Assembly: GCA_029570375.1 (NCBI GenBank)
Contig: JAKPXB010000032.1
Coordinates: 1 to 45,790 of the forward strand
Length of the DNA: 45,790 nt
Direction: 5' to 3'
Source of the DNA: Bacillota bacterium
GTDB taxonomy: Bacteria > Bacillota > Clostridia > Saccharofermentanales > DTU023
Part shown: one piece after another, positions 1 through 45,790 of the stretch
Numbering within the stretch: the first letter of the stretch is position 1
How the letters are laid out: every line of letters begins with the position of its first letter
Program-made: the position numbers and the translations under genes
Notes under the pieces: generated by a model
Seen by the model: only the letters and a program-made list of their open reading frames with translations
Database searches by the model: none
Told to the model about the DNA's origin: nothing

Positions 1-1653
1 CTCATCCAATCTTCCTCGGGGACGACCGTCATGGTTGTGGGTCTGGTCAATGCCGGGCTGCTGCCGCTCTCGCAGACTGTCGGCCTCATCATGGGCGCGA
101 ATATCGGCACGACGACAACAGCGTGGATTCTGAGCCTCGGAACCATTCGAGCGGGCAACACGTATTTACAGCTGTTTAAGCCTTCTTTTTTCGCCCCCAT
201 CATCGCTTTCTTTGCCGTTGCCATTCTGATGTTCGTCAAGGATGAAAAGAAGCGGAATACCAGTAAGGTTCTGATTGGTTTTTCAGTACTGATTTTCGGC
301 ATGCAGACGATGAGCGGTTCTGTGATTTCGATTACGGAATCCCCCGGTTTTCAGCAGCTGTTTATCCGATTTGAGAACCCGATCCTGGGTATGCTGGTCG
401 GCGCCGTTCTGACGGCGGCGATCCAGAGTTCATCCGCTTCGATCGGTATCCTTCAGGCGCTTTCCGCGACAGGTGTCGTCACGTACAGCACGGCGATTCC
501 GATTATTCTCGGTCAGAATATCGGAACATGTGTCACGGCCATGATGTCAAGCATCCGCACAACCAAAAACGCGAAGCGGGCCGCGCTGATCCATCTTATT
601 TTTAATGTTATCGGGACGGTCGTGGTCATGTCCGGGTTTTATCTCATTCACACGCTGAGACCGTTCAGTTTTTTAAATGACAGGATAGGGGCTGTCAATA
701 TCGCGGTTATCAACACCGTATACAACCTCATCGCAACTTTGCTTCTGCTGCCGTTCCGCCGCTTCCTGGTCAGGCTCGCGACGTTGATCGCGCCGGATAG
801 AAAAGAGGATGAGGCGGCCATAGAGAGGCGGAATCTTTTCGGCGCGCTGGAACAGCGCTTCCTCGACTCTCCCGGTCTCGCGGTGGCGCAGAGTCAGCAG
901 GTGACGAATCAGATGGCCGATCTGGTCAAACGCCATTATGAGGTCGCGGTCGGGCTTCTTCATTCTTTCGATCCGGGGAGCTATCAGGAGAGCCGGGATC
1001 TGGAGATGCTCGTCGACGAATACGAAGATCACCTCGGAACCTATATGGTTCAAATCAGTGCGCGAAGGCTGACCGAAAAAGACAATCGAATCCTGACGCT
1101 TCTCATGCAGAGCCTGGGCGATCTTGAGCGGATATCCGACCACGCTTACAATATCGCGGTCGCCGCCAAAGAGATGTACGACAGCAGGATGAAGTTCTCA
1201 GAAGCGGCGATCGGCGAACTCGCCGTTCAGGAGCGGGCGCTGATTGATTTGCTCACCATGACGGTTAACGCGTTCCGGACGAACGATTTGAACCTGGCCG
1301 CTCAGATTGAACCCCTTGAGGAAGTGATTGACGGTCTCAATGATGAGCTTCGCACCCGTCATGTCAAAAGACTCAAGGAAGGCTGCTGCACACTCGAACT
1401 CGGATTCTTTTTCAATGATTTGCTGACGGGATTGGAGCGCATTGCCGACCACTGCTCGAATATCGCCGTGTGCATGATCGAGCTTTCCCAGGAAAGTCTC
1501 GATCAGCACGTTTTCCTGAGATCGCTGAAAGACAGCGAGGCCTTTCACCAGTCGGTCGATTTTTACCGGGGACAGTACATCCTCCCCGGCGTTCACGCGT
1601 CTGACTACGCGGGGCAGATATCGCTCGAAGAATCTCTCGCGGGACGGGTATAG
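1..1653 (+). CDS. Na+/phosphate cotransporter with C-terminal PhoU-like domain, 5' partial
   Basis: The frame is open from base 1, so the gene starts upstream of the window; the ATG at 31 lies inside a conserved motif and is not the start. The visible part opens with QSSSGTT, the signature of the Na/Pi cotransporter repeat, and a second copy (QSSSASIG) lies near codon 140, so both inverted repeats of the membrane domain are present. Several hydrophobic segments follow. The last 250 or so residues are helical and PhoU-like, with two ERI(S/A)DH motifs. The family imports phosphate with sodium across the inner membrane; the PhoU-like tail is thought to be regulatory. It ends in TAG, and the next gene is convergent. 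No clear terminator is visible in 1654-1798. Confidence 0.93.
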   Translation, partial: LIQSSSGTTVMVVGLVNAGLLPLSQTVGLIMGANIGTTTTAWILSLGTIRAGNTYLQLFKPSFFAPIIAFFAVAILMFVKDEKKRNTSKVLIGFSVLIFGMQTMSGSVISITESPGFQQLFIRFENPILGMLVGAVLTAAIQSSSASIGILQALSATGVVTYSTAIPIILGQNIGTCVTAMMSSIRTTKNAKRAALIHLIFNVIGTVVVMSGFYLIHTLRPFSFLNDRIGAVNIAVINTVYNLIATLLLLPFRRFLVRLATLIAPDRKEDEAAIERRNLFGALEQRFLDSPGLAVAQSQQVTNQMADLVKRHYEVAVGLLHSFDPGSYQESRDLEMLVDEYEDHLGTYMVQISARRLTEKDNRILTLLMQSLGDLERISDHAYNIAVAAKEMYDSRMKFSEAAIGELAVQERALIDLLTMTVNAFRTNDLNLAAQIEPLEEVIDGLNDELRTRHVKRLKEGCCTLELGFFFNDLLTGLERIADHCSNIAVCMIELSQESLDQHVFLRSLKDSEAFHQSVDFYRGQYILPGVHASDYAGQISLEESLAGRV

Positions 1654-1798
1654 CGGCGATCTTACGGGGGCACGCCTTCGGTATCGGCGGCTTCGTCTGT
1701 CAGATGGTCATCGGGGCGCACGGTATCCTGGCGGCGGCCATGCCCACTGTGCAAGTTAAAGACGCCGTGCCTGACTGAGGCGGTATGCCTGTTTGATC

Positions 1799-2350
1799 TC
1801 AGATATCCCTGATCAGGTCGGGATTCTGTTTGTGCGGTTCCTTTTGTGTGGCGGGGTGTCCGATCGCGATAGCGAGGCGGAATTGCTCGCCTTCTTCGAA
1901 CCTGAGCAGTTTGCAGCAGTTGTCGGGGTCGCCTTCGATAAAGCCCTGGGCGGGGAACCCGAGAATCACGCTTCCGAGCCCCATCGACTGGGCGGCAATC
2001 GACAGTATCCCGATCGCGATGCCCGCGTCAGCGTCTGCCCAGCGCGTGTTTTTCGCCGTGATGATGACGGCGAGCGGGGCGTTGTAGAAGAAGCTGTCTG
2101 TTCCGCGTGAGATCATCTGCTGGCGCGTCTCACAGCTGGCATGGCGGAAGATGCATTCGTCGATCTGCTTCAGAACCGATTGATCCGTCACGAAATAATA
2201 GCGAAGCTCCTGCAGGTCGCGCGCGGTCGGGGCTGCCAATACCGCTTTCTTTAATTTCGTGATTTCGTAGTATGTGAGCGGCGTTCTCTCGTAGCGCCGG
2301 ATACTGCTTCTCTGCTGAATGTGTTCAAGGGTTGTATTCGCGTTAACCAT
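1799..2350 (-). CDS. Nitroreductase family protein (FMN-dependent NAD(P)H oxidoreductase)
   Basis: This 183-residue protein has the usual length for the nitroreductase fold. RSSIRRY near residue 15 is the typical N-terminal FMN-phosphate-binding motif, and DAGIAIGILSIAAQSMGLGS is the conserved helix of the C-terminal half. Family members are cytoplasmic flavoenzymes that reduce nitro compounds, quinones or flavins; the substrate here cannot be told. I chose the ATG at 2350 because AGGAGG precedes it by 11 bases. The frame is open further upstream, but those residues do not look like family sequence. It is divergent from ptb, about 100 bp away. Confidence 0.88.
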   Translation of the reverse strand: MVNANTTLEHIQQRSSIRRYERTPLTYYEITKLKKAVLAAPTARDLQELRYYFVTDQSVLKQIDECIFRHASCETRQQMISRGTDSFFYNAPLAVIITAKNTRWADADAGIAIGILSIAAQSMGLGSVILGFPAQGFIEGDPDNCCKLLRFEEGEQFRLAIAIGHPATQKEPHKQNPDLIRDI

Positions 2351-2399
2351 TTCGATTTCATCCTCCTGGCTGTTGCCTCTGTAAAGATCTCCGGTTCCC

Positions 2400-2405
2400 A
2401 TTATA
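2400..2405 (-). promoter_or_regulatory. Possible -10 element for the nitroreductase gene
   Basis: A perfect TATAAT reads on the minus strand about 50 bp upstream of the nitroreductase start codon, in the short divergent gap. No convincing -35 lies at 16-18 bp spacing, so this is a weak call. Confidence 0.3.
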
Positions 2406-2453
2406 CTAGGGAAACACCATTCCGTGCTGCGCAAATCATGCTATATTGAGTAC

Positions 2454-3350
2454 ATGGAAAACCGATTTCAAGATATGATTAATCGCGTGACAGAACATCC
2501 TTTCAAGAAAGGCTGTGCCGTCGTATGCCCCGATGAGGCGACGATGAACGCTGTCCTCGAAGCGGAGCGGATGGGGTTGGTCGCCCCTTTTTTCTATCTG
2601 GACGAGTCGCGGAAGACTGTTCTGGACCAGATAGAGTCCCTGCCGGAGCGAGGGTCCTGTGTCATCGTTGAAACGCCGGAAGAGGCGGCGAAGAAAGCTG
2701 TTCAGAGTGTTCACGCCCATGAAACGGATATGCTGTTAAAGGGGAATATCGACACGGCTGTGCTGCTCAAACAGGTTGTCAACAAGTCGTACGGTCTGCT
2801 CACAGGGCGCCTGATCACCCATGTCGGTTTCCTCGATATTCCCGCGTATCACAAACTTCTGGTCGTAACGGACGGGGGCATGGTCATGTATCCCACCCTT
2901 GAACAGAAACGCGCGATCCTGGAAAACGCGGTAACCGCCATGCGCGGTATGGGGGTCGAGACGCCGAAAGTGGCCTGTCTCGCCGCGGTCGAGAAAGTCA
3001 ACAAGCGCATGCAGGAGACACTCGACGCCGCTGAGCTCAAAGCGATGAACCGGCGCGGCGAGATTGTCGATTGCCTTGTGGAAGGGCCGATCTCCTTCGA
3101 TCTCGCGTTCAGCAAAGAGGCGGCGCGGGTCAAAGGGTACGACAGCCCTGTCGCCGGAGACGCGGATATTCTGCTGGTTCCCGATTTCGTCGCGGGAAAT
3201 CTCCTCGCCAAAGCGATGATACACGCCGGGAATGGCCTGTTTGCCGGTATTCTCGCCGGAGCGGCAGCTCCCGTTATCCTGACCTCCCGGAGTTCGACAA
3301 GTGAAGAGAAGATTAACTCGATCGCCTGTTCGGCGTGGCTTACTTTCTGA
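2454..3350 (+). CDS. ptb: Phosphate butyryltransferase
   Basis: The 298-residue protein matches the phosphate acetyl/butyryltransferase family, which converts butyryl-CoA plus phosphate to butyryl phosphate. Recognisable blocks are the central TDGGMVMYPTLEQKRAI and the C-terminal DILLVPDFVAGNLLAK followed by an Ala/Gly-rich strand and TSRSSTSEEK. The start is set at the ATG at 2454, where family similarity begins; its ribosome-binding site is weak. Butyrate kinase follows 14 bp downstream, so the pair forms the classic ptb-buk operon that makes ATP and butyrate. A branched-chain acyl-CoA substrate cannot be excluded. Confidence 0.93.
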   Translation: MENRFQDMINRVTEHPFKKGCAVVCPDEATMNAVLEAERMGLVAPFFYLDESRKTVLDQIESLPERGSCVIVETPEEAAKKAVQSVHAHETDMLLKGNIDTAVLLKQVVNKSYGLLTGRLITHVGFLDIPAYHKLLVVTDGGMVMYPTLEQKRAILENAVTAMRGMGVETPKVACLAAVEKVNKRMQETLDAAELKAMNRRGEIVDCLVEGPISFDLAFSKEAARVKGYDSPVAGDADILLVPDFVAGNLLAKAMIHAGNGLFAGILAGAAAPVILTSRSSTSEEKINSIACSAWLTF

Positions 3351-3364
3351 AAACGGAGAAATCT

Positions 3365-4423
3365 ATGAAAATCCTGGTGATCAACCCCGGTTCCACTTCT
3401 ACCAAAGTCGCCTTGTTTGAGGATGAAAAACGGATCACGGAGAAGAAAATTGACCACTCGCGGGAAGAGCTCGGGGCTTTTTCATCGATCGCGGAGGAAC
3501 TCCCGATGCGCATCGCCCGCGTGAAGGAGTTTCTGGCCGAGAACGGAACCGTGCCCGGCGGGCTTGATGTGATCGTCGCGCGGGGAGGAATGCTCCCTCC
3601 GGTCCGCCACGGGGCCTATGTGGTGGATGATAATCTCGTTGAAACGCTTCTGGAACGCCCCGTCGAGCACCACGCCTCGAATCTGGGGGCGGGGATGGCG
3701 CAGGCGATCGCGCGCGAAGGAGGGGGCAAACCGGCGTTCATATATGACTCGATTTCCGTCGATGAACTGACGCCGCTCGCCCGTTTTTCCGGCATCAAGG
3801 GTTATGACCGACGGAGTTTCTCTCATGTTCTGAACACGCGCGCCATCGCAAAGGCCGTCGCGGAACGGGAGGGGTTCGACCTCATGAGCTCCAATGTTAT
3901 TGTCGCCCATCTGGGCGGAGGTATTTCGATGAACCTTCAGTCGAACGGCGACATCATTGACATCGTCTCAGCGGATGAAGGCGCTTTTTCCACGGAAAGA
4001 GCCGGAGGAATTCCCATCTATCAGGCCGCGCGCATTGCCCGCGAAGAGGGGGCGGACGCGCTGTACGCTTACGAAATCGGTAAAGGCGGCTTTACTTCTT
4101 ATCTCGGAACGAACGATGCCCGGGTGGTTGAGCGGGACGCCCTTAACGGGGATGAGAAAGCCCGTACAATCCTTGAAGCGATGGGTTACCAGGCGGCGAA
4201 AGCCATCGGCGGACTGGCGACTGTCGTCAGAGGCGAAGTCCGCGCCATCGTTCTGACAGGCGGCATGTCACATATTAAACTGCTGACGGATACGATTACC
4301 GAACGCGTTTCCTTTATAGGACCGGTATTCGTCATGGCGGGCGAATTGGAAATGGAGGCGCTCGCAGCCGGCGCGTACCGTGTGATGCGCGGGGAAGAAA
4401 GGGCTGCCCTGCTGCGGGGCTGA
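3365..4423 (+). CDS. buk: Butyrate kinase
   Basis: This 352-residue cytoplasmic kinase of the acetate kinase/ASKHA fold transfers phosphate from butyryl phosphate to ADP. The N-terminal phosphate-binding strand VINPGSTSTKVALF, the VIVARGG and VAHLGGGISM glycine loops and the late VLTGGMSHIKLL block are all present. The ATG at 3365 has GGAG a few bases upstream and follows ptb by 14 bp, so the two are co-transcribed. The length is normal for butyrate kinase and shorter than the acetate kinase at the other end of this window. It converges on the E2-like gene across 68 bp with no obvious terminator. Confidence 0.95.
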   Translation: MKILVINPGSTSTKVALFEDEKRITEKKIDHSREELGAFSSIAEELPMRIARVKEFLAENGTVPGGLDVIVARGGMLPPVRHGAYVVDDNLVETLLERPVEHHASNLGAGMAQAIAREGGGKPAFIYDSISVDELTPLARFSGIKGYDRRSFSHVLNTRAIAKAVAEREGFDLMSSNVIVAHLGGGISMNLQSNGDIIDIVSADEGAFSTERAGGIPIYQAARIAREEGADALYAYEIGKGGFTSYLGTNDARVVERDALNGDEKARTILEAMGYQAAKAIGGLATVVRGEVRAIVLTGGMSHIKLLTDTITERVSFIGPVFVMAGELEMEALAAGAYRVMRGEERAALLRG

Positions 4424-4491
4424 TCGGGCATACCGGCGAAGAAAGCGTACGGCTGCCTTTCCCTCATTCAGAATCACGTCAGCTTCCCGCG

Positions 4492-5499
4492 TTATTTCCC
4501 TTCCGCCGGATGCTCCATCATCTCTTCCCAGTAATCCTCGATGATGTGAGCGCGGCCGTTCGGCTCATCCGCGGTTTCTTCCTTTGACCTTCTGGCGAGT
4601 TGTTTGTCCCGGCGGTCTTTCTCGCGCTGCAGGCGCTTCGCTTCTTCCACTGCAATCGCCTCATTCGGTGTCATTTCAAGAAGCGCGGGATTATTGATAT
4701 AGGCGTCAAACACCTCAAGGCTCTTGATCATGTAATACCCGTCACAGATGCGTTCATCGATCGTGAGATTCAGGTCTATCGTTTTTTTCCAGGTGATTTC
4801 CCCCGTGTTGATATCGCGGTACGGCTTCATGTAGATCTTTCCGATGGTACAGAATACAGAAGTTGTTCCGAATTCATACAGGTGGTGGAAAAGCGCGTCG
4901 CCGCCGATGCTCCCTAAGTGAGACAGAAACACGGAGGAGTAGAGGGGAATGAGTTCCAGGAGTGATTTCGGCATGATGCCGTGAAAGTCGAGAACACGTC
5001 CGATCCAGATAATAAACCGCAGCAAAGAGCGGGGAAGCTTTGTGACGAGTCCGATGAACTTATCGTCATCCTTGCTTTCCGCTCCTTTTATTTCGTCAAT
5101 ATGGCGCGTCATCTTTTCTTTAACATCCTGCAGGGAGTCATCGCCGTCAAATTTTACTTTCGCAATCGACTCAATGCCTTCGTCCGTCATGGTCGTCTTC
5201 ACCACGTACAGGATGTCAAATGAGTTGTGCTGATATAGACGCCTCCCCGCGACAAAACGGTTGAGTTGCGGACGCCTCATAAAGGTATGCAGAAAAGTCG
5301 CTGAGATGATATTGAATACCGTAATCCGGCGTCCCAATTTGCGCTGCTCGCGGATGTATTTCTGCATATTGTCAACACAGTAGGACCGGCTCATATACAC
5401 AGCGGATTCATTTCTGCCGCGCATAATAAAAGGCATGATTGAGCCAATAGGATCCTTCACGTCTTTAATAAGCGTTCCGTCACTTCTTTTATAAAACAT
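4492..5499 (-). CDS. Stand-alone 2-oxoacid dehydrogenase E2 / CAT-like acyltransferase-fold protein, probably non-catalytic
   Basis: The 335-residue protein resembles the catalytic core of dihydrolipoamide acyltransferases but has no lipoyl or subunit-binding domain in front. The N-terminal half contains an E2-like helix and strand (ATFLHTFMRRPQLNRFV), and the C-terminal half contains LTIDERICDGYYMIKSL at the place of the DHRxxDG active-site motif. The catalytic His is replaced by Glu249, while Asp253 and Gly254 remain. The last 60 residues are charged and probably helical. No E1, E3 or lipoylation gene lies nearby. Similar lone E2-like proteins occur in Clostridia, to my knowledge without an assigned role. 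I infer a structural or regulatory function, or altered chemistry. Confidence 0.7.
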   Translation of the reverse strand: MFYKRSDGTLIKDVKDPIGSIMPFIMRGRNESAVYMSRSYCVDNMQKYIREQRKLGRRITVFNIISATFLHTFMRRPQLNRFVAGRRLYQHNSFDILYVVKTTMTDEGIESIAKVKFDGDDSLQDVKEKMTRHIDEIKGAESKDDDKFIGLVTKLPRSLLRFIIWIGRVLDFHGIMPKSLLELIPLYSSVFLSHLGSIGGDALFHHLYEFGTTSVFCTIGKIYMKPYRDINTGEITWKKTIDLNLTIDERICDGYYMIKSLEVFDAYINNPALLEMTPNEAIAVEEAKRLQREKDRRDKQLARRSKEETADEPNGRAHIIEDYWEEMMEHPAEGK

Positions 5500-5860
5500 T
5501 CGATGGCATCCCTCTTCCGTGTCTCAGAGCTTATCTGTTCTCCCGTGCGATGGAAACTTCGTTTATCCACGGTCCGCGATCGCGTTCGGATTCCTGTGAT
5601 CGATCCGGATGGTGGAAGGCGGCTGTTATCACGGCGATGATCCCTGTGACGTCGGGAAACGAACAGGTTCATCCTGCTTAATCAGAATTATCATATCATA
5701 ACGGCCTATCGGTGAATCATGTATCATACGTTGCGGAACCGGGCTTTTGTTCCGGGGGCGTTTATGGTATTTTATGATCAATTGTGAAGCAGTGCCGGAG
5801 CGGTAAGCCGTTCTCTGATTGCGCTTTATTTGTATGTCCTGGGAGAGTAATTAAGTAGTC
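5500..5860 (+). other. Intergenic region between divergent genes, no gene seen
   Basis: These 361 bases separate the E2-like gene (minus) from the first L,D-transpeptidase (plus). I see no convincing reading frame. An AT-rich stretch at about 5685-5702 could hold minus-strand -10 elements. A small 6-bp inverted repeat at 5734-5754 (CGGAAC/GTTCCG) has no T-run. Plus-strand promoter elements around 5747-5778 (TTGTTC, TATGAT) are spaced too far apart to be convincing. Confidence 0.5.
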
Positions 5861-7114
5861 ATGGTTCGTCTTCTCGATAACAAACTGAAGGTACTGATTG
5901 CCATTACGCTGATAGTATTTATCGCGACTGTCGCAATCTTCTCCAATCATTTAATAAAACAGAGAAAGCCCTCGGGTGCGGATGCGACGACCGCCTCTCC
6001 CATACTGACCACTCCCTCCACGACGACCGGGGAGACAACAGGCACGACGACAGAGACGACCGTTCCCGAGACGACAGAGACGACAACGGAAGAGACAACC
6101 ACCGTTTTGACAACGCCCGCTCCCTCGGCGCATCACTTCTCCCACATCATCATTTTCCTGGACGTGCAGCGACTTGTTTTCTTTCATACGACGGAAGAGG
6201 GTGTGGCGGTCCCGGAGATTTCTCTGAGGATTTCGTCCGGCCGTGTCGCCGGCACTACGCCGATCACGCCTCCCGATAAACCGTTTATCCTGTCCGGTTA
6301 TTCAGCGAGTCAGCTGTTATTCACGAAGGCGGCCCATTACGTATGGGTGCGTTACGCGACCCATGTCTACGGTGATATTTTTATTCATTCACAGCCGTAC
6401 GATTACCAGAAAGACGCTCAGGGCAACGCGCTTCCGCTTGACAGGAGCTTATTCAGCAAATGGGGGTACAACCGCCTCGGGAAATACACCGCGTCAAACG
6501 GCTGTATCCGCTTGTCACTCCGCGATTCACTGTTTGTTTCTCAGAATGTGCACCGCGGCATGCCGTGCTACATCTTCGCCAGCAGCAAAGGTTTCAATCT
6601 GCCTGAAGCCCCGGAGAACCCCCCGGCGAATCTGAGCACCCGCTGGGATCCGACTGACATGGATCCGATGAATCCATACAGGCAGCGCGAAGCGAACAAT
6701 ATGGCCTGGAAGTACCGGCCGGTGGGACAGACTATTCAGGTGATGGTAAACGAACAGCCTGTCGCGGAAAACGGAATCAAGAACAGGGGTAACCTGCCGG
6801 CAGGAACAATATACCGGTTCAAGACTGCTCCGGTCACGAGTCAGCCGGGTCTGTTCGATGTGAAAGTGATCGTCACGTATTCGGACGAATCTGCCGAGGA
6901 AGTCTCGGTAAAGATCAATGTTACCGACTCTGCGGTTACAACGACGACGGCGGAGCCGACGACCACCACGGTTTCAACAACCGCGGCGCCGACAACCACC
7001 GCGGGTCCGACGACCACCACAACGCCGACGACCACCACGGCGGCAGCTACGACGTCTGACACGACCACAACAACCGTCGCGACGACCCCGGAAGACACAA
7101 CTGCCGCTGAATAG
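5861..7114 (+). CDS. Membrane-anchored L,D-transpeptidase (YkuD) with Thr-rich linkers and a Rib-like domain, variant active-site motif
   Basis: The 417-residue protein has a short cytoplasmic start, one membrane segment (about 9-29), a Thr-rich stalk (about 43-88), a YkuD domain (about 95-245), a probable Rib/alpha-like beta domain (about 300-353, YSDESAEEVSVKINV), and a Thr-rich tail. YkuD enzymes make 3-3 peptidoglycan crosslinks or attach proteins outside the membrane. His176-Ser177 and Cys215 are present, but the usual SHGC reads SNGC, with Asn213 replacing His. The ribosome-binding site is weak (GGGAG 15 bases upstream), and the ATG is the only start before an in-frame stop. A paralogue with the full motif follows 129 bp downstream. 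Confidence 0.85.
   Translation: MVRLLDNKLKVLIAITLIVFIATVAIFSNHLIKQRKPSGADATTASPILTTPSTTTGETTGTTTETTVPETTETTTEETTTVLTTPAPSAHHFSHIIIFLDVQRLVFFHTTEEGVAVPEISLRISSGRVAGTTPITPPDKPFILSGYSASQLLFTKAAHYVWVRYATHVYGDIFIHSQPYDYQKDAQGNALPLDRSLFSKWGYNRLGKYTASNGCIRLSLRDSLFVSQNVHRGMPCYIFASSKGFNLPEAPENPPANLSTRWDPTDMDPMNPYRQREANNMAWKYRPVGQTIQVMVNEQPVAENGIKNRGNLPAGTIYRFKTAPVTSQPGLFDVKVIVTYSDESAEEVSVKINVTDSAVTTTTAEPTTTTVSTTAAPTTTAGPTTTTTPTTTTAAATTSDTTTTTVATTPEDTTAAE
5980..6125 (+). repeat. Thr-codon-rich low-complexity tract (stalk of first L,D-transpeptidase)
   Basis: The tract is an in-frame run dominated by ACG/ACC/ACA codons with interspersed GAG/GAA. It encodes a Thr/Glu-rich stalk between the membrane segment and the YkuD domain. 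Confidence 0.8.
6934..7111 (+). repeat. Thr-codon-rich low-complexity tract (tail of first L,D-transpeptidase)
   Basis: Degenerate ACG-ACC-ACA triplets encode a Thr/Ala/Pro tail reaching the stop codon. The tail has no LPXTG sorting motif and no hydrophobic end. Confidence 0.8.
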
Positions 7115-7171
7115 ACCGACCAGACAGCACGGCGCCACCTTCATTTTCCCTTGTGTTGGCAAGTAACGCTT

Positions 7172-7200
7172 TTGCGTGTATAGTGTTTCGTAATTATATT
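7172..7200 (+). promoter_or_regulatory. Probable sigma-A promoter for the second L,D-transpeptidase
   Basis: TTGCGT (7172-7177) and TATATT (7195-7200) are separated by exactly 17 bp, about 44 bp ahead of the start codon. This suggests the second transpeptidase gene can be transcribed independently of the first. Confidence 0.5.
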
Positions 7201-7243
7201 TGTTATGATGAGGACAACTATAGATTGATAGGGAAACGGCGCT

Positions 7244-8521
7244 GTGATGAAGAAAATTGCTCACTATATTCCTGTTTTGCTCGGTGTCGTGATGGTGATC
7301 GGCGCCATGCTATTGACCGGCGGGTTCTTTTCAGCACAACCCGCGGTTTTCAGAGACCAGACCACTGTTCTGACAACGCCCGGGACGACAACCGCTGAGA
7401 CCACGAAATATGACACGATTTATGTGGATGAGGATGATCCCCTGGCCGACCCCGATGATCCGTACGATGATTTCACGGAACCGACCGATAGGCCGGAGCC
7501 GTCGGAAACATCGCACGAACCGTCTGTCGTAACGACAAGTGGCTCGTCAAAATCTCCGAAGAGCACGAATGCGGGCGATACAACGACGACAACCACGACT
7601 ACGACTACGACAAAAGCTGATAACAGCCCCTCCGTCTATCGCCCCGTTACGGGAGGTCCATATACGAAATTAATCGTGTTCCTTGACTTGCAGCGCATCG
7701 TTTTCTACCGGACAGACGCCTCGGGGAATGATGTGCCCGCCTATGCCGTGCGCTGTTCAACGGGGCTGCCTCAGTGGCCGACACCGCAAACGGGCAGCAG
7801 TCCATTTCGGCTGAGCGGAAGAAAGTCTGCGCTTTCCCGCTTTATGTCCAGCAAAAGCACTGTCCCGTGCTGGGTGCGCTACGCGACACAGCTTCGCGGT
7901 TCGATCTGGTTTCATTCTATTCCGCTCGATTTCTACGATCCGATCGATTATTCAAAGGCATACATGAGGGGCGGTTACACACGCCTTCTGGCGGGGCAGA
8001 CAAGTTCGCACGGATGCGTCCGTCTGGCGGTGCGCGACGCGAAATTTGTCTTTGATAACACGCGTGCCGGGATGCCCGCTTACGTGTTAGCGAGCAGCAA
8101 AGGGTATCCTGTGGTCGGCGCCCATCCTCTGCCGAAAGCTCCCGATGTTTCGCGTTGGCGCGATTACGACCCGACAGACTGGAATGCGCCGAATTACCAG
8201 CCGATCCCCGTGGAGACTGAAACTACCACCACGACGACAACGGAGACGACCACAACAACCACAACAGCGCCTTCAACTGTGACGACCACAACAACGACAC
8301 CGGCTCCGACGACGGTCACCACGACATCGACGACATCGACCACATCAACGACTTCGACAACGACGACGACATCGACAACAACGACAACGACGACAACGTC
8401 GTCGATCACAACGACTTCGGAAACAACAGAGACATCACCCGAAACCACGGCCGCGCCGTCAACGACCGCGGAACCGGAGGAACCGACGACAACGACGACA
8501 GATGCGCCTGAAGAGCCGTAA
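7244..8521 (+). CDS. Membrane-anchored L,D-transpeptidase (YkuD) with Thr-rich linker and long Thr-rich tail
   Basis: This paralogue of the preceding gene has 425 residues. A membrane segment (about 7-27) is followed by an Asp/Pro and Thr-rich linker, the YkuD domain (about 140-290), and a tail of about 95 residues that is mostly Thr. The active-site motif is complete: His224-Ser225 and SSHGCVRL with His256 and Cys258. It is expected to crosslink peptidoglycan or attach ligands on the outer face of the membrane. It lacks the Rib-like domain of its neighbour. The GTG at 7244 has AGGG about 10 bases upstream; the ATG at 7247 is an equally possible start. It probably has its own promoter. Confidence 0.88.
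   Translation: MMKKIAHYIPVLLGVVMVIGAMLLTGGFFSAQPAVFRDQTTVLTTPGTTTAETTKYDTIYVDEDDPLADPDDPYDDFTEPTDRPEPSETSHEPSVVTTSGSSKSPKSTNAGDTTTTTTTTTTTKADNSPSVYRPVTGGPYTKLIVFLDLQRIVFYRTDASGNDVPAYAVRCSTGLPQWPTPQTGSSPFRLSGRKSALSRFMSSKSTVPCWVRYATQLRGSIWFHSIPLDFYDPIDYSKAYMRGGYTRLLAGQTSSHGCVRLAVRDAKFVFDNTRAGMPAYVLASSKGYPVVGAHPLPKAPDVSRWRDYDPTDWNAPNYQPIPVETETTTTTTTETTTTTTTAPSTVTTTTTTPAPTTVTTTSTTSTTSTTSTTTTTSTTTTTTTTSSITTTSETTETSPETTAAPSTTAEPEEPTTTTTDAPEEP
8218..8508 (+). repeat. Long Thr-codon triplet tract (tail of second L,D-transpeptidase)
   Basis: Nearly 300 bp are built mostly from ACG/ACC/ACA codons with occasional TCG and GCG. Short perfect sub-repeats such as ACATCGACG recur around 8330-8380. Length changes in units of three would keep the frame. 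Confidence 0.85.
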
Positions 8522-8644
8522 CAGTCAACCGCGCCCGGACATTCTTCCGGGTGTGGCGGCGGCGCGGGCCGATACCCGGCGGGGGCTGCCTGCCGCGGAA
8601 CACATTCGTTGTATGTCATCTGAGGATGATACCCGGAGCGGGAC

Positions 8645-9067
8645 ATGAAGGATAGAGCTGAAACTGCGCGCGATCGGAGACCTTTTTTCCGATCGCGCGA
8701 TGCGCTCGTTTTGTTTTTGGTCTTACTGACCGCGCTGCTTCTTTTTCTTGCCGCGGGGAAGTCTCCCTCACCGGCGGGGTGCGTCGCCAAAATCTACTTC
8801 GACGGCAAACTGATTGAATCGGTCAGATTGTCGCAGGGGATCGAGAGAGATTGGCTTTTCCCGGAAAGACCGTCGATTGTTATCCACCAGTACGCGGATC
8901 AGACGATTGCCTTTGTGTCGTCGGACTGCCCGGATCACGTCTGCGTCCGGACGGGACGGATCGGCCAGCCAGGCACATTTGCCGCCTGTGTTCCCAACCG
9001 ATTTCTTATAGTGATTGAAGGGGAGACGGATTCTTCGGAACAGGAGGATGTCGATCTTGTCGCGTAA
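8645..9067 (+). CDS. NusG domain II-containing extracytoplasmic protein
   Basis: The 140-residue protein has an N-terminal membrane segment (about 19-41) followed by the small beta domain known as NusG domain II. The diagnostic features are SSDCPDHVCVRTG and the second Cys block FAACVPNRF; paired cysteines in this family could form a disulfide or bind a cofactor. Despite the name it is not a transcription factor. In Clostridia it typically sits next to a Gx-type membrane protein and ApbE, exactly as here. The ATG at 8645 has GGAG about 6 bases upstream. Its end overlaps the likely start of the next gene. Confidence 0.88.
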   Translation: MKDRAETARDRRPFFRSRDALVLFLVLLTALLLFLAAGKSPSPAGCVAKIYFDGKLIESVRLSQGIERDWLFPERPSIVIHQYADQTIAFVSSDCPDHVCVRTGRIGQPGTFAACVPNRFLIVIEGETDSSEQEDVDLVA

Positions 9068-9620
9068 CAATCCTAGGCGCATGGCGGTTCAACGGATGAC
9101 GCGCACCTCTGTCATGCTGGCGGCGGCGCTGGCGCTGAGCCTTCTTGAGAGCGTCCTGCCTCCGCTTCCCGCGCCTGTGCCGCTGCGGTACGGTCTTGCC
9201 AATGTCGCTGTCATGGCGGCACTGCTTTTCATTGGGCCATTTGAGGCCGTGTCGGTGGCGCTGTTGAAGAGCGTTTTTGTCCTGATGACGCGGGGACTGA
9301 TCGCGGGGTCTATCTCTTTTACAGGAACACTCCTGTCTGTCGGCGTCATGGTTGGCGCCGATTTTCTGTTGAAACGCCGCACATCGGTGTTTCTTCTTTC
9401 CGTTTTGGGAGCGATCGCGCATAACGCGGGACAGCTTTTCTTCCTCGTTCTTTTTCTGCAATACAAACTGTCTGTTCTGTTCATCGGCCCTTATCTTCTT
9501 TTCTTCGGGGTGCTGACGGGGCTTCTGTCCGGTGCTCTGCTCTTTATCTGCCTGAGGCCGCTGGAAGCTTTTTTCCGCGCGTCGGACAGGAGTGGCGGCA
9601 AGGATAGCGGTATGATGTAA
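9057..9620 (+). CDS. Gx transporter family / heptaprenyl diphosphate synthase component I-like membrane protein
   Basis: The protein of about 187 residues is a run of hydrophobic helices. The first, LAAALALSLLESVLPP, and the block RYGLANVAVMAALL are typical of the family annotated as Hpre_diP_synt_I or Gx transporter. It is probably an inner-membrane protein of the ECF-transporter S-component type; relatives occur with flavin-based extracellular electron transfer genes. The start is ambiguous. AGGAGG at 9042-9047 touches the ATG at 9048, so I favour the TTG at 9057 (9-base spacing, 11-bp overlap with the NusG-II gene). ATGs at 9081 and 9096 lack a ribosome-binding site. Confidence 0.8.
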   Translation: MSRNNPRRMAVQRMTRTSVMLAAALALSLLESVLPPLPAPVPLRYGLANVAVMAALLFIGPFEAVSVALLKSVFVLMTRGLIAGSISFTGTLLSVGVMVGADFLLKRRTSVFLLSVLGAIAHNAGQLFFLVLFLQYKLSVLFIGPYLLFFGVLTGLLSGALLFICLRPLEAFFRASDRSGGKDSGMM

Positions 9621-9666
9621 CCGAGCGCGTTCCGACGCGGAAACGGCAGGCCAGGGAAGCGCTTCG

Positions 9667-10827
9667 TTGTCGAAAGGGAAAAATTTTAACCGTATGGGAA
9701 TAAGAGGGATTTCAGAAAAAAAAGGCTCCGCCTTTTCATCTGCCGGCATAGCGCGTCTGGCCGCGGCGGTCATTCTCGCGCTGTTGATCAGTGCGTTCTG
9801 CTGTCTGCCGCTCTCCTGCCGCGCGGCCAATCAGACCGCTTCCCCTGCAGCGCTTCAGCGTTTTGAAGCGTTCATCACGGGTCCTTTTGATACAGCGATC
9901 AAGGTTATCCTCTTCACCGCCGGTGAGGAGGAATTCAACGCGTACCGCCTGTTCATCGAAGAAGAATTCTGGCGGCTCCATCGGCTGTTTGATATTTACC
10001 ACGACGCGCCGGAGGGGGTGAACCTCAAGACAGTCAATGACCACGCGGGCACACCGGTTGACTGCCCGGGAGAGCTGATGGATCTGATCGAATTCGGTAT
10101 TGGCTGCGGCGGGGAAGCGGGCGGGCGGGTGAACATCGCGATGGGTTCCGTTCTCAGTCTCTGGCATGACGCGCGTGAAATATCATCGGCCTCCCCCGAC
10201 CGGGCCTATATTCCGGATCAAAAGTCTCTTGAAGAAGCAGCCGGCCATACCTCCATCCGCGACGTTGTGGTCGATCGGGCGCGCGGAACGGTGACGCTGA
10301 AAGACCGCATGATGCGGCTTGATGTCGGAGCGATCGCGAAAGGTTATGCCGTCGAAAAAATCGCCCGGCAGCTCGCGCGGAGAGGCCTGCAGAGCGGGGC
10401 GATTGACGCGGGCGGCAATGTCCGCGTGATCGGCAGAAACGAGGGGAAAAACAAGCCGTGGCGCATTGGAATCAACAACCCGCTTGATAACGGGCGGACT
10501 CCGCTCGTTGAAATTGCCAGCGTCGAGGACAGAGCTGTCGTGACATCGGGGAATGACCAGAGGTTTTTTATATTTGAAGGCAGGAGATACAGTCATATTA
10601 TTGACCCCACAACGCTTCAACCAGCTCATTTCCACGACTCCGTCAGCATTATCGCGGAGGATTCCGGGATCGCGGATTTTTTAACAACCGCGCTTATGCT
10701 GATGACGGAAGAAGAAGGGCGCATTCTTCTCGGGCGTTTTCCAGGCTGTGAAGCTCTGTGGGTCAGAGGTTCTTCCGTTACGATGACTGAAGGTTTCCGC
10801 CGGTTTACCGGGCAGGCGGGGGACTAA
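9667..10827 (+). CDS. apbE: FAD:protein FMN transferase
   Basis: The 386-residue protein covalently attaches FMN to a Thr or Ser of exported proteins using FAD. Family motifs are LDVGAIAKGYAVEK, DAGGNVRVIG, VTSGNDQRFF and SHIIDPTT. An N-terminal hydrophobic segment (about 29-47) marks it as exported; the Cys residues after it do not form a canonical lipobox. A TTG start at 9667 is preferred because AGGGAAG lies 7 bases upstream; the ATG at 9694 is the alternative. It is third in a cluster with the NusG-II and Gx proteins, an arrangement that elsewhere serves Rnf or extracellular electron transfer. No flavinylation target is obvious in the window. Confidence 0.92.
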   Translation: MSKGKNFNRMGIRGISEKKGSAFSSAGIARLAAAVILALLISAFCCLPLSCRAANQTASPAALQRFEAFITGPFDTAIKVILFTAGEEEFNAYRLFIEEEFWRLHRLFDIYHDAPEGVNLKTVNDHAGTPVDCPGELMDLIEFGIGCGGEAGGRVNIAMGSVLSLWHDAREISSASPDRAYIPDQKSLEEAAGHTSIRDVVVDRARGTVTLKDRMMRLDVGAIAKGYAVEKIARQLARRGLQSGAIDAGGNVRVIGRNEGKNKPWRIGINNPLDNGRTPLVEIASVEDRAVVTSGNDQRFFIFEGRRYSHIIDPTTLQPAHFHDSVSIIAEDSGIADFLTTALMLMTEEEGRILLGRFPGCEALWVRGSSVTMTEGFRRFTGQAGD

Positions 10828-10854
10828 AGAACGGGTGCGGGGGAACCTGCCCGG
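10808..10854 (+). other. Inverted repeat at the 3' end of apbE
   Basis: CCGGGCAGG (10808-10816) and CCTGCCCGG (10846-10854) are perfectly complementary over 9 bp and span the apbE stop codon. There is no following T-run, so it may be an mRNA 3' stem or weak terminator rather than a classical one. Confidence 0.4.
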
Positions 10855-10909
10855 AAGGCTGTTCTTCACCGGGTTCCCGGCGTTGCGGGGTGTCCTGTTT
10901 CGCCCGCTG

Positions 10910-10918
10910 TGATATAAT
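10910..10918 (+). promoter_or_regulatory. Extended -10 promoter ahead of the site-2 protease/scpA operon
   Basis: TGATATAAT matches the extended -10 consensus (TGnTATAAT) with a perfect hexamer. No good -35 is seen, as is common for extended -10 promoters. It lies about 100 bp before the first gene of the overlapping operon that runs to ispH-rpsA. Confidence 0.55.
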
Positions 10919-11014
10919 CCAATCGTTCACGCAAGAACGCAATTACTTTGGTTCAATGGCCTGCCGCAACAACCGGAGACCCGGCATCCTCGGCCGGCCT
11001 TTGAATGGAATCCG

Positions 11015-11806
11015 GTGCGGATGGTGGCTGTTTTGCACACAATACATGTATTTATGATGAATTCTTATGTCATGGCTCTGCCTTTTCTGAATTTGGGACA
11101 GATCGATGTCGTTGAGATTTTAATCCTCGTTTTTGTCCTGGCGCTGTCGCTTTCGTTTCACGAGTTCGCCCACGCGTTCGCGGCGCTTCGCATGGGAGAT
11201 GACACCGCCGCGCTGGCGGGCCGCCTCACGCTGAACCCGTTGAGGCATCTGGATCCTGTCGGTTCGCTCGTCTTTCTGTTTGCCAGAATCGGGTGGGCAA
11301 AACCTGTTCCTGTCAATCCGTCGCGTTTTACGAAAGCGAAAAGCATCAAACGCGGGATTTTCTGGGTGAGCATCGCGGGGCCGCTGTCGAATATTCTTCT
11401 GGGAACTATTTCGTGGATCCTCTTCTGTGCGTTGTTCACGATTATAATGGCCACCGGTTTGGAAAGTCCCGTGGTCGAAGTTGTCATCCGCCTCTTTCTG
11501 ACGCTCTATCAGGCGAATATGCTTCTGGCTGTTTTTAACCTTCTCCCTGTCCCGCCGCTCGACGGCTTTAAAGTCTTCGGCGTGGCGCTTCCCGACAGAT
11601 GGTATTACAGTTTAATGCAGTACGAGCACCTGATCGGGATCGGATTCCTGATCATCGTTCTGTTCTTAAGGGGCGCGCTGTCGACACTCCTCGGATGGAT
11701 ACTCGTTCCCTTCAACTATGCGATCCAATACCCGATCACATGGCTTTTTCAGCAGCTTCAATCTGCGCTGGGCCTCCCTGTTATGCCTATGTTTTTGCAG
11801 CTATGA
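11015..11806 (+). CDS. Site-2 protease family membrane metallopeptidase (M50)
   Basis: The protein is a compact site-2 protease of up to 263 residues with at least four membrane helices. The zinc motif HEFAH (His49, Glu50, His53) and the distal NLLPVPPLDG (third metal ligand Asp) are both present. It lacks a PDZ domain, unlike RseP further downstream, so it belongs to the short M50B branch often placed before scpA in Firmicutes. Its substrate is unknown. The start is uncertain: GTG 11015, ATG 11021, 11054 or 11072 are all in frame and none has a strong ribosome-binding site. Its stop codon overlaps in-frame ATGs of scpA. Confidence 0.87.
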   Translation: MRMVAVLHTIHVFMMNSYVMALPFLNLGQIDVVEILILVFVLALSLSFHEFAHAFAALRMGDDTAALAGRLTLNPLRHLDPVGSLVFLFARIGWAKPVPVNPSRFTKAKSIKRGIFWVSIAGPLSNILLGTISWILFCALFTIIMATGLESPVVEVVIRLFLTLYQANMLLAVFNLLPVPPLDGFKVFGVALPDRWYYSLMQYEHLIGIGFLIIVLFLRGALSTLLGWILVPFNYAIQYPITWLFQQLQSALGLPVMPMFLQL

Positions 11807-11820
11807 TGGAAGACGGCGGG

Positions 11821-12603
11821 ATGGGTACGGAATCTCTGATACTCCATGTGGATGTTCTCGATTACGAGGGGCCGCTCGATCTGCTCAGCCAGCTGATCGA
11901 TAAAAACCGTGTGCCGATTGATCGGGTATCCATCGCGTCAATCGCCGATCAGTATCTGGAGAAGATACGCGGCAGCCTGACGCTCGATATGGAGCTCGCG
12001 AGTTCTTTTCTATTGATGGCCGCGACGCTCATCCAGCTGAAATCGTCGCTTTTGCTTCCCGACCGGAGGCTCCGGGAGGGGGCAGAAGAGATGGATCCAG
12101 GTGATCAGCTGATTGTACGGCTCCTTCAGTACAGGCGCTGTAAATTCCTCGCGCTTACGCTGAAAGAGCGGTACCGGCAGTTCAGCGGTTCTTTCGGGAA
12201 GCCTCCGGAGCCGGTGAAGCGGACAGGGGTGGAGCGGGAACGCGCGGTGACGGCGCTGGACCGCGGCCGGTTTGACATCGCCGTCGGGGCGATACAGGCG
12301 CGCAATGATCTTCGCTTTCACGACAGCGGAGAAGAAGTCGGGCAAATCCTCGAGCGTGAACGCGTCTCGCTGCGTGAAAGGATGATGTACATCGTGCAGC
12401 AAATAGCCGGCAGGGCGCGCGTATTTTTCTATGAGATATTTCCACCTGAATTGCCTGTCCGCGAGCGCGTGACAGGGTTTCTCGCAATGCTTGAACTCGT
12501 TTTCCAGAGCAAGGCGCAAGTGACGCAGAAGGCGCTCTTCGCGCCGATCCTCATCGAACGAAAATCATCGCGCCGTCATGAAGGCAGGCGAACGCATGAA
12601 TGA
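11821..12603 (+). CDS. scpA: Segregation and condensation protein A
   Basis: ScpA is the kleisin that bridges the SMC heads and binds ScpB in the bacterial condensin. The N-terminal SMC-neck-binding block VLDYEGPLDLLSQLID is typical, as is AATLIQLKSSLLLP. The C-terminal winged helix reads up to the FQSKAQVTQKALFAPI region. I prefer the ATG at 11821 (GGAAG upstream, normal family N-terminus, 260 residues); ATGs at 11803 and 11806 overlap the protease stop and are possible. scpA overlaps the scpB-cmk start by 8 bp, suggesting coupled translation. Confidence 0.9.
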   Translation: MGTESLILHVDVLDYEGPLDLLSQLIDKNRVPIDRVSIASIADQYLEKIRGSLTLDMELASSFLLMAATLIQLKSSLLLPDRRLREGAEEMDPGDQLIVRLLQYRRCKFLALTLKERYRQFSGSFGKPPEPVKRTGVERERAVTALDRGRFDIAVGAIQARNDLRFHDSGEEVGQILERERVSLRERMMYIVQQIAGRARVFFYEIFPPELPVRERVTGFLAMLELVFQSKAQVTQKALFAPILIERKSSRRHEGRRTHE

Positions 12604-13882
12604 TATTGAACAGATGGCGAGACTTGAGGCTCTCCTGTTTGTCGCGGGGGATCCCCTTACCTATGAGGAGATAGCGGCGTATCTCTCGCTCGGCACGGAG
12701 GAAGCGGCAAGCCTCGTGGAACAGCTGAAACGGCGGTACCAGCGCGACCCGATGTCCGGCCTGGTGGTGCGCCGGATCGAAGGCGCGGCGTCGATCGCGA
12801 CGAAGCCGGCGCTGTCCGATACCATCGAGGCATTTTTCGGCAAGGTCCGCGATTTGAAGTTGACGGACGCGGCGTATGAGACGCTCGCGGTCATCGCTTA
12901 CAACGCGCCGGCAACGCGCGCGGAGATTGAAGCGGTCCGCGGTGTCAACAGCGATTCGATCGTGAACCGGCTGATTGAGCGCGGACTCGTCCGCGAAGTG
13001 GGGACACTTGAGACTCCGGGGCGCCCCGCGCTTCTCAATGTGACAGAGACTTTTCTTATGGATTTTGGATTATCGTCGACAAAGGAACTCCCGCCTGTTG
13101 ATCTGATGATGTATGACACGATTACGGAGTTTACAGAGGAACGTCAATCGGCAGCGCATACAGCTGCCGTGCCGAAACCGCTTGTCATCGCCATCGACGG
13201 TCCTTCAGGGGCCGGAAAGAGCACGATATCGAGGCTGCTCTCCGAGCACCTCGGCATCCTGACACTCGATACCGGGGCGATGTACAGGGCTCTCGGCGTC
13301 AAAGCGCTGCGACAGGGGATATCCCCCGCGGATCCCGAGGCAGTCCGCGCGATGCTGGCGGAAACCACGATGGACATCGACTTAACGGACCGCGTCCAGA
13401 AGACGCTGGTCGACGGTTTGGATTACACGCCGTATATCCGGACGCCGGAGGCGTCGCGCGCGGCTTCGGATATCAGCGCTCTCCCCGTGACGCGGGAGTA
13501 CTGTGTACGCCTCCAGCGGGAAATCGGGAAGAAGCAGGCGCTTATTCTCGACGGAAGGGACATCGGCACATATGTCTTCCCGGATGCCCCGGTCAAGTTC
13601 TTCATCACCGCGTCACCGGAAATCCGCGCTAGGCGGCGTCTTTCCGATCTCGAAAAAGCGGGGAATCCTTCGACACTCGAGGATGTCATGCGCGAGATGG
13701 CAGCCCGCGATCTCCAGGACAGCGGGAGAGAGCTCGCGCCCGCGAAGCGCGCGGAAGACGCGGTCCTGATCGATACAAGTGAAATGAGTGTCAGGGAAGT
13801 CGTCGACGTCATGATCGATGTCATCAGGCAGCGCGAGGCGCTGCAGCCGGGGTGGGGCAGAGGGGCACATGGACAACAGTGA
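12596..13882 (+). CDS. scpB-cmk: Fusion of segregation and condensation protein B with cytidylate kinase
   Basis: One uninterrupted 428-residue frame carries two complete proteins. Residues 1-185 are ScpB, a two-winged-helix SMC partner (LEALLFVAGDPL, TDAAYETLAVIAYNAPATRAEIE, TPGRPALLNVT). Residues 193-428 are CMP kinase, with Walker A GPSGAGKS (202-209, Lys208), DTGAMYRA, and LDGRDIGTYVFPDA. Each half has its family's normal length, joined by a linker of about 8 residues. CMP kinase phosphorylates (d)CMP. An in-frame GTG at 13169 could allow separate Cmk translation, but no ribosome-binding site precedes it. The gene overlaps scpA upstream and plsC downstream. Confidence 0.9.
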   Translation: MNDIEQMARLEALLFVAGDPLTYEEIAAYLSLGTEEAASLVEQLKRRYQRDPMSGLVVRRIEGAASIATKPALSDTIEAFFGKVRDLKLTDAAYETLAVIAYNAPATRAEIEAVRGVNSDSIVNRLIERGLVREVGTLETPGRPALLNVTETFLMDFGLSSTKELPPVDLMMYDTITEFTEERQSAAHTAAVPKPLVIAIDGPSGAGKSTISRLLSEHLGILTLDTGAMYRALGVKALRQGISPADPEAVRAMLAETTMDIDLTDRVQKTLVDGLDYTPYIRTPEASRAASDISALPVTREYCVRLQREIGKKQALILDGRDIGTYVFPDAPVKFFITASPEIRARRRLSDLEKAGNPSTLEDVMREMAARDLQDSGRELAPAKRAEDAVLIDTSEMSVREVVDVMIDVIRQREALQPGWGRGAHGQQ

Positions 13883-14654
13883 ACGCGGTGGAAAACCGTT
13901 TGGCGGGGAGAGGCTCTCCAGAGTGATCAATATTCTCGTGCGGACGCTTGTCGCGCTGTTTCTGTGGCCTTTTTACCTTCCGAGAGCTGTCGGGAACCAC
14001 CGCCCGCCGTCCGAGGACGGGTGTGTGTTGATCGCAAACCACCACAACTTCCTCGATCCGATCTTTATCACTTTTTTCTTTACAAGCCGCAGGCTCTGCT
14101 TTATTGCGAAAAAAGAGATTTACAACGCCAAATTGCTCGGGAGAATTCTGCAGGCGTTCGGTTCTATTCCGCTTGACCGGTCCATTTCAGATCTCCAGGC
14201 GAGCAAACTGATTCTGTCAAAGATCGTGCAGAAAAAAATCGTCGGTCTGTTTCCGCAGGGAACGCGGGTGCCGGCGGGAGAAGCTGTCTCAGTCGAGCCT
14301 CACGCCGGGCTTATCTACTATGCCATCCGCCGCGAAATTCCCATCATACCGGTCGGCATCGACCCCCGTTACCGATTTCTGGGAAGACCGCGCTATGTTT
14401 TCGCGGACAGTGTGGTGTTGAGGCTCCGCGAAGGGGAAAAGCTGAATCCGTCGGAACAGAGGATGGTGGCTCACGAGATTATGCGCCGTCTCTACGCGTT
14501 GGCGGGCCTTTCCTATGTCCGCGGGGACAACGGGGAAAACGAGCGGCTTTTTAACCGCAAAATAGAAATCGCTGTGCTCGGGGCGCCACAGAATAGAAAA
14601 ACAGACGCGCCTTCCTTCGCGAGCCTGACATCCGATGGGGATGAACAAAAATGA
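13869..14654 (+). CDS. plsC: 1-acyl-sn-glycerol-3-phosphate acyltransferase (PlsC family)
   Basis: The 261-residue acyltransferase adds the second acyl chain to lysophosphatidic acid at the inner membrane. It has a membrane segment near residues 18-40, the catalytic NHHNFLDP block (HX4D), motif II IPLDRS, and motif III FPQGTRVPAG. In motif III the usual Glu of FPEGTR is Gln (Gln130). The late IPIIPVGID block is also typical. The ATG at 13869 has GAGGGG just upstream and overlaps scpB-cmk by 14 bp; its stop overlaps the ispH start as ATGA. The cmk-plsC-ispH/rpsA order is common in Clostridia. Confidence 0.88.
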   Translation: MDNSERGGKPFGGERLSRVINILVRTLVALFLWPFYLPRAVGNHRPPSEDGCVLIANHHNFLDPIFITFFFTSRRLCFIAKKEIYNAKLLGRILQAFGSIPLDRSISDLQASKLILSKIVQKKIVGLFPQGTRVPAGEAVSVEPHAGLIYYAIRREIPIIPVGIDPRYRFLGRPRYVFADSVVLRLREGEKLNPSEQRMVAHEIMRRLYALAGLSYVRGDNGENERLFNRKIEIAVLGAPQNRKTDAPSFASLTSDGDEQK

Positions 14655-17248
14655 AAATTGAAGTGGCGTCGTCCGCCGGCTTCTGTCCCGGTGTCCGGCG
14701 CGCCGTCGATATGGCGCGCCGCGCCGTCGATCAGGCGCGTGACGTTCCGATCGTGATGCTCGGGGCGATTGTTCACAACGAGTATGTCATCGCGGATTTT
14801 CAGGATCGCGGGGTGATCATCGCGGGCCATGTCTCCGTAATTCCGGATGAATCGCTCGTGATCATCCGAGCGCACGGTGTTTCTCCGGAAGTTGAAAGAA
14901 TACTCAGACAAAAAAGGTGCCGGATCATAGACGGGACATGCCTTTTCGTCAAAAAAGCCCAGCAGATTGTGGCTGACGCGGCGCGGGAGAGAAAAGGCAT
15001 CATCATCACGGGTTCCGCCAATCACCCTGAAGTGGAAGGGTTGATCGGTTTCGCGAAGCCTGTGAAACCGGTCCTTCTGGAGGTGCCCGAAGAGGCTGAA
15101 AAGGCCCGATTTGACGACAGAGCATGGATTTTGGTATCCCAAACGACTTTTTCTGAGGAACGTTGGCAGAGAATTCGAGGAATTCTGAAAAATAAAATTG
15201 ATAATCTCGAGATTTTTGATACAATATGTAACACGACTGTCCAAAGGCAGTCCGATGCGAAGACGCTTGCCGCCTCTTCTGACATTATGCTCGTTCTTGG
15301 CAGTGAAACAAGTTCAAACACGGCCAAGCTGGTAGAAGTATGTCAGCAGAGGTGTCCTGCTACGCATTTGATTTATTCACCGGACCAGGTCGGCGGCATA
15401 TTGCAGAATGGCGTGACGGGTTCAACGAGGGTCGGTGTCACCACCGGCGCCTCAACACCAGATGAGATGATCAGGGAGGTTATCCACAGAATGATGACAA
15501 ACGAAGGCCTGACGAAGCCAGAAGAACAGCTGGAAGTCAATTCAGAACAAGTGATGGAGGCAGAAGCAGAAATAGTGACAGATGATATCGCTGATGTCGC
15601 TGCTGATGAGGTTATCGAAGAAGTGGCCGCGAACAAAGCTGACGAAGTCACAGAAGAACCGAAGGAAACAGCGGAACAGGATGTCGTGTCTGAAGCTAAT
15701 GCCGACATTAACTTCGAAGAATTTATCGACAGTATTCCTGAGCTTCAACCGAAGACCATAGTGCACGGAAGGATTGTACGCTATGACGATGAGTTCGTTT
15801 ACGTGGACGTAAGGGACAAGTCCGAAGGCAAAATTCCTATCCGTGAGGTGGAGAACAATCCCGATTTTGATTTAGATGAAGCCGTCAAAGATCACGCAGA
15901 AGTTGATGTGTACATTCGCAGTATCCGTTCATCAGCTGATGCCGGTAAAGAAATTTTGCTCTCCGTCGCCTATGTCGACACACTGAAGCATAAGGATTAC
16001 ATCAAACAAGCGTTTGAAGAGAAAATACCCGTACCGGTCAAGGTCGTCAACGTGGTGCGCGACGGAGTGATCGCGTCCTACGGGAGAATAGAGATTTATA
16101 TTCACCGTACGCAGCTCGAGCTGTCTGTTGTCGACGACCTGGAGCCGTACCGCGACCAGACATTCGACGTTCTTATCACGCAGTTCGACGACAAACGCCG
16201 CCGCATGCGCGTCTCGGGTTCACGCCGCTCGCTGCTCGAACACGAACGCAAAGCGCACGCGAAAGAGATCTGGACGACGATTGAGCCCGGCAACGAGTAC
16301 ACCGGCATCGTCCGCAATCTCACAAATTTCGGCGCCTTTGTCGATATTGGCGGCGTCGACGGACTGGTCCACATCAGTGAGATCTCATGGCAGCGCATCC
16401 GCCATCCGTCGGAAATTCTGTCGGTCGGCGATAAAATTGACGTCTTTGTCAAAGATTTTGACCGCGCGAAGAAGCGCATTTCGCTCGGTTACAGGCGCAA
16501 AGAGGACGATCCGTACAGTGACATCGAAGAGCGCTTCCCTGTCGGCGCGATCGTTCGCGGCGTCGTTGTCAGGATGTTCCCGTTCGGCGCGTTTATCAAC
16601 ATCGCCCCCGGGGTCGACGCGCTGTGCCACATTTCACAGATTTCAAGCTATCACCTGAACAAGCCCAGCGATGTGCTCGCCGAGGGTATGGAAGTGGACG
16701 CGCGGGTCGTCGAAGTGTCGAATGAAGCGCGCCGTATCAGCATCAGCATCCGCGATGTTGAACCGATTAATCCGGATCCCGACTCCGAGCTCGTGCTGCA
16801 GCAGCAGGAACACCAGCAGCAGCAACAGCAGCAGCGCCAGCCGCGTGAACCGCGCCGCCGCGGCGGCGGGAAACGCCGTCAGGACGGGAATGATCTGCCG
16901 ACAAGCTATGTCGATACGCAGGCGCGTTCTGCCATCGGCGATATGGCCGAGATCACGACAGTGACGAAGGAAGGTTCCGATCTTCTCGACTCATTGAAGG
17001 ATGAGGCTGCCGTTGCAAAGGTTGAAGAAGCCAAAGAGATCGCGGAACCCGCCGATCTCGGACTCGCGGAAGTCGAACCGGCGGAAGTCGCGTTGAAATT
17101 GGCCGAAGAGGGTGAAGGAAGCGCGCCGGAAGCTGAAGAGCAGGCCGAAGCTTGCAGCTGCAGCTGCACACTTTCCGACACCGCTGAGGAGGCGGCCGAC
17201 GAGGTCAAGTCCGAAGCGGAAGCGCTGGAAGATACCGGCAACGAGTAA
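14651..17248 (+). CDS. ispH-rpsA: Fusion of 4-hydroxy-3-methylbut-2-enyl diphosphate reductase with ribosomal protein S1
   Basis: The 865-residue protein joins IspH (1-285) to an S1 RNA-binding protein. IspH is the last MEP enzyme, making IPP and DMAPP with an iron-sulfur cluster. Its cluster ligands Cys12, Cys97 and Cys193, plus His42, His75, His125 and Glu127 (NHPEVEG), are present. An acidic linker (about 290-365) leads to four S1 domains (about 370-440, 458-525, 548-615, 630-702). A Gln-rich and then Arg/Gly-rich patch (717-743) and an acidic tail with a CSCSC cluster end the protein. IspH-S1 fusion is a recognised clostridial arrangement. The start overlaps the plsC stop. Confidence 0.93.
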   Translation: MKIEVASSAGFCPGVRRAVDMARRAVDQARDVPIVMLGAIVHNEYVIADFQDRGVIIAGHVSVIPDESLVIIRAHGVSPEVERILRQKRCRIIDGTCLFVKKAQQIVADAARERKGIIITGSANHPEVEGLIGFAKPVKPVLLEVPEEAEKARFDDRAWILVSQTTFSEERWQRIRGILKNKIDNLEIFDTICNTTVQRQSDAKTLAASSDIMLVLGSETSSNTAKLVEVCQQRCPATHLIYSPDQVGGILQNGVTGSTRVGVTTGASTPDEMIREVIHRMMTNEGLTKPEEQLEVNSEQVMEAEAEIVTDDIADVAADEVIEEVAANKADEVTEEPKETAEQDVVSEANADINFEEFIDSIPELQPKTIVHGRIVRYDDEFVYVDVRDKSEGKIPIREVENNPDFDLDEAVKDHAEVDVYIRSIRSSADAGKEILLSVAYVDTLKHKDYIKQAFEEKIPVPVKVVNVVRDGVIASYGRIEIYIHRTQLELSVVDDLEPYRDQTFDVLITQFDDKRRRMRVSGSRRSLLEHERKAHAKEIWTTIEPGNEYTGIVRNLTNFGAFVDIGGVDGLVHISEISWQRIRHPSEILSVGDKIDVFVKDFDRAKKRISLGYRRKEDDPYSDIEERFPVGAIVRGVVVRMFPFGAFINIAPGVDALCHISQISSYHLNKPSDVLAEGMEVDARVVEVSNEARRISISIRDVEPINPDPDSELVLQQQEHQQQQQQQRQPREPRRRGGGKRRQDGNDLPTSYVDTQARSAIGDMAEITTVTKEGSDLLDSLKDEAAVAKVEEAKEIAEPADLGLAEVEPAEVALKLAEEGEGSAPEAEEQAEACSCSCTLSDTAEEAADEVKSEAEALEDTGNE

Positions 17249-17323
17249 TGCTTCGGAACAGATAAGCTGTATGGGGGATTTCAGGTAACAGCCGGGAGAA
17301 CCTTCACAGCCAATATGATCATT

Positions 17324-17357
17324 AAAAAGGGTGACGCCGGAAAGCGCCACCCTTTTT
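17324..17357. terminator. Bidirectional intrinsic terminator between ispH-rpsA and pepV
   Basis: The stem AAAAAGGGTG/CACCCTTTTT encloses a further CGC/GCG pairing and a six-base loop. The A-run and T-run make it work on both strands, which fits the two convergent genes. Confidence 0.9.
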
Positions 17358-17399
17358 AATATCCGCAGAGGACAGTTCTTTTGTTCCTGATAGGCGCCG

Positions 17400-19340
17400 C
17401 TAGCCCGCCAGTTTTCGGAGGGCTTCTCTGTAGATCGCGGCTCCCGCGAGAAGTTTGTCGATCATCATCCACTCGTTTGCCTGGTGCGCGATATCCGGAT
17501 CGCCGGGGAATATAGGCCCGAAGCCGCAGATGTTCGGCAGCGAGCGCGCGTATGTGCCGCCACCGATTGCGAGCGCCTCGCCGGACAGCCCGGTTCCCTC
17601 ATTGTACGCGTCCATCAGCGTGCTGATCAGATGAGAATCTTTCGCCTGGTAGAGTGGCGGGAGGTTGGAAATCCAATTGACTTCGAGATCGAACGCGTCC
17701 GCTTTCTCTTTCAGACGGGCTTTCGCCTGTTCGAGTTCAAAGGTGACAGGATAGCGGATGTTGATTGTCAGCACTGCTTCCTCGCCGTCGATGCGGAGAA
17801 GTCCGGGGTTGACTGTCGTACCGCCCGATTCGTCTTCATAATCGAGGCCGAGCGACCGGCCGTCGAATTCCTGTCCGATGAGAGCGCGGTATGCCTCCAC
17901 AAAGCGGTCGGTTTTCCCCTCCGCGGCGAGCTCTTGCTCCAGCGCTTCCATCGCCACGGAAATCGCGTTGATTCCGAGGTGCGGAAGACTCGCGTGCGCG
18001 CAGACGCCGCTATATGATTTCTGTTCGCCGCTCTCTTTAAGTGTGAGTTCGATGTCGGCCGGCACCATGTTGACGGCGGCGCCCGCGGAAGCGGACGCGA
18101 TGGCGTCGCTCTCACGACGCTTTTGCGTCAGTTCAAAGGTCGCGATGCCTTTTTCGGCATAGATGGCGGGGAACTGCGCGTCGGGCGTAAAACCGGCGAC
18201 GGGAATTTCCTCGACTGCGCGGTAATGATCCATGCACGCGCTGCCTTTCTCCTCATTGAGACCGACGATCACGCGGATGCGGCGTTTCGGCGTGAAGGCG
18301 GGATCATCCTTCAGTTTTTTCATCGCGTAGAGAGACGCGACACAGGGTCCTTTATCATCGTTCACACCGCGGGCTGTGACCTTGCCTCCGTCAACAACGA
18401 GCGTGAAGGGATCCTGGTCCCAGCCGCTTCCGGGGGGGACGATATCGAGGTGGCACACAGACGCGACCATTTCATCGCCTTCGCCCATTTCAGCGTAACC
18501 GGCGTAGTTGCCGAGATTGACAGTCTTGAATCCCATGCGCTTCGCGATATCAAAGAAAACGTCGAGCGCGCGTATCGTTTCGCGGCCAAAGGGAGCGCCT
18601 TCCTCGGGCGCGCCGCCGACACTCGGAATGGCGCAGAGTGCCGCCAGATCCTGCAGAAACTGATCGCGTTCTCCGGAGAATTCTTCAGCGAGCGCTGTGA
18701 TACGCGCGGCGTCGGGAATTTCGGGAGGAGCAGGATCGCCGGAGGCTTCGCAGCCGTCCTTGTCCGCGGCAAGTTCCTCTTCTCCGGGGCAGGGAAGGGC
18801 GCCGTCCGCGGGCGCGAGCATCACGAGTTCGTCCGGCTCATCGTCCTCATCTTCCTCCCGGACATCTTCCGCCGGAGCTGCCGCTGTGAAATCATATCCT
18901 TCTTTGTCCAGGCAGTCGGGGTGGATGTGGCAGTAGAGGCCGACATAAAGCGCCATCTGATCGGCGGGAAGGCCGCAGATGGCGCAGAGTCCCGGGTCAA
19001 CCTGAAGTTCGCGGAGCTTCTCCGTGAACATGGAAAGGAATTTCTCCATCTGTTTTGCCGTTCCGGAAAACGCCGAGTCTTTGGCGCGGATCGCGATAAA
19101 ATTGTCCGTCATCTCGTAATCGACCAGCTTCATCGGGAAGCGTGTCTGTTCCAGCCAGGTTGTGAGCTCAATCAGGTTCTCGGGTGCGATTCCCGCGATC
19201 GACGTGAAGAAAGACGTGAGGACGTCACTCGTCTTCGCTGTGATGCAGAATTCATTAAAATCACCGAATACGAACTCGTTCTCGTTTGCGGCGTGCCATC
19301 CCCGGCAGGCTGCCAGTTTTAGTAGTGAGTTTGAAATCAT
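17400..19340 (-). CDS. pepV: PepV-like M20 dipeptidase with an extra N-terminal Cys/His module
   Basis: The 646-residue protein has a C-terminal M20 dipeptidase of about 455 residues and about 190 extra residues in front. The peptidase carries metal ligands in VCHLDIVPPGSGW (His297, Asp299), GVNDDKGP, GLNEEKGS and TPDAQFP, and a final His in the HQANEW block. PepV-type enzymes hydrolyse dipeptides in the cytoplasm with two zinc ions. The N-terminal part has a Cys/His cluster (Cys119, Cys122, Cys137, His138, His140, Cys143) that looks metal-binding, followed by an acidic linker (about 150-205). I do not recognise that module. The start at 19340 has GGAGG ten bases upstream. Confidence 0.85.
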   Translation of the reverse strand: MISNSLLKLAACRGWHAANENEFVFGDFNEFCITAKTSDVLTSFFTSIAGIAPENLIELTTWLEQTRFPMKLVDYEMTDNFIAIRAKDSAFSGTAKQMEKFLSMFTEKLRELQVDPGLCAICGLPADQMALYVGLYCHIHPDCLDKEGYDFTAAAPAEDVREEDEDDEPDELVMLAPADGALPCPGEEELAADKDGCEASGDPAPPEIPDAARITALAEEFSGERDQFLQDLAALCAIPSVGGAPEEGAPFGRETIRALDVFFDIAKRMGFKTVNLGNYAGYAEMGEGDEMVASVCHLDIVPPGSGWDQDPFTLVVDGGKVTARGVNDDKGPCVASLYAMKKLKDDPAFTPKRRIRVIVGLNEEKGSACMDHYRAVEEIPVAGFTPDAQFPAIYAEKGIATFELTQKRRESDAIASASAGAAVNMVPADIELTLKESGEQKSYSGVCAHASLPHLGINAISVAMEALEQELAAEGKTDRFVEAYRALIGQEFDGRSLGLDYEDESGGTTVNPGLLRIDGEEAVLTINIRYPVTFELEQAKARLKEKADAFDLEVNWISNLPPLYQAKDSHLISTLMDAYNEGTGLSGEALAIGGGTYARSLPNICGFGPIFPGDPDIAHQANEWMMIDKLLAGAAIYREALRKLAG

Positions 19341-19536
19341 CTTCAATAAACCTCCAGGCCAAACACTAACGGAGAAAAATCCAACCCGCGCAGGTAAGCG
19401 GAAGATCGGGCGGGCTTTTGCGCCGGACGATCCGTTCGCTCTGCCCATGCGGGAAAAACTAAAACCCGTCAGATAAACTTGATTCTACTATACCACGAGC
19501 GGAGTTCGCGGATTCCGTGGAAGGCGGGAAAACAGG

Positions 19537-19565
19537 TTGCCGCCTATTGACAACTGTGTTATCAT
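19537..19565 (+). promoter_or_regulatory. Probable sigma-A promoter of rpsB
   Basis: TTGCCG (19537-19542) and TATCAT (19560-19565) are 17 bp apart. The leader of about 80 bases that follows contains GC-rich pairing segments (around 19597-19635) that might be an S2 autoregulatory site, though I cannot match a known leader motif. Confidence 0.5.
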
Positions 19566-19651
19566 CTTCGAGGAAAACACACGGGAAAGGCTCTTCTGTT
19601 GCCCGCCAGAGCGGGTTTAGGGGCGTCCCGGAGGCAAAAACAGGAGGTATT

Positions 19652-20443
19652 ATGTCTGTCGTTTCCATGAAACAATTACTTGAGGGTGGCGTTCATTTCG
19701 GCCACCAGACACGCCGTTGGAACCCGAAAATGGCTCCTTATATCTTTGCGGAGCGCAACGGGATCTACATCATCGATCTCCAGAAGACGATGAGAAAGAT
19801 TGAAACAGCCTATCAGTTCATCAATGAAATCTCTTCGAGAGGCGGAACCGTACTGTTTGTCGGCACAAAGAAGCAGGCGCAGGATTCCATCCGCGAAGAA
19901 GCCGAACGATGCGGCATGTTCTTTGTCAATAACCGCTGGCTCGGCGGGACGCTGACGAATTTCCAGACGATCAGCAAGAGGATCGAACGTCTTCATGAGC
20001 TTCGCGCCATGGATGAATCGAACGCATGGTCCAATCTTCCGAAGAAAGAGATCGCCGCGCTCCGTCTCGAACTGGAAAAACTTGAGAAGAATCTGGGCGG
20101 AATCTCTGAGATGAAACACCTGCCGTCATGTGTCTTTATTGTTGATACGAACAAAGAGCACATCGCGGTGGCCGAAGCGAGAAGACTCCGGATTCCGATT
20201 GTTGCTATTGTGGACACAAACTGCGACCCGGAGGAAGTCGACTTTGTGATCCCGGGCAACGATGACGCGATCCGCGCGATTAAGCTGATCACCGGCGCCA
20301 TGGCCAACGCTGTCGTCGAAGGCCGTGAGGGGTACGAAGTGCAGCAGCTCGACACACCGGGAAAAGCGAAGGGCGAAAATGCCGCGTTCGCGCCGGCCGC
20401 GAGCGATGAGGCCGATTCTTTCGGGTACGGCGACGAAGCGTAA
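19652..20443 (+). CDS. rpsB: 30S ribosomal protein S2
   Basis: S2 binds late to the small subunit. The sequence is canonical: [19 protein letters not shown] near the start, [31 protein letters not shown], and the C-terminal [13 protein letters not shown] and [13 protein letters not shown]. The length is 263 residues. The ATG at 19652 has AGGAGG with 5-base spacing; the frame is open upstream, but those codons are not S2-like. It heads the conserved rpsB-tsf-pyrH-frr run and is divergent from pepV. Confidence 0.97.
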
Positions 20444-20486
20444 AGCCCCGTAGCTTTAATTAAGTGCAATTTTCAACGGTTTTTTG

Positions 20487-20514
20487 TTGATACGACCAGT
20501 AAACACGATATAAG
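20487..20514 (+). promoter_or_regulatory. Possible promoter of tsf
   Basis: TTGATA (20487-20492) and TATAAG (20509-20514) are 16 bp apart in the rpsB-tsf gap, which would give a very short leader containing the tsf ribosome-binding site. tsf may be transcribed on its own as well as from the rpsB promoter. Confidence 0.45.
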
Positions 20515-20532
20515 CGGGATAGGAGGCATACG

Positions 20533-21183
20533 ATGCAAGTAACCGCACAAATGGTAAAAGAGTTGAGAGAAATGACAGGCGCGGGCATGATGGACTGCAA
20601 GAAGGCTCTCACCGCGTCAGAGGGAGATACGGAAGGCGCGATCAAATGGCTGCGTCAACATGATCTCGCGACAGCCGAGAAAAAAGCCGGCCGCATTGCC
20701 GCGGAGGGAATCGTCGATTCCTACATCCATGAGGGTGGAAGAGTGGGCGTTCTGATCGAAGTCAATATAGAGACGGACTTCGCCGCGAAGAACGACGAGT
20801 TTAAAGATCTGGTACACAATCTGGCCATGCAGGTCGCCGCGATGAAACCCGCGTATGTGTCGCGCGAAGAGGTCCCTCAGGAAGTGATCGCTCGTGAGCG
20901 CGAGATCGCGAAAGCTCAGGCCGTCAAATCCGGCAAACCGGAAAAAATCATCGAAAAAATTGTCGACGGCCGCCTGGAAAAATTCTTCGAGGAGACATGT
21001 CTGCTCGAGCAGTCGTATATCCGCGACGATTCGAAAACGTGTGAGCAGCTCGTGAAAGAGCTGATCGGCAGAATCGGCGAGAATATTAAAGTGCGCCGCT
21101 TCGTCCGCTACGAGATGGGCGAAGGTCTTGAGAAACGCGCGGATAATTTCGCCGACGAGGTCGCCGCTCAGCTGGCGAAGTAA
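20533..21183 (+). CDS. tsf: Elongation factor Ts (short form)
   Basis: EF-Ts recharges EF-Tu by nucleotide exchange. The N-terminal block VKELREMTGAGMMDCKKAL and the HEGGRVGVLIEVNIETDF core are canonical. At 216 residues it is shorter than the roughly 290-300-residue E. coli type and resembles the short forms with a reduced core region; the C-terminal RRFVRYEMGEG module is still present. The ATG follows AGGAGG by 8 bases. A strong terminator closes the gene 20 bp downstream, separating it from pyrH. Confidence 0.95.
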   Translation: MQVTAQMVKELREMTGAGMMDCKKALTASEGDTEGAIKWLRQHDLATAEKKAGRIAAEGIVDSYIHEGGRVGVLIEVNIETDFAAKNDEFKDLVHNLAMQVAAMKPAYVSREEVPQEVIAREREIAKAQAVKSGKPEKIIEKIVDGRLEKFFEETCLLEQSYIRDDSKTCEQLVKELIGRIGENIKVRRFVRYEMGEGLEKRADNFADEVAAQLAK

Positions 21184-21202
21184 TCCAGCCGGATGAATCT
21201 GT

Positions 21203-21230
21203 GAGAGGGCCTTTGTGCCCTCTCTTTTTT
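21203..21230 (+). terminator. Intrinsic terminator after tsf
   Basis: A perfect 8-bp stem GAGAGGGC/GCCCTCTC with a 6-base loop is followed by six T residues, 19 bp after the tsf stop codon. Confidence 0.95.
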
Positions 21231-21239
21231 GATCGTTAA

Positions 21240-21269
21240 TTAGGCTTAATCCTGAATTTTTAGTAAAAT
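21240..21269 (+). promoter_or_regulatory. Possible promoter of pyrH
   Basis: TTAGGC (21240-21245) and TAAAAT (21264-21269) are 18 bp apart just after the tsf terminator. The -10 region (TAAAATAGA) resembles the one before frr. Confidence 0.4.
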
Positions 21270-21364
21270 AGAATCGTAGACAGAGACAAAGACAGACAGG
21301 AGGCAGTCATCTGCCGCGGAAATCTCAGGCGGAGATTTACGAGGGCGCAGATGATACAGCGCTT

Positions 21365-22063
21365 ATGGCATATCATCGTTTACTCCTGAAAATATCGGGG
21401 GAATCACTGGCGGGCGATTCGAACAGGGGAATCGATCCGGCTGTCGCCGACGCGTTCGCGTCTACCGTCGCGCGCCTTTCAGAGAAGGGGCATGAGGTCG
21501 CCCTCGTGGTCGGCGGCGGCAACTTCTGGCGCGGCCGGTCGAGCGGCGACATGGATCGCGTCGCGGCGGACCGGATCGGGATGCTCGCCACGGTCATGAA
21601 CTCAGTCGCGATGGCGGAGGCGCTTTCACGCCAGGGAATCGAAGTCCGCCTGATGACAGCCGTTCCGATGCCGACGGTCGGGGAACCCTGCGACGGCATC
21701 ACGGCGAAGCGCTATCTCCGGGAAGGCTGCGTTGTGGTCTTCGCCGGGGGGACAGGGAATCCTTTCTTCTCCACGGACTCCGCGGCCGCTCTCCGCGCAT
21801 CGGAGATCGAGGCGGACGTGATTCTCAAGGCGACGCTGGTCGACGGCGTTTACGACAAAGACCCGAAGACAAACGCCGACGCCGTATTGTTCAAGGAGCT
21901 CACCTTTGACGAAGTGCTCGAACACAGACTGGGCGTGATGGACGCGACTGCCGCGGCGCTCTGCCGTGACTACGGACAAAAAGTCATCGTCTTTAATATC
22001 GCCGACCGCGAGAATATTCTCAGAGCGGCGGCGGGCGAGCCGATCGGAACACTGGTCCGGTAA
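21365..22063 (+). CDS. pyrH: UMP kinase
   Basis: The 232-residue cytoplasmic kinase converts UMP to UDP and belongs to the amino-acid-kinase fold, unrelated to the CMP kinase fused to ScpB. Diagnostic blocks are LLLKISGESLAG, VVGGGNFWRGR, DRIGMLATVMNS, FAGGTGNPFFSTDSAAALRA and KATLVDGVYDKDPK. The ATG at 21365 starts in the usual place for the family, but its ribosome-binding site is poor (GAGGG is about 20 bases upstream), so translation may be modest or use the mRNA leader. It is separated from tsf by a terminator and likely has its own promoter. Confidence 0.96.
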   Translation: MAYHRLLLKISGESLAGDSNRGIDPAVADAFASTVARLSEKGHEVALVVGGGNFWRGRSSGDMDRVAADRIGMLATVMNSVAMAEALSRQGIEVRLMTAVPMPTVGEPCDGITAKRYLREGCVVVFAGGTGNPFFSTDSAAALRASEIEADVILKATLVDGVYDKDPKTNADAVLFKELTFDEVLEHRLGVMDATAAALCRDYGQKVIVFNIADRENILRAAAGEPIGTLVR

Positions 22064-22107
22064 CGCGGGGGAGATGTGCGCCGGTAAGCGAAGATGCCTT
22101 TTGCCAA

Positions 22108-22137
22108 TTGGTTATGTTTGGGTACATTTGATAAAAT
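22108..22137 (+). promoter_or_regulatory. Possible promoter of frr
   Basis: TTGGTT (22108-22113) and TAAAAT (22132-22137) are 18 bp apart, with a short AT-rich leader before the frr ribosome-binding site. Confidence 0.45.
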
Positions 22138-22197
22138 AGATTCAGTTGATTTTCATTCTCATTGAGATGAATACGCAGAAATCAGGAGGAAAAGAAC

Positions 22198-22770
22198 ATG
22201 GCATGGAACGAAAAAGCGAACGAAGCTTATGACGGTTTCGAAGAAAAAATGAAGAAAGCGATCGTCGTACTTGAAAATGATCTCAGGACCGTTCGTGCCG
22301 GACGGGCGAATCCGCATGTCCTCGATCCCATTACCGTTCCATATTACGGAGTTCCGACACCGCTGCAGCAGGTGGCGAATATTCAGGTGCCCGAAGCGAA
22401 ACTGCTTGTCGTGACACCCTGGGACAGAAGCCTTCTGAAGGACATCGAGCGCGCGATTCAGGCATCCGATCTGGGAATCAATCCCGTCAACGACGGGCAG
22501 TGCCTGCGCCTTGTATTCCCTTCCCTGACAGAAGAGAGGCGCCGCGATCTGACGCGCGATGTCGCGAAAAAAGGGGAAGAAGCGAAAGTCTCCATCCGCC
22601 ATATCCGCCGCGAGGCAAACGACTTCTACAAAGAGCTCGAGAAAGCCAAAGAAATTTCGGAAGACGATTGTTTTCTGATGGGCGATGAGATCCAGAAGCT
22701 GACCGCTCAGTATATTGAGAAAGTTGACGAAGCGATCGAGCGTAAAAATGCGGAACTCATGGAAATCTGA
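22198..22770 (+). CDS. frr: Ribosome recycling factor
   Basis: RRF splits post-termination ribosomes together with EF-G. The 190-residue protein shows the family blocks DLRTVRAGRANPHVLD, VPYYGVPTPLQQVANI, GQCLRLVFPSLTEERR and IRHIRREAND. The length is normal. The ATG has a strong AGGAGG with 9-base spacing. uppS follows after about 100 bp and may be co-transcribed, since no terminator with a T-run is seen between them. Confidence 0.97.
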   Translation: MAWNEKANEAYDGFEEKMKKAIVVLENDLRTVRAGRANPHVLDPITVPYYGVPTPLQQVANIQVPEAKLLVVTPWDRSLLKDIERAIQASDLGINPVNDGQCLRLVFPSLTEERRRDLTRDVAKKGEEAKVSIRHIRREANDFYKELEKAKEISEDDCFLMGDEIQKLTAQYIEKVDEAIERKNAELMEI

Positions 22771-22866
22771 TGTTTTCAGCTGCGGATCGCCTGCCCTGCA
22801 GACAGCTTCCGCCTGCGTGCGGGGCCGCGTCTTTTTGGGACGCGCTGGCGCGGGAGTGAAGATCAC

Positions 22867-23598
22867 GTGCTAGGCGGAGCGGAGACGGACAGCGGAAGGC
22901 CGCCGCGCCACTTAGCCGTCATCATGGACGGCAACGGTCGTTGGGCGAAGAACCGGCTGATGCCCCGCGAAATCGGGCACCGGCGGGGCGCGGAGAACCT
23001 GAGAACGCTCTGCGTTCTCTGCCGTGAACGAAACATCCGCTATCTGACGGTCTACGCGTTTTCGACGGAGAACTGGAAACGCCCCGCGACGGAAGTCGGC
23101 GCGCTGATGGCCTTGTTTCCGCGGTTTTTTAAGAAATATATGGATGAGCTCGAAGAGGAGGGGATCCGCCTCCGTTTTGCCGGCGACCGCTCGGAGCTTC
23201 CGAAAGATGTCGTGAAAACCATGGAAGAAGCGGAGGAATCCTCAAAGAGCCGTCAAATGCTTGACCTGATCATCGCGTTTAATTACGGAAGCAGGCGTGA
23301 GATCACCGCGGCCGCCCGGTCGCTGGCCAAGAAAGTCTCCGATGGAATCCTGCATATTGAGGACATTACGGAAGACGCGTTCACGGGCTGCCTGTATCTG
23401 CCGGATATACCCGACCCCGATCTCATTATCCGCACGGGAGGGGAAATGCGCCTTTCCAATTTCCTGCTATGGCAGGCCGCTTACGCGGAGTTCTATTCGA
23501 CAGATTGTCTCTGGCCGGATTTCGGCGCCGCGGAACTTGACGCGGCGCTGGACGATTTCAGGAAGCGTCAGAGGCGTTTCGGGGAGATCTGCCAGTGA
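22867..23598 (+). CDS. uppS: Isoprenyl transferase (undecaprenyl diphosphate synthase)
   Basis: The 243-residue cis-prenyltransferase extends farnesyl diphosphate with IPP to make the C55 carrier for cell-wall synthesis. HLAVIMDGNGRWAKNR carries the catalytic Asp; GHRRGAENLR, YAFSTENWKRP and the late RTGGEMRLSNFLLWQ block follow. The family usually has RTSGE; here it is RTGGE. The start is a GTG at 22867 with GGAG about 10 bases upstream. It precedes cdsA by 52 bp in the usual order. Confidence 0.95.
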   Translation: MLGGAETDSGRPPRHLAVIMDGNGRWAKNRLMPREIGHRRGAENLRTLCVLCRERNIRYLTVYAFSTENWKRPATEVGALMALFPRFFKKYMDELEEEGIRLRFAGDRSELPKDVVKTMEEAEESSKSRQMLDLIIAFNYGSRREITAAARSLAKKVSDGILHIEDITEDAFTGCLYLPDIPDPDLIIRTGGEMRLSNFLLWQAAYAEFYSTDCLWPDFGAAELDAALDDFRKRQRRFGEICQ

Positions 23599-23650
23599 AA
23601 TCTCCGGCGACTGATAAACCATTGCGGCGTGTGCCGCAAGAGGAGGGAAT

Positions 23651-24571
23651 ATGTTAAAGAACAAAGAATTGAGGACGCGTGTGATCACAGCCGCCATCTA
23701 TGTCGCAGTCATGATCGCCTTCATTCTGCCGGGGCTCTGGGTGCCGTTTCTGACCGTATTACTGTATGCGGCCGTGACTTTTATGACGGGCTTTGAGAAG
23801 AGCAAAGCTGTGAAGCTGCGGTTGCAGAGTATTTCAATGCTACCTGTCGCGATCGCGTCAGTCGTCATAGGCCTGTTCGGGTTTTTGGGGATGCTGAAGG
23901 GTACCTTCCTGCGCGGATTGGCGGCGGGTGTTGATCCGTCGGTCAACACCGTGATCGCGCCGCGTATTGTCGGTTATTTTGCTATGTTTGCGCTCCTTCT
24001 GCTCCCTCTGGCCGGCCTGATCCGCCTGTGGCGCGGCGGGGCGGAGAAGCTTCCGCTGACTGTCGCGGAGGCGGTGCTCGTTATCTCGTCAGCCATTCCG
24101 CTCACGGCGGTAATCGCGCTTCTCTACGGCGTCAAGTTCGGCTGGCACTGGTTTGTTCTCGCCGTCCTGACGGCGTGGGTCTCCGATACCGCCGCTTATT
24201 TTGCCGGCAACATGCTCGGCCGCATGAAATTTTCCCCTGTGCTGAGTCCGAATAAGACATGGGAGGGAACGCTCGGCGGCGTAGTGGCGACGATCGTACT
24301 TTACCTGATCTATTTCCCGCTCGTCATCGGCAAAAGGATGGGCTACACGACAGGTGCTTCTATCGCTTTTGCCTTCATCGCGGCCGTGGTCATGAGTCTT
24401 GTCGCGACATTAGGGGATATCAGGAGTTCTGCCCTGAAGCGCTGGTGCGGCATTAAGGATTTCGGTTCGCTGCTTCCGGGACACGGCGGCGTGACGGACC
24501 GCTTCGACAGCCTGTCGACCACGCTGCCCGCCATACTTCTTCTGGCGATTCTCGCGCAGACCTTTGTGTAA
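23651..24571 (+). CDS. cdsA: Phosphatidate cytidylyltransferase
   Basis: CDP-diacylglycerol synthase uses CTP and phosphatidate at the inner membrane. The 306-residue protein is rich in membrane helices. The C-terminal third carries WVSDTAAYFAGNMLGR, SPNKTWEGTLGG and the CDS signature SALKRWCGIKDFGSLLPGHG followed by GVTDRFDSL. The ATG has a strong AGGAGG. The stop codon shares its last base with the dxr start (TAATG), so the two are translationally coupled. Confidence 0.96.
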   Translation: MLKNKELRTRVITAAIYVAVMIAFILPGLWVPFLTVLLYAAVTFMTGFEKSKAVKLRLQSISMLPVAIASVVIGLFGFLGMLKGTFLRGLAAGVDPSVNTVIAPRIVGYFAMFALLLLPLAGLIRLWRGGAEKLPLTVAEAVLVISSAIPLTAVIALLYGVKFGWHWFVLAVLTAWVSDTAAYFAGNMLGRMKFSPVLSPNKTWEGTLGGVVATIVLYLIYFPLVIGKRMGYTTGASIAFAFIAAVVMSLVATLGDIRSSALKRWCGIKDFGSLLPGHGGVTDRFDSLSTTLPAILLLAILAQTFV

Positions 24572-25851
24572 TGGCTTTTAACCGGCTTGTTCCGCTGAAG
24601 GCGAGGGGAACAGAGGGCGGTCAGCCTGTCCCTCGTCGTCTTGACAGCGTGATTCGTAAAACGCGCCGTCTTTCAGTTCTCGGATCCACCGGTTCGATCG
24701 GCACGCAGTCACTCGAAGTGGCGCGCGATGAGGGGTTTGAAGTGGCCGCGCTGGCGGCGGGGAAAAACGTGGCCTCTCTCGCGGGCCAGATTCGCGTTTT
24801 TCATCCGCGTTTTGTCAGCGTTCAGGATGCGGAATCGAAACGCGCGCTGATCGAAGCGCTCTCCGCCATCGGAGAACCTTGTCCTGAGATAGGGGTGGGG
24901 CGCGATGGATTGGTACGCGCGGCGCAGTGGATCGACGCCGATACGGTGGTCGCCGCTGTCACCGGGTTTGCCGGTCTGGAGCCTGTGCTCGCCGCAGCTT
25001 CGGCGGGCAAGAAAATCGCTCTCGCGAATAAGGAAGCTTTAGTCGTGGGCGGACACGCCGTAACGCGGTTCGCGCGCGAGTCGGGCGCGCTCATTCTTCC
25101 TGTCGACAGCGAGCATTCGGCGATCTGGCAGTGCCTCCTGGCGGCATTCCCTCACGATCTCGACCATATTATATTGACGTGCTCGGGCGGGCCTTTTTTC
25201 GGGAAGACGAGAGAAGAGCTCGCCGGTGTGACCGCCTCGCAGGCGCTCGCACACCCTACCTGGTCGATGGGCAGTAAAATCACGATTGATTCGGCAACGC
25301 TGATGAACAAGGCGTTTGAAGTTCTCGAGGCGTGTCACCTGTACGGTCTCAATCCTGAAGACGTCCGCGTGATCATTCACCCTCAGAGCCGCGTTCATTC
25401 ACTGGTCGCGCTGAAGGACGGCGCTTATCTCGCGCAGCTCGGCCCGCCTGACATGAGAATCCCCATTCGTTTCGCGCTGACCTTCCCGAGGCGCGCGGAC
25501 AGGACGGCTCGCGACCCTTTTGATTTGTTTCCCGGGGAGGGATCGTCATGGTCATTCGCCGCGGTGGATGAAGAGACATTTCCTTCCATCGCGATGGCGC
25601 GCCGCGTCTGGCGCGCAGGCGGTCTGATGCCGCTCGTCATGAATGCCGCGAATGAGGCGGCTGTCAGGCTTTTTCTGGACGGTATCATCCCTTTCACGAA
25701 AATTTTCGATTTCGTGGAGAGGGCACTTGCCGATTTCCGTTACATGTCAGACGCGGAGGAGCCGGCATTTGATGATATGATAAACGGACATAACCGCGTG
25801 ATGGAGAAAGTAGGCGAATACGCCGGCGCTCTGCGCCACTCAGAAGACTGA
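24571..25851 (+). CDS. dxr: 1-deoxy-D-xylulose 5-phosphate reductoisomerase
   Basis: DXR catalyses the first committed MEP step, making MEP with NADPH and a divalent metal. Visible motifs are the nucleotide-binding LGSTGSIGTQSLEV, ANKEALVVGG, PVDSEHSAIWQCL, the active-site loop GGPFFGK and HPTWSMGSKITIDSATLMNK. The start codon overlaps the cdsA stop, giving 426 residues and about 27 extra N-terminal residues before the usual family start; a GTG at codon 27 lacks a ribosome-binding site. rseP follows 32 bp downstream. Confidence 0.96.
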   Translation: MAFNRLVPLKARGTEGGQPVPRRLDSVIRKTRRLSVLGSTGSIGTQSLEVARDEGFEVAALAAGKNVASLAGQIRVFHPRFVSVQDAESKRALIEALSAIGEPCPEIGVGRDGLVRAAQWIDADTVVAAVTGFAGLEPVLAAASAGKKIALANKEALVVGGHAVTRFARESGALILPVDSEHSAIWQCLLAAFPHDLDHIILTCSGGPFFGKTREELAGVTASQALAHPTWSMGSKITIDSATLMNKAFEVLEACHLYGLNPEDVRVIIHPQSRVHSLVALKDGAYLAQLGPPDMRIPIRFALTFPRRADRTARDPFDLFPGEGSSWSFAAVDEETFPSIAMARRVWRAGGLMPLVMNAANEAAVRLFLDGIIPFTKIFDFVERALADFRYMSDAEEPAFDDMINGHNRVMEKVGEYAGALRHSED

Positions 25852-25883
25852 CTCCTGACAACGATTTCATAACGGGAGATTAC

Positions 25884-27206
25884 ATGACAGTTCTTGGAAT
25901 TCTGGCCGGAGTGGTGATTCTCGGCCTGATCATGGTCATCCATGAGCTCGGCCACTTTATCGCCGGAAGGCTTCTTAAATTTAAGATCACCCAGTTTTCT
26001 ATTTTTATGGGTCCTGTTCTTTTTGAGCGCGAAAAGAACGGCATACGCTACAATATCAAAGCGTTTCCCCTCGGCGCTTCCGTGAGTTTCGCGGGAGAAG
26101 AATCGGAGATTGAGGGTGAGACAGACGCGCCCGATTTTGACCCTGATGATCCCGGTCTTTTCTACAATAAGCCGCGCTGGCAGCGCGCGATTGTGATCGC
26201 GATGGGGCCGTTCCTCAATTTTTTGACGGCGTTCGTCGTCTTCTGTGTTCTGTTCGCGGCTCAGGGAGCCGTGATCCCGGTAATCGGACGCGAAGATCCC
26301 CAAACGCTGATCGAACAGTCGGATATTGACGCCGGCGACCGGATTCTCTCATTAAACGGTACGCGCATCCGTACAACCATTGACCTGACGATCGCGGAGA
26401 TGGTGCGGGAGAAGAATGATCCCTGGGTGATTTCCTATCAGAAACCGAACGGCGAAGAGAGACAGGTGACGCTGCACCCGGCTAAGACGGAACCGCGGCC
26501 AATGCTCGGCATTGTCTACCTGGAGGAAAACGGCCGATTTATCATTCAGGAAGTGAATCAGTCTGTCGACAGAGGGGTAGACGGTTTCCAGAAAGGGGAC
26601 AGCGTGATCTCGATCGAAGGCGTGCCTTTCGGGGAGGCCGGGCGCATCACGCGGCTTATCAGTGAATCAGAAGGGAAAGAACTCACGGCTGAGATCGAAC
26701 GCGGCCGCGTGCCGCTGACAATCACGGTCAAACCTGTGATGATCGAGACGGATATCCCGATCGGATTTGTCATGACACTGTCCCGGCGGGCGGGAGATAT
26801 ACTGGCGCAGAGTTTTCACTACCCCATTTCCGTCGTCCGTTCCACGTTCCGCGCGTTTGGCCTTATGATCGCCGGAAAGATCGCTGTGAGAGACAGCGTA
26901 GCGGGTCCGATCGCCATCGTATCGATGGCGGCGAACACGGTCCGGCAGGGGAGGACGCCCGCGGAAACGCTCGCCGGTCTCGGAACGCTGCTCGGCCTGC
27001 TCTCGGTAGCGGTCGGCTTTACCAATATGCTGCCCATTCCGCCGCTCGACGGCAATCACCTGATTCTGATAGGAGTCGAGGCGATCCGGCGCAAACCTTT
27101 GTCGCGGAAATTCAGGTCGGTTACCGGAATGATCGGGCTGGCGTTTTTCCTGATCGTCGGTGTCGCCGTGATTGCGCTCGATCTCGTCAGGCTGTTTGGC
27201 TGGTGA
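25884..27206 (+). CDS. rseP: RIP metalloprotease RseP/RasP with PDZ region
   Basis: The 440-residue site-2 protease cleaves transmembrane segments such as anti-sigma factors and signal-peptide remnants. The zinc motif HELGH (His20, Glu21, His24) sits in the first helix, a PDZ region lies in the middle (about 125-300, perhaps two domains), and NMLPIPPLDGNH provides the third ligand near the C-terminus. The GGGAG ribosome-binding site precedes the ATG at 25884. Its stop overlaps a possible GTG start of ispG (GTGA). It is the second site-2 protease of the window; the first lacks PDZ. Confidence 0.94.
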   Translation: MTVLGILAGVVILGLIMVIHELGHFIAGRLLKFKITQFSIFMGPVLFEREKNGIRYNIKAFPLGASVSFAGEESEIEGETDAPDFDPDDPGLFYNKPRWQRAIVIAMGPFLNFLTAFVVFCVLFAAQGAVIPVIGREDPQTLIEQSDIDAGDRILSLNGTRIRTTIDLTIAEMVREKNDPWVISYQKPNGEERQVTLHPAKTEPRPMLGIVYLEENGRFIIQEVNQSVDRGVDGFQKGDSVISIEGVPFGEAGRITRLISESEGKELTAEIERGRVPLTITVKPVMIETDIPIGFVMTLSRRAGDILAQSFHYPISVVRSTFRAFGLMIAGKIAVRDSVAGPIAIVSMAANTVRQGRTPAETLAGLGTLLGLLSVAVGFTNMLPIPPLDGNHLILIGVEAIRRKPLSRKFRSVTGMIGLAFFLIVGVAVIALDLVRLFGW

Positions 27207-27211
27207 AGAAT

Positions 27212-28330
27212 ATGAAAGATGTGAAGGTTAACACAGACAATTTCCGCAAAACGACCCGGCAGGTCTCCGTCGGCCCTGTGCTCGTCGGCGGAGGCGCACC
27301 GGTCTCTGTCCAGTCTATGTGTACGGCGGATACGCGCCGGACGGAAGACGTGTTGGAGGAAATCGGGAGGCTCGAGCGCGCGGGCTGCGAGATCGTCCGG
27401 CTGGCCGTTCCCGATGCGGAAGCCGCTCAGGCGCTTCGCCCTATCTGCCTCAAATCGCCTCTCCCGGTCGTCGCCGACATTCACTTCGATTACCGTCTGG
27501 CGATCTCCGCGATCCGCGCCGGTGTGAATAAAATCAGAATCAACCCCGGCAATATGCACGACGGCGGCGGGCTGGAAAAAATAGTTAAACTGGCACGGAA
27601 AGCCTGTATTCCCATTCGCGTCGGTGTCAACGCGGGTTCCCTCGACAGGAAGCTGATCGCGGAGTACGGCGGTGTCACGGCGGAGGCGCTGGCCGCGTCC
27701 GCTGTTCTCGCGGTGCGGGAACTGGAGCAGCTGGATTTTGAAGATATCGTCGTCTCAGCGAAAGCATCCTCACCGCGGCTGATGATCGACACATACCGCT
27801 TGCTCTCGGAAGCGATCCGCTATCCTCTGCACCTCGGCGTCACCGAGGCCGGCACAAGAGCGGAGGGCATTATCCGCTCCGCGGTCGGCCTGGGGGCGCT
27901 TCTCTCCGACGGTATCGGCGACACGATCCGCGTCTCCCTCACGGCAGACCCTGTCGAGGAGGCCGCCGCCGGGTTTGCTATCCTGAAAGCGCTGGGGCTC
28001 CGGCAGAGGGGGGCGACGCTGATCAGCTGTCCCACATGCGGCCGCACGGAAGTTCCTCTGATGAAAATTGCCGAGGAAGTCGAACGGCGGCTCGCCGCGG
28101 TCACCGCGCCCATAAAAGTGGCTGTGATGGGATGTGTCGTCAACGGCCCGGGCGAAGCGCGTGAAGCCGATATCGGCATCGCCGGAGGCAAAGAACAGTT
28201 TATGCTCTTCCGAAAAGGGGAGCCTGTCCGCAAGATCTCTCAGGAGACCGCTGTCGACGAACTGATGAACGAGATTGATCTGTATCTGAAAGAACAGCAT
28301 GAACAGCCATTGCCAGGTCATTCTCGCTGA
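27212..28330 (+). CDS. ispG: 4-hydroxy-3-methylbut-2-en-1-yl diphosphate synthase (flavodoxin)
   Basis: IspG converts MEcPP to HMBPP with a [4Fe-4S] cluster and is the enzyme immediately before IspH. The N-terminal TIM-barrel part shows VSVQSMCTADTRRTEDVLEE, VADIHFDYRLA and NKIRINPGN; the cluster domain shows SCPTCGRTE and VMGCVVNGPGEAREADIG. I chose the ATG at 27212 (GGTGA upstream, 372 residues); a GTG at 27203 overlapping the rseP stop is equally possible. The 3' end overlaps the priA start by 32 bp. Confidence 0.96.
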   Translation: MKDVKVNTDNFRKTTRQVSVGPVLVGGGAPVSVQSMCTADTRRTEDVLEEIGRLERAGCEIVRLAVPDAEAAQALRPICLKSPLPVVADIHFDYRLAISAIRAGVNKIRINPGNMHDGGGLEKIVKLARKACIPIRVGVNAGSLDRKLIAEYGGVTAEALAASAVLAVRELEQLDFEDIVVSAKASSPRLMIDTYRLLSEAIRYPLHLGVTEAGTRAEGIIRSAVGLGALLSDGIGDTIRVSLTADPVEEAAAGFAILKALGLRQRGATLISCPTCGRTEVPLMKIAEEVERRLAAVTAPIKVAVMGCVVNGPGEAREADIGIAGGKEQFMLFRKGEPVRKISQETAVDELMNEIDLYLKEQHEQPLPGHSR

Positions 28331-30572
28331 CGCGGCGCGCCATTTCGACCGCGCCTGGACGTACCGCGTTCCCGAATCGCTGAGGGGATCGATTGAAATC
28401 GGCTCACTTGTTCTTGTCCCTTTCGGAACACGAAAAGAACCTTTGCGCGCCTTTGTCACGGGTTTCCCTGAAATGCCCCCCGGCGGGTATGACGAGGGGA
28501 AAATCCGCGAGGTCCACCGGGTGCTGTCGAACGGGCCGGTCGTCACCGAAGAACAGATCGCGCTCGCGTCTGAGATGAAACGGCGCTATTACTGCACCAT
28601 GGGCGACGCTGTCAATGCGATGGTACCGCCCGCCGTTCTCGCGGTCGGCGGCCGCGAAGTCAGGTTCGCGCGCCTCGTCGACACGGCGGAAGCGGCTGAT
28701 CTGCTCGATTCAGGGGATCTGAGAAGCATGAAGCAGGTGCGCGTCATCGAACTTCTGCTTGAACACGAGGAGGCTTCCTGCGCGGAGATCAGGCAGGCGG
28801 CCGATGTCTCTCAGGGCATTCTCAATACGCTCGCTAAGAACAAGGTGATTGAATTCTTCAACCGGACGGTCAGACGCGATTTGTCCGATGAGATTGAAGA
28901 AACGGAGCCTTCCGTCAAACCTGCCCCGACGGGCGCTCAGTGTGAGGCGATCGAGAAGATTGAAGCCGCCGTGATGTCCGCGGTTAAGGGGAAGCTGAGC
29001 GAGTTTCTGCTCTTCGGGGTGACGGGGAGCGGCAAGACGGAAGTCTATCTGCAAGCCTCCGAGCGCGTCCTGGCGCGCGGTAAAACGATTCTGATTCTTG
29101 TTCCCGAAATCTCTCTTACACCGCAGATGACGCGCCGTCTGGTATCGCGTTTCGGGGAGCGCGTCGCTATCCTTCACAGCCGGCTTACACCTGCCGGGCG
29201 TTACGAGATGTGGCAGCGCGTTCTGGCAGGGGAAGTCCCGATCGTCGTAGGCGCGCGCTCTGCCGTTTTCGCCCCGCTGAAAAATCTTGGCATGATTGTG
29301 ATCGATGAGGAACAGGAATCGAGTTACAAAGCCGAAATGAAGCCTCGCTATTACGCGGCGGATATTGCGAGAATCCGCGCGATCATGAACGGCGCGGTTC
29401 TCGTGCTTGGGTCGGCGACGCCGCAAGTCTCGTCATTCTGGCGCGCGGAGAATGGATTGTCGACGATTCTGCGTCTCCCCGACAGAATCAGCGACTACGG
29501 GATGGCGGATGTCGATGTCATCGATATGCGCGCCGAATACGCGCGCGGCAATCTGTCGATATTCAGCGAACGTCTGGCGGCTGAGCTGACCTACACGATC
29601 GACCGGGGCGAACAGGCGATGATTCTCCTGAACCGCCGCGGGTTCTCGCGCACCGTCATATGCCGAAAATGCGGCTGGCAGATGCGCTGTCCGCAGTGTG
29701 ACATCGCGCTCACGTCCCACCGCAACCCTTACGGCGGCCAGTCCAGAATGGTCTGCCATCTCTGTGAGCGCCTGGCGCGCGTTCCGGCGTACTGCCCTGT
29801 GTGCGGGAGTGAGGAAATCATGGCTTACGGGGCGGGGACGCAGCAGGTGGAAGAAGAGATTCTCCGGCGCTTCCCTCACGCGCGCGTTCTTCGCATGGAT
29901 CAGGATACGACACGGGGAAGGTTCTCTCACCGGGAGATACTCGACGCTTTTGAGCGGCACGAAGCCGATGTGCTTGTCGGAACCCAGATGATTGCCAAAG
30001 GCCATGATTTTCACAATGTAACGCTTGCCGCGATTCTGTCAGCGGATCAGCTTCTGGGGACAGGCGAATTCCGCGCCCCGGAGCACGCGTTTCAGTTGAT
30101 GACGCAGGCGGCCGGGCGCGCGGGGAGAGGCCTGAAAAAGGGACGTGTCATCATTCAGGCTGTTCAACCCGACCATTTTGTCGTGAAAGCCGCTGCCGGC
30201 CAGGACTATGAAGCGTTTTACCGTGAAGAGATTGTCTTCCGGAAGAGGATGCGCTATCTTCCTTTCGGGCATATCGGCATGGCGCAGTTCAAGGGGTTCA
30301 GCCGATTGGATACAGAAGACGCGGCTCGCGCTTTTTACCGTGAAGCCGCTCAAATGATCAGACGGTACGGGGGTACATTCGCCGATACGATACTGGCGGA
30401 AGCGTCGCCCGCGCCGATTGAAAAAATCAGGAGCCGCTACCGCTTCCGCGTCATGGTCAGAGATGAGTCGGCTGAGAATCTGACGCGGCTTCTTTTCATC
30501 ACGGCGGATCATCTGAAAAGGCCGAAGGGAGTCTCCCTGGCGATCGATATTGATCCGTGGAGTACGTTCTGA
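28299..30572 (+). CDS. priA: Primosomal protein N' (replication restart helicase PriA)
   Basis: The 757-residue helicase reloads the replisome at stalled forks. It has the N-terminal DNA 3'-end-binding domain, Walker A VTGSGKTEVY (Lys246), a Walker B motif reading VIDEEQESSYK (336-339 DEEQ instead of the usual DEEH), eight zinc-ligand cysteines in two clusters (CRKCGWQMRCPQC and CHLC...CPVC), and the helicase C block VGTQMIAKGHDFHNVTL. The ATG at 28299 overlaps ispG by 32 bp, with a weak GAAAGA ribosome-binding site. It heads the priA-def-fmt-rsmB order known from Firmicutes. Confidence 0.95.
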   Translation: MNSHCQVILADAARHFDRAWTYRVPESLRGSIEIGSLVLVPFGTRKEPLRAFVTGFPEMPPGGYDEGKIREVHRVLSNGPVVTEEQIALASEMKRRYYCTMGDAVNAMVPPAVLAVGGREVRFARLVDTAEAADLLDSGDLRSMKQVRVIELLLEHEEASCAEIRQAADVSQGILNTLAKNKVIEFFNRTVRRDLSDEIEETEPSVKPAPTGAQCEAIEKIEAAVMSAVKGKLSEFLLFGVTGSGKTEVYLQASERVLARGKTILILVPEISLTPQMTRRLVSRFGERVAILHSRLTPAGRYEMWQRVLAGEVPIVVGARSAVFAPLKNLGMIVIDEEQESSYKAEMKPRYYAADIARIRAIMNGAVLVLGSATPQVSSFWRAENGLSTILRLPDRISDYGMADVDVIDMRAEYARGNLSIFSERLAAELTYTIDRGEQAMILLNRRGFSRTVICRKCGWQMRCPQCDIALTSHRNPYGGQSRMVCHLCERLARVPAYCPVCGSEEIMAYGAGTQQVEEEILRRFPHARVLRMDQDTTRGRFSHREILDAFERHEADVLVGTQMIAKGHDFHNVTLAAILSADQLLGTGEFRAPEHAFQLMTQAAGRAGRGLKKGRVIIQAVQPDHFVVKAAAGQDYEAFYREEIVFRKRMRYLPFGHIGMAQFKGFSRLDTEDAARAFYREAAQMIRRYGGTFADTILAEASPAPIEKIRSRYRFRVMVRDESAENLTRLLFITADHLKRPKGVSLAIDIDPWSTF

Positions 30573-30652
30573 CGTACCGTGGGCGACTACAAAGGCGGCG
30601 GCGGTTGTTATATGCTTAGACTGGATTTGCTTAGGAAGTAGAGGTGCCCGGC

Positions 30653-32095
30653 ATGGCTACGCGTACGATCCTCGTCGAGGGTGACCCGGCGTTGTTGAAA
30701 AAATCGAGACGCATTGTGAAATTTGATGACAGGCTTGCGATGCTAGCGGACGATATGACCGAAACCATGTACAGCGGTGACGGCGTCGGGCTGGCCGCGC
30801 CGCAGGTCGGCGTTCTGCGGCGCCTTTTTGTCATGGATACGGGGGACGGAGACGGCCCTGTGACGTTTGTGAATCCGGAGATTCTGAGCGAGGAAGGCGA
30901 ACAGCGCGGGATCGAAGGGTGTCTGTCTCTGCCGGGTCTTGTCGGCATTGTTCCCCGCCCTCTGACGGTCCGCGTCCGGGCGCAGGATGTGGCGGGAACC
31001 TTTTTTGAGAAGACTTATACGGGGCTCGCGGCCCGCTGTGTCTGCCACGAGACAGATCACCTCGACGGTATTCTGTACCGCCAGCGCTCTGAGACGGTTC
31101 TCTGCACACTCGAGGAATTTGAGGAGCAGCAGAAGAGAGAAAGAGAGAAGAGCATCCGCTTCGCTTTTATGGGAACCCCCGTTTTTGCGACTGTCGTCCT
31201 CAATCAGCTTGAACAGGCGGGGTATCTCCCGTCGCTTGTCATCACGCAGCCTGACCGCCCGAGCGGGAGGGGAAAAACGCTGACGGCGCCTCCTGCCGCC
31301 GTATGGGCCAAAGACAGACAGATTCCCCTGATTCAGCCCGCCAGCTGCAGGGATCCCGCCCTTGCCGACGCGCTTCGGGAGCTGAGTCCTGAGGTGATTG
31401 TCACCGCGTCGTTTGGTCAGTACCTTCCCCCGTCCATCCTCTCACTCCCGGAGAAAGGGTGTGTCAACGTCCACGCGTCGCTGCTGCCGAAGTACCGCGG
31501 CTCGTCGCCGATTCAGGCGGCGATTCTGTCCGGCGACAAGGAGACGGGCGTCACACTCATGGTGATGGATAAAGGCTTTGATACTGGGCCCGTCATCGCG
31601 AAGGCAGCCTATCCGATAGACGATGAAATCGACGCGGGACAGCTCAGTCTCGCGCTCGCAAAACTCGGCGGCGAACTCGTCGCGCGCGAACTTCCCCGAT
31701 ATCTTGCCGGTGAGATAACAGCCGCGGCGCAGGACGAATCGGAGGCCACGGAAACGCACATGCTGCGAAAAGAAGACGGGCGGGTCGATTTCAATAAGAG
31801 CGCGCGTGACGTCCACAATCATATCCGCGCCATGTCGCCCTGGCCGGGAGCCTTCGCCTATCTGAACGGGAAGCGCTACAAACTCCTGCGTTCGCGTGTG
31901 CACGCGTGCGGCGGCGACGCTTGCGGAGCCCCGGGAGAGATTCGGGTGAGCGGCCATCGTATGTTTATTTCGTGCGCGGAAGGAGCAATCGAACTGTTGA
32001 ATATACAGGCGCAGTCCGGCTCCGCTATGTGTGTTGATCAATGCGCGCACAACTTTGAGTGCGGCGCTCTTTTCTGCGGCGCTGAAGAGTCTTAG
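30653..32095 (+). CDS. def-fmt: Fusion of peptide deformylase with methionyl-tRNA formyltransferase
   Basis: One 480-residue frame carries both enzymes of the formyl-methionine cycle. Residues 1-150 are deformylase with all three metal motifs: GVGLAAPQVG (44-53), EGCLSLPG (Cys90) and HETDH (His132, Glu133, His136). After a charged helical linker, residues 168-480 are the formyltransferase: FMGTPVFA, TQPDRPSGRGK, NVHASLLPKYRG (Asn272, His274) and GFDTGPVI (Asp310). No ATG, GTG or TTG lies near the natural Fmt start, and no stop intervenes, so separate translation looks unlikely. The ATG at 30653 fits the Def N-terminus; a GTG at 30644 is possible. Confidence 0.93.
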   Translation: MATRTILVEGDPALLKKSRRIVKFDDRLAMLADDMTETMYSGDGVGLAAPQVGVLRRLFVMDTGDGDGPVTFVNPEILSEEGEQRGIEGCLSLPGLVGIVPRPLTVRVRAQDVAGTFFEKTYTGLAARCVCHETDHLDGILYRQRSETVLCTLEEFEEQQKREREKSIRFAFMGTPVFATVVLNQLEQAGYLPSLVITQPDRPSGRGKTLTAPPAAVWAKDRQIPLIQPASCRDPALADALRELSPEVIVTASFGQYLPPSILSLPEKGCVNVHASLLPKYRGSSPIQAAILSGDKETGVTLMVMDKGFDTGPVIAKAAYPIDDEIDAGQLSLALAKLGGELVARELPRYLAGEITAAAQDESEATETHMLRKEDGRVDFNKSARDVHNHIRAMSPWPGAFAYLNGKRYKLLRSRVHACGGDACGAPGEIRVSGHRMFISCAEGAIELLNIQAQSGSAMCVDQCAHNFECGALFCGAEES

Positions 32096-32110
32096 GAATC
32101 GAGGTCATCC

Positions 32111-32797
32111 ATGGACTGGCAGATCTGGTTATTTGTGATCGGGTTGGGGCTGAGCCTGTTTGCACAGATAAAGGTGCAGTCGAGCTTCGGCAGATACAAC
32201 AGAGTGATGGCGCGCTCCGGTTACACGGGCTTCCGGGCGGCGCGGCGAGTACTGGACGAGAACGGACTACGCGAGGTCGATGTCCAGCGCGTAGGGGGCA
32301 GCCTGACGGACCATTACAGTCCCCGGGAAAAAGTGCTCAGGCTCTCGGACGCCACGCATGACTCCCGGTCTGTCGCGGCGATCGGCGTCGCGCTGCACGA
32401 GGTGGGACACGCCGTTCAGCACAAGGAAGGGTATTTCGCGAACAAAATCCGCTCGGCTCTGCTACTGCCCGCCAATATCGGCTCGCAATTCGGCCCGGTG
32501 CTCGCGGTCGCGGGGCTTCTGATGCAGTCCGCGCTCGGCGATCAGCTGATGAGCATCGGTATCCTCTTCTTCGCCGCCTCCGTACTTTTTTATCTGGTGA
32601 CACTTCCTGTTGAATTCAACGCGAGCCGCCGGGCACTGGCGATGCTTTCGCAGACGGGCATACTCGCGGACGACGAGATCAGGGGCGCCCGCAAAGTTCT
32701 CAGCGCGGCGGCCCTGACGTATGTGGCGTCGGCGTTGACGGCGGTTCTTTATCTTCTCCGGTTTGTCGCAATGGCGGGTTCGCGCCGCCGGCGCTGA
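32111..32797 (+). CDS. Zinc metallopeptidase, YugP family
   Basis: The 228-residue membrane protein has an N-terminal helix, the zinc motif ALHEVGHAVQH (His96, Glu97, His100), then two or three further helices; this is the layout of the neutral zinc metallopeptidase family typified by B. subtilis YugP. LPVEFNASRRAL after the third helix is also characteristic. The substrate is unknown. The ATG is 15 bp after def-fmt with GAGG upstream, and rsmB follows. In many Clostridia this gene sits in the same place, between fmt and rsmB. Confidence 0.9.
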   Translation: MDWQIWLFVIGLGLSLFAQIKVQSSFGRYNRVMARSGYTGFRAARRVLDENGLREVDVQRVGGSLTDHYSPREKVLRLSDATHDSRSVAAIGVALHEVGHAVQHKEGYFANKIRSALLLPANIGSQFGPVLAVAGLLMQSALGDQLMSIGILFFAASVLFYLVTLPVEFNASRRALAMLSQTGILADDEIRGARKVLSAAALTYVASALTAVLYLLRFVAMAGSRRRR

Positions 32798-32825
32798 TGG
32801 CGGACGCGCCGGAGGGAGCAGGGGA

Positions 32826-34175
32826 TTGAGCGGCAGGAAGAAAGATATTGACCGCGCGCGCATGGCAGCCGCCCGGGTCGTCCACGCCGTTGCTTTCGAA
32901 AGCGCTTTTTCAAACGAAAGCGCGGCGTATCACCTCGCGTCACCTGATCTCGACGCGCGCGACAGAGCGTTCGCGTCAGCCCTGATATTCGGAACACTCT
33001 CGAACCGGCCACTGATTGATTATTATCTCTCCCGCGCGTCATCGCGATCTTTGGACAAACTGGACAAATGGGTGATTACCATTCTCCGGACGGGCGTCTG
33101 GCAGTTGTTTTTCTCGTATCATGTTCCGCAGCGGTCAGCGGTAGACGAGAGCGTGAAACTGGCGCGCTTTTTTGTGGGCGAACGGGCTACCGGGTTTGTC
33201 AATGCGGTCATGCGCGGGCTCATCCGCCGGAAACCTCCGCTCAGCGAGGACAGCGGGCGCGCTCTCACGTGCGGGCTGACACCTGAATTGTTTGAGATGC
33301 TGTCGGAATGGTACGGAGAAGACCAGGCGGCCGCCATCGGTCATTGTTCTCTCCTGCCGCCGGATTGCGTCCCTGTCCGGATGAACGCCTTGCGGCGAAA
33401 GGCGTTTCTGGAATGGGCGTCCGGCGATGAGGCGCGGGCACTGGGTGTAAGGAAACTCGACTGGCCGGACGCAGCCTACGGGATCGAACCGGCAGGGCAT
33501 AATGTGACGCGGCTGCAGCCATACCGGGACGGCCTGTTCTCGCTGCAGTCGCAATCCGCGATGCTTGTCGGTTCCCTGTCAGGCGTTTCCGCTGATGACC
33601 GCGTGCTGGACTTGTGCGCCGCACCCGGCGGCAAAATAACCCACATCGCGGAACTGAAAGGGAACGACCGCGGCCTGACCGCCTGTGATATCTCCGAAGA
33701 GCGTCTCCGTTCACTGGATGACCTGTCGCGCCGCCTCGGGTTCAGCGCCATTGAGCGGCGCTGCCTGGACGCGGCCGATCACCACGAAGCGTTCGACAGT
33801 TCTTTCGATATCGTCTTGTGCGATGTCCCCTGTACAGGGCTCGGACTGCTGCAGCGCCGGCCTGAGATACGGTCGCGCGTGACACGGGAGACAGCCGGCC
33901 GCCTGCTTCCTATTCAGCGGGCGATCCTGAGAAACGGCTCAAGAGCTGTTGTACCCGGCGGTGTCCTGATGTACTCGACCTGCACCATCAACCCCGCGGA
34001 GAATGAAGATCAGATACGGGATTTTCTCGGTTCCTGCGAGGGGAAGGCGTTTGAGGTGGAACACATCACAACCGGTCTTCCATCCTCCTCCCGTTTGCCG
34101 GGGACCCTCCTTTTACTGCCGCACCTGGCTGGTTCTGACGGATTCTTTATCGCCCGCTTGAGGCGGAAAGCCTGA
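32826..34175 (+). CDS. rsmB: 16S rRNA (cytosine967-C5)-methyltransferase
   Basis: RsmB methylates C967 of 16S rRNA with SAM. The N-terminal NusB-like helical domain (about 10-140, RDRAFASALIFGTLSNR) precedes the Rossmann methyltransferase with LCAAPGGKITHIAELK, CDVPCTGLG (Cys336) and YSTCTINPAEN (catalytic Cys386). I prefer a TTG start at 32826, where GGAGG lies at usable spacing and the length becomes 449, normal for the family; the ATG at 32862 would cut into the NusB-like domain. In many Firmicutes rlmN follows; here it does not. Confidence 0.93.
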   Translation: MSGRKKDIDRARMAAARVVHAVAFESAFSNESAAYHLASPDLDARDRAFASALIFGTLSNRPLIDYYLSRASSRSLDKLDKWVITILRTGVWQLFFSYHVPQRSAVDESVKLARFFVGERATGFVNAVMRGLIRRKPPLSEDSGRALTCGLTPELFEMLSEWYGEDQAAAIGHCSLLPPDCVPVRMNALRRKAFLEWASGDEARALGVRKLDWPDAAYGIEPAGHNVTRLQPYRDGLFSLQSQSAMLVGSLSGVSADDRVLDLCAAPGGKITHIAELKGNDRGLTACDISEERLRSLDDLSRRLGFSAIERRCLDAADHHEAFDSSFDIVLCDVPCTGLGLLQRRPEIRSRVTRETAGRLLPIQRAILRNGSRAVVPGGVLMYSTCTINPAENEDQIRDFLGSCEGKAFEVEHITTGLPSSSRLPGTLLLLPHLAGSDGFFIARLRRKA

Positions 34176-34211
34176 TGACAGCGATGTTACAGCCGTTGAA
34201 AGAAACGATTG

Positions 34212-34240
34212 TTGCGGGACTTTTCACAAACTGATACAAT
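34212..34240 (+). promoter_or_regulatory. Strong sigma-A promoter of the prpC-prkC operon
   Basis: TTGCGG (34212-34217) and TACAAT (34235-34240) are 17 bp apart, and TGA just before the -10 adds an extended -10. It would give a leader of about 185 bases before prpC. Confidence 0.65.
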
Positions 34241-34353
34241 CTATCAGTAAAGCGAAAACACGTTCGAATCGTTCTTTTTATTATCCAGTTATTGTATTAT
34301 CTATGATTAATCAGGGTATTTTGTCGGATAATAAGAAGAATGTGGTTTTATAG

Positions 34354-34366
34354 TGTCAGCATGACA
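34354..34366 (+). promoter_or_regulatory. Small palindrome in the prpC leader
   Basis: TGTCA-GCA-TGACA is a perfect 5-bp inverted repeat, followed a few bases later by a run of six T (34372-34377). It could be an operator half-site pair or a weak attenuator stem. Confidence 0.35.
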
Positions 34367-34377
34367 GGCAGTTTTTT

Positions 34378-34410
34378 GCGGCCGCGGTGATATGAGGGGA
34401 GCGCGGCCGC
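34378..34410 (+). other. GC-only hairpin just before the prpC ribosome-binding site
   Basis: GCGGCCGCG (34378-34386) and CGCGGCCGC (34402-34410) form a perfect 9-bp all-GC stem with a 15-base loop that contains AGGGGA. The stem ends about 8 bases before the purine-rich ribosome-binding site of prpC. Confidence 0.7.
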
Positions 34411-34430
34411 GGCACGAAAGAGGAAAGGAA

Positions 34431-35180
34431 ATGGATGGTAGTCTGATCACATATGCGGCGATGACACACACTGGCTTCGTCCGTGAGAAGAATGAAGACT
34501 ATTACGCGATCGACGCCTCCGGCAGCCAGTGGCCGATGATCTTCATTGTGTGTGACGGGCTTGGCGGACATAAGAACGGCGCTCTCGCGAGCAGAACGGC
34601 GGTCGAGTTCGCGCGGTCCTATCTGCGTGAGACACTGCCTGAAGAGAATGATCCTTATAAGATTCGCACGCTGCTTGAAGACGTCGTTCAGAAAACGAAT
34701 GTCCGCGTCTACCTCACATCGCTTGAAAGCGAAGAGAATTCCGGCATGGGAACCACGATGACCCTGATGGTTCTCTATGAACGCAGTTGTTTTATCGCGC
34801 ACATCGGAGACAGCCGCTGTTACCTCTTTCGTGACAACAAGCTGGAACGCCTGACAACGGACGACACCTATGTGAGCGAGATGGTTGCCTCCGGGTCAAT
34901 CTCGGAGAATGAGAGCATCAAACACCCCAGACGCCATGTTCTGACACAGGCTCTGGGCTTCCCGGAGTATGTGACGCCGGAAGTGATACACATCGAATTG
35001 CTGCCTGATGACCGTTTTCTGCTCTCGAGTGACGGTTTGCACGGGTATCTGACCTCTGAGGCGATACAAGCGGCGCTTCAGACCGGCGAATCACCTGAAC
35101 AGACCGCCTCGTCGCTGATAGGGCGGACACTGGAGGCGGGAGCTCCCGACAATGTCACCGTCCTTGTTGTTTTTGCCTGA
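34431..35180 (+). CDS. prpC: PP2C-family Ser/Thr protein phosphatase
   Basis: The 249-residue metal-dependent phosphatase reverses the phosphorylation made by PrkC. Motifs are VREKNEDYYAID, VCDGLGGHKNG, GMGTTMTLMV, IAHIGDSRCYLFRD, LSSDGLHGYL and PDNVTVLVV, covering the metal-binding Asp residues of the family. It is cytoplasmic, with no membrane segment. The ATG at 34431 has AGGAAAGGA upstream. prkC follows 12 bp downstream, so the antagonists are co-transcribed from the promoter at 34212-34240. Confidence 0.95.
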   Translation: MDGSLITYAAMTHTGFVREKNEDYYAIDASGSQWPMIFIVCDGLGGHKNGALASRTAVEFARSYLRETLPEENDPYKIRTLLEDVVQKTNVRVYLTSLESEENSGMGTTMTLMVLYERSCFIAHIGDSRCYLFRDNKLERLTTDDTYVSEMVASGSISENESIKHPRRHVLTQALGFPEYVTPEVIHIELLPDDRFLLSSDGLHGYLTSEAIQAALQTGESPEQTASSLIGRTLEAGAPDNVTVLVVFA

Positions 35181-35192
35181 CTGGAGGTTTGA

Positions 35193-37319
35193 ATGATTAC
35201 ATCACAGCCGTTTCCTGCCGGCACAGTGTTTGCGGAGAGATACCGCATCGCCAGCACCCTCGGACAGGGGGGGATGGCAACTGTGTACCTGGCGGTTGAA
35301 TTGAATTCAGGGAGGCAGGTCGCCGTCAAGGTGATGCACGGTGATCTGGCAAACGACCCCGAATTCGTCCGCCGGTTCGCGACTGAAGCGAGGGCTGCCG
35401 CGAGTCTTGATCACCCCAATATCGTCCGCGTACTCGATTACGGTTCTTACGAAGGCGTCCGCTATATCGTTCAGGAGTATGTTGAGGGGAACACGCTGAA
35501 AGAGATCATCCGCCGCCACGGACCGATTGATTACCGCCTGGCGGCGCCGCTCCTTATCCAGATCGGGCTCGCGCTCGAACACGCCCACAAACGCGAAGTC
35601 ATCCATCGCGATATAAAACCGCAGAACATTATGATCACTTCGGATATGGTCGCGAAGGTGACAGATTTCGGCATCGCGCGCGCGTCCAGTACCAATACGA
35701 TCACACTGACCGGCGGTGTCGTGATGGGATCCGTCCATTATTTTTCGCCTGAACAGGCGCGCGGCGGCCAGGTGACCGCGCGGTCTGACCTCTATTCACT
35801 CGGCATTATGTTCTACGAGATGCTCACGGGCAGGCTTCCTTTCGACGGCGAATCCTCTGTCGCCGTCGCGATCAAGCACTTGCAGGAGGTTCCCCCGGCT
35901 CCGTCAACTCTTGTTCCGTCTCTTCCCCCCGCTCTGGACCGCATCATCAACCGGGCGATTCAGAAAAACCCGGACGCCCGCTATCAATCTGCGCGCGAGC
36001 TTGTCGATGAGCTCGACGCCTTTATGGTCGATCCGAACGGCGTATACGGGGTGATCCCCAAATCCGCCGCCGCCTGGGAGGGCGCTTCGACTTCAGCGAT
36101 CAGCGTCCAGAACGGCGAGTCGAATTTCCAGAAGATGCACGAGATCGAGAAGACCTACAACAGACGGCGCTCCTCGCGGTTCCGCGATACGGCGGTCGCC
36201 GTGGCGGTGGTTTCTGTCGCTGTCGCGCTGCTCGCCGTACTTACTATTTATCTCCTGAACCGCTTTACACCTGATGAATTGCCGGACCAGAGCCATACAG
36301 AGATCGTGCTGCCCAACTTCCGGGGGAGCTCGATCCATGACATCGAGAACCAGCTTAAAGCGCTCGAGGAAGCCGGCATGACCATCGAACGGAAATTTGA
36401 GGTCAGCGATACGGTTCTCCCGGATATCGTTCTCAAGCAGGAGCCGGATTCGGACGGGACTGTCAGGGTAAAACCAAAGGGCGTCATACTGACGCTCTAT
36501 ATCTCACTTGGCAAAGATTCTGAAGTCGTACCGGATGTTGTCGGGCAGACGTCAAGCCTCGCCGATATTACACTGCGTTCACAGGGCTTTATTGTGAAAT
36601 TTACGACCGAGCCCTCGGATACAGTGCCGAAAGGTATTGTAATCCGGACGGATCCGCCGGCGGATGAACTCCTGCCGAAAGGGGCGACGATTGAGCTCGT
36701 CTACAGTTCCGGTCCCTCGCAGGTAAAAGTGCCGAAGATTACGGGGCTGCGCTATGAGGATGCGATCAAACTTCTGACAGAGAATTCTCTTCTCATCGGC
36801 GGCGAGTCGTTTATCTCAGGCACGGCGCCTCCCGCTAATGATAAGTATATTATCAAGCAGACGCCGGCTCCCAATACGAAAGTTCCGCAGAATACGCCCG
36901 TGACAATCGTGGTCGGCACGGCGCAGGAACTCTACTATTCTGAGAATCCGACGACGACGGCGGCGGAGCAGACGATGCCGCTGCTGGAGGGATCTACCTT
37001 TGCCACCGCGAAGGAAAAACTGAAGCAGATCAATGTCACCACGATCCGGATGAAACCATGGAATGAGTCGACGGCAGCACTCGATCCTTTGAATTCCGGC
37101 GACGCGGATAAGATTTACATTCTGTCGCAGACGCCGGCGCCCGGAGTCACATTCAAGCCGGCGGACGGTGTGGATCTCATGTATGGTTCCGCGGAGGATT
37201 ATCAGAACTACATCAATCCTCCTCCGCCTCCGACGAATCCGCCGACGGACCCGCCGACGGACCCGCCTACAGAGCCGCCGGCAGTACCGACCACAACGAC
37301 AACAACCGCTGCGCCTTAG
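35193..37319 (+). CDS. prkC: PASTA-domain eukaryotic-like Ser/Thr kinase
   Basis: The 708-residue kinase senses muropeptides or lipid II and controls wall growth and dormancy exit in Firmicutes. The cytoplasmic kinase domain (about 15-275) has GQGGMATVYLA, Lys46, HRDIKPQN (138-145, Asp140), DFG (158-160) and SPEQARGG. A juxtamembrane stretch leads to one membrane helix (about 332-354). Outside are four PASTA domains (about 370-440, 440-510, 510-580, 590-665), then a Pro/Thr tail ending in a Thr run, like the L,D-transpeptidase tails. GGAGG precedes the ATG by 7 bases. Confidence 0.96.
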   Translation: MITSQPFPAGTVFAERYRIASTLGQGGMATVYLAVELNSGRQVAVKVMHGDLANDPEFVRRFATEARAAASLDHPNIVRVLDYGSYEGVRYIVQEYVEGNTLKEIIRRHGPIDYRLAAPLLIQIGLALEHAHKREVIHRDIKPQNIMITSDMVAKVTDFGIARASSTNTITLTGGVVMGSVHYFSPEQARGGQVTARSDLYSLGIMFYEMLTGRLPFDGESSVAVAIKHLQEVPPAPSTLVPSLPPALDRIINRAIQKNPDARYQSARELVDELDAFMVDPNGVYGVIPKSAAAWEGASTSAISVQNGESNFQKMHEIEKTYNRRRSSRFRDTAVAVAVVSVAVALLAVLTIYLLNRFTPDELPDQSHTEIVLPNFRGSSIHDIENQLKALEEAGMTIERKFEVSDTVLPDIVLKQEPDSDGTVRVKPKGVILTLYISLGKDSEVVPDVVGQTSSLADITLRSQGFIVKFTTEPSDTVPKGIVIRTDPPADELLPKGATIELVYSSGPSQVKVPKITGLRYEDAIKLLTENSLLIGGESFISGTAPPANDKYIIKQTPAPNTKVPQNTPVTIVVGTAQELYYSENPTTTAAEQTMPLLEGSTFATAKEKLKQINVTTIRMKPWNESTAALDPLNSGDADKIYILSQTPAPGVTFKPADGVDLMYGSAEDYQNYINPPPPPTNPPTDPPTDPPTEPPAVPTTTTTTAAP

Positions 37320-37361
37320 CAGGGGAACGCGCCGGGCTGCCGGAAGTGAAAGGGTGATTCC

Positions 37362-38081
37362 ATGAGTGTGAAATTAAACGAAGAGCGTCGGGATGTTTTT
37401 CTGAACCGTTCCCGCATGCTCCTGTGTCCGTCGATCCTTTCGTCCGACCTCGCGGATCTCGCCGGCGCCGTGAATGGTTTGGGCGACGCGGTTGATATGG
37501 TGCACTGCGACGTCATGGACGGCCATTTCGTTCCGAACCTGACATTCGGTCCTCCCGTAATTAGGGCGCTGGCGGCACACACGGATAAACCGCTCGATGT
37601 CCACCTGATGGTGACGAACCCCGACCGCCTCCTCGACGCGTATGCCGGGGCGGGCGCTGACATCCTCGTGGTGCACTGGGAAACCCTGAGGCACGCGCAG
37701 CGGACGCTCTCGCGCATCAGGGAGCTTGGATGTTACGCGGGACTCGCGCTCAACCCCGCTACGCCTGTTGAATCGGCGAAGTGGCTGCTGCCTGATCTCG
37801 ATATGATTCTTCTGATGTCTGTCAATCCGGGATTCAGCGGGCAGGCGTTTATACCGCAGGTCATGGACAAAATAAAAGAGACGCGGAAGCTGATTGACAC
37901 TTCCGGTTACCCGATTCGGCTGCAGGTAGACGGCGGGGTGACTTCCGGAAACGCCGCCGAGGTTATCCGCGCCGGAGCGGATATGGTCGTTGCCGGTTCT
38001 GCCGTATTCGGACAGAAATTTCCGAAAGAAGCGGCCGAGGAGCTCGGGCGGACGATCAGGACGGCGAGAGCGAAGCTCTAG
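37362..38081 (+). CDS. rpe: Ribulose-phosphate 3-epimerase
   Basis: Rpe interconverts ribulose 5-phosphate and xylulose 5-phosphate. The 239-residue TIM barrel shows LCPSILSSDLADL, HCDVMDGHFVPNLTFGP, DVHLMVTNPD, LMSVNPGFSGQAFIP and QVDGGVTSGNA. The start at 37362 (AGGGTG upstream) adds about 18 residues to the usual N-terminus; an ATG at codon 19 lacks a ribosome-binding site. In the B. subtilis order rsgA lies between prkC and rpe; here the gap is only 42 bp. Confidence 0.95.
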   Translation: MSVKLNEERRDVFLNRSRMLLCPSILSSDLADLAGAVNGLGDAVDMVHCDVMDGHFVPNLTFGPPVIRALAAHTDKPLDVHLMVTNPDRLLDAYAGAGADILVVHWETLRHAQRTLSRIRELGCYAGLALNPATPVESAKWLLPDLDMILLMSVNPGFSGQAFIPQVMDKIKETRKLIDTSGYPIRLQVDGGVTSGNAAEVIRAGADMVVAGSAVFGQKFPKEAAEELGRTIRTARAKL

Positions 38082-38084
38082 AAC

Positions 38085-38852
38085 ATGGCCGTTCACCCGT
38101 TTGATGCTGTTATCGCACTAGCCGGGCAGCCCGGGCCGGAGGATCTGTTCGCGTCGCTTTTGCTCTCGCGCGCCCGCCGGATCATCTCTGCCGACGGAGG
38201 CGCCGACAGGGCGGCCCGTCTCGGGTTTGTTTCTGATTATATCGTCGGTGATTTCGATTCTATCGCTGACGGTGATGCCCGCGCGACGGCCGCGTCGGCA
38301 AAACACTTCCGGTTCCCCCGGGACAAAGACCATACGGACGGGGAGCTCGCGCTTGCGGCCGCTGTTCTGCTCTCATCAGGAAAGCATGTCCCGGATGATG
38401 AATATGAGCTTTACCGGCAGTTTGACGCCATCGGGGACCTCCGCGGCATGTCGCTGCTTTTTCTCAATTACTTCGGATCGCGCCATGACCACACGCTTGC
38501 CAATATGGCGCTCGCCCTCTTGTCTTCGAGACGAGGAGCCGATGTGTTTCTGACAGACGGGACGACACTGGGGCGGCTGGTGACGGGACCCGCGTGCCTC
38601 AGACCTGTTTTTCCTTCCGACTGTTTTGTCCGCGCAGGGGAGAGGGCATTTCTCTTTTCCGTTCTGCCTCTCGACGACCGCGTCGATGGGCTGACGCTCA
38701 GAGGCCTGCGATGGGAGCTTGACAATGCGCGGCTTCCGCTGACACGTGCCCTCGCGCTCAGTAACCGCGCGCCGGCGGGATACCCGGATTGCGCCTCACT
38801 CGCGCTCGAGCGGGGAACCGTTGCGCTTTTTACGTTTCCTGAAGATTTGTAA
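38085..38852 (+). CDS. thiN: Thiamine pyrophosphokinase
   Basis: ThiN makes thiamine diphosphate from thiamine and ATP. The 255-residue protein contains ISADGGADRAARLG, IVGDFDSI, PRDKDHTDGELAL and GSRHDHTLANMALAL, all typical. The ATG is 3 bp after the rpe stop, so it is the last gene of the operon. The middle segment (about residues 100-125) is longer than usual. A large hairpin terminator follows. Confidence 0.92.
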   Translation: MAVHPFDAVIALAGQPGPEDLFASLLLSRARRIISADGGADRAARLGFVSDYIVGDFDSIADGDARATAASAKHFRFPRDKDHTDGELALAAAVLLSSGKHVPDDEYELYRQFDAIGDLRGMSLLFLNYFGSRHDHTLANMALALLSSRRGADVFLTDGTTLGRLVTGPACLRPVFPSDCFVRAGERAFLFSVLPLDDRVDGLTLRGLRWELDNARLPLTRALALSNRAPAGYPDCASLALERGTVALFTFPEDL

Positions 38853-38866
38853 AAGGATTAATGCGA

Positions 38867-38910
38867 AAGAGACGGTTCTTTCGTCCGCGCATGCGAAAGA
38901 ACCGTCTCTT
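38867..38910. terminator. Long-stem terminator between convergent thiN and tyrS
   Basis: A perfect 17-bp stem (38867-38883 with 38894-38910) and a 10-base loop fill the 59-bp gap. The right arm ends one base from the tyrS stop codon. T-rich sequence is modest on both sides (TTATTT on plus, CCTTTT on minus). Confidence 0.8.
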
Positions 38911-38911
38911 C

Positions 38912-40135
38912 TTATTTAAGGATCAGTTTGATGTAGCGTTTCTTGCCTAGGCGGATGAGGAGTTCGCTGTCGGTAAAGGCCTCTTCTTTCAGTTCGGCAA
39001 ACAGCTCTTTCACCGGCTGATTCCCCGTATAGAGACCGCCCTGGCCGATCAGCCGGCGGGCTTCGCCTTTAGATGAGGTGATTTTGTGATTCGCCAGGAT
39101 ATCGATGAAAGTGGCGCCTAGCTCATCGCGGGAGATGATTTCGGTCGGAACGGAAGAATCGTCGCCGCCTGTTCCGAACACGGAGCGGGCAGCCTGCGCC
39201 GCCTGTTCCGCTTTTTCGCGCCCGTGGACGATCGAGGTCACTTCGAGGGCGAGCCGTTCTTTCGCCTCGTTGATGGCGGAGCCTTTCAGCTTATCGTACG
39301 CTTCGATCTCTTCCAGGGGGAGCATGGTCATCAGACGCATAGACTGCGTGACGATTTCATCCTCGATATTCCGCCAGTACTGGTAGAAATCATAGACGGA
39401 GCATTTGTCTTCATCGAGCCACAGCGCGCCTTTGGCGGTCTTGCCCATCTTGGCGCCGCTCGCGGTCGTCAGAAGCTTGAATGTCATCCCGTTGGCGCTC
39501 TCCTGTTCCTTTCGGCGAATCAGTTCCGCGCCGGCGATGATATTCGACCACTGGTCGTCTCCCCCCGCCTGCAGACGGCAGCCGTACCGTCGGAAAAGCT
39601 GCAGGAAATCAAACGCCTGGAGTGTCATGTAATTGAATTCAAGGAAAGTCAGACCGCTGTCGAGCCGCTGTTTGTAACAATCGGCGCCGAGCATGCGGCT
39701 GATCGTGAAATGCGGCCCCACCTCGCGGATAAACTCGATGTAATTCATTGGGACGAGCCAGTCGGCGTTATCCGCGAAAATAATCTTTCCCTCGCTGACG
39801 TCGAGGATGCGTTTCATCTGTTTTATGAAACAGCCGACGTTGTGTTGAATGGTCTCCGGAGACAGGACGGAACGCATATCCGTCCGGCCGGAGGGGTCTC
39901 CGATATAGCCGGTTCCGCCCCCCATCAGCGCGATCGGAACGATCCCCGCGTCCTGCATATGCTTCATCACCATAATCTGGAGCAGATGGCCGGCGTGCAG
40001 ACTGTCCGCCGTCGGGTCAAAGCCGATATAGAAGGTCGCGCCTCTGTTAGACAGGTACTGACGCACCTCGTCTTCGTGTGTGACCTGCGCGATGTAACCG
40101 CGTGCGAGAAGCGTGTCAAAAACATGATTCTTCAT
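38912..40135 (-). CDS. tyrS: Tyrosyl-tRNA synthetase
   Basis: The 407-residue class I synthetase charges tRNA-Tyr. The HIGH-type motif is DSLHAGHLL within FYIGFDPTAD, the KMSKS loop reads GAKMGKTAKGALW as in TyrRS, and a C-terminal S4-like RNA-binding domain (SSKGEARRLIGQGGLY) is present. The ATG at 40135 has AGGAGG nine bases upstream. It follows tmcAL by about 47 bp on the same strand with no room for a T-box leader, so it is probably co-transcribed. Confidence 0.96.
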   Translation of the reverse strand: MKNHVFDTLLARGYIAQVTHEDEVRQYLSNRGATFYIGFDPTADSLHAGHLLQIMVMKHMQDAGIVPIALMGGGTGYIGDPSGRTDMRSVLSPETIQHNVGCFIKQMKRILDVSEGKIIFADNADWLVPMNYIEFIREVGPHFTISRMLGADCYKQRLDSGLTFLEFNYMTLQAFDFLQLFRRYGCRLQAGGDDQWSNIIAGAELIRRKEQESANGMTFKLLTTASGAKMGKTAKGALWLDEDKCSVYDFYQYWRNIEDEIVTQSMRLMTMLPLEEIEAYDKLKGSAINEAKERLALEVTSIVHGREKAEQAAQAARSVFGTGGDDSSVPTEIISRDELGATFIDILANHKITSSKGEARRLIGQGGLYTGNQPVKELFAELKEEAFTDSELLIRLGKKRYIKLILK

Positions 40136-40182
40136 AATGTGCAACCTCCTTGCGTATTCTCTGACTTCACTACTTTACCATA

Positions 40183-41544
40183 CTACCTGAGCTGGAGGAC
40201 ACGCCGGTCAAATTCGTTCACATCGCCAAGCTTCGCCTGGTGATTCCACAGCGCCTGCGCGTAGAGGTCAAGACCCGCCTGTTCGCGCGCGGCTTCCTCT
40301 TTCAGCGAGCGATAATCCGACGCGTTTATGATGACGGGCAGGGAAGATGTCTCGCGCATGAAAGAGAGAAGGCGTTTCCCGCGGCGGGTGAATCCGAGGA
40401 CGCGGATGTACTGTGGCTTTTGGCGGCAGAGGGCATCGCTGCCGCTTTCGATATGCATGGCAGCGGCGAGGATCGCGCGCCTGACGCGCGACGCGGGAAA
40501 GGCGCGTGTCGCCATCATTCGGATGAAGTCGTCGTAAGGGAGACGCTCCCGGAAACCCGGGGACGGCTGCGCAGGGCTTTCCGGATCCGCGTCTTCCCGC
40601 CGGTCGGTCCGCCCGCATTGAAGCGGATCGCCGCGAAGGGCTCCGCACAGACGCTCCGCGAGTCCTCCCTGCATGCCGCTGATCCGGCGGAGCGCGTCCG
40701 TGTCCCGGAAAAGAGGGGACAGAAGGAGCGCCGGCGCCATCTGTTCTTCCGTGACAAGCCCCCGGCCTTCCGCGAAGGACTGCATGACGGCAGCCGTTGA
40801 TTCGGGGGGCAGCACAGACGTCAGATACTGACATATCTCCTGATACAGATGCCCGCTCCTGCCTTGCCCCCGTTCATGGTCACGGCAGGCTTGAGCAGCT
40901 GCGATTATCCTGCGGATCTGAGAGGCAGCGTACTTCTCTTTTTCGAAGAGGGGAAGAGCGTGCGTCGCGATGCCGTCCGCTGTATTTGAATCGCCGCGGA
41001 GGCGCGCTTTCATAAGGGCTTTTTCATATTCAACTGCGAGGATCGCGTTTGGCGATTGCAGGATAGTCAGAACCGCCTGACCGCCTGACAGGCGGGCAGC
41101 CGCTTCCGCGCGGGAAGCAGCAAATCCTTTTCCCCGGCGGATGCCTTCGCGGATCGCCTCAGCGAGCTCGGGCGGTTCTTCGGCCAGCAGAGCCGCGACT
41201 TCACGGATCGCGCTGTGGTGCTCAGGGCACTCGCTCCCGTACGCGATCCGGCGGACGACGCCGGTTGCCAGGAGTGTTTCGACCGCACCTTCCGCGAAGC
41301 GCTCCGCTGACGCAACGGCGAACGCCTGCGGAAGCTCCAGCACGAGGTCCGCTCCCTGGCGGAGCGCGATTTCCGCGCGCGTCCCTTTGTCGAGGAGGGC
41401 GGGGACACCGTGTTGGCAGAAGGGGCCGGATAAGCAGACGACAAGTCCGCCGTCCGGTCCGACTATTTCCCGGATCTGTCCGAGCTGCCGGGCGTGCCCG
41501 CGGTGAAAAGGATTATATTCGGCTGTCAGTCCGCACGTTTCCAT
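40183..41544 (-). CDS. tmcAL: tRNA(Met) cytidine acetate ligase-like nucleotidyltransferase (YlbM/TmcAL family)
   Basis: The 453-residue protein matches TmcAL, which makes N4-acetylcytidine at the wobble position of elongator tRNA-Met from acetate and ATP. The nucleotidyltransferase motif AEYNPFHRGHARQL, then GADLVLELP, YGSECPEH and the QSPNAILAVEYEKAL block are typical. The usual SGNFVQRGEPA motif here reads SGPFCQHGVPA, a variant. The ATG at 41544 has AAGGAAAGG with good spacing. It is upstream of tyrS, giving a small tRNA-function operon. Confidence 0.88.
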   Translation of the reverse strand: METCGLTAEYNPFHRGHARQLGQIREIVGPDGGLVVCLSGPFCQHGVPALLDKGTRAEIALRQGADLVLELPQAFAVASAERFAEGAVETLLATGVVRRIAYGSECPEHHSAIREVAALLAEEPPELAEAIREGIRRGKGFAASRAEAAARLSGGQAVLTILQSPNAILAVEYEKALMKARLRGDSNTADGIATHALPLFEKEKYAASQIRRIIAAAQACRDHERGQGRSGHLYQEICQYLTSVLPPESTAAVMQSFAEGRGLVTEEQMAPALLLSPLFRDTDALRRISGMQGGLAERLCGALRGDPLQCGRTDRREDADPESPAQPSPGFRERLPYDDFIRMMATRAFPASRVRRAILAAAMHIESGSDALCRQKPQYIRVLGFTRRGKRLLSFMRETSSLPVIINASDYRSLKEEAAREQAGLDLYAQALWNHQAKLGDVNEFDRRVLQLR

Positions 41545-41570
41545 GGTGTAGCCTTTCCTTACGGCAATGG

Positions 41571-41579
41571 TGCTAAAAT
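41571..41579 (+). promoter_or_regulatory. Possible extended -10 promoter for the unknown membrane protein
   Basis: TGCTAAAAT fits the extended -10 pattern about 25 bp before the ATG at 41603. No -35 is evident. Confidence 0.4.
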
Positions 41580-41580
41580 C

Positions 41581-41609
41581 AAGCTAAAGGATGGATCACC
41601 AAATGTCAA
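41581..41609 (-). promoter_or_regulatory. Possible promoter of tmcAL-tyrS
   Basis: A perfect TTGACA (41609-41604, minus strand) is 17 bp from a poor -10, TAGCTT (41586-41581). It would overlap the start codon of the divergent gene. Confidence 0.3.
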
Positions 41610-43036
41610 AAAGAAAGCGGATTATTTTATCTATCTTGGCGGGTATTCTCGTCTTCTCCGTAGCGGCTGTGCTGATCTATGAGTTTTTTATGTCGCGCCG
41701 GGGGAGCCGGATCGCGCTCCCTGAGCTTCCCGGGTTGGCCTCCTCGCCGAAGGAGTATGACCCTGATACATTGGCCCCCGGCATTATGAAAGCGATCGAA
41801 CAGCACCTGTTGACATCGGTTTCAGTCCGCGGCCGCCAGGTGGACGGCCTGCTGGCAAGCGCTTATGAGACATCGCTCCTGCGCGGAGAGGAGGGGACAA
41901 AGACAGCCCTTATCTCGGCCGGAGATCAAATACGATACGGCCGCGCGCTTGTCAGAATGAACGAGCGCACCGCGTTTTTCAAATGGCTGGATGTGTTCGA
42001 CAGCGCCTTCCGGTCAGAGTCGGACGATTTTCACGCCTCAGTTCTGAAGCCCGGTACAGCGGGTTCAGATACAACCGGCACGGCAGAGGCGGCAAAAGAG
42101 AATAGCGGAACGGACGGCAGCGCCGGCGAGGCAGCAGACATCCCCCCGGACACGGAAGAGACGGGCGTTGAGCCGGGGCGTGATGAGCAGCCCGCTGAAA
42201 CGGATATCTACGTGCCGGCTGATCCGCACTGGAGTGTGACCCTTTCCTACACGCGGGTTCTGCTGGAAGGCTATCGGCGGTTCGGCGGCCGTGACCTCGA
42301 AAAGAGGATCACCGCAGAGTCCGACGCGTTGCTTCCTGTTTTTCTCAGCAAAAAAACGGACAGCGAGCTTCTCGCCGGCCCGAGGATGCTGCTGGCTGTC
42401 GATGCGTGGGACCGCCCGATCCCGGGTTCCACACCTGAGCCTGGCAAGGACGCGCCGATCGAGCGGAGCGTCGGAACATATCTCGCCGATATCGATCTGT
42501 GGGCGCTGTCGGCACTCGCCCGTTTTGATCCCCGGTGGGCGCCGATCGCAGGCGCCTGGCAGGAAACGGTGGAGAACGCGGCGCTGGAAAGCGCCATGCC
42601 GCTGTACGCCTCCGCGGTCAGAAGCGAGGACGCGAGTTACATCACTGTCACCGGAGGCGGCCTGCTGTCATCGGTCCGTGAGCAGCTCGCGATCGCGGTC
42701 AGCCTGGCTGAGGTCGGTTCGGTCAATCGCGATTTTGTTTCCTTTGTCCGTTCGTCCCTGCGCGACGCGAAGAGACTTCCACGAGGCTGGAATCCGGTGT
42801 CGGGGAGCGCTTCCGGGTCGTCCGCTCTTCCGGCGGACTACGCCGAAGCGCTCATCCTCGGTCGTATTTCCGGCGACGCGCTTCTGGTGGAAACGGCGCG
42901 TGAAGTATTGATGCAGTTTTACGCGGGAAGCCAGACGAGCGATATTTTCGGCGGATGGTTCAGAGCGGGGCAGACCGCCTACACATACCGCCTGGTCGCC
43001 GAGGATAATACCGCTGTGCTGGGCGCTTTTCGATGA
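41603..43036 (+). CDS. Uncharacterised membrane-anchored extracytoplasmic protein
   Basis: I do not recognise this 477-residue protein with certainty. It has a basic start (SKRKR), one membrane helix (about 6-26), a helical domain, a low-complexity Ser/Thr/Glu/Gly region (about 150-205), then a second helical domain to the end. The helix-rich second half, with YRRFGGRDLEKRI and a terminal GGWFRAGQTAYTYRLVAEDN block, resembles the alpha/alpha toroid of GH8-type glycosidases, but no catalytic pair can be assigned by eye. The ATG at 41603 (AAAGGA upstream) is preferred over 41591. It is divergent from tmcAL, with ackA 153 bp downstream. Confidence 0.8.
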   Translation: MSKRKRIILSILAGILVFSVAAVLIYEFFMSRRGSRIALPELPGLASSPKEYDPDTLAPGIMKAIEQHLLTSVSVRGRQVDGLLASAYETSLLRGEEGTKTALISAGDQIRYGRALVRMNERTAFFKWLDVFDSAFRSESDDFHASVLKPGTAGSDTTGTAEAAKENSGTDGSAGEAADIPPDTEETGVEPGRDEQPAETDIYVPADPHWSVTLSYTRVLLEGYRRFGGRDLEKRITAESDALLPVFLSKKTDSELLAGPRMLLAVDAWDRPIPGSTPEPGKDAPIERSVGTYLADIDLWALSALARFDPRWAPIAGAWQETVENAALESAMPLYASAVRSEDASYITVTGGGLLSSVREQLAIAVSLAEVGSVNRDFVSFVRSSLRDAKRLPRGWNPVSGSASGSSALPADYAEALILGRISGDALLVETAREVLMQFYAGSQTSDIFGGWFRAGQTAYTYRLVAEDNTAVLGAFR

Positions 43037-43043
43037 TATTTCG

Positions 43044-43074
43044 TTGACTGTTTAAAATTTTTGTATGCTATAAT
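43044..43074 (+). promoter_or_regulatory. Probable sigma-A promoter of ackA
   Basis: TTGACT (43044-43049) and a perfect TATAAT (43069-43074) are 19 bp apart; TGC just before the -10 makes it an extended -10. The leader of about 110 bases is GC-rich with self-complementary segments (CGGCGG and CCGCCG, 43142-43155). Confidence 0.6.
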
Positions 43075-43189
43075 TCCAGGTAGTTTGTGGCCGGGAAATC
43101 TCCGCGCGGGACGGACCGTTTCGACGCGGGGCCGGAAGCTGCGGCGGAGCCGCCGGCCATGCCGGACAATGAAAGGTATAGGAGATATT

Positions 43190-44395
43190 ATGAAAATTCT
43201 TGTCATCAACTCGGGAAGCTCATCGCTGAAATATCAGCTGTTTGACTATGACAATAAAAAAGTCATCGCCAAAGGCCTTTGCGAAAGAATCGGGATCGAT
43301 AACCCGCATTTTAAGCATGAAGACGCGTCCGGTCATGTGATTAATGAAGATCGCAGGCTTGATTCACATGGAGACGCGGTCCGCACCATGATCGATACGC
43401 TGCTTGACCCTGAGTTCCCCGTGATCGGGAAACTCGACGAAATCACAGCTGTCGGGCACCGCATTGTCCACGGAGGGCCTTACTTCTCGAAACCCGTCAT
43501 CATGACAGAGGAGAGCAAGGATTCAGTACGCAAGTGCTTCCCCTGGAGCCCGCTCCACAACCCCGCGAACCTGATCGGTGTCGAAGTGTGCGAGAGCCTC
43601 ATGCCCGGCATTCCGCAGGTCGGCGTGTTTGATACAGCCTTTCACCACTCAATGCCGCCCGAGGCGTATATGTACGGCATTCCGTACGAATATTACGAGA
43701 AATACGGCGTCCGCCGGTACGGATTCCACGGGACATCGCACGCGTATGTCACGCGGCGCGCTTCCGAACTGACGCAATTCGAGTGGAACGCGTCTCACCG
43801 CCTCATCACTTGCCATCTCGGGAACGGAGCGTCCTTCGCGGCGGTCAAAGGAGGCGTCTGCATCGACACGTCCATGGGTCTGACACCTCTGGAAGGAATC
43901 ATGATGGGAACGCGCTGCGGCAGCATCGATCCCGCGATTGTCCCTTTCCTCGCAAAGCTGGACAATCTTTCACTCGACGAAGTCGACGGTCTCCTGAACC
44001 ACAAGAGCGGGATTTATGGTATCTCCGGCATCAGCTCCGATTTCCGGGATGTTCACGCGGCCGCTTCTCAGGGGAATTACCGCGCGAAGCTCGCCGTTCA
44101 GATGTTCTGCTATCAGGCGGTTAAGATTCTAGGGTCCTTTATCGCCGCGCTCGGCGGCATAGACACGATTGTTTTCACCGCCGGCATCGGCGAGAACGAC
44201 AGCGTCGTCCGCCAATCGATCTGCGAAGGCATCAGCTACCGCGGCCTTAAAATCGATGATGACATCAACAACGCGACACATGGGAAAGAAGTGAAACTCT
44301 CGACCGATGATTCTCTCGTCGAAGTTTTTGTCATTCCGACTAACGAAGAACTCTCAATCGCGATGCAGACAGTTGATCTGCTGGCGCTCGCCTGA
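43190..44395 (+). CDS. ackA: Acetate kinase
   Basis: The 401-residue ASKHA-fold kinase makes ATP and acetate from acetyl phosphate. Motifs are [63 protein letters not shown] and [12 protein letters not shown]. The ATG at 43190 has GGAG 6 bases upstream; the frame is open further upstream but is GC-rich leader, not protein. No pta lies next to it. Together with the buk gene at the other end of the window it gives two acyl-phosphate kinases for ATP formation. Confidence 0.97.
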
Positions 44396-44436
44396 ACAGA
44401 CGGCGGCATGGTTTTTACATTCAAGGGGGTATCAGA

Positions 44437-45790
44437 TTGAGTAAAACTGAAAAATTTGTGGAATCCATTACGAGGCGCGACGATGATTTCGCGCGCTGGT
44501 ATACGGATATTTGTCTCAGCGCGGAGCTTTGTTCCTATTCATCCGTCCGCGGCTGCATTGTGCTCCGCCCGTACGGGTACGCGATCTGGGAACTGATCAC
44601 CGCGGAACTCGACCGGCGCTTCAAGGAGACAGGCCACCAGAATGTGATGATGCCCCTGTTTATCCCCGAAGGGATGCTGCAAAAAGAGAAAGATCATGTC
44701 GAAGGTTTCGCGCCGGAAGTCGCCTGGGTGACCTACGGGGGCAAGGAGCCTCTCACCGAAAGACTATGCGTGCGTCCGACTTCGGAAGTTCTCTTCTGCG
44801 ACCACTACGCCGATATCATCCAGAGCTGGCGCGATCTGCCGAAACTCTACAACCAGTGGGTTTCCGTCGTGCGGTGGGAGAAAACAACGCGTCCATTTCT
44901 CCGTACGCGCGAGTTCTTCTGGCAGGAAGGCCATACGGCGCACGCGACAGCGGAAGAAGCGGTTGAAGAGACACTAAAGATGCTCGATGTCTACGAAGAA
45001 TTCTACCGCGACGCGCTTGCGATTCCCGTACTCAGGGGAGTGAAGAGCGAATCGGAGAAGTTCGCCGGCGCGGTCAGAACATATACGATCGAATCGATGA
45101 TGCACGACGGGAAAGCTCTGCAGTCGGGGACAACGCACTATCTGGGCGACGGTTTCGCGAAAGCGTTCGGCATTCAGTACACAGATAAAGACAACCAGCT
45201 GCGCTATGTGCACCAGACATCCTGGGGGATCTCTTCGCGGTCGATCGGCGGCCTGATCATGGTTCACGGAGATGACGAGGGGCTCGTGCTGCCTCCGGCT
45301 GTCGCGCCGGTCCAGGTGGTGATTATCCCTGTCGCCCCGCACCGGGAAGGCGTTCTCGAAGAGGCGGGGAAACTGAAATGCGCGCTGAAAGAGGCGGGTA
45401 TCCGCGTATTGCTTGACGACAGTGACCGCATGCCCGGCTGGAAGTTCTCGGAGCATGAGATGAAAGGCGTGCCGATCCGCCTCGAAATCGGCCCCCGCGA
45501 CATCGCGGAAGGCCAGTGCGTCGCCGTTTCCCGCGACAACCGCGAAAAAGTATGTATCCCGCTCGGCCGCGTGGCCGAAGAGATTCCCGTCCTGCTGGAG
45601 GCGCTCCGCCGGAGGATGCTCGAGCGCGCGGAAAAGAGCATGCGCGAGCGCATCTACGATGTCGACAGCTGGGATATGTTCGTGCGGACGATGGAAGAAA
45701 AACCGGGTTTTGTCCGCGCCTGCTGGTGCGGATCGCCTGACTGTGAAGCGAAAGTCAAAGAGGTGACAGCGGCGACTTCGCGCTGCATCG
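44437..45790 (+). CDS. proS: Prolyl-tRNA synthetase, 3' partial
   Basis: The frame runs from a TTG at 44437 (GGGGG about 7 bases upstream) to the window edge without a stop, about 451 codons. It is the archaeal/eukaryotic-like (type 3) Pro[15 protein letters not shown], the RPTSE block, motif 2 [20 protein letters not shown], and motif 3 [14 protein letters not shown]. The anticodon-binding domain follows ([15 protein letters not shown]), then the C-terminal Zn-like CWCGSPDCE segment, so little is missing. It charges tRNA-Pro. No T-box leader fits in the 41-bp gap after ackA. Confidence 0.95.

Follow-up and report, generated by a model that had tools for sequence, protein, structure and literature searches.

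The question raised by this locus is whether two housekeeping genes, def for peptide deformylase (PDF) and fmt for methionyl-tRNA formyltransferase (Fmt), have really become one in the uncultured Clostridia bacterium from which the window (the whole 45,790-nucleotide stretch of DNA that was analysed) is taken, and, if so, how the joined gene arose and what its product would do. A sequence-only reading had placed both enzymes in a single polypeptide, and this is borne out by one open frame carrying both domains in complete form, with neither a stop nor a separate standard fmt start between them (Table 1). The frame is uninterrupted in the window from GTG 30644 to 32095 (483 aa), and ATG 30653 is the start that agrees with the conserved start of relatives, giving a protein of 480 aa. 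Counted from 30644, Pfam places Pep_deformylase at residues 7-148 (E = 3e-43), Formyl_trans_N at 172-346 (E = 3e-39), and Formyl_trans_C at 374-468 (E = 3e-22). The NCBIfam models TIGR00079 (PDF) and TIGR00460 (Fmt) both score above their curated cut-offs, the latter with 238.8 bits against an equivalog cut-off of 201.5. The PDF half combines the family profile with the three metal/catalytic motifs GxGxAAxQ, EGCLS, and HExDH, and the Fmt half combines the TIGR00460 match with both Pfam domains and the catalytic Asn, His, and Asp. All of the catalytic residues that had been named from the sequence, C90, H132, E133, H136, N272, H274, and D310, are present at those numbers when counting starts at 30653. 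The Val of the Fmt motif GTPVF, a position often occupied by E or D in relatives, was considered as a disabling change and rejected, as A, S, L, and G also occur there. In the genome as a whole (95.6% complete, 51 contigs), no second PDF or Fmt was matched.

Table 1. Coordinates of the fused gene, its parts, and its neighbours in the window
Feature	Coordinates	Strand	Remarks
def-fmt fusion gene	30653..32095	+	480 aa from ATG 30653; stop TAG included
peptide deformylase domain, residues 1-150	30653..31102	+	motifs GVGLAAPQVG, EGCLSLPG, HETDH
linker, residues 151-167	31103..31153	+	PDF C-terminal helix LEEFEEQQKREREK, short turn, then Fmt
methionyl-tRNA formyltransferase domain, residues 168-480	31154..32092	+	N272/H274/D310 present
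priA, upstream neighbour	28299..30572	+	context
rsmB, downstream neighbour	32763..34175	+	context

Between 31000 and the Fmt start, the frame contains no ATG, GTG, or TTG, as the earlier reading had held, the only candidates being the non-standard ATT 31070, CTG 31073, and ATC 31154; the first in-frame ATG past the junction, at 31169, lies within the first Fmt strand. The linker DNA is purine-rich and of low complexity, with a GA stretch at 31120-31155, and in congeners its place is taken by the tail of PDF, the stop of def, and the start of fmt. In an AlphaFold2 model of the fusion (mean pLDDT 96, pTM 0.78), the PDF C-terminal helix spans residues 153-166 and the first Fmt strand residues 170-174, no more than 4 residues apart. 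The model presents two well-folded domains linked by the PDF C-terminal helix, whereas their relative placement is uncertain at this pTM. Foldseek matches the model to the Fmt structures 4iqf and 2fmt and to the PDF structure 1ws0; none of the top fold matches is a chain that spans both domains, and no solved structure of that kind was found.

The origin of the gene becomes apparent from genomes of the same genus. Wherever they were found to contain the pair, def and fmt form separate genes; at the junctions that were read, G006 excepted, the two overlap by 4 nt (ATGA or GTGA), with the fmt start in another frame. These neighbouring, slightly overlapping genes support the origin from an adjacent def-fmt pair that the sequence-only reading had proposed. 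In the four closest congeners (G002, G005, G001, and G009), 63-74 aa of PDF follow the HExxH motif before the stop and the overlapping fmt start. Measured from HExxH to the shared third Fmt codon (Ile in the window), the span in the window is shorter by 110 nt than in G002, 134 nt than in G005, 101 nt than in G001, and 104 nt than in G009. Absent from the window, in this block of 101-134 nt, are the acidic tail of PDF, the stop codon of def, and, for fmt, both the ribosome-binding region and the start codon. Each of the four size differences is 2 mod 3, precisely the shift needed to bring the two frames together. A tree built from PDF plus Fmt places the window next to G002 (as L053), G005, G001, and G009 with a parent support of 0.996; amino-acid identity to G002, whose genes are separate, is 77% for PDF and 73% for Fmt. 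Given that the window sits in a genus whose other members are all unfused, separate genes are the ancestral state, and given that it also lacks this block, the fusion was derived in its own lineage, where a deletion would have joined the frames. In G006 (G006:C53:50349-51722, L037), def and fmt share a frame with a single TAG between them, so that one substitution would give the genus a second fusion.

Both halves are under strong purifying constraint, with pN of 0.14-0.19 against pS of 0.70-0.81; dS is saturated in this substitution comparison. From the shared node, the path to G002 measures 0.21, and the window branch, at 0.19, is not the longer of the two. It should be noted that the constraint covers the branch as a whole, so that activity since the fusion does not follow from it.

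Could an assembly or consensus error, in the form of a small indel within this purine-rich linker, simply make two genes look like one frame? Only one assembly is available, the GA stretch is of low complexity, def and fmt are separate in congeners, and TTG 31119, in the +1 frame, could start fmt if the indel came after it. On the other hand, this TTG is the only ATG, GTG, or TTG in any frame between 31080 and Fmt, a frameshifted def would extend 21 or 45 aa into fmt, and the four closest congeners differ from the window by the whole 101-134 nt block, fmt start and ribosome-binding region included, and not by one base. Relatives with separate genes had been put forward in advance as a finding that would count against the fusion; such relatives do exist, but the size of the missing block deprives them of that force, and we regard an artefact as very unlikely. 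It is likewise very unlikely that the fusion is made alongside a separate Fmt, whether by internal initiation at AUC 31154 or by cutting of the linker after translation. The AUC lies near the native Fmt start, being the third codon of congener fmt, and the charged linker could be exposed; however, AUC initiation is rare in general, the ribosome-binding region of the congeners is absent, no clear Shine-Dalgarno sequence is seen by eye at proper spacing, and a start at ATG 31169 would cost the protein its first Fmt strand. It is thus very probable that def and fmt, two adjacent housekeeping genes, have genuinely fused, and specifically in this lineage. The case is seen in one genome, which presumably is metagenome-assembled, judging from its 51 contigs and from its relatives, which are metagenome-assembled genomes.

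No other def-fmt fusion appears among the matches listed for the order (181 of 188 genomes with a match), nor among those listed for the class sample (391 genomes). In many members of the class, def and fmt lie in one frame with a single stop between them. A single substitution should then readily fuse the two, but fusion is rare in this class. A phylum-wide sample (398 genomes) yielded further uninterrupted fusions, in other Bacillota families. All genomes examined are fused in the genus of G480, G526, G564, and G651 (4/4), which we take to include Thermaerobacter marianensis (G526), and likewise in the families of G699 (14/14, one interrupted by a contig end), G598 (2/2), and G722 (4/4). Identification of that four-genome genus as Exiguobacterium was rejected on the ground that it has one PDF per genome, not two. 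The Thermaerobacter-type fusions and those of related families fall together in a single old clade (support 0.84); among the groups sampled, its nearest sister is unfused. They resemble the window in domain order, in the lack of a stop, and in that the fused PDF is mostly the only one in the genome (18 of 20 fused genomes checked; G860 and G722 have two PDFs); 7 to 73 residues lie between the aligned domains, and 17 in the window. Besides the published Exiguobacterium, several Bacillota families thus have the fused state as a fixed one (loci L129-L136 and L141-L156), with linkers that range from very short to a charged stretch of 73 residues (G860, L156). The part of the literature that was covered yielded no discussion of these fusions, although they may be listed in protein domain databases. 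Because the window falls apart from this clade and inside an unfused genus, its fusion is an independent event.

The def-fmt fusion as a kind is already known, and is functional in Exiguobacterium; the window adds another case of the kind. The two genes are fused in four Exiguobacterium reference genomes, which also encode a second PDF, and the fusion from E. alkaliphilum complements an E. coli def-fmt deletion; it is only for Exiguobacterium that both activities have been shown in one polypeptide (PMC12690207). Both systems have def and fmt in one gene with the same layout, but the Exiguobacterium genomes carry the extra PDF (PMC12690207), whereas the genome studied here yielded no PDF besides the fused one. 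The window's fusion presumably arose independently of that in Exiguobacterium, judging from distant taxonomy and the unfused congeners of the window rather than from a comparison of Exiguobacterium sequences. The window adds an independent origin, apparently a recent one, for a fusion that is rare, and unfused relatives of the same genus show the state before. Counted along with Exiguobacterium and the Thermaerobacter-type clade, it points to three origins or more. With the functional principle already demonstrated, what the window brings within reach of testing is the need for a freely moving deformylase, as life with the sole deformylase tied to Fmt is apparently possible for a bacterium.

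As for function, the most likely role is that of an ordinary bifunctional housekeeping enzyme. The Fmt half of the roughly 52-kDa protein would formylate initiator Met-tRNA and the PDF half would deformylate nascent chains; the C-terminal helix of PDF would act as the spacer. The outcome would be two ordinary activities at a fixed 1:1 ratio, and the pathway would gain no new step. Fixed stoichiometry, one of two consequences suggested in the sequence-only reading, follows directly from the two enzymes being one chain. In E. coli, the C-terminal helix of PDF binds the ribosome. By analogy, tethering of Fmt to the ribosome through the retained helix, here joined to Fmt, is possible. One may go further and read the repeated independent fusions as selection to keep formylation and deformylation together, the window being a recent case that has no spare PDF; Fmt could, for example, be kept near the ribosome exit via the PDF helix, or the two rates could be coupled. 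We consider this unlikely.

The neighbourhood of the fusion is an ordinary def-fmt setting, with rseP, ispG, and priA upstream and a 228-aa ORF, rsmB, a PP2C phosphatase gene, and a PASTA kinase gene downstream. The gene rlmN often adjoins rsmB and the PP2C gene; here, nothing lies between those two (34175-34392), and RlmN (TIGR00048) has no match anywhere in the 95.6% complete genome, which could reflect true loss or assembly incompleteness. The 228-aa ORF that follows fmt (32111-32797) gave no match in NCBIfam at E <= 1e-10; it contains an HEVGH motif and looks like a membrane zinc peptidase.
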